Source: Phycisphaeraceae bacterium (GTDB taxonomy: Bacteria; Planctomycetota; Phycisphaerae; Phycisphaerales; UBA1924). From it: a stretch of 64,000 nucleotides of DNA. Below, one piece after another: positions 1-64,000 of the stretch. The stretch lies in the NCBI GenBank assembly GCA_019636795.1, contig JAHBWW010000005.1:186001-250000 (forward strand), written 5' to 3'. The translations under genes and the position numbers were made by a program. Each line of letters opens with the position of its first letter. The stretch's first letter is position 1. The notes beneath the pieces were generated by a model, which worked only from the letters and a program-made list of their open reading frames with translations, had not been told where the DNA came from and did not search any database.

Positions 1-53
1 GCACCCGGTTTGAGCCGTGCTCGCAGGTGATGATGATCGACCACCGCGATGAT

Positions 54-1325
54 TCAGGCATGGAAGAGGGTTCCATGTGCGAGGCAGGTTCCGAGTTCGT
101 GGTAGACATCGAGCATGCGTGGCCTGGTTGTGTCGCTGCCTAGCGCTTTGATGATGCGGGTCGAGAGCGTGCCGGCACGGAGCAAACGCGCGATGGTCGC
201 CGCGTGGGGAGCATCGCTTGCGATGGTGTGGGAGGCAATGTGCCGCCAGAGTTCTGCAGCGGAAGTAGGAGAGCAGAGACCGAAGGCTGAGAGTAGTTGA
301 GGATGCGTGATGCGGGCAAGTTCGCCATGGCGAATGGTGTCGAGCAGGGTGGAATGAAGTGATTCAGTGTCGGTGGATTGCTGGGCTGCGAGCCCCATCC
401 ACCGTTCTTCGATCAATGATCGCACGGCAGCGACAGTCAGGGCGACGACAGCAAGATCGGCTGCGGGTGATTCCTGAACATCGATGACGCGGATCTCGAT
501 GGAGCCTCGATCGAAGCGAGCGATACAGCCTCGACTGTTGGCCCATTCGTGGCGAAGAATTCCATCGGGGTCGAAGGGCGCGAGCGCGCGATAGACCGAG
601 CCGAGGACTTCGTGTTCGTAGTCGCGGCGTGTAAAAATGGGCTCAGGAATGACCAGCCCGGAGAGTTCGGGGATGCGGCGAGCATTCGAGCGATAGACCT
701 CGAGGCGGCTGTCGATGTAGCCAGTGATACGACCGTCGTGGATTGGCGAACTGGCTGCGAGCGCGGGGAGCAATGGCAGGACGAGCCGGATGGCTGCGTG
801 GAGGCGGCCGAATTCGTCGTCGTTGGCGAAGGGGAGGTTGATGTGTGTGCTTTGCAGGTTGGCCCAGCCGTGGCCGCGACAGTCGAAGATGCGGTTGAAC
901 GCTTCGTAGACCGCGTTGTATTCGTGCGGCCAGAGTTTCATTTCGAGGAACGGGTCCATCCATGGGTGCATCGCTGTGGGCATGAGCATGGCGTTGCGTG
1001 CTTCGAGCGAGCGATTGATTGATTCGACTTCCGTGGCGAAGAGTAGATCGACGCCTTCGAGCGATGCTACAGGTTCGTTGGTCTTGAGTTCGACGACATG
1101 GAGTGCGAGTTCGTTTGACCAGCCGATGATGGTGTCGTGGCCGTGTGGGTCGAAGTCTGATCGGTACTCTCCGGTGACATCGTGCATGAGCTGGTCGACG
1201 ATTGGTCGCACATCGAGAGTGTCACGATCGACGACCATATACTCAAGTTCGATGCCTGTTGCGCTGAGTTGTCCTCGCGGATAGTGATAGTGCTTTGGCG
1301 ACGGATTTGGGTCATTTTGAGTCAC
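54..1325 (-). CDS. GCS2-family carboxylate-amine ligase (glutamate-cysteine ligase-like)
   Basis: The 423-residue protein belongs to the glutamate-cysteine ligase type 2 superfamily, which joins an amino acid carboxylate to an amine using ATP. The family hallmark GIELEYMVVD lies at residues 24-33 and is followed by conserved NELALHVVELKT and by HGWANLQSTHINL. The natural amine is not predictable: many homologues outside true GshA make unknown amides. Its start overlaps the stop of the RimK-like gene by 4 bp, so it is the third gene of a coupled operon. No gene for glutathione synthetase is present in the window. I infer that it acts with the adjacent ATP-grasp enzyme rather than in ordinary glutathione synthesis. 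Confidence 0.87.
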   Translation of the reverse strand: MTQNDPNPSPKHYHYPRGQLSATGIELEYMVVDRDTLDVRPIVDQLMHDVTGEYRSDFDPHGHDTIIGWSNELALHVVELKTNEPVASLEGVDLLFATEVESINRSLEARNAMLMPTAMHPWMDPFLEMKLWPHEYNAVYEAFNRIFDCRGHGWANLQSTHINLPFANDDEFGRLHAAIRLVLPLLPALAASSPIHDGRITGYIDSRLEVYRSNARRIPELSGLVIPEPIFTRRDYEHEVLGSVYRALAPFDPDGILRHEWANSRGCIARFDRGSIEIRVIDVQESPAADLAVVALTVAAVRSLIEERWMGLAAQQSTDTESLHSTLLDTIRHGELARITHPQLLSAFGLCSPTSAAELWRHIASHTIASDAPHAATIARLLRAGTLSTRIIKALGSDTTRPRMLDVYHELGTCLAHGTLFHA

Positions 1326-2773
1326 TGGCGACGGGCCTCCATGCCTTTGAGGAAGTGTCGCATGATCGCTTCATAGAGCGCATCGCCCAGAATACGATCT
1401 TCGACTTCGCAGTCAATGTTCGGGTTGTCATTAACTTCCATGACCATTGCTGCGCCGCGGACGACTTTGAGATCCACGCCATAGAGACCGTTGCCAATGA
1501 GGCCTGCCGCTCGGACGGCGCAGCGAACGACGTCCTTTGGTGCGCGTTCGACCGGGATGGTCTCGACTTTGCCGAACTTGTGTCCGTCCTCTTCGTGCTT
1601 GAGGATCTGCCAGTGCGATGGAGCCATGAAATAACGGCAGACGAAAAGGGGCTTACCCCCAAGCACGCCGACACGCCAGTCGAAATCGGTTGGAACGAAT
1701 TCCTGTGCCACGAGGAGATCGGTTGTTTCGAAGAGTTCATTGGTGACGCGTTCGAATTCTTCGAGCGACTCGGCCTTGATGACACCGACGGAAAAAGAAC
1801 TGTCGGGCTTCTTGATGACGCACGGCAGACCAGTGCGTTCTGGCACTGTGGGCGCACCTTCGCGCCCGAATGTGACGGTGTGCGGCATGGGGATCTTGTG
1901 ACGAGTCAACTGTTCAGCCAGAAAGACCTTGTTGGAACAGCGCACGATCGAAACTGGGTCATCGATGACGAAGAGACCCATCGCTGCAGCACGGCGGGCG
2001 AAGCGATAGGTGTGGTGGTTGACGCTGGTCGTCTCTCGGATGAACAGGCCGTCATACTCGGCAATCTGGCCATAGGCGTCCTTGGTGATGAGTTCGCAGT
2101 CGATGCCGAGCTCCTCACCGGCGTCGCACATTTTATGAAGCGTTGGCATGTCCGAAGGCGGGAGTGCCTCCTTTGGGTCGTAGAGGATCGCCAGATCGAA
2201 GCGAGCAGGCTTCTTCGTCTTACCTCGGCTGGGTTTGCGTTTGAGGTATCGCTCGGCTTGCTCGGTGATGAATGGGCGGTGGTTTTCGGGGACTTCGCCG
2301 ACGCCGATGGCGCGCAGGCCTGTCAAGCGCCATTTGCCATCGCGTTCGAATGACGCGCGGAGCAACGGGGCGCTGAATGCGTTGAAGATGGCGAGCGAGA
2401 GTCTTTCGTACTTGGGCGAGAGGTTGCGTCCAAAGTAGATGCTGAGCACGAACTCGTCGGACTTGATCGCGCTGAGGCTCGACTGAATCAGATCGTCGAG
2501 TTCATCGCTGGCGAGGCGCACGACCGAGGACATTTTCAGATCCTGCATAACCGAAACGGAGGGCAGCGGCCTGTGTCCACGTGCCTCTGCCAGGAGCGAG
2601 ACGTAGTAACCTGCGGACTGATACTTGTATGAGCGGCAGAGATTGAAGACTTTTGTTCCCGGTTCAACTGCGAACTGAGGATCTTCGAGGTATTCGCGTG
2701 CCGCGACGACATCCGTACCAGCCATGCGAAGTGGCCAGCGTTTGGGATTGTCGACAACAACCAGGGCATTCAT
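1322..2773 (-). CDS. RimK-type ATP-grasp ligase with RimK-like N-terminal domain
   Basis: A 483-residue predicted amidoligase. Residues 1-200 form the domain typical of long RimK-family proteins, unrelated to the ATP-grasp core. Residues from about 270 to 470 form the ATP-grasp fold, with the nucleotide-binding segment around GLPCVIKKPDSSFSVGV and the metal-binding loop MEVNDNPNID (residues 445-454). Such enzymes form carboxylate-amine or carboxylate-thiol bonds through an acyl phosphate; RimK itself adds glutamates to ribosomal protein S6. The fused N-terminal domain and the coupled GCS2 and C39-peptidase genes (4-bp overlaps on both sides) point instead to a dedicated small-molecule or peptide pathway. 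The substrate is unknown. Confidence 0.9.
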   Translation of the reverse strand: MNALVVVDNPKRWPLRMAGTDVVAAREYLEDPQFAVEPGTKVFNLCRSYKYQSAGYYVSLLAEARGHRPLPSVSVMQDLKMSSVVRLASDELDDLIQSSLSAIKSDEFVLSIYFGRNLSPKYERLSLAIFNAFSAPLLRASFERDGKWRLTGLRAIGVGEVPENHRPFITEQAERYLKRKPSRGKTKKPARFDLAILYDPKEALPPSDMPTLHKMCDAGEELGIDCELITKDAYGQIAEYDGLFIRETTSVNHHTYRFARRAAAMGLFVIDDPVSIVRCSNKVFLAEQLTRHKIPMPHTVTFGREGAPTVPERTGLPCVIKKPDSSFSVGVIKAESLEEFERVTNELFETTDLLVAQEFVPTDFDWRVGVLGGKPLFVCRYFMAPSHWQILKHEEDGHKFGKVETIPVERAPKDVVRCAVRAAGLIGNGLYGVDLKVVRGAAMVMEVNDNPNIDCEVEDRILGDALYEAIMRHFLKGMEARRQ

Positions 2774-3537
2774 GCGGAGTGTTCCTTGAGTATGTGTCCG
2801 GATTTGGGTTCGATGACGAGCAGATTTCCGTCATAGGTCAAGACGCCAAGCAGAATGGCGCATGTGAGGCGTGACATAGGGACCTTGTAGTCAGCGGCAC
2901 CAAATCCGGGGTTATCGCCGAGGGGATCGGCGACGGAGACGAGTCTGCGTGCACGATTGAGCCCATGGAGGATAACGAAGTGCCCTTGCGGCATGCCTCG
3001 AACATCGTCATAGTCGTCGTTATCGCCATACTCGCGAGCACACTTGTAGAGGTAGGTTGAGCTGAGTCCTGTGAGGATCGGGAGTCCCTTAGTGAGGTAT
3101 CTGGCCAAGAGTGAGATTGTCAGATCCTGCGTTGCGATGGTGCCGCCGAGGGAAAGAAATTCGAGGTAGGCTTCGGTCGCCAAAGCGAACTTTGGTCCGA
3201 GGCTGCGTTTTGCAGCGAGTTGCTCAGTGAGGCGGGCTGACACCAGGTGTTCATCGGCTTCGCCCGTGGTGCGATCAAACCAGGTTGGGTCGAAGACTTG
3301 AAGGTTGAAGGTGATCAAATGCGCGGTGTAGCCGCGCCTGAGAGCGTCGATACCGAGCATGACGGCGAGAGTTCCGCGTCCGAGTTGTTCTCCGGGGAGA
3401 GCACGCGCTGAAGCGACGACTTCCTCGAGCGACACCGGATCGGCGAAGAATCGGTAGACAGCGTGCAGGCACGTTGGGCCGCACGTGATGTCATTGGGTT
3501 GCCATTGGATGTCGACGCCCAGTTCTACGGGGTCCAT
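2770..3537 (-). CDS. Peptidase C39-like (papain-fold) protein
   Basis: A 255-residue papain-fold protein. The catalytic Cys is C19 in NDITCGPTCL, the His is H186 in GHFVILHG, and D204 in VADPLG probably completes the triad. No signal peptide or membrane segment is visible, so a cytoplasmic amidase, peptidase or transferase is likely rather than a bacteriocin exporter peptidase. I start at the ATG at 3537 because AGGTGA precedes it by five bases and the conserved region follows directly; the frame stays open 46 codons further upstream to 3675, but that part is low-complexity and Arg-rich. It is the first gene of the coupled cassette with the RimK-like and GCS2 ligases. Confidence 0.82.
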   Translation of the reverse strand: MDPVELGVDIQWQPNDITCGPTCLHAVYRFFADPVSLEEVVASARALPGEQLGRGTLAVMLGIDALRRGYTAHLITFNLQVFDPTWFDRTTGEADEHLVSARLTEQLAAKRSLGPKFALATEAYLEFLSLGGTIATQDLTISLLARYLTKGLPILTGLSSTYLYKCAREYGDNDDYDDVRGMPQGHFVILHGLNRARRLVSVADPLGDNPGFGAADYKVPMSRLTCAILLGVLTYDGNLLVIEPKSGHILKEHSA

Positions 3538-3706
3538 AGAGTCACCTGTGAACCGGTGAGGGCGCGTGCGCGACCCATCCGGGAACATGAGCGTATCCGC
3601 GTGCCTGGGGGATTGTCGAGACGCATGCACGGACTTGCCGGGGAGCGGGGAAACCGGTGGTCTGCCACTGATCAAATCGCACTACGCTTTGGTACTGGAG
3701 CACGAG

Positions 3707-4801
3707 ATGCTTGAGGGAACCTGTGTCGCTTTGTTTGCCTTTGATGTGGGGTTTCAGATTGATTTGCCCAAGGCGGGTTCGCTGCTGGCGGGGGCGTCGC
3801 CGGTGGGTCTCAAGCGGGCGGGGAGGCCAAGTCCGGGGTGGTTCGACTTTGATCCACTTCCGTTAGGTCAGGTGGTGGAATCCGAGCCGGTGGCTGTGGG
3901 TCCGCTGCGGAGCGAGCCTGGCATCGAGATCGTGATGTACGACTTCGGGGCGGTCATTGCAAGCTTTCGCTTTCCGATGCGGGTCGAGGCGGAGCAATTG
4001 CCGGGCCTTGGCGAACTTCTCCTGAACAATCAGATTCTCAGACGCAAGGCGGAGGAAGCAGTAGGCCGGTTCCTGCAAGGCATCGAGGCCGCAATCGAGA
4101 GACCCTGTCTGCGTGATGTTGTTGAAGACTATGTGGTCTTCGCGATCGAGCGATGGGCCGATGGGGTCTCGCCCGAATCACTTGTCGAGGCGTGCGCGCA
4201 GTTTTTCGCACAGGCAGTCGAAGGAGAGACAGATTCGCTCTCGCCCGAGCAGGTGCGGCGGACGCTGGAGCCACGATTGAGTTACGGACCGAATGACCTG
4301 GCGATCGTGGACTGGAACGGTGCTGTTTTGTTTGATGCTGAGCCGGGCGACATTGTGGCGCTTCTTGCGCATGCGAACGTAGAGTTGCTTGAGCTGAGGA
4401 TTCTCGATCAGGAACTCGACAAGTTGCTCGAACGTGCGGATGAGACTCTTGCGAAACTTTCGCGGCGTCGTGCGTGGCCGGTGCTGGTCGAACCTCGACT
4501 TTTGCGAGAGTTTGCATCGGTACAAACAGATGCAGTTGTCACGTTTGAGGGGGTGAATAACGCGATCAAACTACTCGGCAATCAGTACCTGGCGCGCGTG
4601 TATCGACTGGCAGCGGGGCGTCTGGATCTTCCGGCGTGGCACAGCAGCGTGCAGCGGAAACTGGCAGCGACAGACAGCGTGTATCAGAAACTTTCGGATG
4701 CGGTGTCAATCCGGCGCATGGAAGTTCTGGAGATCATCATCATCGTCTTGATCGCGGTTTCGATCGTGTTGCCGTTCCTGCCATTCGGCAAGATTTATTG
4801 A
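3707..4801 (+). CDS. RMD1/YagE family (DUF155) protein
   Basis: A 364-residue member of the RMD1/YagE (DUF155) family, known from yeast sporulation protein Rmd1 and from the mitochondrial protein RMND1; the biochemical role in bacteria is not established. The signatures are CVALFAFDVGFQIDL near the N-terminus, the central GAVLFDAEPGD, a helical C-terminal half, and the terminal RRMEVLEIIIIVLIAVSIVL, which forms one membrane anchor with a very short tail. The ATG at 3707 is preceded by CTGGAG six bases away, so I prefer it to the upstream in-frame ATG at 3566, whose extra residues are not family-like. It is divergent from the C39-like gene, leaving about 170 bp for two promoters. Confidence 0.85.
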   Translation: MLEGTCVALFAFDVGFQIDLPKAGSLLAGASPVGLKRAGRPSPGWFDFDPLPLGQVVESEPVAVGPLRSEPGIEIVMYDFGAVIASFRFPMRVEAEQLPGLGELLLNNQILRRKAEEAVGRFLQGIEAAIERPCLRDVVEDYVVFAIERWADGVSPESLVEACAQFFAQAVEGETDSLSPEQVRRTLEPRLSYGPNDLAIVDWNGAVLFDAEPGDIVALLAHANVELLELRILDQELDKLLERADETLAKLSRRRAWPVLVEPRLLREFASVQTDAVVTFEGVNNAIKLLGNQYLARVYRLAAGRLDLPAWHSSVQRKLAATDSVYQKLSDAVSIRRMEVLEIIIIVLIAVSIVLPFLPFGKIY

Positions 4802-4832
4802 GCGTCTTACAGGACTAGAGAGGTATCCTGCC

Positions 4833-5951
4833 ATGCGTTGGTCCATTCGAATCGCGACTGCCTTTGGAATTGGCATCTATATCCACTGGACGTTCTGGCT
4901 GCTTGTGGCGTGGGTGTTCTATATCAACCTCAGCATTCAGAACAATGTAGCAGTTGCGGTCGAAGCTGTGGGGCTGATTCTAGCGATTTTTGCCTGTGTG
5001 GTACTGCATGAACTCGGGCACGCTCTGGCAGCACGGCGGTACGGCATCGGGACGCGCGACATCACGCTGCTTCCAATCGGAGGCGTCGCGAGGTTGGATC
5101 GCATGCCCGAGAAACCTGCGCAGGAACTCGTCGTTGCGCTGGCTGGTCCTGCGGTGAATGTCGTGATTGCCGGCGTGCTCGCGGTGGTGCTGACGGTGCT
5201 CGGTGACTGGCCGAAGCTCGAGAATGTCGAGTTTGCGAACATCAGATTTCTGTTCAAACTGATGGCGGTCAATGTGCTCCTCGTTGCTTTCAACATGATT
5301 CCGGCGTTTCCGATGGACGGCGGGCGTGTGCTTCGGTCGCTGCTGGCGATGCAGATGCCGATGGTGAGTGCGACTCGCATCGCGGCGAGGGTGGGTCAAG
5401 TGTGCGCGGTGGGATTCGGGCTGCTCGGGCTCTGGCTGGCGCATCCGTTTCTGGTGCTGATTGCGGTCTTCGTGTTCATTGCTGCGCAGCAGGAGGCCAA
5501 TGCGGTCGAAGCCCGTAGCGCAGTTGCCGGCTTGCGCGTCCGTGATGCGACCATGCGTGACTTCATGGTTCTTGCGCCGTCGGATACGGTTGCTCATGCC
5601 GCGAAGTTGTTGCTGGCGGGTTCGCAGACTGAGTTTCCGATCGTGGCCGAGGGCAAGCCGATCGGGCTACTCTCGCGTGATCGCATGATCGAAGCTCTTG
5701 CTGACGGAAAGGCCCAGACTCCGGTCACGGATTGGACGATCCCCGAGTGCCCGATTTTCAGCCCGCAGGATTCGCTTCGCGATGCGCTTGCTGTACTGGT
5801 CGAGAGTCGGTGCAGAGCAGCGATGGTGGTCGAGCACGATCGAGTAATGGGACTCTTGACGCTTGAGAACATTCATGAACTGATGATGGTGCGTTCGGCC
5901 ATGGCGACTCCACACAGCAGCGGGCCTCGTCGATCGGCGCGTGTGGTCTAG
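4833..5951 (+). CDS. Site-2 protease (M50) with tandem CBS domains
   Basis: A 372-residue intramembrane metalloprotease of the S2P/M50 group. HELGH at residues 59-63 supplies two zinc ligands and the catalytic Glu; the third ligand is Asp162 in NMIPAFPMDGGRVL. About six hydrophobic segments fill residues 10-215. A pair of CBS domains occupies roughly residues 228-350, suggesting control by adenine nucleotides or another small ligand. Family members cleave membrane-anchored regulators such as anti-sigma factors, but no obvious substrate is adjacent. It begins 31 bp after the RMD1/YagE gene and ends 12 bp before the sulfotransferase gene, so the three may be co-transcribed. Confidence 0.93.
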   Translation: MRWSIRIATAFGIGIYIHWTFWLLVAWVFYINLSIQNNVAVAVEAVGLILAIFACVVLHELGHALAARRYGIGTRDITLLPIGGVARLDRMPEKPAQELVVALAGPAVNVVIAGVLAVVLTVLGDWPKLENVEFANIRFLFKLMAVNVLLVAFNMIPAFPMDGGRVLRSLLAMQMPMVSATRIAARVGQVCAVGFGLLGLWLAHPFLVLIAVFVFIAAQQEANAVEARSAVAGLRVRDATMRDFMVLAPSDTVAHAAKLLLAGSQTEFPIVAEGKPIGLLSRDRMIEALADGKAQTPVTDWTIPECPIFSPQDSLRDALAVLVESRCRAAMVVEHDRVMGLLTLENIHELMMVRSAMATPHSSGPRRSARVV

Positions 5952-5963
5952 ACTCTGAGCCTC

Positions 5964-7553
5964 ATGGACCCAAAGCGACGACCATCAAAGTCTGGCGGTG
6001 CAGGCAAGCGGGCGGTGGCGGGCCCCAAGACCTCGCCTGTGGAAGATCTCGTGCGGAACGCTGCCGCAGCGATGCTTGCGGAACAGCCCGATGAAGCCGA
6101 GCGCCTGTTTCGTGCCGCAACGCAGGCGGACTGGAAGCATGTGAGTGCACGCATCGGGTTGGCTCGCGCTGTGGCTGCGACGGGCAAACTGACCGAGGCG
6201 AGCGAGGAGTTGCAACGCGCAGCCGAAATCGGGCGTGCTGACCCGCTCGTGCTGAGCGAAGTCGCAAGGCAGTTCGCGAGGCTCGGTGAGTTTGAACGCG
6301 CGATCAAGGTGTATCGACGGGCAGCCACACTGGCCAAGGATGATGCGGTGGCACTGTCTCGTGCTGCATCGGCAGCAGAGCGATTGTCGCTGCTTGACGA
6401 GGCCGACGCATTGTGCGATGAGGCTGCTGCTCGCGATGAAGCCTGTGCGGAGGCGATGCTGATCCGCGCACGTGTGCTGAAGCGGCGCGAACGGTTTGAG
6501 GAAGCAGAGCGTTTGCTTGGCGATGCTATCGCAGCGTCTGCGAGCACGAACACGGTCACGCGATCGAATCTGCACTATGAGCGGGCTGCAGTGCGCGATC
6601 GTACAGCGCAGTACGCAGCCGCCGTTGAGGATCTTCACGCAGCCAAAGCCTTGCTGGCGCCCGATGCTCGCAGGTGGCAACAGCCGGGGAACGAAGCACA
6701 GTACACGCTGCGCCGCTTCATACAGGAAATTACTGCCGAGCGTGTTGGTCAGTGGGAGCAGCGAAGCGCCGACTTTCCAGGTGCCAGAGTGGCTGCCTTG
6801 GTTGGATTCCCCCGATCAGGAACCACCTTGCTCGAGCAAGTGCTCGACGCGCATCCGCAGATCGCCAGTGTTGAGGAAACGTCGTACTGGTCGTCGCTGA
6901 TCGTGTCGGGTATTCTGCGTTCCCAAGGCGGGCACGAATCGTTTGCCCAAGCACTCGATCAGGTCGATCGCGCGACGATGCTCAAGATTCGCGAATCGTA
7001 CCTTTCTGCCTTGAGGTCTCACGTCGGGGCGGAGCGAGCTTCGTGTTTGCTGCTCGACAAAAACCCGTTGCGGACGCTCATGGTGCCGATGCTCAGGCGT
7101 GTGATACCGGGCGCGTCGGTGTTGGTCGCATTGCGCGATCCGCGTGATGTGGTGCTGAGCAACCTCATGCAGCCGTTTGAGGTCAGTGCCATGAATGTGG
7201 CATTTCTCGATGTCGCGCGCGGGGGCGCGTTCTACGAGATCATTATGGGTGGATGGCTTAAACTGCGAGAGATGATTGGAAACTGGGTTGAGGTGCGGTA
7301 TGAAGATCTGGTGAGCGATCTTCAGTGCTCGGTTACGCCGGCTGTTGAACTGCTGGGTCTGCCGTGGGCTGAGGAGCAGGAGCGATTCCAGCAGGTGCGG
7401 AGTCAGCGCGTAGTGCGAAGCCCGACCTACGCCGATGTGCGTGAGGCGGTGCATACTCGAGCCGTGAGGCGTTGGGAGCAGTATGCTGATTATCTGGCCC
7501 CGGCGTTGCCTGGTCTGGAAAGAATCGCGGTCGCACTGGGTTATAACGCATAA
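5964..7553 (+). CDS. TPR-repeat sulfotransferase
   Basis: A 529-residue fusion. Residues 30-240 are Ala-rich helical repeats of TPR type (for example EAERLFRAATQADW and FERAIKVYRRAATL). Residues 278-525 are a sulfotransferase domain with the PAPS 5'-phosphosulfate loop VGFPRSGTTLL at about residue 280 and a second PAPS site near VALRDPRDVVLSN. There is no N-terminal signal, so it should act in the cytosol or on the membrane's inner face. The acceptor is unknown; TPR-sulfotransferase fusions are often linked to protein tyrosine or polysaccharide sulfation, and the TPR part would hold a protein partner. It follows the site-2 protease by 12 bp. Confidence 0.9.
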   Translation: MDPKRRPSKSGGAGKRAVAGPKTSPVEDLVRNAAAAMLAEQPDEAERLFRAATQADWKHVSARIGLARAVAATGKLTEASEELQRAAEIGRADPLVLSEVARQFARLGEFERAIKVYRRAATLAKDDAVALSRAASAAERLSLLDEADALCDEAAARDEACAEAMLIRARVLKRRERFEEAERLLGDAIAASASTNTVTRSNLHYERAAVRDRTAQYAAAVEDLHAAKALLAPDARRWQQPGNEAQYTLRRFIQEITAERVGQWEQRSADFPGARVAALVGFPRSGTTLLEQVLDAHPQIASVEETSYWSSLIVSGILRSQGGHESFAQALDQVDRATMLKIRESYLSALRSHVGAERASCLLLDKNPLRTLMVPMLRRVIPGASVLVALRDPRDVVLSNLMQPFEVSAMNVAFLDVARGGAFYEIIMGGWLKLREMIGNWVEVRYEDLVSDLQCSVTPAVELLGLPWAEEQERFQQVRSQRVVRSPTYADVREAVHTRAVRRWEQYADYLAPALPGLERIAVALGYNA

Positions 7554-7737
7554 GCATTGCCACAACGGCCCCCGCGCCTCGCATCTGCAAGGCTTTAATT
7601 GCAAACAGATTCCAGACGTCGTTTGTGTGGCGCGATCTCGTGGACTGGAGTCTGCCAAATTGACAACTATTCCTTGGGTCTCATGTCGCACTGACACTGG
7701 CTCAGCACGAAGTGGGGGATGGCAGCGCCGCTAGCGC

Positions 7738-7751
7738 GGCACGCTGTTTGC
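7738..7751 (+). promoter_or_regulatory. Sigma-54 type (-24/-12) promoter candidate for hsp20
   Basis: The sequence GGCACGCTGTTTGC has the invariant GG and GC separated by exactly 10 bases and fits the sigma-54 consensus TGGCACG-N4-TTGCA at all but the first base. It lies 56 bp upstream of the hsp20 ATG, so a transcript would begin near 7763, before the strong ribosome-binding site AAAGGAG. A GC-rich imperfect hairpin (CAGCGCCGC...GCGGCACGCTG) overlaps it. No CIRCE element was seen. Reading only; transcription start not known. Confidence 0.5.
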
Positions 7752-7806
7752 AATTTCTCCCGGCGAGAGCCTGACGGTATTTCAGGCTTATTGAAAGGAG
7801 AATGTC

Positions 7807-8241
7807 ATGACCCGTCAAATTGTCCGTCGAGACCCGTTCGAGATGTTTATGCCAGTGGAGAAGATCATGAGCAGGATCTTCGCCGACCCGACGATTGCAG
7901 ATTTGCCGACGATTGAGGAAGGTACGCTGGCCATGGACATTTCCGAAACTCCTGAGCATCTTGTGGTGCGAGCTTCACTGCCAGGATTCAAGAAGGAAGA
8001 TGTGAATGTCGAAGTGCATGATGGCGTGCTGACGATCAGTGCTACCCGCGACGAAACGAGCGAGACGAGCGATGAGAAGTTCTATCGTCGCGAGCGGCGC
8101 ATGGGATCAGTGAGCCGTAGGGTCGCATTGCCGACCGCAGTGAGCGAAGACGAGGCGAGTGCCGAGCTCAATGAAGGTGTGCTCGTGCTGAAATTGCCCA
8201 AGAGCAGAAAGGACTCACCAAAGCGTATCAGTGTGAACTGA
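7807..8241 (+). CDS. Small heat-shock protein, Hsp20/alpha-crystallin family
   Basis: A 144-residue ATP-independent holdase of the IbpA/Hsp16 type. The alpha-crystallin domain spans about residues 38-135, with VRASLPGFKKEDVNVEV, then LTISATRDE, and the diagnostic GVLVLKLPK near the end. The C-terminal RISVN contains an I-x-V motif of the kind that docks between dimers. The start is fixed by AAAGGAGAATGTC just upstream of the ATG. The gene stands alone after a 253-bp intergenic region that carries a good -24/-12 promoter candidate, and is followed by a strong hairpin shared with the convergent xylulokinase gene. Confidence 0.96.
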   Translation: MTRQIVRRDPFEMFMPVEKIMSRIFADPTIADLPTIEEGTLAMDISETPEHLVVRASLPGFKKEDVNVEVHDGVLTISATRDETSETSDEKFYRRERRMGSVSRRVALPTAVSEDEASAELNEGVLVLKLPKSRKDSPKRISVN

Positions 8242-8254
8242 ATGGACGAAGCAG

Positions 8255-8283
8255 CGGGTCATGCCCGACTGTGGCATGGCCCG
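8255..8283. terminator. Bidirectional hairpin between hsp20 and xylulokinase
   Basis: An 11-bp stem (CGGGTCATGCC with GGCATGGCCCG, one G-T wobble) encloses a 7-base loop, in the 63 bp between two convergent genes. It works equally on both strands. No clear T-run follows, so it is a probable rather than a textbook intrinsic terminator. Confidence 0.55.
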
Positions 8284-8304
8284 AGATTACCGAGAGATGC
8301 AGAG

Positions 8305-9828
8305 CTATTGGTGCATGTAATCGGCCAGTGCCGGATAGAGACTGGCGTAACGCTCGTGGAGCGAAGCGTAGTGGGGCGAATTCTGGCTGGGATTAGTGGA
8401 GGCGGCTGCACGAACTGCGCGGTTGCATGCTTCCGGAATTGACGAAAACGCGCCGCCAGAGACAGCTGCAAGAAGCGAAGCGCCGTGTGCCGGTCCCTCA
8501 TCGTTGGCCAGAGTCACGATGGGCCTGCCGATGATGTCGGCAGTGATTTGTCGCCAGAGCATCGAGCGGGCGCCGCCGCCACCGATGCGCACTTCGCGGG
8601 CTTCGATGCCGAGGCTGAGTACAAGTTCGAGAACTTGAGCGAGGGTAAATGAAACACCTTCGAGGACCGCACGCACAAGGTGGCCGCGTGTGTGGCTGCG
8701 AGAGAGACCGACCCACGCGCCGCGAGCGTGCGGATCGGGGTGCGGGCAACGTTCACCCGTGAGATGTGGCAGGAACATGAGCCCGTCGCATCCCGGAGCG
8801 ATCGTGCTTGCCTCGGTGATGAGTTCGTCGAATGACACAGTTGGTGCAAGCACGCTGCGCGCCCACTCGAGCGAGCCGGCAGCCGAGAGCATGCAGCCTG
8901 TGATGGTCCATGCACCCATGCGTGTTTCATTGCCTGTTGCGCTGCACATGGTGTGAACACGGCCTGGGGTGTGTGGGTCGAGATCACGGAGGCACGCATC
9001 AGTGTGCGCAAACACGACCCCACTGGTTCCGAGCGTCAGCACAATGGCGCCTGCAGAGGCGGCCCCTGCGCCGATGCCGCCGCATTGGTTGTCTCCCGAT
9101 CCGGCTGTGATCGGTGTGCCAACAGGGAGGCCGGTTTCCGCAGCTGCCCATTTCGTGATGTGGCCAGCGATCGCGCCTGACTCGTGCACGCGTGGCAAAA
9201 GATCGTCACAAATTTGCACCGCGTCAACCACCTCGCGGCACCACACTCGGCGCTCGACGTCAAAGAGCAGTGTTCCCGCGGCGTCGCCGACATCGGTCGC
9301 AGCCTCGCTGCAGAGACACAGGCGCACGTAGTCCTTTGGCATCATCATGCAGCGAGCGCGGTCATAAACTTCGGGTTCGTGCTCGCGCACCCAGAGCAAC
9401 TTTGGCAGTGTAAAGCCGGTGAGGGCCGTGTTTCCAGTCAGCGTAATAAGGCGTTGGGCACCGCCCATGCGATCGAGAATCTCGGCACACTGCTTAGCGG
9501 TTCTCTGGTCGTTCCACATCAATGCAGGACGAAGTGCGTTAACTTGACGTGAACCAGCATCGCGAAGAGAAGCAGCATCGAGCAGCACGCAGCCGTGCAT
9601 CTGTCCACTGAGCCCGAGCCCCCGGATTTGCCGAGCATCGGTCTGGCTGCACAAGTTTCGCAGGACTTCGCGGGTTGCCTGCCACCACGCCACAGGATCC
9701 TGTTCGCTCCAGCCTGGTTTCGGGCGATCAAAGTCATACGTGCTGACGGCTGTCGCGATGACAGTTCCCTCCGTGTCTACGAGCACGCCTTTGGTTGAAC
9801 TGGTTCCGATATCGAGTCCGATGAACAC
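8305..9828 (-). CDS. xylB: Xylulokinase
   Basis: A 507-residue FGGY-family sugar kinase that phosphorylates D-xylulose to xylulose 5-phosphate. It begins with the ATP phosphate-binding signature GLDIGTSSTKG and has the xylulokinase-type SGQMHG and WNDQRT segments. The catalytic Asp is in AGSGDNQCGG, and the second ATP-binding motif is GGGARSMLWRQI near the C-terminus. No xylose isomerase or xylose transporter is adjacent; instead the gene follows the L-2-hydroxyglutarate oxidase gene by 18 bp on the same strand, so xylulose may come from another route or the specificity may differ within FGGY kinases. Confidence 0.9.
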   Translation of the reverse strand: MFIGLDIGTSSTKGVLVDTEGTVIATAVSTYDFDRPKPGWSEQDPVAWWQATREVLRNLCSQTDARQIRGLGLSGQMHGCVLLDAASLRDAGSRQVNALRPALMWNDQRTAKQCAEILDRMGGAQRLITLTGNTALTGFTLPKLLWVREHEPEVYDRARCMMMPKDYVRLCLCSEAATDVGDAAGTLLFDVERRVWCREVVDAVQICDDLLPRVHESGAIAGHITKWAAAETGLPVGTPITAGSGDNQCGGIGAGAASAGAIVLTLGTSGVVFAHTDACLRDLDPHTPGRVHTMCSATGNETRMGAWTITGCMLSAAGSLEWARSVLAPTVSFDELITEASTIAPGCDGLMFLPHLTGERCPHPDPHARGAWVGLSRSHTRGHLVRAVLEGVSFTLAQVLELVLSLGIEAREVRIGGGGARSMLWRQITADIIGRPIVTLANDEGPAHGASLLAAVSGGAFSSIPEACNRAVRAAASTNPSQNSPHYASLHERYASLYPALADYMHQ

Positions 9829-9846
9829 GCAACCTTACTCCTGTGT

Positions 9847-11061
9847 TCAGAACGTCGCCCGCGAGGGCAGCCTTGCCTCGATGCGCTCACTGATCGTGAG
9901 CCCGATTGAGAGGGACGAAGTTGCAGCCGGTGACGGCGCATTGCACACATGAATGGCATGCTCGGCGTCAATGATTGCGAAATCGTCGAGCAGCGTGCCG
10001 TCTGTGGCGAGCGCCTGAGCGCGAATTCCCGCGGGTGCCGGCGTGAGGTGCTCGCTGAGAATTTCCGGCATGAGACGCTGGAGTGCTCGCACAAACGCGG
10101 GTTTGGAGATCGAGCGCCAGATCTCGGCTGCGCCGGTTTTCCAGTGTTTGGCGGAGAGTTTCCAGAATGCAGGATATCCGAGTGTTTCGACAAGATCGGT
10201 GATGTTCACATCGCCTCGGCTGTACGCTTCACGCCCGAGTGCAAGCACGGCGTTGGGACCGCATTCGACACCGCCTTCGATCATGCGTGTGAAGTGAACC
10301 CCGAGGAACGGGAACTTTGCGTCGGGCACTGGATAGATCAGATTGCGACACAACGAACGGGCAGCGGGCGCGAGCTCGTAATACTCGCCACGAAAGGGCA
10401 CGATCTTGAGTCCGGGCGATGCGCCCAGCGCCCGCGCGACTCGATCCGACTGAAGTCCGGCGCAGTTGACGATGAGCCTTGCGGAAAAGTCACCCTGGCT
10501 CGTCGCGAGCACGCGAAATTCCTGTTCCGGTCGGCTGTGGGTGACGACAGTGTCACACATGATGCGGCCGCCAAGGCGCTCGATTTCGCGTGCCATGGCC
10601 TGGCATACGTGCGGGTATGACACAATTCCTGCATCTCTGACGATGATGGCTTCGACGCCTGCTGCGTGAGGCTCAATCTCGACCAGTCGCTCGCGTCCGA
10701 TGATCTCACACTCGACACCATTGGACTTCCCTCGCTCGAAGATGCGAGCAAGTGCTTGCCGCTCGCTGTCATCAATCGCGACGATGACCTTGCCGCACAT
10801 GTCGAAGGGAACGCCGGTCGATTGACAGAACTCGATGAGCATGTCGCGCCCGCGGCGGCAGTTGACAGCCTTGAGTGAACCCGGCTTGTAGTAGATGCCG
10901 GAATGAATGACGCCCGAGTTGTGTCCGGTCTGATGATGGGCAATCGCGGGTTCTTTTTCGAGCACGGTCAGCGACACGCCCGGCATGCGACGCAAGGTTT
11001 GGAGTGCGGTCGCAAGCCCGACGATGCCGCCTCCGATGATGACAATGTCTGAAGTTTCCAC
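9847..11061 (-). CDS. lhgO: L-2-hydroxyglutarate oxidase/dehydrogenase
   Basis: A 404-residue FAD-dependent oxidoreductase of the DAO fold that oxidises L-2-hydroxyglutarate to 2-oxoglutarate. The N-terminal Rossmann motif [14 protein letters not shown] binds FAD, and [19 protein letters not shown] is the strongly conserved LhgO/L2HGDH signature. The start is a GTG at 11061 with GGAG eleven bases upstream. Product 2-oxoglutarate and electrons to quinone would feed central metabolism. It is the first gene of a two-gene unit with the xylulokinase gene, and is divergent from pilT across 134 bp. Confidence 0.92.
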
Positions 11062-11195
11062 ACGTGCGCTCCGAGTTTGCGGCGAAAGTGTAGGAAATGC
11101 AAATGATCCAGAGCATCACTCGGCGTCGAAGCGGGCTTCGAGAGCCGCTATGATCTCTTGCCGGGATCGGGTCGCTTATAGCGGAGAACCGAGCC

Positions 11196-12320
11196 ATGTT
11201 CACGGGCACACTTACGATTGAGAAATTGCTGTCGGCGATGAAGAGGCTCGATGCCTCCGACCTGCATATCAAGATCGGTACTCCGCCAACGTATCGAATT
11301 GCGGGCCGGCTCAAGGCGGTGGATGCTCCGCCATTGGGCGAAGATGAGACAGATCATCTTTTTGATTCGCTCTTGAAGCCTGAGCAAGCCGAGCGCTTTA
11401 ATCGCAATGGGGCGCTCGATTTTTCGTACCATCTGCCTGATGGGGATCGGTTCCGGATCAACATTTTTCGTGCAGGCGGCCACCTGCACGCGGCCGTTCG
11501 GCGCGTCAAGGCTGAGATCCCCAACTATGCCGACCTGCATCTGCCGCCGATCTATGAGAAACTCGTGAGCGAGACAGGCGAAGGGCTCGTGCTCGTCGTC
11601 GGCGTGACGGGCTCGGGCAAATCGAGCACGATCGCGGCGATGATCGATCAGATCAACCACACGCAGGCTGTCAATATCATCACGATTGAAGACCCGGTTG
11701 AGTATCGCTTCGGCCACGGCAAGTCGATTGTCTCGCAACGCGAGATCGGCATTGATGTCGAGAGCTTTGCAGTCGCGCTGCGGTCGGTGGTGAGGCAGGA
11801 TCCGGATGTCATCTTCATCGGCGAGATGCGCGACCATGAAACGGTGCTGGCTGCGATTCAGGCTGCCGAGACGGGGCATCTTGTCTTTGCGACGCTGCAT
11901 ACCGCCGATACCATGCAGGCGCTTGGGCGCATGCTCGAGTTCTTCCCGGAGCATGAGCGCGATTTCGTACGCAGCAGCCTTTCGACGAGTCTGCGTGCGA
12001 TCTGTGCGCAGCGGCTGTTGCCCGCGGTCAGTGGATTCGAAGTTGGCGTGGTGCCCGCGACTGAAGTGCTGCTCAACAACCCCGTCATGCGAGACCGTAT
12101 CCGCGAAGGGGGTGATGAAGACCTGCCGGCGATCATCGATCAGAGCACAGGCGAAGGCATGCACAGCTTCACCCACTCCCTTGCAGAACTCGTCAAGGCG
12201 GAGTGGATCGACATGCAGACAGCCATGGACCACGCCCCAAACCGCGAGGCATTGCAGAGTAAGATTCGCGGGCTCGAAGTGCGCGGGGCTTCGCTCGTGG
12301 GGCGCATCCGCCAGAAGTGA
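11196..12320 (+). CDS. pilT: Type IV pilus retraction ATPase PilT
   Basis: A 374-residue hexameric secretion ATPase of the PilT class, driving pilus depolymerisation and twitching. An N-terminal PAS-like domain covers residues 1-100 (LDASDLHIKIGTPP). The Walker A motif GVTGSGKSST is at residues 136-145, the Asp box at IEDPVEY, Walker B at DVIFIGEMRD, and the His box at TGHLVFATLHT. Length and order match the family. No pilin or other pilus gene is in the window, so it is unlinked from its machine here. The downstream oxidoreductase begins 27 bp later and may be co-transcribed. Confidence 0.95.
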   Translation: MFTGTLTIEKLLSAMKRLDASDLHIKIGTPPTYRIAGRLKAVDAPPLGEDETDHLFDSLLKPEQAERFNRNGALDFSYHLPDGDRFRINIFRAGGHLHAAVRRVKAEIPNYADLHLPPIYEKLVSETGEGLVLVVGVTGSGKSSTIAAMIDQINHTQAVNIITIEDPVEYRFGHGKSIVSQREIGIDVESFAVALRSVVRQDPDVIFIGEMRDHETVLAAIQAAETGHLVFATLHTADTMQALGRMLEFFPEHERDFVRSSLSTSLRAICAQRLLPAVSGFEVGVVPATEVLLNNPVMRDRIREGGDEDLPAIIDQSTGEGMHSFTHSLAELVKAEWIDMQTAMDHAPNREALQSKIRGLEVRGASLVGRIRQK

Positions 12321-12347
12321 GGCAATCAAGACCGGAGCTATACGCGC

Positions 12348-13499
12348 ATGAGTGTGAGTCTGTGGCAGAGGCGGGCAACCCGAACTCGTTCATGCGATCT
12401 GGCGATCATCGGCGGCGGGATCGCAGGGTTGTCAGCAGCAATAGACGCGCGGGCGCGCGGTTGCAGCGCAATTGTCCTTGAACGCGGCCGACCCGGCAGT
12501 GGCGCGAGCGGCCGCAACGCGGGGTTTCTGATGCGAGGTGCAGCCGACAACTACGCGGTGGCTTGCGGGTTGTGGGGGCGCGAGCGGGCCAGGGCGCTGT
12601 GGCGCTTCAACGAAGAGAATATCGAAGAACTTCGGATGCTGGGGATCGCTGGTCTGCCTTCATATGCAGCCAGGCCCTCGTGCCTTGTCGCACTCGATGA
12701 AGTCGAGGAATCGGAACTGCGCCAAAGCGCAACGCTGCTTCGAGATGATGGGTTCGATGTCGAACTGGTCGAGCCCGGCGCAATCGACGACACACTCTGG
12801 ACGCGTGCTAAGCCTCGAGTCGGGCTCATCAATCCTCACGACGCCGTGATCAACCCTGTTGATTTGCTCGGGCTTCTTGCCTCCAAACTGCCCGAAGAAA
12901 TAGTCTGCCCGGGTGAGGAAGTGTTCGCGATCGAGCAGGCTGCTGGCGCAATGCGCGTGCATTCATCGACATGCACGATCGAGGCGGGTGCGGTGCTCGT
13001 GTGCCTCAATGCTTTTGCAGCGAATCTGCTGCCTGAACTTGCTGGTGTGGTAGTGCCCAATCGCGGGCAGATGCTTGCGCTGCGGCCGGCGGGCAGAGTG
13101 CGACTCAATCATGCCTACTACGTCAATCGAGGCGGTGAGTATCTGCGCGAGGGGCCCGATGGACTGGTCATCATCGGCGGCGCGCGGCGGCACTTCGAGG
13201 CTGCCGAGCGCTCGCTCGTCGATGAACCAAACAACGACGTCCAAGGCCGTATCGAGCAGTACGCGCGGCAATGGATCGCCGACGACTACCACGTCGTCGC
13301 GCGATGGGCGGGCATCATGGGCTTCTCGCCGGATGGTCAGCCGCTCGTGGGGCAGGTCCGCCCCGGCGTCTGGTTCTGCGGCGGATTCACCGGCCACGGC
13401 ATGAGCATGGCGCAGAAAACCGCACGCACCGCGGTCGGCGCAATCGTTGATGGCGTGCCGTCGCTCTTCGATATGACCCGGATCGGTTATGCCTGTTGA
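12348..13499 (+). CDS. FAD-dependent amino acid/amine oxidoreductase (DAO family)
   Basis: A 383-residue DAO-fold flavoprotein. LAIIGGGIAGLSAAIDA near residue 18 is the FAD-binding Rossmann motif, GSGASGRNAGFL matches the conserved FAD-contact segment of the gamma-glutamylputrescine oxidase and glycine oxidase groups, and GFSPDGQPLVG with CGGFTGHGMSMA forms the C-terminal FAD site. Substrate is not predictable beyond an amine, amino acid or polyamine derivative. No glutamine-synthetase-like or ABC transporter partner lies next to it; its neighbour is pilT, 27 bp upstream. Confidence 0.85.
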   Translation: MSVSLWQRRATRTRSCDLAIIGGGIAGLSAAIDARARGCSAIVLERGRPGSGASGRNAGFLMRGAADNYAVACGLWGRERARALWRFNEENIEELRMLGIAGLPSYAARPSCLVALDEVEESELRQSATLLRDDGFDVELVEPGAIDDTLWTRAKPRVGLINPHDAVINPVDLLGLLASKLPEEIVCPGEEVFAIEQAAGAMRVHSSTCTIEAGAVLVCLNAFAANLLPELAGVVVPNRGQMLALRPAGRVRLNHAYYVNRGGEYLREGPDGLVIIGGARRHFEAAERSLVDEPNNDVQGRIEQYARQWIADDYHVVARWAGIMGFSPDGQPLVGQVRPGVWFCGGFTGHGMSMAQKTARTAVGAIVDGVPSLFDMTRIGYAC

Positions 13500-13582
13500 G
13501 TGTGTGCAGTGGTTGCATCATGCGATATGGAGCCGACCGAACCAGTGTCTGCAGGTGGTCTTGAACCCTGGCCGAAGCTGAT

Positions 13583-14128
13583 TCACATCTTCAGATCCAT
13601 ACTCCCGACCGTTGTTTCTCCCTGATCATCCTCGATCTCGATCCAGAGTCGGCTTCCAACTGGAAGCGGATTCGGGATCTCAGCGTGCGTGTGCCATCGG
13701 TTCGGGTCATTGGCGCTTTCGATCTCGGCTCGGGTTTTGACCGAGCCCCTTGCGTCTTCGGTACCGATCCAAAATCGTACAGCGATCACCTTCACACTTG
13801 AACCCGGGACTGGCGTAACGGTGACATCAATCGGCGCGTCCTTGCCCGCGACGATCAGGCCCTCGTCGCGTGTGGCTTTGGTAAGGAACGAACCAAACGT
13901 CGCTTCTCCCAGATCAATGACAGTGCCGCCATGACCATGAGAGGTTGGCTTCTCGTCGAAGTGCTCACCGCCTGGGCCGCGGTCATGTCCATGGCCATTG
14001 TCTGCTGATGAAGCACCACCTTGAGTCGAGCGATGTGCAGACTTGTTCTCTTCACAGCCTGTGAAAGTGGAAATGGTCGCAATCGGGGCGAAGGTCAGAG
14101 CGCCGATCAGAATCATGTTCGATCGCAT
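13583..14128 (-). CDS. His-rich putative lipoprotein of the metal-efflux locus
   Basis: An unrecognised 181-residue exported protein. A hydrophobic N-terminus ends in STFTGC, a plausible lipobox with Cys25. Residues 30-70 are rich in His, Gly and Asp (for example NGHGHDRGPGGEHFDEK and SHGHGG), as in periplasmic metal buffers. The remainder looks like a small beta-sandwich (IDVTVTPVPGSSVKVIAVRFWIG), and HTHAEIPNPLP may add metal ligands. The start is fixed by GAAGGAG six bases before the ATG. It follows the RND pump by 67 bp on the same strand. I infer capture or delivery of a cation in the periplasm; the metal is not known. Confidence 0.75.
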   Translation of the reverse strand: MRSNMILIGALTFAPIATISTFTGCEENKSAHRSTQGGASSADNGHGHDRGPGGEHFDEKPTSHGHGGTVIDLGEATFGSFLTKATRDEGLIVAGKDAPIDVTVTPVPGSSVKVIAVRFWIGTEDARGSVKTRAEIESANDPNRWHTHAEIPNPLPVGSRLWIEIEDDQGETTVGSMDLKM

Positions 14129-14195
14129 TGGGTCTCCTTCATTCTTGGAATAAATTTATTAAGTACATCTTGAGACAGCAACCGTGCTGCTCGCA

Positions 14196-17100
14196 TCACA
14201 CTGCGACGTCATTTTGGTTTTCCTTCACGACGATCTTGGTCGGCGATACCTCCTTCGGTGATTTGGATAGATCAGGCGAGGACGACATGGCCACACGATG
14301 GACAAGCGCATAGCCCGCCGGCACAACGATGAGATTCAGGAACGTCGACGTCAGCAGGCCACCCAGCACCACCACCGCCAGCGGCGCGAGCAGTTCACTT
14401 CCGGGTTTTCCAGAAGCTAGCGCGAGTGGCACCAGAGCAAGCGCTGCCGAGAGTGCGGTCATGAGGATCGGCACCAGCCGCTCCATTGAACCTTGCACGA
14501 TTGCTTCGGCAATGGGCTTCCTGTCGATTTCAATGAGGTGACGATAATGGTTGACCAGCAGGATTCCATTGCGGACCGCGATGCCGAAAAGCGTAATGAA
14601 GCCGACAAGACTAGCGATCGACAGCACCGGTGCGACATACAGCGCTGAGCCCGCTCCAAACAGGCTCATGGTGTTTCTGATGAGTCCTGTGTGCATCAGC
14701 GAGTCGGTGATGAAGATCGCTGCGATCCCGCCTATGGTCGCCAGCGGCAGATTGATCATCACCAGAACAGCAACCTTGAGTGAACCCGTCGCGATCTGCA
14801 ACAGCAGGAGCATGACGAGCGCGATGCCACCGCCCGCGAGCAGCAACGTACGACTGGCCGACTGCTGGGCCTCAAACTGACCCCCAAACTCAACATGATA
14901 ACCCGAACGCTGCACAATTGGCTCGACGCGGCGCTTCACTTGCGCGACGAGATCGCCGAGGTTCGATCCGTCGGCCACATTGCAGGAAATCACCGCCTTG
15001 CGCTGAGCGTTTTCGCGGGTGATGATGTTGGGGGACTTTTCGAGGCCGATGTCGGCCACATCACGCAGCCGGACAGTCGGCCCAGGCTTGCCATCCTCCG
15101 CCGTTCCGCGAAGCATCAGATTGCGAACATGATCGATGCTTTCGCGTTCAATCGTGTCGAGCCGGACGACCATCGCGTACCGCCGCATGCCTTGGTTTAC
15201 CTCGGCGACCACTTCGCCATAGAGAGCCATCTGCACCTGCTCAGCAGCGCTCGCAGGCGTGAGCCCGGCGGCTGCGAGATCCTGATGCCGGTACCGGATC
15301 GGAAGGCTGGTGATGAGGACCTCGCGGTTGGCGGCCACATCGCGCGCCCCGGGGATGCTCTTGAGTTCGGTTTCGATCTGCCGGGCCAGGGTGCGAAGTG
15401 TGGAAAGATCCTCGCCATAGACGTTAATTGCAATAGCAGCCGGCGTGCCCGAGAGAATGTGCGAAAGTCGATGCTCGATGGGCTGGCCGATCTGCACTGT
15501 CACGCCCGGAACAGCTTTTGCAATCGCAGCGATCTCTTTGCGAATGGCAATCATGTTGCCATCGGAAGCCACGAGTATGTCCAGTTCGCTGTTGCTGACG
15601 GGCTCAGCGTGTTCGTCGCGCTCGGCCCGCCCGGTGCGTCGCGTCACGCTGTGCACACCGGGAATCAGGATCAGCCGCTGCTCGATCGCCATGGCCGCGC
15701 GATGGCTCTCTTCGAGCGAAGTTCCCGGTGGCGATGACACAAAAACCGTGAACGAACCCTCGTTGAACTCCGGCAGGAACGACGTTCCAAACGAACGAGC
15801 AAGCAGCAGGGACAGCCCCGTGGCGGCAAGAGCCGTTCCCAGCACCAGCACGCGGTGATGGAGCGACCACCGCAGCGAGGGTTCATAGAAACGCTTGAGC
15901 CAGCGCACGAGAAACCGGTCGCCGTGAGCGCGCTTCACCGGGCTCTGGTTCCCGGCTCCACCTGCAGAATTACGCGGCCGCAGCAGAATTTTGCACAATG
16001 CTGGCGTCACCGTCAGTGCGACGACAAGAGACGCCAAGATTGAAACGATGTATGTGATCGCTAGCGGCTTGAAAAACCGCCCTTCAAGACCCTCAAGAAG
16101 AATCAGCGGCAGGAACACAATGCAGATCAGGACCGTAGCCCACACCACCGACGAACGAATCTCGTTGCTCGCAGCGTAAATCACTTCGACGCGGCCCTTG
16201 CGCTCCGCTTCGGGCAGCTGCGCGTTCTCATGCAGGCGACGGTGCACGTTTTCGACATCGATAATCGCATCGTCAACCAGTTCGCCGATCGCCACCGCAA
16301 GTCCGCCGAGCGTCATGACGTTGAGTGTCAGTCCGAGGCCGTCGAGCGTGAGCAGCGCCGCCGCAAGCGAGAGCGGAAGGGCCGTCAGCGTGATGATCGT
16401 CGTGCGCACGTTGAGCAGGAACAGAATCAGAATCACAGCAACGATGATCGTCGCATCACGCAGAACATGCATCAGGTTGTTGACCGATCGCTCGATGAAG
16501 TGGCTTTGCCTGAAGACGTCCTTGTCGACCATCATGCCGGGCGGAAGGGTCCGTTCGATCTGCGCCAGTGCTTCATCGATCGTCTGCGTCAGCTTCAGCG
16601 TGTTGGTGCCCGGAGACTTCTGGATCGACATCACGACCGCGGGAACACCCCGATTGGCAGCCGTGCCGCGCTTTGGTGCACCCCCCAGCGTCACATCCGC
16701 AATTTCACCGATGGTAATAGGCAGGCCGTTGTTCATCGTCACCATCGTCGCCGCAATATCCCGCACGCTGCTCACGCGCGCCGCCTGTCGCATCGGCAGC
16801 TCCGCCCGGTCCACATCCGAGAGATATCCGGCGCTCGCGGTGCTGTGCGCCTCGCGGGCGGCCTTGACCACATCCGCGATCGTCAGGCCATAGAGCGTCA
16901 GAAGATCCTGTCTGACGTTGATCTGATATTCAGGCAGTTCGCCCCCGATCGCCGAGACCTGAGACACGCCCGAGATCGCCAGCAGCTTGCTCCGCAGTTC
17001 AAACTCGGCATACGCCCGCAGATCCAGCGGGCTCACGCTGCCATCGGGCGAGGACAGCGCGAGCAGCATGATCTCGCCCGTGATGCTCGCAATCGGTGTC

Positions 17101-17486
17101 ATGGTCGGCTCGACGCCAGGAGGCAGCGCACCGCGTACTCCGGCCATGCGTTCGCCCACCAGTTGCCGCGCGCGGTAGATGTCGGTGTTCCAGTCGAACT
17201 CGACCCAGATCAACGAAAGCGAAATGGCCGACGCGCTGCGCACCCGCCGTACTCCAGGCAGCCCATTGACTGCTGACTCGAGCGGAAATGTGACGAACTG
17301 CTCCACCTCGTCTGCTGCCAGACCTCCAGCCTCCGTCAGAATCACGACGGTGGGGGCGTTGAGTTCAGGGAACACGTCGACCGGCATCGTCGGCAGTCGC
17401 GCCACCGTGTAGACGAGCATCGCCGCAGCGCAGAGCAGCACGAGCGACGATTGTTTGAGCGAAAATGCAATCAGGTGCCTGAGCAT
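14196..17486 (-). CDS. Heavy-metal efflux RND transporter, CusA/CzcA family
   Basis: A 1096-residue inner-membrane proton-driven cation pump. The start (FSLKQSSLVLLCAAAMLVYT) is the first of about twelve membrane segments, followed by PVDVFPELNAPTVVILTEAGG typical of the HME family. The TM4 motif is AIGELVDDAIIDVEN, unlike the DFG...DG of CzcA and differing from CusA's DAA; this suggests a divalent-cation or uncharacterised HME subtype. The export path across the periplasm would need the adaptor and outer-membrane factor encoded 20 bp and 1.5 kb upstream. The C-terminus ends shortly after the last helix. The exact metal cannot be read from sequence. Confidence 0.93.
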   Translation of the reverse strand: MLRHLIAFSLKQSSLVLLCAAAMLVYTVARLPTMPVDVFPELNAPTVVILTEAGGLAADEVEQFVTFPLESAVNGLPGVRRVRSASAISLSLIWVEFDWNTDIYRARQLVGERMAGVRGALPPGVEPTMTPIASITGEIMLLALSSPDGSVSPLDLRAYAEFELRSKLLAISGVSQVSAIGGELPEYQINVRQDLLTLYGLTIADVVKAAREAHSTASAGYLSDVDRAELPMRQAARVSSVRDIAATMVTMNNGLPITIGEIADVTLGGAPKRGTAANRGVPAVVMSIQKSPGTNTLKLTQTIDEALAQIERTLPPGMMVDKDVFRQSHFIERSVNNLMHVLRDATIIVAVILILFLLNVRTTIITLTALPLSLAAALLTLDGLGLTLNVMTLGGLAVAIGELVDDAIIDVENVHRRLHENAQLPEAERKGRVEVIYAASNEIRSSVVWATVLICIVFLPLILLEGLEGRFFKPLAITYIVSILASLVVALTVTPALCKILLRPRNSAGGAGNQSPVKRAHGDRFLVRWLKRFYEPSLRWSLHHRVLVLGTALAATGLSLLLARSFGTSFLPEFNEGSFTVFVSSPPGTSLEESHRAAMAIEQRLILIPGVHSVTRRTGRAERDEHAEPVSNSELDILVASDGNMIAIRKEIAAIAKAVPGVTVQIGQPIEHRLSHILSGTPAAIAINVYGEDLSTLRTLARQIETELKSIPGARDVAANREVLITSLPIRYRHQDLAAAGLTPASAAEQVQMALYGEVVAEVNQGMRRYAMVVRLDTIERESIDHVRNLMLRGTAEDGKPGPTVRLRDVADIGLEKSPNIITRENAQRKAVISCNVADGSNLGDLVAQVKRRVEPIVQRSGYHVEFGGQFEAQQSASRTLLLAGGGIALVMLLLLQIATGSLKVAVLVMINLPLATIGGIAAIFITDSLMHTGLIRNTMSLFGAGSALYVAPVLSIASLVGFITLFGIAVRNGILLVNHYRHLIEIDRKPIAEAIVQGSMERLVPILMTALSAALALVPLALASGKPGSELLAPLAVVVLGGLLTSTFLNLIVVPAGYALVHRVAMSSSPDLSKSPKEVSPTKIVVKENQNDVAV

Positions 17487-17506
17487 CGCGGGTCCTTCGT
17501 GTCGGT

Positions 17507-18949
17507 TCAGTCGTCGCCTTCGTGGAACGTACCATCAGGATGAAAGTGCCCCCCTCTGGTGATGCTGCCGCTGGTGGCCACCATCAGCTGGTAGACACCG
17601 TCAAGTACGATTTCATTGCCTTCCGCGACCCCGCTCTTGATCACCACCCAGCGGCCGTCATCAAGACCAAGATCCGCCTCGAGGCGGATTGCCTTGTCAG
17701 GATCGGCAGGGTCGCGACGGAAGACGATCGCCTGCGTGCCATCGCGCGCCACACAACGCAGCGGGATCGCCAGTTCTTTATGGGTTGTTCCGCTGAGGAC
17801 GATTTCGAGAAACGCCGACACACCCGCTCTGGCCCACAGCGGCGCCGCTACGCCATCATCAGACACCAGTATCAGATCCACTGTTCGCCGTTCAGGGTCG
17901 GCTGTCGGTGCCAAACGCAGCGTACCCGCGAACGGATGGGAAACACTCGTCGCCTGCGCCGGGACCACGCTGGCCCTCTGCCCGTCGGCCAGCCGAGGCA
18001 GATCGCTCTGCAGCGCCACGGCCCGGAACCGCACCCTTTGCGGCTCGACCGTCGAGAGCACCCGGGCCTGCTGGTCTATCACGCCTCCCGAAACCACATG
18101 CACGCTCTCGACGACTCCGGGTGCCAGGGCTCGGACTTCGATGGCTCCGACGGTGCGCCATCTGGGCACGCTCGCATTGGACGCCGAAGGTGCGCGAAGA
18201 TCGCTGGCACTCATGCCCACCAGCGTTCCCGCAGCTTCGTACAGAAAGTCGAGTCGCGCTCTGGCCGCCTCGAGTTGAGCATCTGACTGACTGCGGCGAG
18301 CGAGCAGCTCGGCTTCGGTCTCGAGTGTCTCGGCCAGGTCGGCGCGGGCGGTCGCCATGGCCGCACGGGCCTGCGCCACTTCTTCACTCAGCGCGCCGCC
18401 GCTGGCCTGAAGCTGTTCAAGCGTGGTCACTCGCGCTGACCACAGATCGACGATGTTCTGGATCTCGTGGTGATGATGATGATGAGCATCCAGCAGCGGC
18501 CCGATACTGTCCACTGCGGCTTGCGCAAGCCTCTCTGCGGCCTCGGCATCGACCAGTTCGCTCTGCATCTCGCGCCAGCGGGGCGCGTCGAGCTTGTAAA
18601 GCGGCGTCCCCGCTTCGACGGCCTGATACTGCTCGACGAGCAGTTCAACCGTGCCCGAAGCCGCCGAGCGATACTCGCGCTGCGCCGTCGGCAGCAGCTC
18701 GAAGCGCCCAGGCACGCGCAGCGTGCTCGCAACGTTGCGACGCTCGACGGACGCAAACGTGATCCCAAGGTTCTGCCGCACACTCGCGTTGATGTCCACG
18801 CGATTGGTCGGCCGGTCTGCGTCGCCCTGGCCAGCCGCAGGAGGTGGGGTGTCGGGCCTTGGCGTGCAGCCACCGAGCAGAAGCAGGGCCACCGCCAGAG
18901 CAGCCTTGAAGTCTGGCGGGAAGCAACGGAGTGCAGCAGTGTCGGGCAT
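17507..18949 (-). CDS. RND efflux periplasmic adaptor (CusB/CzcB family) with internal six-His run
   Basis: A roughly 480-residue membrane-fusion protein that links the RND pump to its outer-membrane factor. A lipoprotein signal ends at LLLGGC. Between the two halves of the biotinyl-lipoyl-like domain is a long alpha-hairpin (residues about 120-250) that starts with six consecutive His residues just after GPLLDA. C-terminal beta-barrel and membrane-proximal domains follow. I place the start at the ATG at 18949, preceded by AAAGGA, rather than the in-frame ATG at 18970, which directly abuts the preceding stop. Part of the efflux operon, 20 bp before the pump gene. Confidence 0.9.
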   Translation of the reverse strand: MPDTAALRCFPPDFKAALAVALLLLGGCTPRPDTPPPAAGQGDADRPTNRVDINASVRQNLGITFASVERRNVASTLRVPGRFELLPTAQREYRSAASGTVELLVEQYQAVEAGTPLYKLDAPRWREMQSELVDAEAAERLAQAAVDSIGPLLDAHHHHHHEIQNIVDLWSARVTTLEQLQASGGALSEEVAQARAAMATARADLAETLETEAELLARRSQSDAQLEAARARLDFLYEAAGTLVGMSASDLRAPSASNASVPRWRTVGAIEVRALAPGVVESVHVVSGGVIDQQARVLSTVEPQRVRFRAVALQSDLPRLADGQRASVVPAQATSVSHPFAGTLRLAPTADPERRTVDLILVSDDGVAAPLWARAGVSAFLEIVLSGTTHKELAIPLRCVARDGTQAIVFRRDPADPDKAIRLEADLGLDDGRWVVIKSGVAEGNEIVLDGVYQLMVATSGSITRGGHFHPDGTFHEGDD

Positions 18950-18970
18950 CGGAGTCCTTTCAATCGACAT

Positions 18971-20368
18971 TCAGTCGGCAGACCTGTGCGAGGGTGGTCC
19001 AATGAGTTCATCAAGCCTGATCGCACCGAGGGCCTCGGCCGCTCGAGCCTGAACGAACCGGACTTGTGCATCGTGCTGCGACTTGAGCGCTTCGAGCAGC
19101 AGCAACGGCTCCACGCGACCCAGCGACGCTGCGCGACGCACGTCGGCTTCCTGTTCGCCCGCGAGTGGAATGACGCTTGTCTCCACCGCGGATCGCTGAG
19201 CGCGGCCCGCCTCCAGCCGCATCAACGCAATGGCCAGTTGCGACGAAAGATGCTCATATGTCGTCGCGAAGCGGCCGCGTTCAACTTCGCGGCGGGCCTG
19301 CGCCATCGCAATACCCTGCTGATTGCGATTGACCAGCGGCACCGGTACCGACAGTCCCAGCAGGATCCGCCTGTCCCCCTGATCCGAGCCATAACCCGGC
19401 CCGATCGTCACGTCCGGGTACTGCCGCCGCACCTCGGTGCGCAGTGCGCGTTCGGCCACTTCATACGCGCCGCGCACCGCGGCCAGTTCGGGGTTGGATG
19501 TTTCCAGCAACTCACGCAGCGTGTCCGCCTCGGTCGCGCGCGCCGCGAACGACACACTGGGCACAAGCGTCAGCGGACTGTGCGGCACCAGTCCGAGCAT
19601 GTCGCGCAGGTGCAGTTCAAGTTCCAACACATGCGCCTGCAGCGAGATCAGGTCGGCCTCGCGCCCGGCCAGTTCCACGCGAAACAGCCGGGCCGACACG
19701 CGCGTCATTGCACCTGCCTCGAGCTGTCTCTCGGCCAGCGACGCGGCCTCGCCCAGTCGCTCGATCAGTTCGGCCAGTAGGTCGGCCTCAAGGCGCGCGG
19801 CCGACCACTCGATCCATCGTTCGCGCAGGGCCGCGCGCGTCGCCCACTCGAGCGCCGCGAGCCGATCGAGCGCGACGGCCAGTTCGGCCCCGGCCAGTGC
19901 TTTCTCGGCTTCGAGCCGTCCGGAGATCGGGATCGTCAACCCCAAAACCGTTCCCGTCACCCATCCGCCCCCGCCGCCCGAGACGATGCGTTCGAGATCC
20001 ACGCCCAGCACCGGGTCCACCCACTGGCCGGCGTGCTTGGCCGTTGCCCGCGCGACGCCCGCTTCGAGCCGCGCCAGCCGCAGCGGCGCGTTGAACACGA
20101 GCAGCACCGCCTCGGCCTCGGCCAGCGACAGCCCGTCGCTCGGGTCGAACACTCCAGTCTCCTTCTCGTACGACAGCACGCTCGCCTCGACGAGGCTGCG
20201 CTCCAGCCAGTCGCTGCGCGCAGCGTCGAGATCAAGCGGGCGTCGTTCGTAGCGTTCGCAGCCGAACGCAGCTGCAATGCTCAGCAGCAGTGCGGCGATG
20301 AGCACACCCTCGCTCACGTCGCGATGGCCTCTGCGCCGGCGCGCAGAAGGGCACGGTTGATCGTTCAC
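18971..20368 (-). CDS. Outer-membrane efflux protein (TolC/CusC/CzcC family)
   Basis: A 465-residue outer-membrane factor that completes the tripartite efflux channel. The start is a GTG. A lipoprotein-like signal ends in AAAFGC. The remainder is Ala- and Leu-rich helical with an internal repeat (two halves each containing LxxAExxLLxxNPxL-like segments: SLAEAEAVLLVFNAPLRLAR and LRELLETSNPELAAVRGAY), which is the TolC pattern. Segment YPDVTIGPGYGSDQGDRRILLGLSVP is a conserved beta-barrel strand region of CzcC. The next gene, the adaptor, begins 21 bp downstream. Confidence 0.88.
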   Translation of the reverse strand: MNDQPCPSARRRRGHRDVSEGVLIAALLLSIAAAFGCERYERRPLDLDAARSDWLERSLVEASVLSYEKETGVFDPSDGLSLAEAEAVLLVFNAPLRLARLEAGVARATAKHAGQWVDPVLGVDLERIVSGGGGGWVTGTVLGLTIPISGRLEAEKALAGAELAVALDRLAALEWATRAALRERWIEWSAARLEADLLAELIERLGEAASLAERQLEAGAMTRVSARLFRVELAGREADLISLQAHVLELELHLRDMLGLVPHSPLTLVPSVSFAARATEADTLRELLETSNPELAAVRGAYEVAERALRTEVRRQYPDVTIGPGYGSDQGDRRILLGLSVPVPLVNRNQQGIAMAQARREVERGRFATTYEHLSSQLAIALMRLEAGRAQRSAVETSVIPLAGEQEADVRRAASLGRVEPLLLLEALKSQHDAQVRFVQARAAEALGAIRLDELIGPPSHRSAD

Positions 20369-20466
20369 AGGTCATTCCTCATGCAAGATGGGCGCTGGGC
20401 GCACCCGGGCCAGCCGACCAGACACACGGCCACTCGTTGGTGGCGCAGCGATCAGGGCTCCGTCTT

Positions 20467-21036
20467 CTAGAGCAGCAGCGCGCCGCTGGTGCGCACGAGT
20501 CGTTCCACCGCGCACAGCATGCTCAGATGACACGGTCGCGTGCTGGTGCCCGTGCCGCCCGGAGCCTCGCGCTCGAGCGTGACATCAACTGGTGCCCAGA
20601 GCCGACACGCTTGGATGTAGGGCCCCTGCGCGATCTTCAGCGGGGCCAGCATCACTATCCCGCGTCCAGCCATCGGCTCGAGGTCAGGGATCGTGATCGC
20701 CAGTTCCCCCGGGGCCTGACTCGAATCGGGGTGATGGTGGTGGCGGGTCTGACAGTCGGTGGCAGCGGCGCTGCCGAACGTTTGATCGGGGCACTCAAGG
20801 GTGCGGTCATTGTGACGCCGCACATGCTGCTCAGCCGCGTGCAGGGCCGCTTGATCCGTGGCCGCCGTATGCACATGCATCCCGTGCTCATGGTGAGCGT
20901 GGGCCACGATCGTGATGCCGCACAGCGGGCTCAGCAGCAACAGCGGCACCATGGCCGCGAGCACCAGCGCGTGCATAACGCCAGACCGCAGGATCCGGCG
21001 CACACCAGGCGCAGACTGTTGATTTCGACACGCCAT
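20467..21036 (-). CDS. His-rich exported protein at the head of the efflux locus
   Basis: A 189-residue protein of unknown function. One hydrophobic segment (VMHALVLAAMVPLLLLSPL) serves as signal peptide or anchor, followed by His-dense stretches (AHAHHEHGMHVHTAA and TRHHHHPD) with Cys residues between (TLECPDQ, ATDCQ), all suited to binding soft or borderline metals. The C-terminus VERLVRTSGALLL is unusually hydrophobic. Start uncertain: the ATG at 21036 gives a normal signal-peptide N-region; the in-frame ATG at 21093 abuts the preceding stop and would add an Arg/Pro-rich leader. Small His-rich proteins like this are common beside CzcCBA systems. Role inferred as metal handling. Confidence 0.6.
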   Translation of the reverse strand: MACRNQQSAPGVRRILRSGVMHALVLAAMVPLLLLSPLCGITIVAHAHHEHGMHVHTAATDQAALHAAEQHVRRHNDRTLECPDQTFGSAAATDCQTRHHHHPDSSQAPGELAITIPDLEPMAGRGIVMLAPLKIAQGPYIQACRLWAPVDVTLEREAPGGTGTSTRPCHLSMLCAVERLVRTSGALLL

Positions 21037-21093
21037 CGGTCGCAAGAGTGTATGGCCTCCCGGTCGCGGCCGTCGAGGTGCGCCCCGCCGCAT

Positions 21094-21651
21094 TCACTTG
21101 GGCTCGTAACTGAACTTCTGCCCGCCCAGGGCCGCTTCGAACATCAGCCCGGCCTCGTCCATCGTGAACACAGCCACGCCGTCGGCGTATTTGGCGTTGG
21201 CGCCCGCGCCCGACCGCAGCGCCACCGCTGTCGCCTGCGCGCTGAAGGCGAAGTTGCCGCTCTTGAAGATATCGACCGCGTCCTGCGTCTCGAAGGCGAT
21301 GATCTGGCTGTAGGCCTGTCCGCCGAGTTGGAGCCCGATCGTCCCCTGCGTCAGGTCGCAGTACCCGACAATCTTGCCGCCCTCATAGAGCACGCCGCGT
21401 CCGTAGGCCCCGCCGACGCCGATGGCCCCCTTGCCCACGGTCGGGAACACCGCGTAGCCTCGCGCGTCGGTAAGAAACTTCGACAACGATGAATCGTTGC
21501 GCTTGGCGATGCTGAGCGTGCGGGCCGCATCGCGCTCGAGGTCGTAGCGCCCGCCGACGGTGCGCGGCGCGGTCGAACAACCCGGCACGATGGTCAGCAG
21601 GAACAGGCACGTCAGCCCCACGAGCACGGCAAGCAGTGTCAGGCGTTGCAT
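21094..21651 (-). CDS. SYLF/YSC84 domain lipoprotein
   Basis: A 185-residue lipoprotein (signal ending in TIVPGC) with a SYLF domain, the fold of yeast Ysc84 that binds phosphoinositides; bacterial members are periplasmic proteins of unclear role, some implicated in envelope stress. Conserved family segments are DARGYAVFPTVGKGAIGVGGAYGRG, TQGTIGLQLGGQAYSQIIAFE, and FAFSAQATAVALRSGAG. The ATG at 21651 has GGGAGG seven bases upstream. It sits directly before the His-rich gene of the efflux locus (stop TGA immediately followed by an ATG), so it may be the first gene of that transcript. Confidence 0.9.
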   Translation of the reverse strand: MQRLTLLAVLVGLTCLFLLTIVPGCSTAPRTVGGRYDLERDAARTLSIAKRNDSSLSKFLTDARGYAVFPTVGKGAIGVGGAYGRGVLYEGGKIVGYCDLTQGTIGLQLGGQAYSQIIAFETQDAVDIFKSGNFAFSAQATAVALRSGAGANAKYADGVAVFTMDEAGLMFEAALGGQKFSYEPK

Positions 21652-21841
21652 GGTTGATCCTCCCTTGTTGTGTCAGCCCGGCAAACGGGCGGTGAACTGC
21701 ACAATGGTAGTCCGCGATCCCTCGAAACTGCGCTGCGATTTCAGATCGGCGGACCCGCAGGTCTTGAATACACGGCACTGCGCGCTGCCCGCGGCGTCAT
21801 AGGCTTGCCTCGCGCAGCGCCGCGATACACTCTCCCCTGCC

Positions 21842-23341
21842 ATGCCATCGCTCTCACTCGCCATCACCGAACCCATGGCCACGGGCCTGCTGCTGCTGGT
21901 CTTTGGCCTGCTCATCGCCTTCAGCGTGCTCTTCACGCGCGCGCTCGATCGCATGGGCATCCCCGTCGTGTTGCTCTTTCTCGTGCTGGGCATGCTCGGC
22001 GGGTCCGAGGGCCTGGGCGGCATTGTCTTTGACGATTACGAACTGGCCTTCCGCTTCGGCACGATCGCCCTGGTCCTGATTCTCTTCGATGGCGGACTCA
22101 ACACCGCTCATTCGTCGATCCGGCGCAGTCTGGCTCCCGCTTCGCTGCTGGCGACGGCCGGAGTGCTGGGCACGGCAGGCATGGTCGCGGTGCTGGCCCG
22201 CCTGATGGGGCTGTCGTGGGCCCAGGCGCTGCTGATCGGCGCGATTGTCAGTTCGACCGACGCCGCCGCGGTCTTTGCCGTCCTGCGCGGCGGGAGCCTG
22301 CGCGTCAAGGAGCCCGTCCGCAGCACCCTCGAACTCGAGTCGTGCGTCAACGATCCGATGGCCGTGATCCTGACGATGACGGTCGTCAGCACGCTGGGGC
22401 CGGCACTGGGCGGCGGTCTGACGTGGCACCTGGCCCTGACCGTGCCGCTCCAGTTGCTCATCGGTGCGGTGGTCGGCGTCGGCATCGGTATCGGCGGCCG
22501 CTGGCTGCTCAACCGCGCGATCCTCTCGACCACCGGCCTCTATCCCGTGGCGACGCTGGCCATCGCGTTCCTTTCCTTCGGCGTGGCGACGGTTAGTTAC
22601 GGCAGCGGCTTTCTGTCGGTGTTCGCGACGGCGGCGGTGCTCGGCAACGGCCCGCTGCCCTACAAGATGGGACTGACGCGCGTCCACGACGCCATCGCCT
22701 GGTTCGCGCAGGTCTCGATGTTTCTCATGCTCGGCCTGCTCGTCTTCCCCAGCCGCCTGCTCGATGTCGCCGGCGTCGGGCTCATGCTCGGGCTGCTGCT
22801 GGCGGTGGTGGCGCGGCCGATGGTCGCGGCCGCCTGCCTGCTGCCGTTCCGCTGGCCGCTGAGGCATGTTCTGTTCACATCGTGGGTGGGCATTCGCGGG
22901 GCGGTGCCGATCGTGCTGGCGACGATCCCGATCATGGCGGGCATCCCCGGCGGCGACCGCGTGTTCGACATCGTCTTTTTCATCGTCGTCGTCAGCGCGC
23001 TGGTGCCGGGCGCGAGCATCGTGCCGCTGACGCGCATGCTCAGGCTCGAAACCCGCACGCCGCCCCCGCCCGCGGCCATGCTCGAGATGCACTCGCTGCG
23101 GCGGCTCAACGGCGACATCCACATCTACCGCATCCACGAGACGGTCGCGGTCAGCGGGGCGCATCTGCGCGAGATCGAGTTCCCCGAGGGCGTCTCGGTG
23201 CTGCTGGTCATCCGCGGCGACACACTCATCCCCGCGCGCGGTTCAACGCGCCTGGCGCCGGGCGACTTTGTCTATGTCTTCTGCGCCCACGGCGATGAGG
23301 GGCGCGTGGGCCTGCTCTTCGGCGAGAACATCGAGGCCTGA
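21842..23341 (+). CDS. K+/H+ antiporter, NhaP2/CvrA type, with RCK_C domain
   Basis: A 499-residue monovalent cation:proton antiporter (CPA1). About thirteen membrane helices fill residues 10-400, including the signature VSSTDAAAVFAVLRG and ESCVNDPMAVILTM, where the paired Asp/Asn residues bind the cation. Residues 405-495 form a TrkA-C (RCK_C) regulatory domain (EIEFPEGVSVLLVIRGDTLIPARGSTRLAPGDFVYVF), the architecture of potassium/proton antiporters controlling cytosolic K+. It is divergent from the SYLF gene across 190 bp and stands alone. Confidence 0.93.
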   Translation: MPSLSLAITEPMATGLLLLVFGLLIAFSVLFTRALDRMGIPVVLLFLVLGMLGGSEGLGGIVFDDYELAFRFGTIALVLILFDGGLNTAHSSIRRSLAPASLLATAGVLGTAGMVAVLARLMGLSWAQALLIGAIVSSTDAAAVFAVLRGGSLRVKEPVRSTLELESCVNDPMAVILTMTVVSTLGPALGGGLTWHLALTVPLQLLIGAVVGVGIGIGGRWLLNRAILSTTGLYPVATLAIAFLSFGVATVSYGSGFLSVFATAAVLGNGPLPYKMGLTRVHDAIAWFAQVSMFLMLGLLVFPSRLLDVAGVGLMLGLLLAVVARPMVAAACLLPFRWPLRHVLFTSWVGIRGAVPIVLATIPIMAGIPGGDRVFDIVFFIVVVSALVPGASIVPLTRMLRLETRTPPPPAAMLEMHSLRRLNGDIHIYRIHETVAVSGAHLREIEFPEGVSVLLVIRGDTLIPARGSTRLAPGDFVYVFCAHGDEGRVGLLFGENIEA

Positions 23342-23355
23342 GCGGTTCCCCCGTT

Positions 23356-24045
23356 CTACGCCGCCGCGCTGCGGGTCTCCGCGTGCCGTGAAACCTCGCC
23401 CACCGCGACCGGCTCGTGGCTGAAGGTGAAGCTGGACGTGCCCGATGGCTCGCTGCGGCCGCCGGCGCGCTGGGCGACGATGTAATACGACACGCTCAGC
23501 GTCCCCGGCGGGAGCGTGCGGTCGCGGTAGACAAACCTCGTCGTCGAGTCGAGCAGCGTCGGATTCAGAAGCGTCGAAGCGCCCGCCGAGTGCAGCCCGC
23601 GGTAGATCAGAAACATCGTCCCGCCGCGGCGCGTCCCCGTCCAGCGCAGCTCCATGATCCCCGAGTGCGGCATCGACAGCCCGCGCATCAGCGGCATCGG
23701 TGGCCGCCCCAGAGCGCTGCGCCGCCGCGCGGGCGGGATCAGCGCGTCGGTGTACACGCTGCGGTTGCCGGTGCGCTCGGCCTGGGCCTTGATGCTCGCG
23801 ACCAGCGCGCCCGCCAGCTCGCGCAGCGCGCCGCCCGCAAACCGCCAGCCGACAGTCGCATTCTTCGCGTGCGCCCGCGCGCTGAGAATCGCCTCATAGG
23901 CCTCCGTCGCCGCGACGAGTCGTGCCGACAGCTCGCTGAGATCTTCTTCACGCAACCCGATGGCGGCGGCTTCGTTCTCCCAGGTGTCCAGACGGGCCCG
24001 GACCCAGGTGATCAGTTCACGATCGGTGCGCGGCAGAACATTCAT
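23356..24045 (-). CDS. Hypothetical protein with C-terminal fibronectin type III-like region
   Basis: A 229-residue soluble protein I do not recognise. Residues 1-90 are helical (ELITWVRARLDTWENEAAAIGL, LVAATEAYEAILSARAHAKNA). Residues 130-225 look like a beta-sandwich of fibronectin III type (GIMELRWTGTRRGGTMFLIYRG ... SVSYYIVAQRAGGRSEPS), a common end region in planctomycete proteins. The start at 24045 is supported by GGAG eight bases upstream. The frame stays open for 162 further codons through the adjacent 21-bp array, but that extension is low-complexity and lacks such a site. No export signal. Convergent with the antiporter gene, ending 15 bp beyond it. Confidence 0.75.
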   Translation of the reverse strand: MNVLPRTDRELITWVRARLDTWENEAAAIGLREEDLSELSARLVAATEAYEAILSARAHAKNATVGWRFAGGALRELAGALVASIKAQAERTGNRSVYTDALIPPARRRSALGRPPMPLMRGLSMPHSGIMELRWTGTRRGGTMFLIYRGLHSAGASTLLNPTLLDSTTRFVYRDRTLPPGTLSVSYYIVAQRAGGRSEPSGTSSFTFSHEPVAVGEVSRHAETRSAAA

Positions 24046-24580
24046 GATCGGTGCTCCTGCATCTTCGATCGGCCGGGCGGCCTGATGGCGCTCACGCCCG
24101 TTCCTGCCGCCGCGCGCCGGGCCCGCACAGCGCAGAAAATGCGCGACTGTCCGGTGTATGGAGGGGTCAAACGGCGTTTTGAACGCTTCCCTGTCGTTGG
24201 GAAGCGCAACACCGCAGCCCGGAATCGCGCCCGCGCGCCGCGGAAGAGCTCCCGCGCGACCCGGCTGCGCGCCCGCGCCGGGTGGATGCGCTTGCGGGCC
24301 GTCCGGCATCGCGCCCGCGCGGCATGAAACCGCGCCCGCGCCGTACGCATCCGCACCCGCTCGCGCCACACCCATCGAGTGCGCCGACCCGGCTCTCCGC
24401 CAGCCGTGCGGGCGGTCGGGGCCGCACGGGCATCGCGCAGCGCACCAACGGTCCCGCTGCTCAACAGACCAGGCCATCGCCCGAGTGAGACGGGCTCGAT
24501 CGCCACAGGCCCGGCTCCGTCGCGACAACAACCCCGCATCGCGTCTACGCTTGTGGCCGTGCAGAGGGAGGGGAGAAAAT
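24046..24580. other. 535-bp divergent intergenic region, GC-rich
   Basis: This stretch lies between two divergent gene starts and must hold both promoters. Its middle is the 21-bp array described separately, preceded by a hairpin at 24184-24206 (8-bp stem CGCTTCCC/GGGAAGCG, 7-base loop) with no T-run. Open frames cross it on both strands only because of its base composition and repeat period. I see no RNA gene or clear -35/-10 pair. Confidence 0.6.
24199..24387. repeat. Degenerate 21-bp tandem array A (about nine units)
   Basis: Nine consecutive 21-base units can be lined up, typically CGGnATCGCGCCCGCGCGnCC, with the first and last degraded. The central CGCGC-CC-GCGCG is an imperfect palindrome. 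Each unit is seven codons, so all three frames per strand stay periodic (plus strand pattern GIAPARR, GRAPARP, GCAPAPG). It lies 5' of both flanking genes. The period equals two helical turns of B-DNA. Confidence 0.75.
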
Positions 24581-25825
24581 ATGGTGCGTGTGCTGTGTTG
24601 TGTGCTGTGTGTGCTGGTCTCGCAGGCCCTGGGTCAGTCGGGCGGAGCGTGGATCGACGCGATCCCCGAGCCGCAGCGCGCGATCGAGAAGATCTCGGGT
24701 GACAGCGAGCTCGACACCAAGTCGCGACAGGGCGCCGCGCTCTACGCGATCACGCAGCTGATCCTGCGCATGAGCGGCAACGAGTTCCGCAACCCGCCGC
24801 GCCTGAGCGCGCGCGAGTCGGCCCTGCTCGAGTCGTACGGCGCGTTCTACCAGTCGTTCAGCCTGGACTACGCCGCTCACCTCAACCGCGGCCTGTCGCC
24901 CGAGCGCCTCGAAGAACTGGGACGCAATCGTCCGAGCACGCCGTTTGCCGATCTCGAATATCGCTATCGCAACAGCCGCACGTTCCAGCGCGAAGTCTTC
25001 ACGCTCGCCATGGGCCAGGCGTGGGTCGAGCAGTGGTACGAGCCGCTGGTGGCCCGCGAGACCCAGCAGGCCGAGGCGGCCCGCGCCCAGATGCAGCAGG
25101 GCCTCGACCTGCTCAACGCCAACGCCCAGCGCAGCCGCGAGGCCGCCGCACAGCGCCGGCGCGAGGCCATGCTGCGCATCGCGCTGGGCCTGGTCGTGAT
25201 GCTGGCGGGCATCGGCTGGACCATTCTGACCTGGCGTTCGACGCGCCTTGACGCGCGCGATCCGTTCATCGTCACCGGCCGCCGCGCGGGCTGGACGCTG
25301 GCCGCCTGCACCGGATTGACCACCGACTCGCGCGTCTACACCACCACCACCCGCCACACCACCCGCGAGCGCTTCAACGACCATCGCCCCGATGTCGTCC
25401 GCTCGCACGATGTCCACACCTCGCACCGCGAGTTCGTCGTGCACACCGCCGAACGCGCGTACCCCTTTCACCTGCGCAACTCGAATCTGCTCGTCGGCGA
25501 CGGGCACGTCGTGTCGTGCGCCTGGCCAGAGAAAGGCCGCAAGACGCGCGACCACCTGCTGCTGATCAACCACACGACGCAGGTTCAGCAGGTGTCAGAC
25601 GGATTCGTCGCGCCGCTGTTCCTGCCCGGCTGGCTGATCGCCATCGGCGTCGGCATCGCCATGCACTGGATCGTGGGCCTGCTGGTGCTCATGCTCGTTG
25701 CCGCGGCATGGAAAGTCGTCAAGACACTCCAGACGCGGCGATTCAACCAGCAGGATCTGTCGCGCCTCATCAGCGTGCTCAACACCCGCGCCGCCGAAGT
25801 GGCGCACCTGACCCCGGCCGGTTGA
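24581..25825 (+). CDS. Hypothetical exported membrane protein
   Basis: A 414-residue protein I do not recognise. A signal peptide (VRVLCCVLCVLVSQALGQ) opens it; residues 20-200 are helical and extracytoplasmic, ending in a Gln/Arg/Ala-rich coiled coil. A membrane helix (MLRIALGLVVMLAGIGWTIL) follows, then an about 140-residue domain rich in His and Thr (TTTRHTTRERFNDHRP ... VRSHDVHTSHREFVVHTAERAYPF), and finally two hydrophobic segments near residues 355-385. The start at 24581 follows GGGAGGGGAG; the frame is open 141 codons upstream through the 21-bp array. The middle domain may be cytoplasmic or periplasmic depending on the number of helices. Confidence 0.75.
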   Translation: MVRVLCCVLCVLVSQALGQSGGAWIDAIPEPQRAIEKISGDSELDTKSRQGAALYAITQLILRMSGNEFRNPPRLSARESALLESYGAFYQSFSLDYAAHLNRGLSPERLEELGRNRPSTPFADLEYRYRNSRTFQREVFTLAMGQAWVEQWYEPLVARETQQAEAARAQMQQGLDLLNANAQRSREAAAQRRREAMLRIALGLVVMLAGIGWTILTWRSTRLDARDPFIVTGRRAGWTLAACTGLTTDSRVYTTTTRHTTRERFNDHRPDVVRSHDVHTSHREFVVHTAERAYPFHLRNSNLLVGDGHVVSCAWPEKGRKTRDHLLLINHTTQVQQVSDGFVAPLFLPGWLIAIGVGIAMHWIVGLLVLMLVAAAWKVVKTLQTRRFNQQDLSRLISVLNTRAAEVAHLTPAG

Positions 25826-25870
25826 ACGCGAGTCAGCGCGAGGCCCGGCGGACGACACTGGCCGCTCGCC

Positions 25871-27013
25871 TCACCCCAGCCCCAGCCGCTTCATCGACAC
25901 CGTGCCGCCCACCTCGACCGCTTCGACCGCGCTGCTCGCGCGCAGCAGCGACACCGCCGCGATCAGGTCTGCGGGCAGCGGGGCGACCAGCACCATCGCC
26001 TCGCCCGTCCGCCGCGGATGCTCAAAGGCCAGCAGCGCCGCGTGCAGCGCCTGACGCGCGATGATCGCGCGCCCGCCCGCCGCCTCGAGCGCCCGTCCGC
26101 CGTACATGTCGTCGCCGACGATCGGCCAGCCGGCGTGCGACAGATGCACGCGGATCTGGTGCGTGCGCCCTGTCTTGAGTTCGAGTTCGACCAGCGAAAA
26201 CTCCTGATTCCCCACGGGCCGCGCGTGGTCGCGGTAGCGCTCACGCACCCGCGCGATCGTCAGGCTCGGCTTGCCCAGGTCGTCGTGCCGCACGACCACC
26301 TTCTCGCGGTAGCCCTTCTCGCGCGACGGATGCGGGCCGAGCGGTTGATCAAACACCACGCAGTCAGGCCTCACATGCCCATGCACGAGGGCGAGGTAGC
26401 GCTTGTCGGTGGTGCGCTGCTCGAACTGGCGGGCGATCTTCCAGTGCGCCTCGTCGGTCTTGGCAACCACAATGCACCCGGTCGTGTTGCGGTCGAGCCG
26501 GTGGATGACGCCGGGCCGCGCGAACTCCTGCCCGACGCGCGACAGCCCCCCGCCCGACGACCCCGCAAAGTGATGCGCCAGGCCATTGATCAGCGTGCCG
26601 CTCAGTTCGCTCCGCGCCGGGTGGACGATCAGGTCGGCCTGCTTGTTGACCACGATCAGGTCGTCATCCTCGTAGAGCACCTCGAGCGGCATCGCCTCGG
26701 GCGCGATGTCTGAAGATGGCGGCGGGGGGATCACGACCTCGACCACATCGCCCACGCGCAGCTTCGTCGAGGCCTTGGCGGCGCGGCCGTTGACGCTCAC
26801 GCCGCCCTCGTCGATCAGTGCCGCCAGCCGTGTGCGGCTCATGAACGTGATGCGGCTCGTGAGATACTTGTCGAGCCTGCCCTGCGTGTCGCGCTGCAGC
26901 TCGAAGCGCACGCGCCCCAGCGCCGCCGCGTCATCAGCCTCGCCCGCCTGCTCATAGGCCAGCCGCACCGCCTCGGGATCGACCTTGCCGCCGGGACCGA
27001 TCAGCTCGCTCAT
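25871..27013 (-). CDS. RluA-family pseudouridine synthase
   Basis: A 380-residue RNA pseudouridine synthase of the RluA/RluC/RluD group. An S4 RNA-binding domain lies at residues 45-95 (GRLDKYLTSRITFMSRTRLAALI, VSVNGRAAKASTKL). The catalytic motif HRLDRNTTG is at residues 171-179, with Asp174 as nucleophile, and the ribose-contact motif GRTHQIRVHL follows. The N-terminal 40 residues are Ala-rich and extra compared with RluD. Target uridines (23S rRNA or tRNA) cannot be assigned from sequence. It begins 6 bp after the stop of the YfgM-like gene, so the two form an operon. Confidence 0.93.
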   Translation of the reverse strand: MSELIGPGGKVDPEAVRLAYEQAGEADDAAALGRVRFELQRDTQGRLDKYLTSRITFMSRTRLAALIDEGGVSVNGRAAKASTKLRVGDVVEVVIPPPPSSDIAPEAMPLEVLYEDDDLIVVNKQADLIVHPARSELSGTLINGLAHHFAGSSGGGLSRVGQEFARPGVIHRLDRNTTGCIVVAKTDEAHWKIARQFEQRTTDKRYLALVHGHVRPDCVVFDQPLGPHPSREKGYREKVVVRHDDLGKPSLTIARVRERYRDHARPVGNQEFSLVELELKTGRTHQIRVHLSHAGWPIVGDDMYGGRALEAAGGRAIIARQALHAALLAFEHPRRTGEAMVLVAPLPADLIAAVSLLRASSAVEAVEVGGTVSMKRLGLG

Positions 27014-27019
27014 GCCGCC

Positions 27020-27877
27020 TCACCGCCCGTCGTCGTCAGCGCCGCCCCCGTCGCCCCCGTCGCCGGACTCACCGCCACCATCGCTCGCTTCAGCATCGTC
27101 GGCCGGCTGGTCGCCCGGCTCGGTGTCCAGGTCAGGCGAAAGCAGAAAGTCCGTGCCGTCGGGCAACCGAATCTCGGGCGCCTTGGGCGTCGGCAGCGTC
27201 GGCAGCGAGGCCGCGTCATAGAGCCGGGGTCGCTCGGCCAGCGACGCCAGCCGGTCCATCCGCGCCGAGGCCGCCAGCGCCAGCGCGTCATACCCGATCG
27301 ACGTCGCAATCTCGCGCGCCTTGTCCAGGTGCCGCCGCGCGCCGTCCACATCATCGAGCGATTCGGCCACCGCCGCCAGCCCGAACGCCGCCTCGACACC
27401 CAGCTGCTCGCGTCCCTTGCCCGCCGCATCAAGAACTTCGCGGTAGAGCCGCGCAGCCTTGTCGAGATTCGACCGCCGCGCGTCCTCGTCGAGCACGTCG
27501 CCCTCCATCAGATTCTCCGTGCCCAGATACACCAGCCCGGGCGCCAGCCCGCGCTGGGCGCTGAGCAGGTACACATCCGCCAGATCAAGCTTGGCAAGCA
27601 GGCCGAAACTCCGCACGTTCTTGTACTTCTCAGCCACCGGCCCGAGGCGGTCAGGATTCCCCGTCTCGGACGCCGACGCGTACTCGCGGCTGGCCTCGTT
27701 GACCTTGGCCACCTGCATCGTCTTGTACTGCCCCCAGCCCCAGTAGGCCACCGCCACGCCCGCGATGAGCAGCAGCACCGGCGAACTCCACTTCTGCAGG
27801 AAATCGATAAAGTCCTGATTGAGCCGCGACTCCTCGCGGCCCGCACCTTCCTTGAGGTCCTTGATCCGATCGTCCAT
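27020..27877 (-). CDS. Membrane-anchored TPR-like protein (YfgM-like)
   Basis: A 285-residue protein with a short cytoplasmic N-terminus (LNQDFIDFLQKWSS), one membrane helix (PVLLLIAGVAVAYWGWGQY) and an extracytoplasmic helical-repeat region at residues 60-245 (LGLLAK... DLADVYLLSAQRG, AARLYREVLDAAGKGREQLG). The layout matches YfgM and other TPR_21 proteins that assist the Sec translocon and periplasmic chaperones; the assignment is by architecture only. The C-terminus is Asp/Gly-rich. I start at the ATG at 27877 (GGAG ten bases upstream); the frame is open 94 codons further, through the 21-bp array. Its stop lies 6 bp before the pseudouridine synthase gene. Confidence 0.72.
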   Translation of the reverse strand: MDDRIKDLKEGAGREESRLNQDFIDFLQKWSSPVLLLIAGVAVAYWGWGQYKTMQVAKVNEASREYASASETGNPDRLGPVAEKYKNVRSFGLLAKLDLADVYLLSAQRGLAPGLVYLGTENLMEGDVLDEDARRSNLDKAARLYREVLDAAGKGREQLGVEAAFGLAAVAESLDDVDGARRHLDKAREIATSIGYDALALAASARMDRLASLAERPRLYDAASLPTLPTPKAPEIRLPDGTDFLLSPDLDTEPGDQPADDAEASDGGGESGDGGDGGGADDDGR

Positions 27878-27982
27878 GGGCGATGCTCCAGCCTGCCGCT
27901 GCCGGGCGCAGGGCGAAGGGAAGTCTAGTGCGCTCGAAGACCCTTGGCCGCTCAGCCGGTGCGGCCCTCTGTGCAGCAGGGG

Positions 27983-28108
27983 CTGCTCCCTGAGGTATGC
28001 GGGCGACTCCCCGAAGTCTGTGGGCAGCTCCCCGAGGTGTGCGGGCGACTCCCCGCAGTCTGCGGGCGGCTCCCTGAGGCTTGCGGGCGGCTTCCCGCAA
28101 TCTGCGGG
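27983..28108. repeat. 21-bp tandem array B, six units, each with a hairpin core
   Basis: Six full 21-base units follow one another without gap, close to CGGCTCCCCGAGGTCTGCGGG, then a partial seventh. The fourth unit holds a perfect 15-base inverted repeat (CCCGCAG-T-CTGCGGG, 28052-28066) and the sixth has CCCGCA/TGCGGG; the other units keep CCC...GGG with one to three mismatches. The array lies in the 282-bp gap between two minus-strand genes, 5' of the YfgM-like gene. Plus-strand translation shows the repeat LPEVCGR. Confidence 0.85.
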
Positions 28109-28159
28109 CGGCCCCCGTCCAGCCACCGATGTGCGTGTGCGACCCTCTGGCCGCAGCAA

Positions 28160-28729
28160 TTATGGGATCTTCGCCGCCTCCGCCGCCTCCACTTCTACTT
28201 CAGGCTCCGGATACCCGTTCATGTGCCTGACCGGGAACTTGTCCGGTGCGAGCCGTCCGCCCACCGCCGCCCCGCCCGGCAGCGGCGTGTACAGCTCGAT
28301 CGAGATCTGGCTGATCGGCATCGGAATGCCCTCGACTTCCGGTCGGTCGCTCGGCGTGAGCGACGCCAGCACCATCACCGGCACGTTGTCGGCAACATGC
28401 TCGAGCGGCTTGCTCTCCATCACATCGCCGCCAGCCATCTTTACCATGCGCTCGTGCACCGGGCTGTAATACCACTTCCGCGCCGCACGCGCATCCTTGA
28501 ACCAGGCGATGATGACCAGTTTCTTCGAACCGGTCTGGGCCGTGTCGACGCCAAGGCAGCCAGGAGTCGCTTTGAGACCTTCGATGAGCATCCTGCCCAT
28601 GTCGTCCTGCGGCACCCCGGTGGCAGCCTCCTGCTGGGCAAGCGGCTTGTTCGCCATCGCACTGAACCCCGTGGCAACCGCCGCGGTCAACAACAAGGCA
28701 GCAGCTGAAATCGTCTTGCGTCTGGTCAT
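28160..28729 (-). CDS. Exported protein with ABM/Dabb-like fold
   Basis: A 189-residue protein with a signal peptide (ISAAALLLTAAVATGFSAMA). The central part (LIEGLKATPGCLGVDTAQTG, KLVIIAWFKDARAARKWYYSPVHERMV) resembles the dimeric alpha-beta barrel of antibiotic-biosynthesis-monooxygenase-like proteins, in which a W/Y-YSP-H segment is frequent. Its C-terminus is a long Glu/Ala-rich tail after PISQISIELYTPLPGG. The function is unknown; periplasmic members of this fold may bind haem or small aromatic molecules. It is 131 bp from the AstD-like gene on the same strand. Confidence 0.7.
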   Translation of the reverse strand: MTRRKTISAAALLLTAAVATGFSAMANKPLAQQEAATGVPQDDMGRMLIEGLKATPGCLGVDTAQTGSKKLVIIAWFKDARAARKWYYSPVHERMVKMAGGDVMESKPLEHVADNVPVMVLASLTPSDRPEVEGIPMPISQISIELYTPLPGGAAVGGRLAPDKFPVRHMNGYPEPEVEVEAAEAAKIP

Positions 28730-28860
28730 GGCAATCCTTCCTTCTTTGGTTGTCGCTCCGTCTCTGGCCGTTGGTCAATCCCGACGCTCTGCTCTCGAAC
28801 CAGATCGGCAGCCGGGCCAAGTCATTCTTGGGAACCGCAACGGTCCGGTTTCAACTTCGC

Positions 28861-30402
28861 TCAGCCAAGCCACGAGGGTTCAAACGTCATGCCCGGCGCA
28901 AGCGACGCCCCATCGCCGCGCTCGATCATCTGCGCAATCGGCATCGCGCAGTAGTCGAGGCTGAACGAGCCCGCCGGGCGGTGGTTGCCGCTGAGCCCCA
29001 GCCCGCCGAACGGCAGTTTGCTGCTCGCCCCCGCCGTGCCCGTGTTGACATTGATGCACCCGGCGCGGGCCCGCGACACAAACCGCTCGGCCGCACGCTG
29101 GTCGCGCGTGAAGATCGACGCCGCCAACCCGTAGCGCGTCGCATTGGCCTGCGCGATTGCCTCGTCAAGGTCGCCGCAGCGTGTCACGCGCAGCAGCGGC
29201 CCGAAGACCTCGACATCGCAGCCCGCATCGTCACCGTCGGTCGCGCTGAAGCGTTCGACCTCGATCATCGAGGGCGTCACATAAAACCCTTCGCCGCTCA
29301 TCGCGCTCGACTCGACCCACACACGCGAACCGCTGCGCGCAGCACGCGACTGAAACTCAAGCACCGCCTGCCGCGATGCCTGGCTGATGATCGGCCCATA
29401 GAAAACCGGATGCTCGGCCCGCGGGTCGCCGACGAGAAGGTTCGACGCGATCTTCGCCACGCCCGCAAACAGCCGGTCCGCGATCGCCTCGTGCGCGATC
29501 ACCCGCCGCGTGCAGGTGCAGCGCTGCCCGGTGGTCACGAACGCCGATCGCGCGATCTCGATCGCCGCCTGCTTGAGATCGGCATCGGCCAGGACCACCG
29601 CCGGGTTATTCCCGCCCATCTCGAGCGCGACAATCCGCCCCGGCCGGTCAAGATTCGCCTCGAGGATCTTTCGCCCCACCGGCCACGACCCGGTAAAGAG
29701 AATCCCGTCGATGTCGTCGTGCGTCACCAGCGCCTGCGCGACCGCCGCCCCGCCCTGTACGACGTTGAACACCCCCGGCGGCAAGCCCTCGGCCTCGAGC
29801 GCTTCGAGCATGATCTCGCCGAGCAATTGGCCGACTCCCGGCGCCTTATCCGAAGGCTTGAACACCACCGTGTTGCCCATCGCCAGCGCCGGCACAAAGT
29901 GCCCGTTGGGAAGATGCGCCGGGAAGTTGTACGGCCCGATGATCGCCATCACGCCGTGAGGCCGGAACACGCACCACCCCGCCCGCGTCGGCGCAAGATC
30001 AAACGAGAATGGTGACACGCGCGACAGACCGCTGTGTGCGCCCGCATCAAGCGTAATCTCCACCTTGGCGGCCAATGCTGCCGCTTCGGCCCGCGACTCC
30101 CACAGCGTCTTGCCGGTTTCGTCGGTGATAATTGCCGCAATGCGCTCGGCATGCACCTTGCAAAGCTCCGCGTACTTGCGCAGCAGAGCGGCTCGTCTCT
30201 CGAATGTTACATCGCGAAATGCCTCAAACGCTGTACGCGCCGCGTCCACCGCCTGCCGCACATGCCCGACCTCGCCTCGACCATGCCACACGATCTGGCT
30301 CGGCCTGGCCGGGTTGATCGAGCGCAACTCTCCAGCGTCCAGCGCGATCCACGATCCCCCAACAAGATTCGAAGGCACCTTCGTCAGTGATGCGTGCATC
30401 AC
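28861..30402 (-). CDS. astD: Succinylglutamate-semialdehyde dehydrogenase (AstD-like)
   Basis: A 513-residue NAD(P)-dependent aldehyde dehydrogenase. It resembles AstD, the fourth enzyme of arginine succinyltransferase degradation, which oxidises N2-succinylglutamate 5-semialdehyde. The active-site Cys lies in TTGQRCTCTRRVI, preceded by the Glu-containing IVALEMGGNNPAVV, and the NAD-binding FTGSWPVGRKI is typical. N-terminal NLVGGSW is a conserved AstD opening. The start is a GTG overlapping the AstA stop (GTGA), so the two are translationally coupled. This coupling to astA supports the AstD assignment over generic aldehyde dehydrogenases. Confidence 0.88.
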   Translation of the reverse strand: MMHASLTKVPSNLVGGSWIALDAGELRSINPARPSQIVWHGRGEVGHVRQAVDAARTAFEAFRDVTFERRAALLRKYAELCKVHAERIAAIITDETGKTLWESRAEAAALAAKVEITLDAGAHSGLSRVSPFSFDLAPTRAGWCVFRPHGVMAIIGPYNFPAHLPNGHFVPALAMGNTVVFKPSDKAPGVGQLLGEIMLEALEAEGLPPGVFNVVQGGAAVAQALVTHDDIDGILFTGSWPVGRKILEANLDRPGRIVALEMGGNNPAVVLADADLKQAAIEIARSAFVTTGQRCTCTRRVIAHEAIADRLFAGVAKIASNLLVGDPRAEHPVFYGPIISQASRQAVLEFQSRAARSGSRVWVESSAMSGEGFYVTPSMIEVERFSATDGDDAGCDVEVFGPLLRVTRCGDLDEAIAQANATRYGLAASIFTRDQRAAERFVSRARAGCINVNTGTAGASSKLPFGGLGLSGNHRPAGSFSLDYCAMPIAQMIERGDGASLAPGMTFEPSWLG

Positions 30403-31649
30403 TTCGCACTCCTGCCCTTGCCTGTGCGCTTGGTTCCCTTGCGAGCACCCGCACTCGGGGCGCGTGCCTCACCTTTCGCAGTCTTCTTGCGCCTCACACC
30501 CGCACCCGCGTGTTCGCGCGAGGTGCTCGCCGCCTGCTCGGCTTTTTCGCTTAGGTCCGTGACCCCGATCTGATCACCCACCTCGGCCTGCAGCGTCTGC
30601 GTCGCCTCGCGCGTCAGACACACCTGCCCGGCGGCGTTGACAAAGAAAGGCTGATTCACCGCGAAAAAGTCGCCGTCATCGCGCAGGAAACTCACGATCC
30701 CCGGCGTCGTGCACTTGCTCGCCGCCACCGCAGGCCCAAGTCTGGCCCGCCGCGTCTGCTTCACAATCGAGATATCCGCGCTCTTGGCATGCAGATACGG
30801 CCCGCCGTCGAACGGATCGACAAACCCCCGATACTCGAACCCCAGATTCTCCAGCATCCGCCGCGCAGGAACCGTCTCCACGCCCACCTGCCCGACACCA
30901 GCGCGGGCCTCGGGCGGCAGCAGCGACAAATAAATGTCATCCTTGGGCAACAGCGACGTCATGAACTCGCGCGAGTATTGACACAGCCGATCCGCCTCGG
31001 TGTACGACAACGGAATAAAACGCCGCCCGAAATAATCCCAGAAAAGGTTGTGCCCGTCCGGAGTAATCTGCGCCATCATCTCGGCCAGCACCGTGTCGCG
31101 GAACACATGCGGATACAAACCCATGAAGTGAAACCGCACGAGGCTGATGAACCGCCCGAGTTTCTGCGAGTGCCCGCGATACGAAGGCTGAAGGATCAGC
31201 CCCCCGATCTCCGTCGGCGCCGAATCATCAAGATACAGCCTCGCAACCGTGTGGCTGGTTCCCGTCTGCAGGCCAGGGCTGAACATCTCACGCCGCTCGA
31301 GCTTGAAACACACACTCGGATTTCCCGGTCCGCCCATGCGGCTGATGATCTGGCTTGTACCCAGACATCCGGGGTTTTCCGTCTCGGCCAGCACAAACAT
31401 GAACATTTCCGCCGAGGCCGTCACATCCCCAAGCCCCGCACCCTTCGTCATGCGACTCGGCTTGGAAGGCGAAACATCGTCCGCACACGCCGCCGTTCCT
31501 TCTGCCACCGCCTTGAACGAGTTCCGGCTGCGCAGAACCTTCTGCGAGATGATGTCGCGATCGGCCGGAAGATTGATGAAGTGCACCATCTTCCCAAGTT
31601 TGAGAAGAGTCCCCAGATCTTCAATCACCGCGCGTCGGATGTAGAACAC
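30399..31649 (-). CDS. astA: Arginine/ornithine N-succinyltransferase (AstA/AruF-like)
   Basis: A 416-residue enzyme of the GNAT-like arginine N-succinyltransferase family, which transfers succinyl from succinyl-CoA to the alpha-amino group of arginine or ornithine. Family motifs include YIRRAVIEDL at the N-terminus, LGTSQIISRMGG, GHSQKLGRFISLVRFHFMG, EMMAQITPDG, and the terminal PARRMLENLGFEYRGFVDPFDGGP. The start I chose is the GTG at 31649 with GGAGAG six bases upstream; an in-frame TTG at 31670 has no such site. About 70 residues at the C-terminus form a Lys/Arg/Ala tail not seen in E. coli AstA. It overlaps astD by 4 bp. Confidence 0.9.
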   Translation of the reverse strand: MFYIRRAVIEDLGTLLKLGKMVHFINLPADRDIISQKVLRSRNSFKAVAEGTAACADDVSPSKPSRMTKGAGLGDVTASAEMFMFVLAETENPGCLGTSQIISRMGGPGNPSVCFKLERREMFSPGLQTGTSHTVARLYLDDSAPTEIGGLILQPSYRGHSQKLGRFISLVRFHFMGLYPHVFRDTVLAEMMAQITPDGHNLFWDYFGRRFIPLSYTEADRLCQYSREFMTSLLPKDDIYLSLLPPEARAGVGQVGVETVPARRMLENLGFEYRGFVDPFDGGPYLHAKSADISIVKQTRRARLGPAVAASKCTTPGIVSFLRDDGDFFAVNQPFFVNAAGQVCLTREATQTLQAEVGDQIGVTDLSEKAEQAASTSREHAGAGVRRKKTAKGEARAPSAGARKGTKRTGKGRSAK

Positions 31650-31717
31650 GTCACACTCTCCGCAGACCAACCCGTGCGTCTTTGATGGGGACGCCTTGAC
31701 CCCTTACCCGACGACGT

Positions 31718-33148
31718 TCACGACACCTTCGCAAGTCCACGCTCAATGCACGCAAACACCTTGCCCCAATGCTCAGGCTCCATCACCGGCAGTGGCGGCA
31801 GCAGCCTCAGGTGGTACGGTCCGTGCCCGCAGTAAAACAGCACGACGCCCTCGTCAAAACACGTCCGGCATGCCTTGGTCACCTTGTCCTTGTTGCCGCC
31901 GAATGGCGTGAACCGCATCATGCCGCCGATGCCGCCCGCCAACTCCACAACATCCGGTGCAGGCGGGAACCATGACGGATTGCGCTCCATCAGCCCCTTG
32001 ACCTGATTGCGAAACTCGGCGTGCTGCTGCGCAAAACGCCCATCGCGACCATAAAAGTCCGATTGCTCCAGCATCTCCAGCACGCGAAGCCCGACCGTAA
32101 AGTCTGTCGTCGATCCCGTAAACGTCCCGCTCAAAAGCCCGGCCTTGGGGTTGTACTCTTCAGTAAACAGCGTTGCGCACGCCTGAGTCATCTTGCCCAC
32201 GCAGAACACGTCCACATATTCCCCGAGGTCGTACATCTCGTACGCGAACATCGACTCCGTACGTCCGAAACTCTGGATCTCATCATCCCACACCGCAATG
32301 CCATTGGCCCTGCAGATGTCCATGAGTGCCTTGAAGTAGTCTCGATTCGCGACGTTGAACCCGCCTTCGCCCTGGATCAGTTCGAAAATGAAGCACGCAT
32401 GCTGCTTCGGGTAACGCTCGATCAGATGTTCAAGCTCCTTGCACGCACGATCGATGAATGCGGTCGTCCCGCCCATGCGGCGAGCCTCGGCCTCGCTATA
32501 GAACGGCATGTAATCGACCAGCGTGCTCAGCGGAATGCCCTGCCGACCGGCAGCCGAATCGCCGATCTGACACATCGTGATGCTTCGTCCCATGAAGCAG
32601 TCATTGAACGCAATCACCCGCGACGCCGGCACATGCTTCTGATAGCACACCTTCAGCGCGCTCTCGTTGGCCATCGCGCCCGAGGTCGTCACGAACGCAT
32701 GCTTGAGCCGCGAACTCCGGCTCGCCAGATCCACCAGTTTCTTCCCAAAGCCATACGCGTCCGCACCCGACTGAAGATTTCCATGCTTGGTCGTATCTTC
32801 AAGACTTCCCAGCAGCGCAGCACGGATCATCTCCGGATGAGAATGCCCGAAAAAGTGCACCCCGATTCCCGAGATCATGTCCCACTTCACCGACCCGTCC
32901 GCCAGTTGAACAAGCGGCCCATGACCCACTCCCGAACCGATATAAGGGTACAACAGGCCCCGACCCTTCACCGCGCCCGCGTCGGCCAGTGCCGCCTTGT
33001 AGTCCTCAACCAGCGCAGGGTCCGCACCCTTCGCATCCGTGAGCCTCGCGCCCGCTGCCGTAGCCTTCGCCACCAGCGCATCGATCGCCGAACGAACCGC
33101 CGGATCATCGCGCAGAGAACACATCGAACTCATCACTGTCGTAGTCAT
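31718..33148 (-). CDS. Class III PLP aminotransferase (probable AstC-like, ornithine-type)
   Basis: A 476-residue fold-type I PLP aminotransferase. Signatures are SGIGVHFFGHSHPEMI, the PLP-phosphate loop TTSGAMANESALKV, the cofactor Asp in WDDEIQSFGRT, and the PLP-binding Lys in VFCVGKMTQ. Position within the cluster suggests it converts N-succinylornithine to the semialdehyde (AstC role), but it looks longer than the roughly 400-residue AstC/ArgD type I know, so a different omega-amino substrate is possible. It overlaps the M20 peptidase gene by 4 bp (ATGA) and precedes astA by 68 bp. Confidence 0.8.
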   Translation of the reverse strand: MTTTVMSSMCSLRDDPAVRSAIDALVAKATAAGARLTDAKGADPALVEDYKAALADAGAVKGRGLLYPYIGSGVGHGPLVQLADGSVKWDMISGIGVHFFGHSHPEMIRAALLGSLEDTTKHGNLQSGADAYGFGKKLVDLASRSSRLKHAFVTTSGAMANESALKVCYQKHVPASRVIAFNDCFMGRSITMCQIGDSAAGRQGIPLSTLVDYMPFYSEAEARRMGGTTAFIDRACKELEHLIERYPKQHACFIFELIQGEGGFNVANRDYFKALMDICRANGIAVWDDEIQSFGRTESMFAYEMYDLGEYVDVFCVGKMTQACATLFTEEYNPKAGLLSGTFTGSTTDFTVGLRVLEMLEQSDFYGRDGRFAQQHAEFRNQVKGLMERNPSWFPPAPDVVELAGGIGGMMRFTPFGGNKDKVTKACRTCFDEGVVLFYCGHGPYHLRLLPPLPVMEPEHWGKVFACIERGLAKVS

Positions 33149-34377
33149 TCAGGTTTCCTTCCGTTCATGCCAGACATCGGCAACCCGATCGACAGGCGAT
33201 GAATCACGATCGCCAGCAACTGACACCGTTCCACCAGGCTGGGGATTTCAATCCATTCGGTGGGGGTATGCAGCCCACCGCCTCGCACCCCCAGCGTATC
33301 GATCGTCGGCAGGCCGGCGTCCTGGAGTATATTCCCATCGCACACTCCACCCGTTTTCGCAAAGGGTAACGCCTGCCCCAGATCCGCCGCCGCTGTGCGC
33401 GCGAGGCTCGCCAAAGCCGAGACCCCCCCTGTTTCGGGCTTGGCGGGACGATTGAAACTTCGAAACACTTTCAAACTCGGCAGGACATCGGGTCCCGTCG
33501 CCAGTGCGTCCATCATGGTACCCAGTTCATCCGCGACGCCCTGATTCGGAAAACGCACGTTCCCCCACGCCCGGGCCAGGTCCGCCACGACATTGGTCGC
33601 AGTTCCGCCCTGCAGGGGACCAACGTTCACAATCCGCCCCGCGCGCTCGTCGGGCATCTCACCGATCGCCACAATCGCCCGCGCCAGCGCATTCACCGCC
33701 GACACTCCCGACCAGAACTCGCGCCCGACGTGGGCAGCCCGCCCTCGCGCTTCGATCATGAACTGCCCGGAACCCATCCGCTCGATCGCCAGCGCACCGC
33801 CCGGGAGCGCAGGCTCGATCGCGAGCCCCACATCGTGCCGCGCCGCTTCAGCCCGCAATGCAGTTTCCGAATGGTAACTTCCCGTTTCTTCATCCGAGTT
33901 CATCAGGAACGACCACGACGCTTCAAGCCCTGCCTCTTCCAGTGCCTCGAGCGCAGCGACCGCGATCACCAGCCCGCCCTTCATGTCCACACATCCCGGC
34001 CCTGTCGCGGTCAAACCGTCAGGACTCACGGACAAAGTGCGAAAAGTTCCACCAGGATCGTGAACCGTGTCGAGGTGTCCGGCGATCAGAACTCGCGTCG
34101 GGAGTTCGGGCCGTGTGCGATCCGCGATGGCCGTGGGGGGTATTTGCGTTGATGTGCCGCCCGGGAGCCATTCGGGTTTCGGGTCACCCGCTACATGGCG
34201 ACATCGCGCGCCAAGCGCCGACAACCGCGTCGAAAACCGCTCTCGTGTCTCATCCAGAGCGCTCGTGTTGAACCCTCCGGTCGGGATCGAAACGTGCAAT
34301 TGCAGATCATCAAGCAGCGCACCGCGGCGAGACTCGATCACCCGACACAGTTGCTGTTCCCGAGCCGAAAGCGTCAT
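33145..34377 (-). CDS. M20 metallopeptidase/deacylase
   Basis: A 410-residue zinc amidohydrolase of the ArgE/DapE/carboxypeptidase G2 group. Metal-ligand and catalytic segments are AGHLDTVHD, GPGCVDMKGG, and NSDEETGS (catalytic Glu followed by ligand Glu), with the dimerisation-domain His in GRAAHVGREF and the last ligand in GVRGGGLHTPTEW. The start at 34377 is inferred because the upstream 38 in-frame codons look like junk; no Shine-Dalgarno is seen. Position before the aminotransferase suggests it removes an N-acyl group, perhaps the succinyl group that AstE removes elsewhere, or makes the amino acid substrate. Length and motifs fit the family. Confidence 0.85.
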   Translation of the reverse strand: MTLSAREQQLCRVIESRRGALLDDLQLHVSIPTGGFNTSALDETRERFSTRLSALGARCRHVAGDPKPEWLPGGTSTQIPPTAIADRTRPELPTRVLIAGHLDTVHDPGGTFRTLSVSPDGLTATGPGCVDMKGGLVIAVAALEALEEAGLEASWSFLMNSDEETGSYHSETALRAEAARHDVGLAIEPALPGGALAIERMGSGQFMIEARGRAAHVGREFWSGVSAVNALARAIVAIGEMPDERAGRIVNVGPLQGGTATNVVADLARAWGNVRFPNQGVADELGTMMDALATGPDVLPSLKVFRSFNRPAKPETGGVSALASLARTAAADLGQALPFAKTGGVCDGNILQDAGLPTIDTLGVRGGGLHTPTEWIEIPSLVERCQLLAIVIHRLSIGLPMSGMNGRKPE

Positions 34378-34405
34378 GCAGACACTGTAGGCCGGATCTC
34401 GAAAT

Positions 34406-35788
34406 TCACGGCCGCTCAGCCAGCGCCAACGCCTGTAATGCAATCGTGTGCAGATCGATGTTGTCGATGAATGGTTTGACCAGCTCCGCACCCGGTCCCA
34501 AGGCCGTCACCTCGCACATGTCCGACGTGTGGTTCGGGCTGAGAAAGGCAACCGCGAGATGATTGGCGAGCAAGGCTCCGATCGAACCGGTTGTGCCGTT
34601 GGCCGCGTTAAACCCGTCGACGCGCGCCTTTTCGATGATCGTTCGGCTCACCCAGGCCTCTTCATCCTTGGTCAGTGTCGCTCCGGTCGCCGCGTGCAGG
34701 GCTTGGGCCGCTGTACTCACGAGCCCCGCTTCATCCTGTGGCCCGCTCGACACCTGCGCAGAAACCCAGTCGAGCGAGTGCTTGGCTTGGGCGATTCGCT
34801 CAAGTCCACGGTTGCACGCGCTCCTGCCGAGCGTGAATCCCGGGTTAGCGTTGCCGTGATCCGTGGTCACGATGAGCAGCGTGTCATCGCGTGAAGAAGC
34901 GAATCTGACAGCTTCTCCAATCGCGTCGTCAAACGCGATCTGGTCATGAATGAGCGCGCACGCGTCGTTGCTGTGTGCAGCATGGTCCACACGCCCGCCT
35001 TCAACCTGAAGCACAAACCCACCTGCTCGCGAACCCAGACGCTCAAGAGCCTCGCGCGTCATATCGGCCAGCGTCGGCTCGTGCGCCTCACGATCCAGCG
35101 TGTAACTCATGTGACTGTTCTGGAAAAGCCCAAGCACGCGACCTTCCTTTGGCATGTCGGCAAGTTCCTTGGCCGTGCGCACCACGCGCAAATCCGGGTC
35201 GCGTGCGATGACCGAGTCCGCGAAGTACTGCGCTCCACCACCAAGCACAACATCCACTTTGCGTTCGATGATCTGATCTGCGATCTCCTGTTCGCTGCTG
35301 CGGGATGCGACATTGGCGATGAACGACGCTGGCGTCGCGTGCGTCACACGCGTGGTCGTGACCAATCCTGTCGCCTTGCCGGCCTTTGAAGCGGTCACAA
35401 GCAGGGGCTCGGGCTTGCGTCCATCCGGCGTGACATTGATCGCGCCGTTATGAACGTGCTCTCCGATCCCCCAGGCCGAACCCGCAGCTGCCGAATCCGT
35501 CACCAGCGCATCCGCCGAATACGTCTGCATCACCGACCGCCGCGAACCCTCGCGCAACCAGAGTTCAGCCCAGTGCGATCCTCGGCCATGAACCCGCCGC
35601 AGCATCACATCGGCAATCGTCAGCGTGCCCTGGCTCATGCCGTCCGAAACCATGAAGATCACATTTCGCGCAGTTCCCGCTCGCGCAGGTCGCACCGTCG
35701 GGGCGCGACCAAGCGCAGGCCCCACAGCCAGCAGCCCGCCGGCTGCACCAATGCCCAGAAACTCACGACGCCCCAGTCCATGTCTCAT
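34406..35788 (-). CDS. Alkaline phosphatase, Tat-exported
   Basis: A 460-residue PhoA-type alkaline phosphatase. The N-terminus RREFLGIGAAGGLL is a twin-arginine signal, so the folded enzyme is exported. NVIFMVSDGMSQGTL supplies a metal-binding Asp, and DALVTDSAAAGSAWG carries the Ser nucleophile preceded by Asp. The second metal site shows VEGGRVDHAAHSND and VTTDHGN. Substrate is phosphate monoesters in the periplasm or cell surface. No Pho box was recognised. It begins 10 bp downstream of the BatA/vWA gene and ends 28 bp before the M20 gene, so it may belong to one long transcript from rlmE. Confidence 0.93.
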   Translation of the reverse strand: MRHGLGRREFLGIGAAGGLLAVGPALGRAPTVRPARAGTARNVIFMVSDGMSQGTLTIADVMLRRVHGRGSHWAELWLREGSRRSVMQTYSADALVTDSAAAGSAWGIGEHVHNGAINVTPDGRKPEPLLVTASKAGKATGLVTTTRVTHATPASFIANVASRSSEQEIADQIIERKVDVVLGGGAQYFADSVIARDPDLRVVRTAKELADMPKEGRVLGLFQNSHMSYTLDREAHEPTLADMTREALERLGSRAGGFVLQVEGGRVDHAAHSNDACALIHDQIAFDDAIGEAVRFASSRDDTLLIVTTDHGNANPGFTLGRSACNRGLERIAQAKHSLDWVSAQVSSGPQDEAGLVSTAAQALHAATGATLTKDEEAWVSRTIIEKARVDGFNAANGTTGSIGALLANHLAVAFLSPNHTSDMCEVTALGPGAELVKPFIDNIDLHTIALQALALAERP

Positions 35789-35798
35789 GTCATTCCTC

Positions 35799-37727
35799 CT
35801 ACAGCCTCACCCGAACAGCATACACGAACCACTCGATGATGAGCAGCACACCCGCAGCAGCAACAAACCACATCCAGATTTCGCGCAATCCTTGCACCTC
35901 GTCGAGCGGGACCGCTTCGACGCCACTGATCGTCAATCGCTCACGCCGATCAAGCCTGCTCTCACGAGCGTCAAACATGTTGATCGCCAGAACAGGAACA
36001 TCGGCCCCTTCCACACGATACACCCCAGCCTTGGGCAGCACGCCCAGAGACATCGCGCCAGCATGCTCGGGCCGCGACAGTTGCACGTTGATCGGTCCCT
36101 GCACTCGCACATCCCCGCGCGTGCCCCGTGTCCCGACAATCACCGGCTCGGTCGTGCTCCAGCTCGTCGATGTCCGGCCACGTTCCGCGTCGGTCAGAAA
36201 CTCGACCGCGTTGAAAAGAAAGATCGGGAAACTGTGATGCAGAGGCCAGTTCGACTGCTCTAACCCAAACGAAACGACCAGGTGCCGCCCGCCCGATCCT
36301 TCAACAACCTGCATGGCAGGGCCGTCCGACAGCAGCGCAATATCCGACACGCGACCAACTCGGGCAAGCTCCTCCGCGTCCGGAGGCCCAGCCCAACGCC
36401 CGACTTGAATCGCATCCAGCGCCACATGGCGAAGCACCGGCGAACGACGATCCCACGACAGTACGAATCCACCATTACGCATCGCCACCCCATCGCGCGG
36501 CTCGCCAAATGAAAGTGTCGGAATACCTCCCAGAGTGCGTCTTGCCACACCCTCGAACACGACCAGATCAAACGCATCAGCCCCCGACGCCGCAAAAGCC
36601 TCGAACTGTGACTCAGGAATCACCCGCAACGATCGAAGCGGCAACTCCCCAAGTGCATCGACAAGAAACGGATTCCCCGCCCTTGCATCCGGATGCACCA
36701 ACAAAACCCTTGGCCTCGTTGGGGTCATCAGGTACACGCTGGCAACATTGTCGGCCTCAAGCACATCGGCTCGCCCAATCACAACAGTGATGAGCCCATT
36801 GCCAGGTACGCGCAGTCTGAAACTCTGTCCCGTCTGGGCAGGTTCCTCTCGCGATGCGGCCGGCACCCGCATCGCATGTTGTGCAACTTCCCGCCCATCA
36901 AGCAGCAGCGACACGGGCACCGTGATCGCCTCCATGCTTGTCGATTGCAACTGGACGAACATCGTCACGCTAGCCGGATCCTCATCGCTGCGCATGGCCG
37001 AACAACTGACAATCGCGACGTTGTCAATCGCATCGCGCGCTGTCTTCACAGCCGAGAAACTCACCTGTGCTCCCGCGATTGCCAGCGGCCCTTCATCATT
37101 TGAGCCCCCATCCGAAAACACCACAACCAGCGGTGACTCATCCAGGCTCTCCTCTTGTGCTGAGTGTTGCAAGAGGGTCTCGATCATCCGCAGCGCCGGT
37201 GCCATGCGTCCTGGCTGATCTGTCGGTTCGATCATTGCAAGAGCGGCACGTACCTCGCCAAGCGTCATTACCGGCCGCCCTACCACCGCCGCCTCATGCG
37301 CAAACGACACGACACTCACACTGACCTGACCGCTTGACGAGAGCAGATCCCGCGCGAACGCGACCGCGTCTTCCTTGGCCGCATCAAGCCGCGACTGCCC
37401 GCCGACTCCATCGGTCGCGCTCATCGAGGCTGAGCAATCAACCAGAAGAAAACATCGCGCGACCGCCGCCGATGAACCCTCGATCGCAGGCCGAGCCAGT
37501 GCAACCAGAAACAACAGCAGAATCAACGCATGCAACAACAACAGCAGCGATGGAGGAATCCAACGCAGGGGCACATTCACCTGCACATCATGCGCCGCCT
37601 GCTCCCACAGCAAAGTCGAACTGATCGTCATCGGCCGCCGTCGAAGCTTGAGCAGATAAAGCCCGATCAGCACGGGCAGTGTCACAGCCAAAGCAATCAA
37701 CGCTGGAATAGGCGCAAGCAGCGTCAT
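35799..37727 (-). CDS. BatA-type membrane protein with von Willebrand factor A domain
   Basis: A 642-residue inner-membrane protein. Two N-terminal helices (ALIALAVTLPVLIGLYLL and SLLLLLHALILLLFLVALA) with the BatA-family segment between them are followed by a vWA domain starting CFLLVDCSASMS, the MIDAS DxSxS, with VVFSDGGSND as another metal-site region. The middle third is beta-rich and unassigned. The C-terminal helix (WFVAAAGVLLIIEWFVYAV) anchors it again. Such proteins accompany MoxR ATPases and DUF58 proteins in aerotolerance-type operons, but neither is in the window. It overlaps rlmE by 4 bp. Confidence 0.88.
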   Translation of the reverse strand: MTLLAPIPALIALAVTLPVLIGLYLLKLRRRPMTISSTLLWEQAAHDVQVNVPLRWIPPSLLLLLHALILLLFLVALARPAIEGSSAAVARCFLLVDCSASMSATDGVGGQSRLDAAKEDAVAFARDLLSSSGQVSVSVVSFAHEAAVVGRPVMTLGEVRAALAMIEPTDQPGRMAPALRMIETLLQHSAQEESLDESPLVVVFSDGGSNDEGPLAIAGAQVSFSAVKTARDAIDNVAIVSCSAMRSDEDPASVTMFVQLQSTSMEAITVPVSLLLDGREVAQHAMRVPAASREEPAQTGQSFRLRVPGNGLITVVIGRADVLEADNVASVYLMTPTRPRVLLVHPDARAGNPFLVDALGELPLRSLRVIPESQFEAFAASGADAFDLVVFEGVARRTLGGIPTLSFGEPRDGVAMRNGGFVLSWDRRSPVLRHVALDAIQVGRWAGPPDAEELARVGRVSDIALLSDGPAMQVVEGSGGRHLVVSFGLEQSNWPLHHSFPIFLFNAVEFLTDAERGRTSTSWSTTEPVIVGTRGTRGDVRVQGPINVQLSRPEHAGAMSLGVLPKAGVYRVEGADVPVLAINMFDARESRLDRRERLTISGVEAVPLDEVQGLREIWMWFVAAAGVLLIIEWFVYAVRVRL

Positions 37728-38320
37728 GCCTGATCCTGTGCCCGAAATCGCTGCGCGATCAGAAACGTCTCGCGCGAGACATCGCGGCTCGCCTGCGGCT
37801 TGAACATCCGGGCCTGCTCGAACATGCCTCGCGCCTCACGCAGCACCTCGGCCGTCTCGGCGCCCTCCAGAATCTTCATCACCAGCGATCCGCCCGTCCG
37901 CATCAGCGCCGGGCACAGTCTCAGCACCTCGCGACACAACGCTGCCGACCGCAGATCATCCCCCGCACCCGTCGTGTTAGGAGCCATGTCCGAGATGATC
38001 ACATCGAATGGCGGAGCGATCGGCAGCGTTACGGCATCAATTTTCGTCACATCGCCGATCAATGTGCGCACATGCGTCGGCACCGAGGCCTCGATCGCTT
38101 TGAGATCAATCCCCAGAATCTCGGCTTTCGGCCCGCACCGCTCGGCCAGAACCTGCAGCCACGAGCCTGGAGCACACCCAAGATCCAGAACCTTCCTCGC
38201 CTTGCCCAGCAGTTTGAACTTGTCATCAATCTCGATGAGCTTGTACGCAGAACGCGCGACATAACCCTCACTCTTGGCCTGCCGAAAGAACCTATCGTGA
38301 AGTTGCCGCTTTTGAGGCAT
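37724..38320 (-). CDS. rlmE: 23S rRNA uridine-2552 2'-O-methyltransferase
   Basis: A 198-residue FtsJ/RrmJ-family methyltransferase that modifies U2552 in the peptidyl-transferase A loop. The N-terminus DRFFRQAKSEGYVARSAYKLIEIDDKF is the family opening; the SAM motif is VLDLGCAPGSWLQVLAE, and catalytic residues fall in the SAYKL Lys, the SDMAPN Asp, and VMKILEG Lys. The final residues are a short basic tail. The start at 38320 gives the usual family length; the open frame continues 170 codons upstream antisense to the kinase gene. Divergent from the kinase with about 30 bp between. Confidence 0.95.
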   Translation of the reverse strand: MPQKRQLHDRFFRQAKSEGYVARSAYKLIEIDDKFKLLGKARKVLDLGCAPGSWLQVLAERCGPKAEILGIDLKAIEASVPTHVRTLIGDVTKIDAVTLPIAPPFDVIISDMAPNTTGAGDDLRSAALCREVLRLCPALMRTGGSLVMKILEGAETAEVLREARGMFEQARMFKPQASRDVSRETFLIAQRFRAQDQA

Positions 38321-38350
38321 CGAAGCACTGTAGGAGCGAGAGTTCAAACC

Positions 38351-39394
38351 GTGGATCAACCCGACTCGGGACAATCCGATGCCGTGCACGCCGCGCGAAC
38401 CCAGGCCGCAGCCGCCAGAAAGCGATCCAAGGCATTCGATCCCACCTCCATCGGACCATGGAACGTGGCAGCACGTATCGGATCGGGCGGAATGGGCATC
38501 GTCTACCTTGTCGAGCATCGCGACACCAATCAGGTCGCGGCCCTCAAGGTCCTGCGCCCGGGTCTTGAATCCGCAAGTGCAGGTCGTCGCTTCGTGCAGG
38601 AAATCGAGATTCTTCAGCGACTCGAGCATCCCGCGATCGCGAAGATCTACGACGCTGGCGTTGCAACCCTCGGCATCGCGCCGTGTCACTATTACGCCAT
38701 GGAGTATGTCCCGGGCTACCACCTCGTTCGACACGCCGAGATCAACGACCTTACTGTCAAACTCAAGGTTGAACTCTTCGCGCGCGTGTGCGATGGAATG
38801 GCCTACGCGCATGGGCAGGGAGTTTTGCACCGCGACCTCAAGCCTCAGAACATCGTTATCGAGATGGGAGGCGGGCCAAAGATTCTCGACTTCGGCGTCG
38901 CACGTCTCACCGCCGACGGCACCTCAACCATGCACACCCAGGATGGACAAATGCTCGGCACAGTGCAGTACATGCCGCCCGAGCAGATCCTCGGCCTGCA
39001 CGGCCAGCTCGATGCCTCCGCCGACGTCTACGCCCTCGGCGTGGTGCTCTATCAGCTTATCTTCGGACAGTTGCCATACGACAGCTCAAAGAAGGCAGCC
39101 GCCGATCTGTTGCAACAGATTCGCCAGGGCGAGCCAAACTTTCCATCGCTCGAGGGCGACCTTACCGAAGATCATCGACGCGTCATGCTCGTTGCGATGT
39201 CTCCGAATCGTGCACATCGCTACAAAAATGCTGCGGACCTCGCGGACGAAGTACGTCGGCTCATCGCCGGCCAGCCGATTCGAGGCACGGTTGTGCGCTT
39301 GCCCACCGATGAACCCCCCCGCCCGGGGCTTGGGGCGAGGCTGCGCAACCTCATCCGCCGCTCCGATACGTCGACTGACGCAGAGCGAGAATGA
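38351..39394 (+). CDS. Serine/threonine protein kinase
   Basis: A 347-residue Hanks-type kinase. Glycine loop IGSGGMGIVYLVEH, ATP-binding Lys in VAALKVLRPG, catalytic loop VLHRDLKPQNIVI, DFGVARL and the APE-equivalent YMPPEQI are all present, so it should be active. The C-terminal part after residue 315 is Pro/Arg-rich without a membrane helix, so it is probably cytosolic. I chose the GTG at 38351; a GGAG lies fourteen bases away, so the start is uncertain, and the N-terminal 35 residues are Gln/Ala-rich. Its last 44 bp overlap the end of the convergent coiled-coil gene. Confidence 0.9.
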   Translation: MDQPDSGQSDAVHAARTQAAAARKRSKAFDPTSIGPWNVAARIGSGGMGIVYLVEHRDTNQVAALKVLRPGLESASAGRRFVQEIEILQRLEHPAIAKIYDAGVATLGIAPCHYYAMEYVPGYHLVRHAEINDLTVKLKVELFARVCDGMAYAHGQGVLHRDLKPQNIVIEMGGGPKILDFGVARLTADGTSTMHTQDGQMLGTVQYMPPEQILGLHGQLDASADVYALGVVLYQLIFGQLPYDSSKKAAADLLQQIRQGEPNFPSLEGDLTEDHRRVMLVAMSPNRAHRYKNAADLADEVRRLIAGQPIRGTVVRLPTDEPPRPGLGARLRNLIRRSDTSTDAERE

Positions 39395-39899
39395 GTTCAA
39401 CCTCGCCGATACTGCAATGCAGTTTACGAGCAATTTGAATGGCATCGCATCCTTCGTCAGCCATGTTCACCACCTGCCGATCAAGTTGTCCTGATGCGGA
39501 TGGCCCTGTCTCATGCGCTTGCGCACTGGCGACGAGTTCACGCAGAGTCTGCAACCGCTCGTCCGCCTGTTCGATCAGCAACTCCAATCGCGCCGCCTTG
39601 GCATCAAGCGTCTTGGCCAAAGTCCTGCTCAGTTCGCTCGCCTCGGCCATCATCGTTGACAGGGGCTCGCGCGAGGCAGTCGCTTCGGTACGCACCCGGG
39701 TGATGACTTCGCGAGGCGACTCCGCGACTTGCGTGCGCTGCCGGTTTGTCGCCTTGCGCAGCAGCCTCGTGATCGTGATCACCAGAATGAGCGTTCCGAA
39801 CGCCAGCAGCATGGTGGGCAGAAGTTGGCTTTCGCTCTTTGCTTCTCCATCGACGGCTGTCGGAATCAGTTCAGTATGTTGGAGCTCCTGACCTATCAT
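39351..39899 (-). CDS. Membrane-anchored coiled-coil protein with C-terminal HTH-like motif
   Basis: A 182-residue protein of unknown function. One N-terminal membrane helix (LLPTMLLAFGTLILVITITRLL) is followed by a basic segment and a long coiled coil (STMMAEASELSRTLAKTL, LLIEQADERLQTLRELV). The last 40 residues (VVNMADEGCDAIQIARKLHCSIGEVELILALR) resemble the HTH-like tail of DUF2802/DUF6115 proteins. The start at 39899 is only six bases from the tilS start, in the opposite direction, so the promoters must overlap the coding sequences. The last 44 bp overlap the kinase gene. Confidence 0.72.
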   Translation of the reverse strand: MIGQELQHTELIPTAVDGEAKSESQLLPTMLLAFGTLILVITITRLLRKATNRQRTQVAESPREVITRVRTEATASREPLSTMMAEASELSRTLAKTLDAKAARLELLIEQADERLQTLRELVASAQAHETGPSASGQLDRQVVNMADEGCDAIQIARKLHCSIGEVELILALRQSTYRSGG

Positions 39900-39905
39900 C
39901 GTGCG

Positions 39906-40934
39906 ATGTCGTCCTCCGACCTTGTGACTACCCCTTCGCCACGTCATCCATTCGTTCGGCGGGTGCGTCAGGCGTGGCGATGCCTGACAGGTGGTTCGGC
40001 AGTTCGAGACTCTGAACGTGCAACTCTGGTGGCATGTTCAGGGGGCGCAGATTCTGCCGCACTGGTCCTGGCACTTGCTTCACGCCCGATCGTCGTTGCA
40101 CACATCGTCCATGATCTGCGTGAACAACCACAAGCGATGGCCGATCGCGATGCCACCGCAGATTTTGCGCGTTCGCTCGGCCTCCCCTTCGTGCACTCGC
40201 AAGTCCAAGTGCGGAATTTGCCCGGCAACTGCGAAGCCACAGCACGAGCGGCTCGTTATCGCGCCCTGAACGACTTGGCGCAGGCATCGGGCTGTCCATT
40301 CGTTGCCACCGCCCATCAGGCCGATGATCAACTCGAAACTATCCTCATGCGCCTGGCTCGCGGTTCCGGCCTGCGGGGGCTGCGCGGCATTCTTCCAACG
40401 CGGTCTATGAATGGGTCCACGCTCGTGAGGCCCATGCTCGGGCTCTCGCGGGCCGAGTGCGAGAACCTGTGCGCCGCCTGTGGTTATGTCTGGCGGGTTG
40501 ATTTGACCAACATGGATCCTGCTCACACACGCGCAGCCATTCGTGCGAGCGTTGTGCCCGCCCTCAAACAGATCGACTCGCGCGTACTGGCCGGTGCTGG
40601 CCGCACCGCCGAGCAGGTTCGTCGCCTCACGAACCTGATCGAGCCGCAGATTCGCAGCCTGATGTCAACTGCGCAGGAATCGGGCAACGCCCCCTATGCA
40701 TGGGATCGAGCTGCTTTGCGCGACGCCAATCCGTGGATTGTCGGTGAACTCGTACGCCGCGCAATCAGCACACACTCGGCAGGTGCTCGGCTCGACCGAA
40801 TCGGAACCGCCGTGACGGATCGGGTCGTGTCCGCTATCCAGGATACAGTGGGTGGTGTTCGAAGTTTTCAGGTCGGAGCCGTTACAATCGTCATTGACCG
40901 TGAACGTGTGATCATCAAGGGGAATGAACCGTGA
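39906..40934 (+). CDS. tilS: tRNA(Ile)-lysidine synthase
   Basis: A 342-residue N-type ATP pyrophosphatase. The PP-loop SGGADS is at residues 45-50, followed by ATAHQADDQLETILMRLARGSGLRGL and the catalytic segment around RVDLTNMDP. The enzyme converts C34 of tRNA-Ile2 to lysidine so that it reads AUA, an essential function. The C-terminal extension seen in E. coli TilS is reduced to about 80 residues (AGARLDRIG...FQVGAVTIVI). Start at ATG 39906, with no Shine-Dalgarno. The next gene starts with GTG overlapping its stop by 4 bp. Confidence 0.93.
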   Translation: MSSSDLVTTPSPRHPFVRRVRQAWRCLTGGSAVRDSERATLVACSGGADSAALVLALASRPIVVAHIVHDLREQPQAMADRDATADFARSLGLPFVHSQVQVRNLPGNCEATARAARYRALNDLAQASGCPFVATAHQADDQLETILMRLARGSGLRGLRGILPTRSMNGSTLVRPMLGLSRAECENLCAACGYVWRVDLTNMDPAHTRAAIRASVVPALKQIDSRVLAGAGRTAEQVRRLTNLIEPQIRSLMSTAQESGNAPYAWDRAALRDANPWIVGELVRRAISTHSAGARLDRIGTAVTDRVVSAIQDTVGGVRSFQVGAVTIVIDRERVIIKGNEP

Positions 40935-41317
40935 GTCAGACTCCACGCATCGTCCTCATCGGGCATTGCAGTGCGGACTCCTCCATGCTCAAGTCCGCCG
41001 TTCGAACTGCGGTGCCTGAAGCGGAATTCGTCTCAGTCACAACTGATGCCGATGTCCACGCTGCAGTCGACCGGGCAGACCTCCTGCTCATCAACCGCGT
41101 ACTTGATGGCAATTTCTCGAACACGAGCGGACTCGACCTGATCGATTCAGTAGTCACCGCTTCGCCTCAGGCACGCGTCATGCTCGTCAGCAACTTTGCT
41201 GACGCCCAGCAGCAGGCCATAGAGCGCGGCGCGTTGCCAGGAATTGGCAAAAGCACCCTTCGTTCACCTCAAACCAAAGAGCGCATACGCAGTGCTATCC
41301 AAACGGAGAAAGCATGA
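40931..41317 (+). CDS. Pseudo-receiver domain protein
   Basis: A 128-residue protein with the fold pattern of a CheY-like receiver: strand IVLIGHC, strand ADLLLINRVLDG, SGLDLIDSV, ARVMLVSNF and GIGKSTLR (conserved Lys). The acidic pair at the end of strand 1 is replaced by GH, and the phospho-acceptor Asp by Asn (LLINR), so it should not be phosphorylated canonically. GTG start overlaps the tilS stop, and its own stop overlaps the aminopeptidase P start, so the three are translationally coupled. No output domain. Role unknown, possibly a protein-binding adaptor. Confidence 0.72.
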   Translation: MSQTPRIVLIGHCSADSSMLKSAVRTAVPEAEFVSVTTDADVHAAVDRADLLLINRVLDGNFSNTSGLDLIDSVVTASPQARVMLVSNFADAQQQAIERGALPGIGKSTLRSPQTKERIRSAIQTEKA

Positions 41318-42570
41318 TCAACAGCCCCATCAAAGTCGAAGAGTTTCAATCGCGGAGGGCTAGCGTGCTTCGCTCGCTCAAAGGCGCCGTCGGATTGGTC
41401 CAGTCGGGCAACGGCGCTCCGCCTCTGCGAGGAATATGGGAAGCCGACTCCTTCTTCTACTACCTGACCGGGATTCGCAGTGAATCTGGTGCTTCGATCC
41501 TTTTTGATGGCACCAACCCGAATCCGAAGCGGCGGGTGATCCTGTTTCTCAAGCCCATCGACCCCGAGTTCGAACGCTGGGACGGCTATCGGGAGATGAT
41601 CGGTGAGGACATGCGCGAGGGTCTCGGGTTCGAGACCGTGATGCGCACAACGTCGCTCCCGACGCTCCTGACGCAGGCATTGACGCGTACCAAGCGTGCC
41701 GCTTGCCTCCACCCATTTGCGGTGTACGACGCGCCGCCGACATCGGACCTCACGATCTTCCGTAAGGTGGCCGAGCGGGTGCCGGGCCTCGCGATTGAGG
41801 ACCGCACGGATGTACTTCCAGCGATGCGTGCTGTTAAATCGCGCGCAGAGCAGACTCTTGTGCGCAAGGCTGTGCACGCAACTCAGGTCGGCTACGAAGC
41901 CGCAATGCGCACGATCGCTCCCGGCGCGAATGAGCGCGATGTGCAACGGGCACTCGAAGAGGGGTTTGTCGCTGGAGGTGCCTCGCGCCCCGCATACAAC
42001 TCAATCGTGGGGTCGGGGCTCAACGCCACTGTGCTTCACTACCACGACAACGATGCAACGCTCAGCGACGGGGAGTTGCTCCTGATCGACGCTGGTGCGG
42101 AGTTCGGCGGGTATTGCGCCGACGTGACACGGGTTATTCCCGTCAGCGGCCGATTCACCAAGGAGCAGCGCGCGATGTACGACATCGTTCTGCGCGCGCT
42201 CGATGCCGGCATTCGTGCTGTCCGTCCCGGGGCGAGTTTCGTCGATGTCGATCGCGCCAGCCGCGACGTGATCGAGCACGCCGGGCTTGGTGATGCGTTC
42301 ATCCACGGGATCGGACACCACATCGGCATCGATGTGCATGATCCGCAGACCAATGGCAAACTCGAACCGGGGATGATCTTGACAGTCGAGCCCGGAATTT
42401 ACCTGAAGGACCAGCGCATCGGCATCCGGATCGAAGATGATGTTCTGGTCACCTCGAATGGGCGGGTGAATCTGACGCGCGAGATTGCGCGCACGGCTGA
42501 CGAGGTTGAGGCGGCGATGAAGTCCGCTCGGCGTGCGCTCAGTTCACGTTCTCGCTCCGCCCGGGCGTAG
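41314..42570 (+). CDS. pepP: Xaa-Pro aminopeptidase (aminopeptidase P, M24B)
   Basis: A 418-residue di-metal peptidase removing N-terminal residues before proline. The N-terminal creatinase-like domain (EADSFFYYLTGIRSESGA) precedes the pita-bread domain; metal ligands are in LIDAGAEFGGYCADVTRV (two Asp), HGIGHHIGIDVHD (His), TVEPGIY (Glu) and GIRIEDDVLV (Glu). Length equals E. coli PepP. Coupled to the pseudo-receiver gene by a 4-bp overlap. Its last 32 bp overlap the convergent hypothetical gene. Confidence 0.95.
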   Translation: MINSPIKVEEFQSRRASVLRSLKGAVGLVQSGNGAPPLRGIWEADSFFYYLTGIRSESGASILFDGTNPNPKRRVILFLKPIDPEFERWDGYREMIGEDMREGLGFETVMRTTSLPTLLTQALTRTKRAACLHPFAVYDAPPTSDLTIFRKVAERVPGLAIEDRTDVLPAMRAVKSRAEQTLVRKAVHATQVGYEAAMRTIAPGANERDVQRALEEGFVAGGASRPAYNSIVGSGLNATVLHYHDNDATLSDGELLLIDAGAEFGGYCADVTRVIPVSGRFTKEQRAMYDIVLRALDAGIRAVRPGASFVDVDRASRDVIEHAGLGDAFIHGIGHHIGIDVHDPQTNGKLEPGMILTVEPGIYLKDQRIGIRIEDDVLVTSNGRVNLTREIARTADEVEAAMKSARRALSSRSRSARA

Positions 42571-42970
42571 TGCAGCGGCTGCCAGAAGCATCACGAGCGT
42601 CCACGCGAGAGGCAGACCGACCCGGCGAGGCGAGTGGTTTGCGCGACATGCCGAGGACTTCGAGGGCTTCGATGCCGTCGCTTCCGGGGCGTTCGAGCAG
42701 GGCTTCGACTTCGGCTGGGCCGAGATTGTGCGCGCGGGCATAGGCGAAGAAGAGCGAAACCGCGAGGGCCGATTCGTTGCCATCGACGCGTTGCCGCACA
42801 CGCGAGTCGCGCACAATCGTGGCAGCGGAGCGGACAATTTCACTGATGAGGCTCGCGCGTCGCGATGTGCTGAGGGATCGTGCCCAGGCGACAAGGGGGG
42901 TGTCGGCAGTTTTTGCGCTCAGGTTCGGTGCGCGTCCGTGATTTGACATTTCGTCATCCGGAATGTTCAT
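42539..42970 (-). CDS. Hypothetical protein
   Basis: A 143-residue protein I do not recognise. Helical pattern with a hydrophobic core (LISEIVRSAATIVRDSRVRQRVD, ALAVSLFFAYARAHNLGPAEVEALL), no signal or membrane helix, and a Ser/Arg-rich tail. The ATG at 42970 is chosen over the one at 43171 because the added N-terminus reads as non-coding; no Shine-Dalgarno is visible. Expression antisense to the 3' end of pepP for 32 bp. The region lies upstream of the sigma factor gene on the opposite strand; a link to it cannot be shown. Confidence 0.55.
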   Translation of the reverse strand: MNIPDDEMSNHGRAPNLSAKTADTPLVAWARSLSTSRRASLISEIVRSAATIVRDSRVRQRVDGNESALAVSLFFAYARAHNLGPAEVEALLERPGSDGIEALEVLGMSRKPLASPGRSASRVDARDASGSRCTTPGRSENVN

Positions 42971-43332
42971 GTCTGAGTTGTCCACCAACCGAGATGTGGG
43001 CGTGAAGAAGTCAGGTGTGACTTGACAAGCGAAGTGAATCTCTGTTAGAACAATCGAACCGGTTCTTGGATCTTTCTCGGAAAAAGCCTCAATTTGCGGG
43101 ATTGATGTACGAGGGAATGACAAAGCGTAGAAAAGGATCCGCTTATCGAGTATTGTCCATATTGTCGGCATATGTCTTGAGTATCAAGTGGGAAGCGGAC
43201 ATTGCCGAGGATTCATTGTGCGACCCTGTCTGTGTATCCGACTGGTTCGTTTTTCGGACATGCCTGTTCTGGGCGAGTGGATCAGGCCGAGGGTGACGAG
43301 TTGGGCGTCGCCACTGCAGCAGGGAGGAATCC
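42971..43332. other. 362-bp AT-richer intergenic region before the sigma factor
   Basis: This stretch separates the hypothetical gene from the ECF sigma gene. It is visibly richer in A and T than neighbouring coding DNA and holds a TTGACA-type promoter candidate at 43022-43050. ATTGTC occurs twice, ten bases apart, near 43160. No small ORF on either strand looks coding. No RNA gene was recognised. The sigma gene is preceded by a good GGGAGG site. Confidence 0.5.
43022..43050 (+). promoter_or_regulatory. Candidate sigma-70 type promoter for the sigma-factor gene
   Basis: TTGACA (43022-43027) is a perfect -35 box; 17 bases later TTAGAA (43045-43050) is a weak -10 (preceded by TG). It lies about 280 bp before the ATG, so the leader would be long. 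Confidence 0.3.
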
Positions 43333-43938
43333 ATGGCGTTTGCTTCGGAGTCTCAGGCGCTTCTGGTACTCAAACTGTTCGAGAAGTTCTACGAGCGTGT
43401 GTACTGCTTTGCCCGAAGATCGGTGGATGCTTCGGCAGCCGAGGATGTGGCGCAGGAAGTGTTCGTTCGATTGCTCGATGTTGTGGATCTTGAAACGCGC
43501 GTGGTGGAAGTGAGTTATCTTCTCAAGATCGCGGACAATCTGATCAAGCGTTCGTACCGCCGCCGACAGCAGTTCGAGCGGCATGTGAATGATCAGAGAA
43601 TTGCTCGCGGGGCGTTTGGTATTGATCCTCAGGAGCCCGAGTGTGATCGCCTTGATCTGGGGGAATCGGTTCGCGAGAAGATGCACACCCTGAGCGAGCG
43701 GGAGCAGGAGGCGGTGCGGCTGATTGTGCTGCGTGGCCTGAGTTATGAGGAGGCAGCGGCGTCGCTGGGTGTCAACACATCGTCGGTGAACAACTGGAAG
43801 TTTCGCGGGCTGCAACGCATGAAGCATCATGCGGGTCCGCTAGAAGATAAGCCGGGGCGGAGTGCGGATGGCAAGGGACGAAACAGCACAGAGCGAGATC
43901 AGTCAGGTCGAGTCCGGTTTGGCCAAAGAGCGGGCTAG
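43333..43938 (+). CDS. ECF-type RNA polymerase sigma factor
   Basis: A 201-residue two-domain sigma factor. Region 2 is KLFEKFYERVYCFARRSV ... EDVAQEVFVRLLDVV and region 4 is LSEREQEAVRLIVLRGLSYEEAAASLGVNTSSVNNWKFRGLQRMK, a normal -35-binding helix-turn-helix. The last 34 residues are Arg/Gly-rich and overlap another reading frame, described separately. The ATG at 43333 has GGGAGG five bases upstream. No anti-sigma gene with a membrane helix is adjacent, unlike many ECF operons, so control is unclear. Target promoters unknown. Confidence 0.9.
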   Translation: MAFASESQALLVLKLFEKFYERVYCFARRSVDASAAEDVAQEVFVRLLDVVDLETRVVEVSYLLKIADNLIKRSYRRRQQFERHVNDQRIARGAFGIDPQEPECDRLDLGESVREKMHTLSEREQEAVRLIVLRGLSYEEAAASLGVNTSSVNNWKFRGLQRMKHHAGPLEDKPGRSADGKGRNSTERDQSGRVRFGQRAG

Positions 43939-44113
43939 GCGAAGACTTCTGGATACATTGATGGTGCGCATGTCGCCGGCGCCGACTTTGCGCTCTCGCG
44001 AGGCTGCGGACGCACTTCTGCCGGGCGTTCTAGCGGCGCTCGATTCGTTTTGCGAGCGTCCGCGTTCGATCGATGAGCAGTTGGATGTGCTCCTCGTTGG
44101 TGAACCCGGCTAG
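43868..44113 (+). CDS. Small ORF overlapping the sigma factor gene
   Basis: An 81-residue frame begins within the 3' end of the sigma gene (71-bp overlap in another frame) after GGCGGAG five bases before the ATG. The product has a basic helical start (EISQVESGLAKERARRRLLDTLMVRM) and acidic end (SIDEQLDVLLVG), with no membrane helix. The overlap and spacing resemble sigma factor/partner pairs in planctomycetes, but the 3' end also runs antisense over the SCO gene for 84 bp, and the codon evidence is limited. Could be a soluble anti-sigma or chance ORF. Confidence 0.42.
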   Translation: MARDETAQSEISQVESGLAKERARRRLLDTLMVRMSPAPTLRSREAADALLPGVLAALDSFCERPRSIDEQLDVLLVGEPG

Positions 44114-44722
44114 CGCCCAGACTTCGCGGCCGGGGCCGATGAGAATGAGGTGTGTGGGATGGATGATGTTGTCGGTCGTCTGTCCTCCGCCGATATCAAT
44201 CTGAATTGACGGGTCGCGTTCGAGAGCGAAGTAGAGCCCTTCGGTGGCAATGCGATAGATTTGTGCATCGTCGCCGGTGATGAATGTCCAGTTGGAGGTG
44301 TCGGCACCGTTTGCGCGGGCGTATGCGGCGAGGACTTCGGGCGGCTCGTTCTGGCTATCGACGCTGAAACTGGCAAACTGGACACTGGTGCCTGCAAGTG
44401 CCTGTTGAAGGCGCCGCATCTGCTGCGTCATCATCGGGCATGGCCCTGGGCAACGCGTGAAGAAGAAGTCCACGATAGTGAGTTTGCCTTCGAACATGGT
44501 TTGGTCGACCGGGTTGCCATTCTGATCGATGAGATTGAAGGGCGGAATCTCCATGCCTTGAAGGAGGTCAGGGGTCTGGCCCGGGATGATCGCGGCATCG
44601 AGAATGACCTCGGTGCTACGGTGGCGCGAAGGGCCGAGCAGGATGACGACGGCAGTGGCGGCACTTGCAACAACGACAGCACAGGCAGCGATGATTCCGA
44701 TTGGTGCGCGTTGTTTGGACAT
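44030..44722 (-). CDS. SCO1/SenC-family copper chaperone
   Basis: A 230-residue thioredoxin-fold protein with an N-terminal anchor (IGIIAACAVVVASAATAVVILL). The metal-binding CxxxC is in FFFTRCPGPCPM and the third ligand His in IIHPTHLILIG, both intact, so it should bind Cu and mature the Cu-A centre of cytochrome oxidase. Conserved NLIDQNGNPVDQTMFEGK precedes the site. It is the last gene of the ctaB-ABC-SCO set, 20 bp after the permease. The final 84 bp overlap the small ORF on the other strand. Confidence 0.92.
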   Translation of the reverse strand: MSKQRAPIGIIAACAVVVASAATAVVILLGPSRHRSTEVILDAAIIPGQTPDLLQGMEIPPFNLIDQNGNPVDQTMFEGKLTIVDFFFTRCPGPCPMMTQQMRRLQQALAGTSVQFASFSVDSQNEPPEVLAAYARANGADTSNWTFITGDDAQIYRIATEGLYFALERDPSIQIDIGGGQTTDNIIHPTHLILIGPGREVWALAGFTNEEHIQLLIDRTRTLAKRIERR

Positions 44723-44742
44723 GCGTGGGTTCTCCGTTTGAA

Positions 44743-45498
44743 TCAGATGGTTCCGGGCCGCGTGGGTCGGCCGATGGATTGCATCGCCAGGCCAAACCCG
44801 ACAAGAGCGTAGACGCCGGCGATGATCCAGTTGATGGCCGATGCATCGGCATTGTGAAGAGTGGAGGCGCGGAGGGCTTCGGTGGCGTGCATAAGCGGAT
44901 TGAGCGACATGATCGCGCTGAGGAAGGGTGCCGCGGAGTCGGTGTCGAAGAATGCGCCGCTGAGAAGCCACATGGGCATGAGGACGAGGTTCATGATGCC
45001 GTGAAAGCCTTCTTTGGAACGAACAAACCACGCCATGGTGAGTCCGAGGCCGGTGGTTCCAATGGAAACGAGTGTGAGCGCGAGCAAGGCGAGCATCAGA
45101 CGCGAACTGAATTCGGCCAGACCAAACGCGACGGCCACGAGCAGCAGAACACAAGCCTGCGCCAATGCGGCGATTGCAGCACCGATGAGGCGTGCCAGAG
45201 CGATGGAACGCCATGGCAGCGGGCTGACCAAGAGTCCTTGTAGGACGCCACGCTCACGATCGTCGATCAGTGAGATGGCGCTGAAGATTGAACTGAACAT
45301 GACGACAAGGACAAGCATGCCGGCGAGGAGGTATTGGCCATAGTCGGCTCCGAGTGGAGAGGCTGCGCGTGCGAATCCGCTGGCGAGGAACAAACCCAGG
45401 AGGAGTGGCGTGGCGATGGTGGCGACGATGCGCGCGGGCTGGCGCACCAATCGCACGAGATCTCGCCGAACCAGAAGTTGGATGGCCAGGAGGTTCAC
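44743..45498 (-). CDS. ABC-2 type transporter permease
   Basis: A 251-residue membrane protein with six predicted helices (IVATIATPLLLGLFLASGF, YLLAGMLVLVVMFSSIFSAIS, ALAQACVLLLVAVAFGLAEF, LALLALTLVSIGTTGLGLTMAW, GIMNLVLMPMWLLSGAFF, WIIAGVYALVGFGLAM), the ABC-2 pattern of NosY/DrrB-like proteins. DDRERGVLQGLLVSP in the cytoplasmic loop is the coupling region to the ATPase. The substrate is unknown. It overlaps the ATPase gene by 4 bp (ATGA) and precedes SCO by 20 bp. Confidence 0.9.
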   Translation of the reverse strand: MNLLAIQLLVRRDLVRLVRQPARIVATIATPLLLGLFLASGFARAASPLGADYGQYLLAGMLVLVVMFSSIFSAISLIDDRERGVLQGLLVSPLPWRSIALARLIGAAIAALAQACVLLLVAVAFGLAEFSSRLMLALLALTLVSIGTTGLGLTMAWFVRSKEGFHGIMNLVLMPMWLLSGAFFDTDSAAPFLSAIMSLNPLMHATEALRASTLHNADASAINWIIAGVYALVGFGLAMQSIGRPTRPGTI

Positions 45499-46412
45499 GA
45501 GGGCTGCTCCAGTGGCGTCCCGGTGAGATCGAGGTATGCATCGGCAAGCGTTGCGGGGCCGACGCGGAAGCGTGCGCCTGCGTGGAGAAGTTCTGCTACC
45601 AGCTGCTGGAGTTCGTCAGGGTGTGCGATGGGTGCGTTCTTGAGTCGCGATGCGAGTTCGGGTGAGACTGGATCGTCGCAATGGATGCGGACGCCTGTGT
45701 GTCGGTTTGTGAGTGCTTCTGGTGAGTCATCAGCGACGACGGAGCCTCGGGACAACATGATGACGCGATCGGCATGTTCGGCCTCGTCCATGTGATGAGT
45801 GGCGTAGACAATGGAGAGTCCATCGCGGTGGTGAAGGGCTGTGAGCGTATCGAGGAATCGGAGGCGCGATTCGAGATCGAGACCGGTTGTGGGTTCATCG
45901 AGCAAGAGGAGGCGCGGGCGATGGAGCAAGGCCCGCGCGAGATCTGCCCGGCGTGCGAGGCCTCCGGAGAGTGTGCCGATGCGGTCATCGAGGCGATCGG
46001 CGATGCCAAGCGAGGTGGCGACGTCGCGGATGCGGCCTTGAGCCTTGGATACACCATACGCCGCAGCAGCAAGTGCGAGATTTTCGTGTACGGTGAGGAG
46101 CGCGTCGAGTGCGGTGGATTGGAAGATAATGCCCATCGCGGCGCGCGCTCGGCCTTGGGCATCAGGAGAAGTTGCGGGATCGTGGCCGAAGATGCGAATG
46201 GAGCCTGCAGTAGGCCTGGTGAGTGTTGCCACAGCGCGAAGGAGAGACGACTTTCCGGATCCATTCGGGCCTAGCAGCGCGAGCCATTGACCAGCGTCAA
46301 CAGCAAGTGTTGTTGGAGTCAGGGCGAGGTTGGGTGCGTGCCTGCTGTAGGAGATTTCGAGGCTGGAGATTTCGATCGCAGGAGATGTGTGGTGTGCGGG
46401 CGCTGTGGTCAT
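45495..46412 (-). CDS. ABC transporter ATP-binding protein
   Basis: A 305-residue ABC ATPase of the NosF/DrrA class. Walker A is LGPNGSGKSS, the signature is LSGGLARRADLARAL, Walker [13 protein letters not shown], and the His switch YATHHMDEAEHADRV. An additional about 80-residue C-terminal domain follows residue 225. The start at 46412 overlaps the ctaB stop (ATGA), and the end overlaps the permease start, forming a coupled export module. It probably works with the permease to export or expose a component in haem-copper oxidase assembly; that role is inferred from context only. Confidence 0.92.
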   Translation of the reverse strand: MTTAPAHHTSPAIEISSLEISYSRHAPNLALTPTTLAVDAGQWLALLGPNGSGKSSLLRAVATLTRPTAGSIRIFGHDPATSPDAQGRARAAMGIIFQSTALDALLTVHENLALAAAAYGVSKAQGRIRDVATSLGIADRLDDRIGTLSGGLARRADLARALLHRPRLLLLDEPTTGLDLESRLRFLDTLTALHHRDGLSIVYATHHMDEAEHADRVIMLSRGSVVADDSPEALTNRHTGVRIHCDDPVSPELASRLKNAPIAHPDELQQLVAELLHAGARFRVGPATLADAYLDLTGTPLEQPS

Positions 46413-47374
46413 AGCACGACGACCCGGACGAAGGCTTCTGCGACCATGACAAGGAGAAGGAGCGGGAGGTGCATGATGGAGGCGAAGAAGACTTTGCGAG
46501 CCACGGGAATGGTTCGCGAGCGAGCGAGTTGAATGCACAGCCAGAGGAAGATGAAGCCACTGACCAGAGCGACAATGGGGTAGACCATGCCGATCAGATT
46601 GTGCATGGTGATAGCGGGCCAGAGGGTTGCTGGAATGAGCAGGATAGCGGTGAAGAGCACGACGAATGCGGTTCCCTTGCCGTTGCGATCGATGACGGGG
46701 AGCATGCGCATTCCGCCCTTTTGGTAGTCGTCGCGATACATCCACGCGATGGCCATGAAGTGGGGGATCTGCCAGACCATCATGAGCCAGAAGAGGGACT
46801 GCGCGCCTGGTTCGAAAGCGGCAGCGATGCCGGCGTCGCTGTGCGCAGCGGTCCAGCCGATGAGTGGGGGCAGGGCGCCCGGGATGGCACCGACGAGCGT
46901 GCACCATGCGGAGCAGGTTTTGAGTGGGGTGTAGAGGAGGACGTAGGTGAGTGTGCACGAAAGGCCGATGAGTGCAGGGACGGGTCCTGCGAGGAAGAGG
47001 ATGCCGGTGCCGAGAAGAGTCAGGAGGATGCCGAGTTTGACTACGGTTGACTGAGCGAGTTTGAGAGCGGGGAGAGGGCGGCGCTGAGTTCTGGCCATGC
47101 GTGCATCGCGTTCGGCTTCCCACCATTGGTTGAGTGCGTTGGCGCCTGCAGCGGAGAAGGCGGTGCCGAGGGTGACGATGAGGCCGACGGAAAGCGCGAG
47201 CCCGACGGTGGATTGTTCACGGGCAAGAACACCGAGGAGGAATCCGACAACAGCGGTGATCGTGACGAGGCGTGTGATACCGGGTTTGGTGGTCTCGATG
47301 AGCGCACGAAACCATGCAAGCCCGGAGGCGCGCGTATCGAGTGCGGGGTTTGGAATCGCGGTAGTCCTGCTCAA
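46409..47374 (-). CDS. ctaB: Protohaem IX farnesyltransferase (haem O synthase)
   Basis: A 321-residue UbiA-family integral membrane prenyltransferase that adds a farnesyl group to haem B to give haem O for terminal oxidases. The conserved NQWWEAERDARMARTQRRPLP has the Asp-rich active-site motif and the RTxxRPLP signature; a second Asp motif is in AWMYRDDYQKGGMRMLPV. Roughly nine helices. The first gene of a set with an ABC ATPase, permease and SCO, all linked by overlap or short gaps. No cox structural genes are within the window. Confidence 0.95.
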   Translation of the reverse strand: MSRTTAIPNPALDTRASGLAWFRALIETTKPGITRLVTITAVVGFLLGVLAREQSTVGLALSVGLIVTLGTAFSAAGANALNQWWEAERDARMARTQRRPLPALKLAQSTVVKLGILLTLLGTGILFLAGPVPALIGLSCTLTYVLLYTPLKTCSAWCTLVGAIPGALPPLIGWTAAHSDAGIAAAFEPGAQSLFWLMMVWQIPHFMAIAWMYRDDYQKGGMRMLPVIDRNGKGTAFVVLFTAILLIPATLWPAITMHNLIGMVYPIVALVSGFIFLWLCIQLARSRTIPVARKVFFASIMHLPLLLLVMVAEAFVRVVVL

Positions 47375-47421
47375 CGGGAACGGCTCCGACGTGGCAGGAT
47401 TCTAGCCCGGATTTGGACTGT

Positions 47422-48300
47422 TCAGGCAGCGGCATCGTGAGAGGACGATCCGCTTGCGATGAAGGAGGTGAGGTCGATGGTTCTGGTAAACTGGAGCCCG
47501 ACCTGATGGACTTTCCCCCGTACGTGTTCGCAGCGGACGACCTTGCCTCGGATGACTTCGAGCGATCCGGAGAGTGTCATGAGCATCATGTCGCAGGGAG
47601 TTCCCGGGTGGAGGAACATGCCGTGGAGAAAGCCGAAGCCGGTTTCGGAGAGGTTCATGGGAATGACGCGATAGCGATGGCGTCGGTCGGGTTCGTCGGG
47701 ATGCGTGACGATGAGCACGGCACCCTCGCGGAACTCGACGCGATCAATATCCTTGCGTCGGCATTTGCGGCGGGGGTCATCGCCGAGGTGAATGTCGGCG
47801 ATGATCTCGTCGACTTCTTCGGTGGAGATCTGGAGGAGATCGGTCCATTTCATCTGCCAGGACGACTGGAGGCGGTCGCGATGGGATGTGGTGGAGTCCT
47901 GAGCAAACTGGAGCGGGTTGATGCTTTGGGAAATTGTGATGCCAACTGCATGAATGCGGCCGGCAACGAGGCGAGTGTGTGCGACCTTTCCTTCGATCTT
48001 GTGCATGATTCCTTCGAGATCGCGGGCGAGCACAAGGACGGGGGTGCTGGTGTACTCCATGCGTCCGTGGAGGAAACCCATCCCCGAGGCGGAGACATCG
48101 AATGGACGTACGACAAAGGCTTCGCGGTTCGCACGTTTCATGTAGTTGAAGACGGCGATGAAGGGTTTTTCGACGGCGAGCCCGAAGCGTTCGGCCATGC
48201 GTTTGCCGCTGTGGGTGCCGCACGAACTGCGGGAGTGAATCTCAGCGAGAATGCGTCGGTAAGTTGCGTCATCGATGCGGAGGAGATCTTTGCAGTCCAT
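47422..48300 (-). CDS. Double PilZ domain protein A
   Basis: A 292-residue soluble protein built from two copies of a helical segment plus PilZ domain. In copy 1, LLRIDDATYRRILAEI is followed by R34...R38 (RMAER) and DVSASG (residues 68-73). In copy 2, LLQISTEEVDEIIADI is followed by RRKDIDR (181-187) and NLSETG (216-221). These are the cyclic-di-GMP binding motifs RxxxR and (D/N)xSxxG; the arginine pair of copy 2 is shifted. The neighbouring paralogue has the same length and layout, separated by 28 bp, so tandem duplication is likely. The ATG at 48300 follows GAGGAAATAAACC. Function as cyclic-di-GMP sensor inferred. Confidence 0.85.
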   Translation of the reverse strand: MDCKDLLRIDDATYRRILAEIHSRSSCGTHSGKRMAERFGLAVEKPFIAVFNYMKRANREAFVVRPFDVSASGMGFLHGRMEYTSTPVLVLARDLEGIMHKIEGKVAHTRLVAGRIHAVGITISQSINPLQFAQDSTTSHRDRLQSSWQMKWTDLLQISTEEVDEIIADIHLGDDPRRKCRRKDIDRVEFREGAVLIVTHPDEPDRRHRYRVIPMNLSETGFGFLHGMFLHPGTPCDMMLMTLSGSLEVIRGKVVRCEHVRGKVHQVGLQFTRTIDLTSFIASGSSSHDAAA

Positions 48301-48328
48301 GGTTTATTTCCTCGCAGAGATTGGCGTA

Positions 48329-49207
48329 TCAGGCGGCATCGCTGGAGTCCAACTTGCGGGGAGCGAGGTAGTCGTCAACGACGATGGATTTGGTGAAGCG
48401 GACTCCGACTTCGTGAACTTTGCGTTGCACGAACTCGCAGCGTGCGATGGTGCCCCGGACGATCTCGGTCTGGCCATTGATCTTGGTCAAGTGGACGTTG
48501 CAATGCGTGCCGGGGTAGAGAAACGCGCCGTGGAGGAAGCCGATGCCGGTTTCGGAGATGTTGGTGGGAATGACGCGGTAACGGTGGCGCTGCTGGCGGT
48601 CTTCGGGGTGGATTGTGACGATGATGGCACCTTCTCGATAGGCGGCGCGGTCGGCGGTGCGCCGTCGAATTCCGGTGGAGTGGCTTTCGCGTTCTTCGAG
48701 TTCACAGAAGACGTCCTCGATTTCGTCGTCGGTGATGTTGAGGAGGTCGGTCCAACTTTTGTCAGCGAGGGAGACTGCGGACTCGCTGTCGCCGTCGCTT
48801 GCCGATCGAGCGAAGAGTGACGCATTGATCGGGGCATCGAGGTGGAGGCCGATGGCGTGAACTCGCCCGAAAATGAGTCGTGAGCATGCGACCTTGCCCA
48901 TGATCTTGTGAGTTGTTCCGTTACGATCCCGAATGAGGAGGATGGTTGGGGTGCCGCGATAGACGAATCCGCCGTGGAGGAATGCGATGCCTTGCTCGGA
49001 GACATCGACGGGTCTGACGGCGACGGCGATGCGCTGGCTGCGACTGCGATAGTTGATGATCGCGACTGAGGGCGCTCCGGAGAAGAACACGAAGCGTTCG
49101 GACTTGCGACGATCGATGTCAAAGCCGCCAGGCGGCTGAGATGAGAGTTCATCGACAATGCGCTGATATGTCGCAGCGTCGATGCGAAGCGTGTCCTTGA
49201 TATCCAT
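48329..49207 (-). CDS. Double PilZ domain protein B
   Basis: A 292-residue paralogue of the next gene, with the same double layout. Copy 1: TLRIDAATYQRIVDEL, then RRKSERF (R-x3-R) and DVSEQG. Copy 2: LLNITDDEIEDVFCEL, then RRRTADR and NISETG. Both copies keep the cyclic-di-GMP signature better than protein A. No membrane helix, output enzymatic domain or DNA-binding domain is seen; a partner protein is therefore needed. The 178 bp upstream holds the probable promoter of the pair. Both proteins may be different affinity sensors. Confidence 0.87.
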   Translation of the reverse strand: MDIKDTLRIDAATYQRIVDELSSQPPGGFDIDRRKSERFVFFSGAPSVAIINYRSRSQRIAVAVRPVDVSEQGIAFLHGGFVYRGTPTILLIRDRNGTTHKIMGKVACSRLIFGRVHAIGLHLDAPINASLFARSASDGDSESAVSLADKSWTDLLNITDDEIEDVFCELEERESHSTGIRRRTADRAAYREGAIIVTIHPEDRQQRHRYRVIPTNISETGIGFLHGAFLYPGTHCNVHLTKINGQTEIVRGTIARCEFVQRKVHEVGVRFTKSIVVDDYLAPRKLDSSDAA

Positions 49208-49385
49208 TCCGCTTCCCCCGTGTGCGGCGAACGCCCGTCCAATAGATGATCGGGCAGTGATGACGGCATATGCATAAGCAGCGGGTGCGCGTCACCGGTA
49301 GCCGTACGGTTGGGTTGGTTGGGGGAAATTTGTATTTGGATATTGGACGTGAGCGTAAATTTTGAAGGACGTACCTTGATAATTA

Positions 49386-50798
49386 TCAGACTGCGTGTGA
49401 AGGCAGAATGATGCCACGAGCTTCGCCGAGGCTTATTCGCCTGAATCCGGATCGCTCGCAATAGCCCTTGAGGATGATTTCGTCGCCGTCCTGCAGGAAT
49501 GTGCGTTTCTCGCCGGTCGGGAGTGTGATGGGCGTTCGTTGTGTACCGGGCACGACTTTGGGGGGCGCAGCGAATGGATCGCCGTCCCATGTGAGTTCGA
49601 GCATGCATCCGCGTGATTCGCGTGTCGGGCCGGAGATGGTCCCCGAGCCGAGAATGTCGCCGGGCTGGAGATTGCAACCGTTGGATGCGTGATGTGTGAC
49701 GAGTTGGGCGATGGTCCAGTACATGTCGCGGAATGTGCCGCGGCTGAGGCGAGCGGGCGAGATTCCCTTCTCTCGCATTGCGGGGGTTGAGATGAAGACT
49801 TCGAGTGTGATGTCGAGTCCGCCGTGATCGCGGTTGTGGGGGCTGTCGAGGTGCGCAAGTGGGTGCGGCTCGCCGGGGCTGCGTTTCATGGCCGGGCAGC
49901 GAAATGGTGCGAGTGCTTCCATCGTGACGATGTAGGGGCTGATGGTGGTGGCGAAGTTTTTTGCGAGAAATGGGCCGAGGGGCTGATACTCCCACTTTTG
50001 AATATCGCGTGCGGACCAGTCGTTGAGGAGACAGATGCCCAGGACGTGTGATTCGGCGTCATCGAGATCGATGGGATCGCCGAGCGGATTGCCGCTGCCC
50101 ATGACGATCCCGAGTTCGAGTTCGTAGTCGAGCATGCGTGACGGACCAAAGGATGGCGGGGAAGAGTCATCGGCGGGAGTCTGCTGACCCATAGGGCGGC
50201 GGATTTCGGCGCCTGAGAGCACGATAGATGAGGCCCGGCCGTGATATCCGACAGGGAGCCACTTGTAGTTGGGCAGCAGAGGATTGTCGGGGCGGAACAT
50301 TGAGCCGACGTTGGTAGCGTGGAAGACAGAGGCGTAGAAATCGGTGTAGTCGTAGGTATCCATCGGAGGGATCAGGGCTACCGCCTGCGGATCGAGGAAG
50401 AGAAGTTCGCGCAGTTCGGCATTGTCGCGCAGGAGCGGGTTGTCCTTGCGGAGTAGGGCGCTGATGGCGCGACGAAGTTCGGCGCGAAAGCCCGGCGTGA
50501 CGTCGGGGTCACCGAGCGCGTTGAGTCGCCCGGCTTCGCCGATGTATGTGTGGAAGTCCTCGGCGTACGGGCCGTCGCGCCCGAGGAGGCCAGTTTGAAC
50601 ACATCCGCTGATGTTGAGCAGTCGATCACCAATGGGCACGACAACTTGTTCGAGCCAGATTTCGTCGTCTTCATCGAGGGGGAGTGCGGCCAAGCCAAGC
50701 GGGAGGTTCTGGATTGGAAACTCGGCATCGGGGGAGTTTGCGCTTTCGACCCAGGATTCGAGGGAAGGGTCGTGCGTTTCGTCGATTGGGTAGTGCAT
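49386..50798 (-). CDS. fahA: Fumarylacetoacetase
   Basis: A 470-residue FAH-family hydrolase, last step of tyrosine degradation, splitting fumarylacetoacetate to fumarate and acetoacetate. The N-terminal domain (LPLGLAAL near residue 30) has the FAH opening; active-site and metal residues lie in PVGYHGRASSIVLSG, DYELELGIVMGSGNPLG, LLNDWSARDIQKWEYQPLGPFLAKNF and GSGTISGP. The start at 50798 has CAGGAG six bases upstream. The gene is downstream of putA on the same strand (32 bp), so amino-acid catabolic genes are co-located. Other tyrosine pathway enzymes are not in the window. Confidence 0.95.
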   Translation of the reverse strand: MHYPIDETHDPSLESWVESANSPDAEFPIQNLPLGLAALPLDEDDEIWLEQVVVPIGDRLLNISGCVQTGLLGRDGPYAEDFHTYIGEAGRLNALGDPDVTPGFRAELRRAISALLRKDNPLLRDNAELRELLFLDPQAVALIPPMDTYDYTDFYASVFHATNVGSMFRPDNPLLPNYKWLPVGYHGRASSIVLSGAEIRRPMGQQTPADDSSPPSFGPSRMLDYELELGIVMGSGNPLGDPIDLDDAESHVLGICLLNDWSARDIQKWEYQPLGPFLAKNFATTISPYIVTMEALAPFRCPAMKRSPGEPHPLAHLDSPHNRDHGGLDITLEVFISTPAMREKGISPARLSRGTFRDMYWTIAQLVTHHASNGCNLQPGDILGSGTISGPTRESRGCMLELTWDGDPFAAPPKVVPGTQRTPITLPTGEKRTFLQDGDEIILKGYCERSGFRRISLGEARGIILPSHAV

Positions 50799-50830
50799 GG
50801 TCGGCTCCTGGGTGTTGGCGGAAGAGAGGT

Positions 50831-53800
50831 TCAGAGTTCGGGCGCAAAGCCGCGGCGCATGGTGTTCTCGCATGAAGCGCGAGGTTCGACGAACTGTGCG
50901 AGATAGTCGGGGCCACCGGCTTTGGAACCGACGCCCGAAAGCCCGAATCCGCCGAAGGGTTGACGACCGACGAGGGCGCCGGTGCAGCCTCGATTGATAT
51001 AGAGGTTGCCGACGCGGAAGTGCTGCTTGGCGCGTTCGATGTGCATGGGTTTGCGTGTGAAGACGCCGCCGGTGAGTTTGTAGGTGTGATTGTTTGCGAG
51101 TTCGAGGGCGTGATCGAAGTCGCGAGCGTGAATGACGGCCAGGACGGGGCCGAAGATTTCGTCCCAGTAGATGTGATGGTCGGTGGTGACGCCGGTGAAG
51201 ATGTGTGGGCAGATGTAGTTTCGCGGCTTTGTGCCTCGTCCGGAGTCAGTGGCGTGCTGGAGCGGGAAGTCTGCGTCGCCGAGGGCGAGCGTGCAGCCCT
51301 GAGCCTGCGCATCGGAGATGGCGCGGCGGATTTTGGCTGCGGCTTCGTCGTCGATGACAGGGCCCATGTCGGCACCAGGGTTCTGAGGGTCGGTCACGAC
51401 CAGCGCGCGAGCAGCTTCGACAAGTCTGCGGACGAAGGTCGTGATGTGCGGCCCTTGCGGTCCTTGGGGATCAACGACGATACAACGCGAACATGCGGAG
51501 CATTTCTGCCCCTGAAAACCGAACGCCGAGTAGCGAACGCCGAGTACGGCTTCATCGAGATCGGCTGAGGAGTCGATGATGATGGCGTTTTTGCCGCCCA
51601 TTTCGCAGACAACTTTCTTGACGTGTTCCTGACCTTCTGGTGTGCGGCCGGCAGCTTCGAGAATGTTCAGCCCGACGGCTTTGGAACCGGTGAAGGCGAT
51701 GATGGCGACGCGCGGGTCGCGGACGAGCGCGGCCCCGGTGGTTTCGCCGGGCGCGGGGCAGAAGCAAGCTACGTTGGCCGGTGCCCCGACATCGCGCAGG
51801 GCAGTTGCGAGCATGTCGAAGAAGATTTTTGCAATGCCGGGAGTCTGCTCTGCGGGCTTGATGATGACGGTGTTGCCGGTGACGAGGGCGGCGGTGACCA
51901 TGCCGGCGCAGATCGCGAGGGGGAAGTTCCATGGGCTGATGACAACGGTCACGCCACGAGGCTGATACCAGAGTTCGTCGAGTTCGCCGATGAATCGCCC
52001 GAGGCGCGTGCGCTGGAACATCGGCACGGCGAGGCGCGCGTAATACTCGCAGAAATCGATGGCTTCGCAGACATCGGCGTCGGCTTCGCGCCAGGGCTTG
52101 CCCGATTCCTTGATGATGACGCCCGAGAGTTCATCGCGGCGAGTACGCATCGCGGCTGCAACGCGAACGAGCACGTCGGCACGCCCGAGCGGGCTGAAGT
52201 CTCGCCACGCGGGGAATGCGCGGTGCGCGGCGTCGAGCATCTTCATCGCGGCATCAACGCTGGTGTCGTTGGCGATCTGAGGCACAGCAGCAGCGGTCGT
52301 GGCTTTGGCGAAGGTGTTGCGGACATCGCTGTGCGAGAAGTCGCGCATCGGTTCGGAGAAGAACGGGCGGCCGTTGCCAACACCATTGGCGCTCGGTGTG
52401 AGAGCGTGGCGTTCGGGCGCGAGTTTGTAGAGGTCTTCCTTGCGTGTCGAACCGGCTGGTGCAGCGGGGGCGGCGAGGAGTCGCTCAGGGGAGGCGTTGT
52501 CGAGGAATCCGGCCTTGAGCCAGGATTCGTTGGATGTGTTCTCGAGCAGACGGCGGACGAGATACGCCATGCCGGGGATCATCTCGCCGACGGGGACGTA
52601 CTCGCGCACGCGCAGGCCCATTTCTTTGGCGGCGTGCTTGAGCTGGTCGGCCATGCCGTGGAGCATCTGAAGCTCGAGCGCGTTCTTGGGGAGGTTGCGG
52701 CGTTCGAGCCCTGCGAGGGCTTTTGCGATGGAGCGGACGTTGTGCGATCCGAGCGCGAGTTTGATGCCTCCGCGACCGGGATCGAGCCGAGTGAGTGGGG
52801 ATGCGGGCGTGGGGGAGTCATTGCGTGGGCAAGCGTCGAGGAAAGTTTCGGTCATGTCCTCGAAAGAGCGATCAGTTTCCCACTTTTCATTCCAGACCGG
52901 GCATGGCCAGCCTTGCTGTTCGGCGTGAATGGTTTCGTAGTCCCAATAGGCGCCCTTGACCAGGCGGACAGTGACGATGCGACCGGTGCGGCGTGCCCAG
53001 TCGCTGATGCGTTTGGCGTCGGCGGGTCCGGACTTGAGGTAGGCCTGCATGGCGATGCCCGCGTGGAAATCGACTTTCTCGCAGCATCGCATGAACAGGT
53101 CGAGTGTGAGATCTTTGACGGCGAATTGTTCCATGTCGAAATTGACGAAGACGCCGCGATCGCGGGCTGCTTCGAGCAGCGGCACAAGTCGGGCCATGAG
53201 ATCGGTAATTGAACCATCGTGATCGATCGGGTCGAGGCGTGCGGAGAGGCTGGAGACCTTGATCGAGACGTTGGTGCGCGGGATTGGGCCGAGGTGGTCG
53301 GTTTCGAGGGTGTTGTTCGCGGGCCATTGTGCGACATGGCTCGGAAGGTTGACAATCAGATCGCGATACTTTTCGAGATATGCGTCGGCTTCGGCATCGG
53401 AAACGCAGGCTTCGCCGAGAAGATCGACAGAGAAAGCGATGCCATCCTTCCAGAGATCTCGCAGACCGGGGAGTGCGCTTTTGGCGTCGATACCGGCGAT
53501 GAAGTTGGAGGCCATGCCTTTGATCTGACTTGAGATGGTCTTTGCGGCAATGCCTTTTGCGACGCCGCCAGCTTTGAGGGCGAGGTCCATGCCGGGGGGG
53601 GTCTTGACGCCGGGTTGGGTGAGGTAGTCGACGAGGTGGTCGTGGACCATGTCGGGCGTGTTCAGGACGGGGAAAGCATCGACGAAGCGGAAAAGTTGGA
53701 CCTTGAATGCGTGGTCCTTCATGGACCAATCCATGAGTTTGTCCTGATAGAACTTGGCGCTGAGCAGCCCTGCGCGGTGCTTGGCGGCGCGGTCGAGCAT

Positions 53801-53908
53801 GTCTCGGCCGAGGGAGAGGATGCGCTGTTCGTCTGAGCCGTCCTGGGAGGGGGGCGGCGTGGGCGTGGCGGTGGTGGCGGGCTTGTTCTTTCGGGCAAAA
53901 ATGGCCAT
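50831..53908 (-). CDS. putA: Bifunctional proline dehydrogenase/P5C dehydrogenase
   Basis: A 1025-residue protein oxidising proline to glutamate. Residues about 25-480 are an FAD-dependent proline dehydrogenase barrel (MKDHAFKVQLFRFVDAFPV, VFVNFDMEQFAVKDLT, VRLVKGAYWDYE, LGSHNVRSIA). Residues about 530-1020 are an aldehyde dehydrogenase, with QPRGVTVVISPWNFPLAI, KVVCEMGGKNAIII and the active-site Cys in FQGQKCSACSRCIVV. No N-terminal DNA-binding domain, so it is not self-regulating like E. coli PutA. The start at 53908 follows AGGACA; the open frame upstream runs antisense through ribF and is rejected. Confidence 0.95.
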   Translation of the reverse strand: MAIFARKNKPATTATPTPPPSQDGSDEQRILSLGRDMLDRAAKHRAGLLSAKFYQDKLMDWSMKDHAFKVQLFRFVDAFPVLNTPDMVHDHLVDYLTQPGVKTPPGMDLALKAGGVAKGIAAKTISSQIKGMASNFIAGIDAKSALPGLRDLWKDGIAFSVDLLGEACVSDAEADAYLEKYRDLIVNLPSHVAQWPANNTLETDHLGPIPRTNVSIKVSSLSARLDPIDHDGSITDLMARLVPLLEAARDRGVFVNFDMEQFAVKDLTLDLFMRCCEKVDFHAGIAMQAYLKSGPADAKRISDWARRTGRIVTVRLVKGAYWDYETIHAEQQGWPCPVWNEKWETDRSFEDMTETFLDACPRNDSPTPASPLTRLDPGRGGIKLALGSHNVRSIAKALAGLERRNLPKNALELQMLHGMADQLKHAAKEMGLRVREYVPVGEMIPGMAYLVRRLLENTSNESWLKAGFLDNASPERLLAAPAAPAGSTRKEDLYKLAPERHALTPSANGVGNGRPFFSEPMRDFSHSDVRNTFAKATTAAAVPQIANDTSVDAAMKMLDAAHRAFPAWRDFSPLGRADVLVRVAAAMRTRRDELSGVIIKESGKPWREADADVCEAIDFCEYYARLAVPMFQRTRLGRFIGELDELWYQPRGVTVVISPWNFPLAICAGMVTAALVTGNTVIIKPAEQTPGIAKIFFDMLATALRDVGAPANVACFCPAPGETTGAALVRDPRVAIIAFTGSKAVGLNILEAAGRTPEGQEHVKKVVCEMGGKNAIIIDSSADLDEAVLGVRYSAFGFQGQKCSACSRCIVVDPQGPQGPHITTFVRRLVEAARALVVTDPQNPGADMGPVIDDEAAAKIRRAISDAQAQGCTLALGDADFPLQHATDSGRGTKPRNYICPHIFTGVTTDHHIYWDEIFGPVLAVIHARDFDHALELANNHTYKLTGGVFTRKPMHIERAKQHFRVGNLYINRGCTGALVGRQPFGGFGLSGVGSKAGGPDYLAQFVEPRASCENTMRRGFAPEL

Positions 53909-54016
53909 GGATGTGTCCTGTGGGGCCGGGTTGGGCATCGGCCGGGCGATCATAGTCCGGGCGTCGCGGAGACTCCCGTTCGCGCCGCTCGCGCTTGCAG
54001 CGGCTACCGTCGGTGC

Positions 54017-54973
54017 ATGGCGAGCCAAGGCCCAGTGGCGGTTTCGATCGGAAACTTCGATGGCGTGCACGTCGGGCACGTGTCGCTGCTGCGGGCTGCG
54101 CGGGATCGTGTGGGGCCGGAAGGCCGGGTGGTGGTGGTTGCGTTCCATCCTCACCCGGCATCGCTGATTGACGGTCGCGAGGTGCCGGCTGCAATGACCA
54201 CGCTCGATGAGCGGGCGGCACTTTTGCGTGCTGCTGGCGCTGATGAAGTTGTCAGGCTTGAGCCAACGAGGCAGTTGCTGTCGATGAGTCCGCACGCTTT
54301 TGTCGATGCCCTGGTGGATCAATTCAGCCCGGCGGTGGTGGTGGAGGGGCCTGATTTTCGATTCGGGCGCGGGAGGCTTGGCGATGTGGCGTTCTTGCGG
54401 GCAGCTGGCAAGGTGTTGGGCTTTGATCTCGTTGTTGTGCCGCCCGTCGATGTGACGTTGGTGGATCACACGGTTGTGCGGGCGTCGAGCACTATTGCAC
54501 GGTGGCTGATCGCACACGGAAGAGTGATCGATGCGCGTGCGGTGCTTGGGCGTCCGTATCGACTCTGCGGAGTCGTGGTGCGTGGCGATCGGCGTGGGCG
54601 CACGATCGGTTTTCCAACAGCCAATCTTCAAACGCAGAACATGCTCCCTGCCGACGGGGTGTATGCCGCGATTGCACATCTTTCGCATGGTGCGTTGTGC
54701 CCGGCAGCGGTTAACGTGGGGACGCGGCCGACGGTTGATTGTTTGCGAAGAACTGTCGAGGCGCACCTGATCGACATGCCGACGATGCGCGGTGAGGGAT
54801 GGCAACCTGTGCCCGGTCAGCCGGAGTATGGTTGGGGACTCGAACTCGATCTGGTTGCGTGGATGCGCGATCAGGTGCGATTCGCCGGGCTTGATGCCCT
54901 GACGGATCAGATTCGGCGCGACGTGGAGTGCGTGCGCCGCATTGTGAACAGCCCTTTGGGAGCGATTGCGTGA
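54017..54973 (+). CDS. ribF: Bifunctional riboflavin kinase/FAD synthetase
   Basis: A 318-residue RibF. The N-terminal FMN adenylyltransferase domain has GNFDGVHVGHVSLL (HxGH nucleotidyltransferase motif), EGPDFRFGRGRLGD and STIARWL; the C-terminal riboflavin kinase domain has GDRRGRTIGFPTANL and NVGTRPTVD. It makes FMN and FAD, needed by the nearby FAD enzyme PutA and others. Divergent from putA with 108 bp between starts. Its stop overlaps the following GTG start (GTGA), coupling translation to the DHH phosphoesterase. No FMN riboswitch recognised. Confidence 0.95.
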   Translation: MASQGPVAVSIGNFDGVHVGHVSLLRAARDRVGPEGRVVVVAFHPHPASLIDGREVPAAMTTLDERAALLRAAGADEVVRLEPTRQLLSMSPHAFVDALVDQFSPAVVVEGPDFRFGRGRLGDVAFLRAAGKVLGFDLVVVPPVDVTLVDHTVVRASSTIARWLIAHGRVIDARAVLGRPYRLCGVVVRGDRRGRTIGFPTANLQTQNMLPADGVYAAIAHLSHGALCPAAVNVGTRPTVDCLRRTVEAHLIDMPTMRGEGWQPVPGQPEYGWGLELDLVAWMRDQVRFAGLDALTDQIRRDVECVRRIVNSPLGAIA

Positions 54974-56019
54974 CACGCCAGACCTGGTCAACCAACTGCA
55001 CGCTCGACGACATCGCAGCCCGGATCGCGCGATCGCCTAACACGGCTGTTCTCACACATACCAAACCCGATGGCGATGCGATCGGTTCGTCGCTGGCGCT
55101 TGTGCGGGCGATTGCTGCAAGCCGGCACACGTCGGCCAGTTCGGTAGCGAGTCCGGCCGAGGCTTGGTACACGGGGCCGATGCCGATCTGGTTCGGCTCT
55201 GTGCAACGTCAGACACGCATGCGGTCGCTCGATGGCGGAGATCAACTGCCGCCTCACGAGCCGGATCTCGTGGTGATCGTTGACACTGGCTCATGGACGC
55301 AACTGGATCGGCTGGCGGACTGGGTGCGCGCGTTCGAAGGGGATGTGATCGTGATCGATCACCATCTTGCCGGGGATGCGGATGTCGCGGCCATGCGTTA
55401 TATCGACACCGGCGCTGCTGCGGCGTGTGAGCCGGTCGCGGGAGTGTGCACGAGGCTCTTGAACGTCGCAAGCCCGGCGCGGCTGAATGAGTCGATTGCC
55501 GAGCCTTTGTATCTCGGTCTTGCGACTGATACGGGCTGGTTTCGACATTCGAATGTTTCGCCTGCGGTCTTTCGACTCGCGGGAGATCTGGTCGAGGCCG
55601 GTGTACAACATGAGCAGCTGTTCCAGAACATCGAGCAGCGCGACCGCGCGGCTCGGCTGGGGCTCATGGCGCGAGCGCTGACTTCGCTGGAGTTCGCCTT
55701 GGGCGGTGCGGCAGCGATTATGACTCTCACGCAGAAGGACTTTGAGGAAACTGGTGCTGCACCGCAGGATGTCGGCGGGATCGTCGATCTGCCGCGCTGT
55801 GTCGAGAGCGTGCGAGTCTCGGCATTGCTCACTGAGCAGCGCAGCACGGGCGAGCCACTGACCAAGATCAGCATGCGCAGCAAGGGTGGGCCGGGCATGA
55901 TTGATGTGAATGTGGTGAGTCGAGCATTCGGTGGCGGGGGTCACGCGCAGGCGGCTGGCGCACGGACCAATCTATCACTAGCCCAGGCTAAGGCGAAACT
56001 CATCGAGGTCATGTCATGA
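54970..56019 (+). CDS. DHH/DHHA1 phosphoesterase (NrnA-like)
   Basis: A 349-residue DHH-family phosphoesterase resembling NrnA (oligoribonuclease/pAp phosphatase). The motif sequence is HTKPDGDAIGSSLAL, VIVDTGSW, VIDHHLAGD (the DHH motif) and LATDTGWF, with the DHHA1 motif GGGGHAQAAGA at the C-terminus. It would degrade nanoRNA, including pGpG, the product of cyclic-di-GMP breakdown, and could hydrolyse pAp, a by-product of sulfotransferase reactions. The start is the GTG at 54970 overlapping the ribF stop; it overlaps the methyltransferase start by 4 bp (ATGA). Confidence 0.9.
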   Translation: MTRQTWSTNCTLDDIAARIARSPNTAVLTHTKPDGDAIGSSLALVRAIAASRHTSASSVASPAEAWYTGPMPIWFGSVQRQTRMRSLDGGDQLPPHEPDLVVIVDTGSWTQLDRLADWVRAFEGDVIVIDHHLAGDADVAAMRYIDTGAAAACEPVAGVCTRLLNVASPARLNESIAEPLYLGLATDTGWFRHSNVSPAVFRLAGDLVEAGVQHEQLFQNIEQRDRAARLGLMARALTSLEFALGGAAAIMTLTQKDFEETGAAPQDVGGIVDLPRCVESVRVSALLTEQRSTGEPLTKISMRSKGGPGMIDVNVVSRAFGGGGHAQAAGARTNLSLAQAKAKLIEVMS

Positions 56020-56813
56020 AGCCTAAGTCCGACATCGAACGACGCATCGCCAAGGCGGTCAAGAACATGCCACCCGAGCCTGCGCGCAAGCAGCGCCCCA
56101 AAAAGCCACCGATGCGACTGAACACGACCACGCTGTGGGAGTACCCGAGTCAGCACTACGACAGTGAGAAATCGGGCACGATGCAAGGCGATCGCGACTA
56201 TGTCGGCGCGACACCGAGCTGGGTGGTCTGGCAATTGCTTCAGCGGTACACCCGAGCGGGCGACACCGTTCTCGACCCTATGTGCGGGAGCGGGACAACT
56301 CTTGACGTTGCGCGAGATCTTGAGCGCAAGGGCATCGGGTTCGATCTCGCGCCTTCGCGCGGCGATATTGGTCAGGCGGATGCGCGTCAGCTACCAATGG
56401 AAGGCCGAAGCGTGGATTTTGTGTTCATCGATCCGCCATATTCGACCCATGTGAAGTATTCCGACGACCCACGCTGCATCGGCAAGCTCGACGCGAGTGG
56501 TGATGATGCTGGTGAGGCGTACTACGAGGCGATGGAGGCCGTCATCGGTCAGATTCATCGCGTCCTGAGGCCCAAGCGTTACATGGCGCTCTATGTCAGC
56601 GATTCCTTTCGCAAGACCAAGGTCAAGCGAGTCTTCATGCCGATCGGGTTTGAACTGTTCACCCGGCTGCGCAAGCGCTTCGAGCCGGTGGACATCATTA
56701 CCGTCGTGCGTCAGAACGCCAAACTCTCGCGCGGCAACTGGCACAAGGCTGCGGAAGAGGAAAACTTCTTCCTGCGAGGGTTCAACTATCTGTTCATCAT
56801 GAAGAAGGCGTGA
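56016..56813 (+). CDS. DPPY-type SAM methyltransferase
   Basis: A 265-residue methyltransferase with SAM motif TVLDPMCGSGTTLDVARDLE and catalytic FIDPPYSTHVKYSDD, in the order I then IV. DPPY is the motif of N4-cytosine and N6-adenine methylases, but also of some RNA methyltransferases; the N-terminal basic segment (KNMPPEPARKQRPKKPPMRL) may bind nucleic acid. No restriction endonuclease or specificity domain is present in the window, so it is an orphan. Coupled to the NrnA-like gene by a 4-bp overlap. DNA or RNA target unresolved. Confidence 0.82.
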   Translation: MKPKSDIERRIAKAVKNMPPEPARKQRPKKPPMRLNTTTLWEYPSQHYDSEKSGTMQGDRDYVGATPSWVVWQLLQRYTRAGDTVLDPMCGSGTTLDVARDLERKGIGFDLAPSRGDIGQADARQLPMEGRSVDFVFIDPPYSTHVKYSDDPRCIGKLDASGDDAGEAYYEAMEAVIGQIHRVLRPKRYMALYVSDSFRKTKVKRVFMPIGFELFTRLRKRFEPVDIITVVRQNAKLSRGNWHKAAEEENFFLRGFNYLFIMKKA

Positions 56814-56846
56814 GCACCGCCAGCATGTGCTGTGGCTTGGGCCATT

Positions 56847-57983
56847 TCAGGCATTGCCCGGCCAACCTTCGCGTGTGAAGCGGCCGTTGCGGTGGAAGAC
56901 TTCGCCATCGGCCGAGATAGTCCCGCCGCTGCGCAGATCGCAGACCATGTCCCAGTGCAGGGCGCTCTCGTTGGAGTTGCCGCTCTCGGGGTATCCCGCA
57001 CCGCAAGCTGCGTGGAAAGTGCCCCCGATCTTTTCATCAAAGAGCGTGTTGCGTGAAAATTCCTTGATCGAATAGTTCGTGCCGATGGCGATCTCGCCCA
57101 TGACGCGTGCGCCGGCGTCCTGATCGAGCATGGCGATGAGGAACTCTTCGTTTTTCTTGGCGAACGCATCCACAACGCGGCCTTCCTTGAAGACCAGTCG
57201 CACGCCTTCAACCTCGCGGCCGTTGTACACAGCCGGGAACGTGTAGTTGACGTGCCCTTCGGCGTTTTTTGGTCCGGTGAAGACTTCGCCATCGGGGAAG
57301 TTCTCGCGTCCTGCGCAGTTGATCCATGTCGAGCCTTCGACATTGACGTGCAGGTCAGTGCCGTCGTGGTCGGCTGTTGGCGGAACGCGGAAGTGGATGT
57401 CCTTCTTGCCCTGAAGGTACTCGCGCACGCGCTCCTGCCGATGGTGGATTTCTTCCCACGCCTTGACCGGGTCTGGAAGATGCAGTAGACCGGCAGCGAA
57501 GACAAACTGTTCATACTGGGCAAGGCTCATTTCGGCGTCCTGGGCCGAAGAAGCGGTGGGGTACATGGTTCCAACCCACCGGAGTTCGCCCCTGGCTGCG
57601 CGATCGAGGAATCGCTTGTTGTACGGCTGAAGGCCTTGACGCCGCATGGCGATGCGGGCAGGGTCGATCTGCCCGAGCGCCTTGGTGTTGGTTTCGGCCC
57701 AGAAGCCGATCTGGACATCAATATTTTCGACGCGGGCGTTGTCGAGCGGCGAGAGGTAGCGCAGCTGTTCTTCGGTGCCATTGAGCAGCAGCGTTTCGAT
57801 GAGTGATTCGCAGCGGACGTGCCAGTACGGGTTGGCTCCTGCGGCCAGAACCTTCTCGTAGACGGCTTCGACAAGCGGGTAGCCGATCGGGTCCGAGGCG
57901 ATGCAGACAAGGTCGCCGGGCTTGACACGTGTCGAATAGCGCACGAGGACGTCTGCGAGTCGGTCAAGGCGTTGATCGCGCAT
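56847..57983 (-). CDS. Aminopeptidase, M29 family
   Basis: A 378-residue metallo-aminopeptidase of the thermophilic aminopeptidase (AmpS/T, M29) family. Recognisable segments are SDPIGYPLVEAVYEKVLAAG in the N-terminal domain, DIHFRVPPTADHDGTDL, and metal-site regions GEIAIGTNYSIKEFSRNTLFDEKIGGTFHAACG and NESALHWDMVCDLRSGG. Start at 57983 with GGAGG six bases upstream. It is convergent with the methyltransferase gene and divergent from the OmpH-like gene. It trims N-terminal residues of cytosolic peptides. Confidence 0.93.
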   Translation of the reverse strand: MRDQRLDRLADVLVRYSTRVKPGDLVCIASDPIGYPLVEAVYEKVLAAGANPYWHVRCESLIETLLLNGTEEQLRYLSPLDNARVENIDVQIGFWAETNTKALGQIDPARIAMRRQGLQPYNKRFLDRAARGELRWVGTMYPTASSAQDAEMSLAQYEQFVFAAGLLHLPDPVKAWEEIHHRQERVREYLQGKKDIHFRVPPTADHDGTDLHVNVEGSTWINCAGRENFPDGEVFTGPKNAEGHVNYTFPAVYNGREVEGVRLVFKEGRVVDAFAKKNEEFLIAMLDQDAGARVMGEIAIGTNYSIKEFSRNTLFDEKIGGTFHAACGAGYPESGNSNESALHWDMVCDLRSGGTISADGEVFHRNGRFTREGWPGNA

Positions 57984-58065
57984 AGTGGGCCTCCAGTCGA
58001 AACAGAGGATACCCCGCTACACTCTCGCGGGTGAACGCATCCTCTTTTTTAGATCGGAGTCTGAG

Positions 58066-58722
58066 ATGAATGCATCGCGTTTGGCGGTGGTGACGGTGGT
58101 GGCTGCGGCTCTGGGTGTCGGGCTACTGGCCGGAGCGGGCAAGGGACGTGCCGAGACGACGAAGATCGCGACGGTCGATGTTGTCGAGTTGCTCCAGGAC
58201 ATGCTGCAGACGCCGCAGTATGCCGAGCCGCGCGATGCCAACCGCAATACTTCGGTGGCCGAGCTCGCGGAGATGGAAGACGAGATGCGTCGCATCGACG
58301 CTGAGCTGCGCATGCTGACTCCTGCCGACCAGGCGCGCGGGCAGAGGTTGTATTCTGATCTTCAGCAGCGGCAGGCGAACTACCGCGATGCGGCGCAGCG
58401 TCGATCGGCCGAGTTTCAGGCGCTCAGCGGTCAGCAGGCCGCCGAGGTCTACGCCAGGATCCACGAGGCCGCGACGGCGGTCGCGCTTGCGGCCGGATAC
58501 ACGCATGTGCTGGCGTCGCGCGATGGTGCAGCCATCGAGGACACGGACTCTCTGCCCGCGGTGATCCAGGGGTTGCTGGCGCGTCCGGCGATCCTGTTCC
58601 CGGCGGCGGACGATCTGACTGACAAGGTTCGCGAGCGTCTTGCGATTCCGGTGAGTCAGGCTCCGGGCCAGAGCGAGCCGGGGGCTGCGGAGGGGAACGT
58701 CGGCCAGCCCGATCAGCCCTGA
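58066..58722 (+). CDS. Skp/OmpH-like periplasmic protein
   Basis: A 218-residue exported protein. A signal peptide (LAVVTVVAAALGVGLLAGAG) is followed by TKIATVDVVELLQDML, the usual opening strand and helix of Skp-type holdase chaperones, then a coiled-coil arm (MEDEMRRIDAELRML, LYSDLQQRQANYRDAAQR) and VALAAGYTHVLASRDGAAIE. The C-terminus is Pro/Gly-rich. Skp assists unfolded outer-membrane proteins; the pattern supports the family but not the exact clients. GGAG six bases upstream supports the ATG at 58066. Its last 10 bp overlap the convergent lipB. Confidence 0.78.
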   Translation: MNASRLAVVTVVAAALGVGLLAGAGKGRAETTKIATVDVVELLQDMLQTPQYAEPRDANRNTSVAELAEMEDEMRRIDAELRMLTPADQARGQRLYSDLQQRQANYRDAAQRRSAEFQALSGQQAAEVYARIHEAATAVALAAGYTHVLASRDGAAIEDTDSLPAVIQGLLARPAILFPAADDLTDKVRERLAIPVSQAPGQSEPGAAEGNVGQPDQP

Positions 58723-59417
58723 GCCTTGGGCGACAGTGCCGCGACGAGTTCGGACGCCAGTGCCGTTCGCACGGCGTCGATCGGTGGACAGTGCGCACCG
58801 AGTTCGGATGCCATGCTGGTCACAGGCCTGCCCGCGAGACCGCACGGCACGATGACGGCGAAGTCATCGAGGTTGGTCGTCACGTTGAGCGCCAGGCCGT
58901 GGAGCGTGATCCATCGCTGCACGCGTACGCCCATGGCGCAGATCTTGGCCGCGTCGCGCTCGCCGGTCGCCTTGGTCCAGACACCGGTTGCTGAGGCTTC
59001 GCGGCCGGTTTCGATCCCAAAGCCGCGCAGTGTCGCGATGACGGCCTCTTCGAGCGTGCGCATGTACTCGTGCAGGCGCAGGCCGATGGCGTTGAGGTCC
59101 ACGATCGGATACGCCACGATCTGCCCCGGGCCGTGGAAGGTCACGTCCCCGCCCCGGTCTGTCTGAGCGACCGCGATGCCTCGGGCTGCGAGCAGTTCGG
59201 GCGCGAGCAGCACATGCTCGGCCGCGCCGGGCCGCCGCGTGACGGTGACGACGGGGTCGTGCTCGACGAGCAGCAGGCGACCGATCTCGGGTGCTGCGCT
59301 GGCTCGGGCTGCGAGCACGGCCGCGTGGTGCTGGCGCTGGAGCGTCAGACCGCGCTGGTATTCGACGCGGCCACACTCGATCACGCGCAAGGGCAGCAGG
59401 TCTGACGATGTGGTCAC
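58713..59417 (-). CDS. lipB: Lipoyl(octanoyl) transferase
   Basis: A 234-residue LipB that moves octanoyl from acyl carrier protein to lipoyl domains of 2-oxoacid dehydrogenases. Motifs are RGGDVTFHGPGQIVAYPIVDL, the Lys in AAKICAMGVRV, and the acyl-accepting Cys in VIVPCGLAGRPVTSM. A GTG start at 59417. No lipA is in the window. It is 9 bp downstream of the FMN reductase gene on the same strand. Confidence 0.95.
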   Translation of the reverse strand: MTTSSDLLPLRVIECGRVEYQRGLTLQRQHHAAVLAARASAAPEIGRLLLVEHDPVVTVTRRPGAAEHVLLAPELLAARGIAVAQTDRGGDVTFHGPGQIVAYPIVDLNAIGLRLHEYMRTLEEAVIATLRGFGIETGREASATGVWTKATGERDAAKICAMGVRVQRWITLHGLALNVTTNLDDFAVIVPCGLAGRPVTSMASELGAHCPPIDAVRTALASELVAALSPKAQG

Positions 59418-59426
59418 GTCCGAAGT

Positions 59427-59996
59427 CTATCGCTTCTGCGCCAGGAACTGGGCCAGGCCCGCGCCGATCGCTGCTGCTGCGGCGGCTTTCTTGTCGTCTT
59501 TCATGGAGCCGTCGGCGTTGAAAGCTTCGTGGGCCTGGGGCAGGCTGAACATATCGGGCAGGACGATGGTGCCGATGTTGCCCAGCACGTAGCGCACCTG
59601 CTGCAGTCCGCGGTAGCCGCCGAAGTAACCGGGCGACGCGGCGAGCAGCCCGGCGACCTTGCCCTTGAAACATGCCAGCGGCGCTTCGCCGACTCTCGGC
59701 CGCGAGGCCCAGTCGATGACGTTCTTGAGCAGCGGGCTGAACGAACTGTTGTATTCGGGGCTGGCGATAAGGAAGCCGTCGGCCGCGTGCATCAGGTCGC
59801 GAAACGCCTGTGCGGGCTTGGGCAACCCTTCTTCGGCTTCGGCATCTTCATCGAACATCGGCATCGGGTAGTCGGCCAGGTGTACGAGCGTGACCTTCGC
59901 TCCGGCCTTCTCGGCTCCGGCGGCGGCGACTGCGAGCAGTTTGCGGTTGAACGAGTCCTTGCGGTTGCTGCCCGCAAAAGCGAGGATATGTCCCAT
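59427..59996 (-). CDS. NADPH-dependent FMN reductase
   Basis: A 189-residue flavodoxin-fold reductase. FAGSNRKDSFNRKLL is the FMN-phosphate loop and ASPEYNSSFSPLLKNVIDWASR is the family's second FMN contact; the C-terminus carries AAAAAIGAGLAQFL. It may reduce quinones, azo compounds or chromate, or supply reduced flavin. The start at 59996 follows AAGGAG by six bases. Tail-to-head with lipB at 9 bp, so probably co-transcribed. Confidence 0.92.
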   Translation of the reverse strand: MGHILAFAGSNRKDSFNRKLLAVAAAGAEKAGAKVTLVHLADYPMPMFDEDAEAEEGLPKPAQAFRDLMHAADGFLIASPEYNSSFSPLLKNVIDWASRPRVGEAPLACFKGKVAGLLAASPGYFGGYRGLQQVRYVLGNIGTIVLPDMFSLPQAHEAFNADGSMKDDKKAAAAAAIGAGLAQFLAQKR

Positions 59997-60150
59997 GGCG
60001 TGCTCCTTGGGTGAGAGTGCGGGGGTCAGGCGTGTCTGTTGCAACAGTATTCCGCTACGGCGGGCCGGGCGCGCTGGCTGCGGCGAGGGGGCGTGATCCG
60101 CGGGCGCGGGGCGCCAATGTCGCGCGTGCGCCGCACACGCCGCGCGCCGA

Positions 60151-60651
60151 TCATGCTTGCGCCGGGTTGTGCTGGCGATCGACGAGAGGTGCGGCCTGCG
60201 CGAGCGCGCGCTCGAGCGCGGCGCGCAGCAATTCGAACAGGGCGCGGTCGGCACCGCGCGCATCGGCCTGGGGGGCTCCCGCAAAGTCGTAGGCCTCGAA
60301 CGGGCCGAGCCTGCGCTTGAGCGATTCTTCAGCGGCGAAGCGCGGCACGACGTGGCCGTGCAGCTGCGGCACCTGGTTGCACAGAATCAGATAGTTGATG
60401 CGTTCGGCCCCGGTCGCCGCGAGCACCGCATCGCCGACGAGCGCCAGATCCGTCAGGAACGCGGCCCGCGCCGCGGGCGCCAGATCGTTGAGTGCGGGCA
60501 CGACGGGGTCGGGGATGAGCATGCAGCAGCCGCGCAGGGCGAGCGGCTGGGCGTTAGCGAGGATCGCCCAGCCGCTGGTCAGGCGCGCGAGCACTTGCGG
60601 GTCGTCGCCGCGTCGGATGCGTTCGAGCCGGTTGCTGATGGCGTTGTGCAT
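60151..60651 (-). CDS. HIT-superfamily protein with divergent histidine triad
   Basis: A 166-residue protein resembling HIT hydrolases/transferases. Segments are GWAILANAQPLALRGCCMLIPDPVV (N-terminal strands with nucleotide-binding position) and the active-site region NQVPQLHGHVVPRFA. The expected HxHxH triad reads QLHGH, with the first His replaced by Gln, resembling GalT-type active sites rather than HINT. The start at 60651 gives a plausible domain start; the open frame runs to 60813 without supporting motif. Function unknown nucleotide hydrolase or transferase. Confidence 0.75.
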   Translation of the reverse strand: MHNAISNRLERIRRGDDPQVLARLTSGWAILANAQPLALRGCCMLIPDPVVPALNDLAPAARAAFLTDLALVGDAVLAATGAERINYLILCNQVPQLHGHVVPRFAAEESLKRRLGPFEAYDFAGAPQADARGADRALFELLRAALERALAQAAPLVDRQHNPAQA

Positions 60652-60853
60652 GAGCCGCAATGATAAGCCGCGCGCCGCAGCAGCGATGCTCAGTGCGGTG
60701 AGGTCGAGCTCGCTCCCGGGTCGGCAGCGAGCAGCCGCATGTGTACACACTGCCGCGATGTGTCGCACCGCGCCGGGATGGACATGCGCCGGCTCGACAA
60801 GGCGCTGTGGCAATGGTCGTTCGAGCAGAGGGCCGGGGTTGAGGTCGCGCGCC

Positions 60854-63800
60854 TCAGCGCAACATTGCCTTGAGATACTGCCCGGTGTAGCTGCCGCGCG
60901 TGCGCGCGACCGTTTCGGGAGTTCCCGTCGCGATCACGGTGCCGCCCTTGTCCCCGCCCTCGGGGCCGAGATCGACAATCCAGTCCGCACACTTGATGAC
61001 ATCGAGATTGTGCTCGATCACCACCAGCGTGTTGCCCGCTGAGGCGAGTCGTCCAAACACTTCCAGCAGCTTGCGGATGTCCTCGAAGTGCAGCCCCGTG
61101 GTCGGCTCGTCGAGAATGTAGAGCGTGTGCTCGACGCCGGGCGTGCCGTCGTGGCGTGTGCCCTTGCCCAGTTCGGTCGCGAGCTTGACACGCTGAGCCT
61201 CGCCGCCGGAGAGTTGCGTCGAAGGCTGTCCGAGCGTGATGTACTCGAGCCCCACGTCGCGCAGACACTGCGTGAAGCGCAGGATCTTCGGATGGTTCTC
61301 GAAGAACTCGCACGCGGTTTCGACCGTCATCGCCAGCACGTCCGCGATCGACTTGCCGCGGTAGAGCACGTCGAGCGTCTCGCGGTTGTAGCGCTTGCCG
61401 CGGCAGACTTCGCACTCGACGTACACATCGGGCAGAAAGTGCATCTCGATCTTCTTGAGCCCCTGCCCCTGGCAGGCTTCGCATCGCCCGCCGCCGCTCT
61501 TGGCCGCCACGTTGAAACTGAACCGCCCCGGCTGATAGGCGCGGATCTTAGACTCTTTGGTCTGGCTGAAGACCTTGCGGATCTCGTCGAAGATGCCGGT
61601 GTAGGTCGCGGGGTTCGAGCGCGGCGTGCGGCCGATCGGCGATTGATCGACCTCGATCACGCGATCGACCTGCGCCAGGCCCGTGATGCGACTGTGCGCC
61701 CCCGGCTTGTGCGAGCCGCCCAGCAGGCTCTGTCGCACGCCCGCGAGCAGAATGTCATTGACGAGCGTGGACTTGCCCGAGCCCGACACGCCGGTCACGC
61801 ACACGATCCCGCCCAGCGGAAACGCGACATCGATGCCCTTGAGGTTGTTGTGGCGCGCGCCCTTGATGACGACGGCCTTTTTCTCACTCAGCGTTCGCCG
61901 CTGCGCGGGCACCGCGATGTGGCGCCGGCCGCTCAGATAGTCGCCGGTGATGCTGCCCGGCGTCGCGCACACATCTGACACGCTTCCCTGCGCCACCACG
62001 CGCCCGCCATGCACACCTGGCCCCGGGCCGATGTCCAGCACCCAGTCGGCCGCGCGGATCATGTCCTCGTCGTGCTCGACCACCAGCACCGTGTTGCCGA
62101 TGTCGGTCAAGTGACGCAGCGTGCGGATCAGGCGGTCATTGTCGCGCTGGTGCAGCCCGATCGTCGGCTCGTCAAGCACGTAGCACGCGCCGACCAGCCC
62201 GCTGCCGACCTGCGTCGCCAGCCGGATCCGCTGGGCCTCGCCGCCCGAGAGCGTCGCCGTGCGCCGATCCAACGACAGGTACTCGAGCCCGACACTCGTC
62301 AGAAACCGCAGACGATTGCCGACTTCGCGCACGATCGGTTCCGCGATCACCATTTGCTCTGTCGAGAGTTCAAGCCCATCAATGAACGCAATGGCATCAT
62401 CGATGTTCAGTCGGCTCAGTTCCGCGATATTCAGTTCATGTCCGTCGTGCTTCGGCCTGCCGATCACACTCGCGCTCAGAGCACGGCTCGTATCCGCACC
62501 ATGCTTCGACCGAACCAGCACATGCAGCGCCTCGATCTTGAGCCGGTCACCGTTGCACTCAGGGCAGACATGCTCAGCCTGAAACTGGTGCAGATGCTCC
62601 TTCACCCACGTCGATTCTGTCTTGTGGAACCACGCATCGAGCATCGGCATCACGCCGTCCCAGCCCTTGCCGCCGCGCATCAGCACTTCGTAGGTTGCGG
62701 GTTCGAGCTGCCCGATCGGTGTCGAGCCATGCACGCCGTGCGCCCGGCAGAAGCGCTTGAGCGCGCGGGGGTAGATCATCCCGCCCGGGCCATTCTTCTT
62801 CCACGGCGCGATCGCTCCCGAAAGCAGCCCCTTGTCCATATCCGGGACCACGAGATCTTCATCAAACTCCAGAATCGAACCAAGTCCGTGACAGGTCGGG
62901 CATGCGCCGAACGGGCTGTTGAAACTGAACAGCCGCGGGCTGAGTTCATCGAGCGATATCTCCGGATGATCCGGGTCTGCAAAGTTCGTTGAATAGGTCT
63001 GGTCTGTCCACCCGTTTTTTTCACTCTCGGCGGCGGCTTCGGTCGCGATCACAACAGTGCCCGCAGCCAGCTTGATCGCTGCTTCAATCGACTCGGCCAG
63101 CCGCTGGCGTGCATCGGCCTTGATCGTGATGCGATCCACAACTGCATCAACATCGTGTTTCTTGTGCCGATGCAGATTCAGCGGGTTCTCGTTCTCGTTT
63201 TTGAGCACTTCGCGCAGGTCCACGATGTCTCCGTTGACTCGCGCACGCGTCCACCCCTGCTTGAACAGGTCTTCGAGCACATCGCGATGCAATCCCTTGC
63301 GCCCGCGCACGACGGGCGCAAGCACCATCAGTCGCGTCCCTTCAGCCAGGCGCATCACCGCGTCCACGATCTGCGAAGCGCTCGTCGCTTCGATGAGCCG
63401 CCCCGAACGCTCGACAACTGTCCCGTCCTTCTTTGTCTTGGTCACCGCCCAACTGCGTGGCACGCCGCAGCGTGCGAATAGCAACCGCAGATAGTCATAG
63501 ATCTCCGTCGTCGTCGCGACGGTCGATCGCGGGTTGTGCGCACTCGAACGCTGCTCGATGGCGATGGTGGGGGGGATGCCCTCGACCTCATCGACATCGG
63601 GCTTCTTGAGCTGATCGAGAAACTGCCGCGCGTAGGCCGACAGCGACTCCATGTACTTCCTCTGCCCCTCAGCGAAGATCGTGTCGAACGCCAGCGAGCT
63701 CTTGCCTGATCCCGAGAGCCCAGTGATGACCACCAGCCGATCGCGCGGGATCGTCACGTCGATGTTGGCCAGGTTGTGCTCGCGTGCGCCGCGCACATGA

Positions 63801-63919
63801 ATGAACCGCTCGCTCTGGGTGGGCACCAGCGCGGGTGCGGGCATGGGTTCAACCGGTTTGGGTTCAATCATGGCTTGGGTTGCTTGTCGCTTGGTTCGCG
63901 AAGTGGTTCGCGTGGTCAT
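60854..63919 (-). CDS. uvrA: UvrABC excinuclease ATPase subunit A
   Basis: A 1021-residue damage-recognition ATPase of nucleotide excision repair. Two ABC modules: Walker [21 protein letters not shown] near residue 83, and [16 protein letters not shown] in the second half; signatures [16 protein letters not shown] and [16 protein letters not shown]. Zinc-finger Cys pairs are in [30 protein letters not shown] and [11 protein letters not shown]. Chosen start at 63919 with GGAG eight bases upstream; the first about 60 residues (Thr/Arg/Pro-rich) are extra to the usual start at [18 protein letters not shown]. No SOS box recognised upstream. Confidence 0.97.
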
Positions 63920-64000
63920 GCACGGATCTCCTCGACGCTGAGGGTAGGTCGTTGGTCGGGGAGGGCGAGTGGGTGAAACCAAATGCAACACAATCCCAGC

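Follow-up and report, generated by a model that had tools for sequence, protein, structure and literature searches.

In the window (the whole 64,000-nucleotide stretch of DNA that was analysed), the ORF listing shows three overlapping reading frames on the minus strand, encoding a C39-like protein, an RLAN/ATP-grasp protein and a GCS2 protein. Gene 1, for a C39-like papain-fold cysteine enzyme, occupies positions 2770-3537 (255 aa counted from the ATG); the mechanically called ORF starts further upstream, at the TTG at 3675, and the ATG start is backed by the homologues. Gene 2 (1322-2773, 483 aa) encodes a predicted RLAN-ATP-grasp carboxylate-amine ligase, and gene 3 (54-1325, 423 aa, GTG start) a GCS2-family ligase, predicted to be a carboxylate-amine ligase of the gamma-glutamyl type. 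From the ORF coordinates, genes 1 and 2 share positions 2770-2773 and genes 2 and 3 share positions 1322-1325, which are overlaps of exactly 4 bp, as the preliminary description had reported. The same description took the cassette to have three genes; that it is one co-inherited, linked unit is borne out, but the genes are really four, as a gene for an FGase-like Zn amidohydrolase was missed. The start of this gene 4 lies at positions 1-61, also on the minus strand, and shares 8 bp with the end of the GCS2 gene; its complete extent is contig positions 185348-186061, so that its body is outside the window and the operon is clipped by the window edge. The operon is flanked on one side by a divergent gene (3566-4801, plus strand) and on the other by a convergent trigger factor gene, with a terminator-like hairpin between, and the four cassette genes are all that is found between the divergent gene and the trigger factor. 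The 4-bp overlaps are the most frequent spacing among homologues, for genes 1/2 (23 of 66) as well as for genes 2/3 (29 of 67). The four-gene set appears to be translated as one unit, with probable translational coupling in many species.

The Peptidase_C39_2 model of Pfam (PF13529) matches gene 1 with 22.2 bits, just under its cut-off of 24, and there is a sequence match to the ComA peptidase (E 4e-7). The residues Cys19, His186 and Asp204, previously described as intact, are invariant across 60 homologues. So is Gln13, which precedes the cysteine by six residues. The AF2 model of gene 1 (pLDDT 94.7) superimposes about equally well on the C39 peptidase of PCAT1 (6mpz_B; Z 16.3, 134 residues, 2.0 A) and on the phytochelatin synthase Alr0975 of Nostoc (Z 16.0, 165 residues, 12% identity). 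The papain/C39 fold, with its Gln, Cys, His and Asp, is therefore present, as judged from the model and the invariant residues. The features of a C39 double-glycine exporter are not found, the protein being a stand-alone chain of 255 aa with no ABC transporter fused to it. Gene 1 is predicted to be a stand-alone cytosolic papain-fold C39-like cysteine enzyme in which the putative catalytic residues are kept. It has the same fold as Alr0975, the same Cys-His-Asp order and the same His-Asp spacing of 18; this spacing is also that of AtPCS1 (positions 162/180) and CaPCS2 (189/207) (PMC9265389). By analogy, chemistry on gamma-glutamyl peptides may be common to both enzymes, but the identity over the structural match is 12%, and the likeness to the C39 double-glycine peptidases is equally close.

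The extra N-terminal domain of the ATP-grasp ligase, which had been noticed but not named, is an RLAN domain (PF14401; 163.3 bits, cut-off 25), located at positions 2261-2701 (minus strand, residues 25-171) and N-terminal to the RimK-like ATP-grasp part. The latter (1328-2206, minus strand, residues about 190-482) matches the ATP-grasp_3 (29.8 bits) and RimK (27.6 bits) models of Pfam, both above the cut-offs, and has the fold of LysX, ArgX and RimK (VIA-align Z 28.6, 28.3 and 27.7, respectively). Among the homologues, K321, D434, E446 and N448 are invariant. At the positions aligned with S212/N213 in the ATP pocket of RimK, the RLAN family has Ile390 followed, at 391, by a residue that is mostly hydrophobic. 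Gene 2 is a single-copy gene, and a separate canonical RimK-family gene (100-bit match) is present elsewhere in the genome. The S6 protein of this genome has a C-terminus ending in DDEDGEDL.

Gene 3 was correctly recognized as a GCS2 ligase (PF04107; 82.9 bits, cut-off 21). It is the only GCS2 gene of the genome, and the alignment of its homologues has 40 invariant columns. The curated NCBIfam models for glutamate-cysteine ligase and YbdK score below their cut-offs on gene 3, the best being TIGR02050 (56.4 versus 176.4). A single-sequence search against the PDB gives no match, whereas a profile search reaches YbdK and plant GCL. Gene 4, the only FGase gene of the genome, matches PF05013 with 77.9 bits (cut-off 28.9), its closest structure is 2odf (Atu2144; E 1e-40), and H15, D42, N73, H125, H129 and E205 are invariant among FGase homologues. 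Gene 4 is an N-formylglutamate amidohydrolase-like Zn amidohydrolase with a putative activity. When considering family membership, two members of the cassette are predicted ATP-dependent carboxylate-amine ligases, in agreement with the earlier count of two amide ligases beside one papain-fold cysteine enzyme, and two are predicted amide-cleaving or amide-transferring enzymes.

A search for the three-gene order across genomes, as the preliminary description had proposed, finds the homologues linked and not separated. In a phylum sample of 246 genomes, with linkage defined as a position within 6 kb of the RLAN gene, 47 of 50 GCS2-subfamily copies and 43 of 46 C39-subfamily copies are linked. The RLAN/GCS2 linkage is far above chance, the co-occurrence of both genes in the genomes of this sample having a Fisher p of 6e-33. 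Linkage of the FGase gene is weaker (33 of 49 cases), from which it follows that FGase may be an optional member; near the unlinked FGase copies (L127, L128 and L130-L133), no recurrent further pathway genes are found. The plain order C39-RLAN-GCS2-FGase is seen in 45 of the 83 loci inspected, and it also occurs on contigs of Gemmatimonadota, Myxococcota and Bdellovibrionota. In four loci (L108, L109, L110 and L112), RLAN and GCS2 are fused as a single ORF, with both Pfam domains confirmed for L110, and this fusion argues that the two ligases share an intermediate. The divergence of the RLAN proteins is correlated with that of GCS2 (r = 0.80) and with that of C39 (r = 0.71; Mantel p <= 0.001 in both cases), where the correlated trees are partly due to shared species history (co-inheritance) and not to function alone. 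The distribution is patchy, any RLAN gene being present in 36 of 101 relatives and in 65 of the 246 phylum genomes.

Neighbour clustering of the 83 loci yields the four cassette genes, the divergent upstream gene (16 loci) and one further cluster (12 loci), which is an antisense ORF lying over the FGase position. Among these neighbours, no partner gene conserved outside the four and no conserved transporter gene cluster is seen, and within 700 bp on each side of the cassette in 17 loci from the nearest clades no small ORF is shared by more than three loci. The lack of a conserved small ORF and of a transporter cluster speaks for a metabolite derived from common precursors. RLAN-ligase loci without GCS2 mostly have a GNAT domain instead, and GNAT is confined to such loci, with the exception of one weak match. 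In the pair of RLAN and GNAT-papain (DUF3335) proteins, for example in Azospirillum plasmid loci, the RLAN-ATP-grasp protein adjoins a C39-like protein, as it does here. However, there GNAT is fused to another C39-like family (PF11814), and GCS2 and FGase are lacking, whereas the C39-like enzyme described here is a stand-alone protein without a Pfam match to PF11814 or GNAT. The association of papain, RLAN and GCS2 proteins was reportedly noted by Iyer et al. in 2009, in amidoligase networks that are said to predict uncharacterised peptide or amide pathways from ATP-grasp ligases, GCS2 ligases and peptidases.

The best explanation, with roughly even chances of being correct, is that the cassette is a dedicated cytosolic pathway of four enzymes, building and then remodelling a small glutamate-derived amide. 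As to the product, our best guess is a small gamma-glutamyl conjugate that the two ligases would build and the two hydrolases would remodel. GCS2 would activate the gamma-carboxylate of glutamate, or of a close analogue, and couple it to an amine; the RLAN-ATP-grasp ligase would convert a carboxylate of this product into an acyl-phosphate and add an extra amino acid or amine, a two-ligase logic that would be as in glutathione synthesis. On the model of phytochelatin synthase and the C39 peptidases, the papain-fold enzyme would form a thioester on Cys19 and hydrolyse or transfer the gamma-glutamyl peptide. The FGase-like metalloenzyme would cleave an amide with an acidic amino acid on the amine side, for trimming or recycling. 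The substrates and products of all four members are predictions from family. Counting against this reading are the weaker linkage of FGase, the patchy distribution and the share of species history in the correlated trees; all four activities would also fit the modification of a protein end. In line with the preliminary description, a characterised product is not found in the literature searched. That description had offered a small amino-acid conjugate and a peptide tag that is first made and later trimmed as alternatives, and the sequence is compatible with either.

It is possible, with a clearly lower probability, that the cassette tags proteins, the RLAN-ATP-grasp ligase adding acidic residues, as RimK or LysX/ArgX add theirs, GCS2 adding another unit and the two hydrolases acting as erasers, as RimB does against RimK. 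The closest folds (LysX, ArgX and RimK) all act on proteins or carrier proteins, and the operon is without committed biosynthetic genes. Characterised GCS2-family enzymes, however, mostly act on free amino acids, PafA and Dop of the wider GCS2 superfamily being exceptions, and no substrate or carrier gene is conserved next to the cassette. The RimK/RimB pair of ligase and opposing hydrolase is established for the polyglutamylation of RpsF (PMC12239564) and has a related ATP-grasp enzyme, but none of the four cassette genes encodes a retropepsin.

A special case of the small glutamate-derived amide is a thiol resembling glutathione or phytochelatin, and this is unlikely. Here, GCS2 would make gamma-Glu-Cys and the ATP-grasp ligase would add a third residue, the two replacing GshA and GshB, and a phytochelatin synthase-like papain enzyme would complete a new gamma-glutamyl thiol or metal-binding oligomer. 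Glutathione needs just two ligases, and the fused bifunctional GshF is known (PMC13338154, and cited there); in some species the cassette ligases are fused as well, but with the domain order reversed, ATP-grasp first, and the cassette adds the RLAN domain and the papain and FGase enzymes. The genome (97% complete) has no match to the glutathione synthetase model (PF02955, GshB) and no BshC, and gene 3 is its sole GCS2. Planctomycetes and Verrucomicrobia are listed as being without a documented or predicted low-molecular-weight thiol (PMC6282198), which speaks for this reading if the window comes from one of these groups. The papain-enzyme model fits Alr0975, with the same His-Asp spacing, but it ties equally with the C39 peptidase fold; the patchy presence is unlike that of a main redox buffer, and a cysteine specificity of GCS2 would have to be assumed.

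Graspetide-like maturation, in which the ATP-grasp enzyme cyclises and the C39 enzyme cleaves a ribosomal precursor, was considered, as both enzymes are on the graspetide parts list (PMC8939145), and was rejected as very improbable: the flanks of the 17 nearest-clade loci contain no conserved precursor-like small ORF, an ABC transporter is neither attached nor recurrent nearby, and the graspetide scheme offers no role for GCS2 or FGase. Least probable of all is that gene 2 is just an S6 (RpsF) glutamylase with incidental neighbours, an outcome the preliminary description had allowed for; the overall fold is the same as that of RimK, but this reading is contradicted by the curated NCBIfam models (S6 ligase 26.4 bits, cut-off 331; RimK family 63.5 bits, cut-off 143.4), the replaced ATP-pocket residues, the separate RimK-family gene and the linkage statistics.

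Two amide ligases and two amide hydrolases, which are almost always found together and are often translationally coupled, make up a compact pathway, which recurs in several phyla and has no known product in the literature searched; the result is the exact four-gene set. A thiol or a protein tag as the product would fill a real gap, and with a new thiol, bacterial groups without a documented low-molecular-weight thiol would have one. Should it be an accessory conjugate, the pathway would add a new item to the gamma-glutamyl metabolism found in nature.

The papain-fold, C39-like cysteine enzyme is encoded by the first gene of the cassette (2770-3537, minus strand; Peptidase_C39_2, 22 bits), which is followed on the same strand by the gene of an ATP-grasp ligase with an N-terminal RLAN domain (1322-2773; PF14401, 163 bits, together with RimK/ATP-grasp_3 matches) and by the GCS2 gene (54-1325; PF04107, 83 bits). 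The 4-bp overlap of each adjoining pair, as reported in the preliminary description, is present in the ORF coordinates, and the enzyme families proposed there are recovered by Pfam, the C39 match being just below the cut-off. Homologous loci have a fourth gene after GCS2, which encodes an N-formylglutamate amidohydrolase-like protein (FGase; PF05013, 77.9 bits; nearest PDB entry: 2odf). In the window's own genome, this minus-strand gene starts at window position 61, with an 8-bp overlap of the GCS2 stop, and extends beyond the window edge to G000:C5:185348. Since a convergent gene, named from its sequence as trigger factor, lies downstream behind a terminator-like hairpin, and a divergent gene (3566-4801, plus strand) flanks the cassette upstream, the operon consists of exactly these four genes, as far as can be judged from the sequence. 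The RLAN, GCS2 and FGase proteins each occur as single copies in this 3.49 Mb genome (8 contigs).

The divergent gene encodes a 411-residue protein whose conservation extends to 16 of the 83 loci tallied for gene order; a Pfam search with this protein gives no match, and its C-terminal hydrophobic stretch is reminiscent of RMD1/DUF155 proteins. A gene at 4833-5951 (plus strand) encodes an M50 metallopeptidase with CBS domains, likely a site-2-protease-like membrane protein.

Cys19, His186 and Asp204 of the C39-like enzyme are intact, as had been noted, and are invariant, together with Gln13, across 60 sequences. Also invariant are Lys321, Asp434, Glu446 and Asn448 of the ATP-grasp domain (50 sequences), the GCS2 core (41 sequences) and the His, Asp and Glu residues of FGase (39 sequences); family knowledge suggests the roles of the individual residues. 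For the predicted structure of the C39-like enzyme (pLDDT 94.7), two equally good matches are a C39 peptidase of the PCAT type (6mpz_B; 134 residues, Z 16.3) and the phytochelatin synthase Alr0975 (165 residues, Z 16.0); the enzyme also shares the His-Asp spacing of 18 with phytochelatin synthases.

The 83 loci (76 from related genomes and seven from named genome contigs) have the plain order C39-RLAN-GCS2-FGase in 45 cases and C39-RLAN-GCS2 in 17 more; some of the others end at contig edges. An overlap of 4 bp is more frequent than any other spacing, both between C39 and RLAN (23/66) and between RLAN and GCS2 (29/67). Among 246 genomes sampled across the phylum, this GCS2 subfamily lies within 6 kb of RLAN in 47 of 50 copies and this C39 subfamily in 43 of 46 (Fisher p = 6e-33 and 2.5e-31, respectively, for co-occurrence; both values assume independent genomes, an assumption that does not hold). 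Of the three GCS2 copies that are exceptions, one, L126 (G187:C27:5000-12906), belongs to a second cassette copy in its genome, in which a fragment of RLAN precedes GCS2 at the edge of the contig. The linkage, as computed here, is near-obligate; the homologues are linked and not separated, the latter being an arrangement that would have spoken against a common pathway. FGase is linked more loosely, with 33 of 49 family copies near GCS2 and some unlinked copies in cassette-bearing genomes. At L129:3906-5356 (G221:C456), C39, here with an internal TAG, and FGase are adjacent without ligases, which are fused on another contig of that genome. Protein divergence is correlated among all four (r 0.44 to 0.80, Mantel p <= 0.001), which supports co-inheritance but not function by itself, because the genes may simply be passed on together.

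RLAN and GCS2 form one ORF in L108, L109, L110 and L112, and Pfam matches both in the 990-residue L110 protein; in the RLAN protein tree, these fused versions are a separate deep clade. Most cassette-bearing ligases fall into one clade of this tree, and the nesting of Gemmatimonadota, Myxococcota and Bdellovibrionota contigs inside it suggests horizontal transfer. Where GCS2 is missing, most RLAN ligases have a GNAT domain instead, which is fused directly in front of the RLAN-ATP-grasp protein in L050, L067 and L105, with no C39 or GCS2 nearby; a GNAT-DUF3335 papain-like protein adjoins the ligase in L075, L107 and L116 (Azospirillum). GNAT homologues occur in eight GCS2-free loci, and the GCS2-bearing loci give only one weak match (L104, E 7e-4), so that GCS2 and GNAT look like alternatives. 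In family f17 (L113:5855-7444 and L114:4318-6205), two neighbouring ORFs encode the RLAN and the RimK-like ATP-grasp parts, so that RLAN can occur as a subunit of its own. An association of the RLAN family with papain-like peptidases, GNAT and GCS2 is reportedly noted in the amidoligase survey of 2009 and in the family's Pfam text; FGase as the fourth gene, the RLAN-GCS2 fusion and the GCS2/GNAT alternation were computed in this analysis.

The best structural matches of the ATP-grasp domain are LysX, ArgX and RimK, with Z scores from 27.7 to 28.6, and as these enzymes all act on proteins, protein tagging by the cassette is a serious rival to a small-molecule product. It is an attractive but less likely idea that the cassette might make a thiol, with Cys as a hypothetical substrate: neither a GSH synthetase match nor BshC was found in the window's genome, and Planctomycetes and Verrucomicrobia are listed as groups without a known thiol (PMC6282198). 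The patchy distribution of the cassette weakens this reading, as does the assignment to the phylum, the window being only probably planctomycete-like by its gene content. That the ligase might be only an S6 glutamylase, as raised in the preliminary description, is rejected; it is not a canonical RimK, as the curated RimK models are missed by wide margins, the ATP contacts Ser212 and Asn213 of RimK (PMC10092738) are absent and a stronger, canonical RimK-family gene (100 bits) is located elsewhere in the genome (G000:C1:588558-589124). A role in RiPP synthesis is not supported: no conserved precursor-like small ORF was found within 700 bp on each side of the cassette in 17 loci of the nearest clades, no transporter recurs among the neighbours, and GCS2 and FGase would be of no use in it.

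With two fusable ligases, two amide-cleaving enzymes and no conserved partner gene, the cassette fits a compact cytosolic pathway, with putative individual steps, that would use common precursors to build, and then remodel, a small gamma-glutamyl amide.
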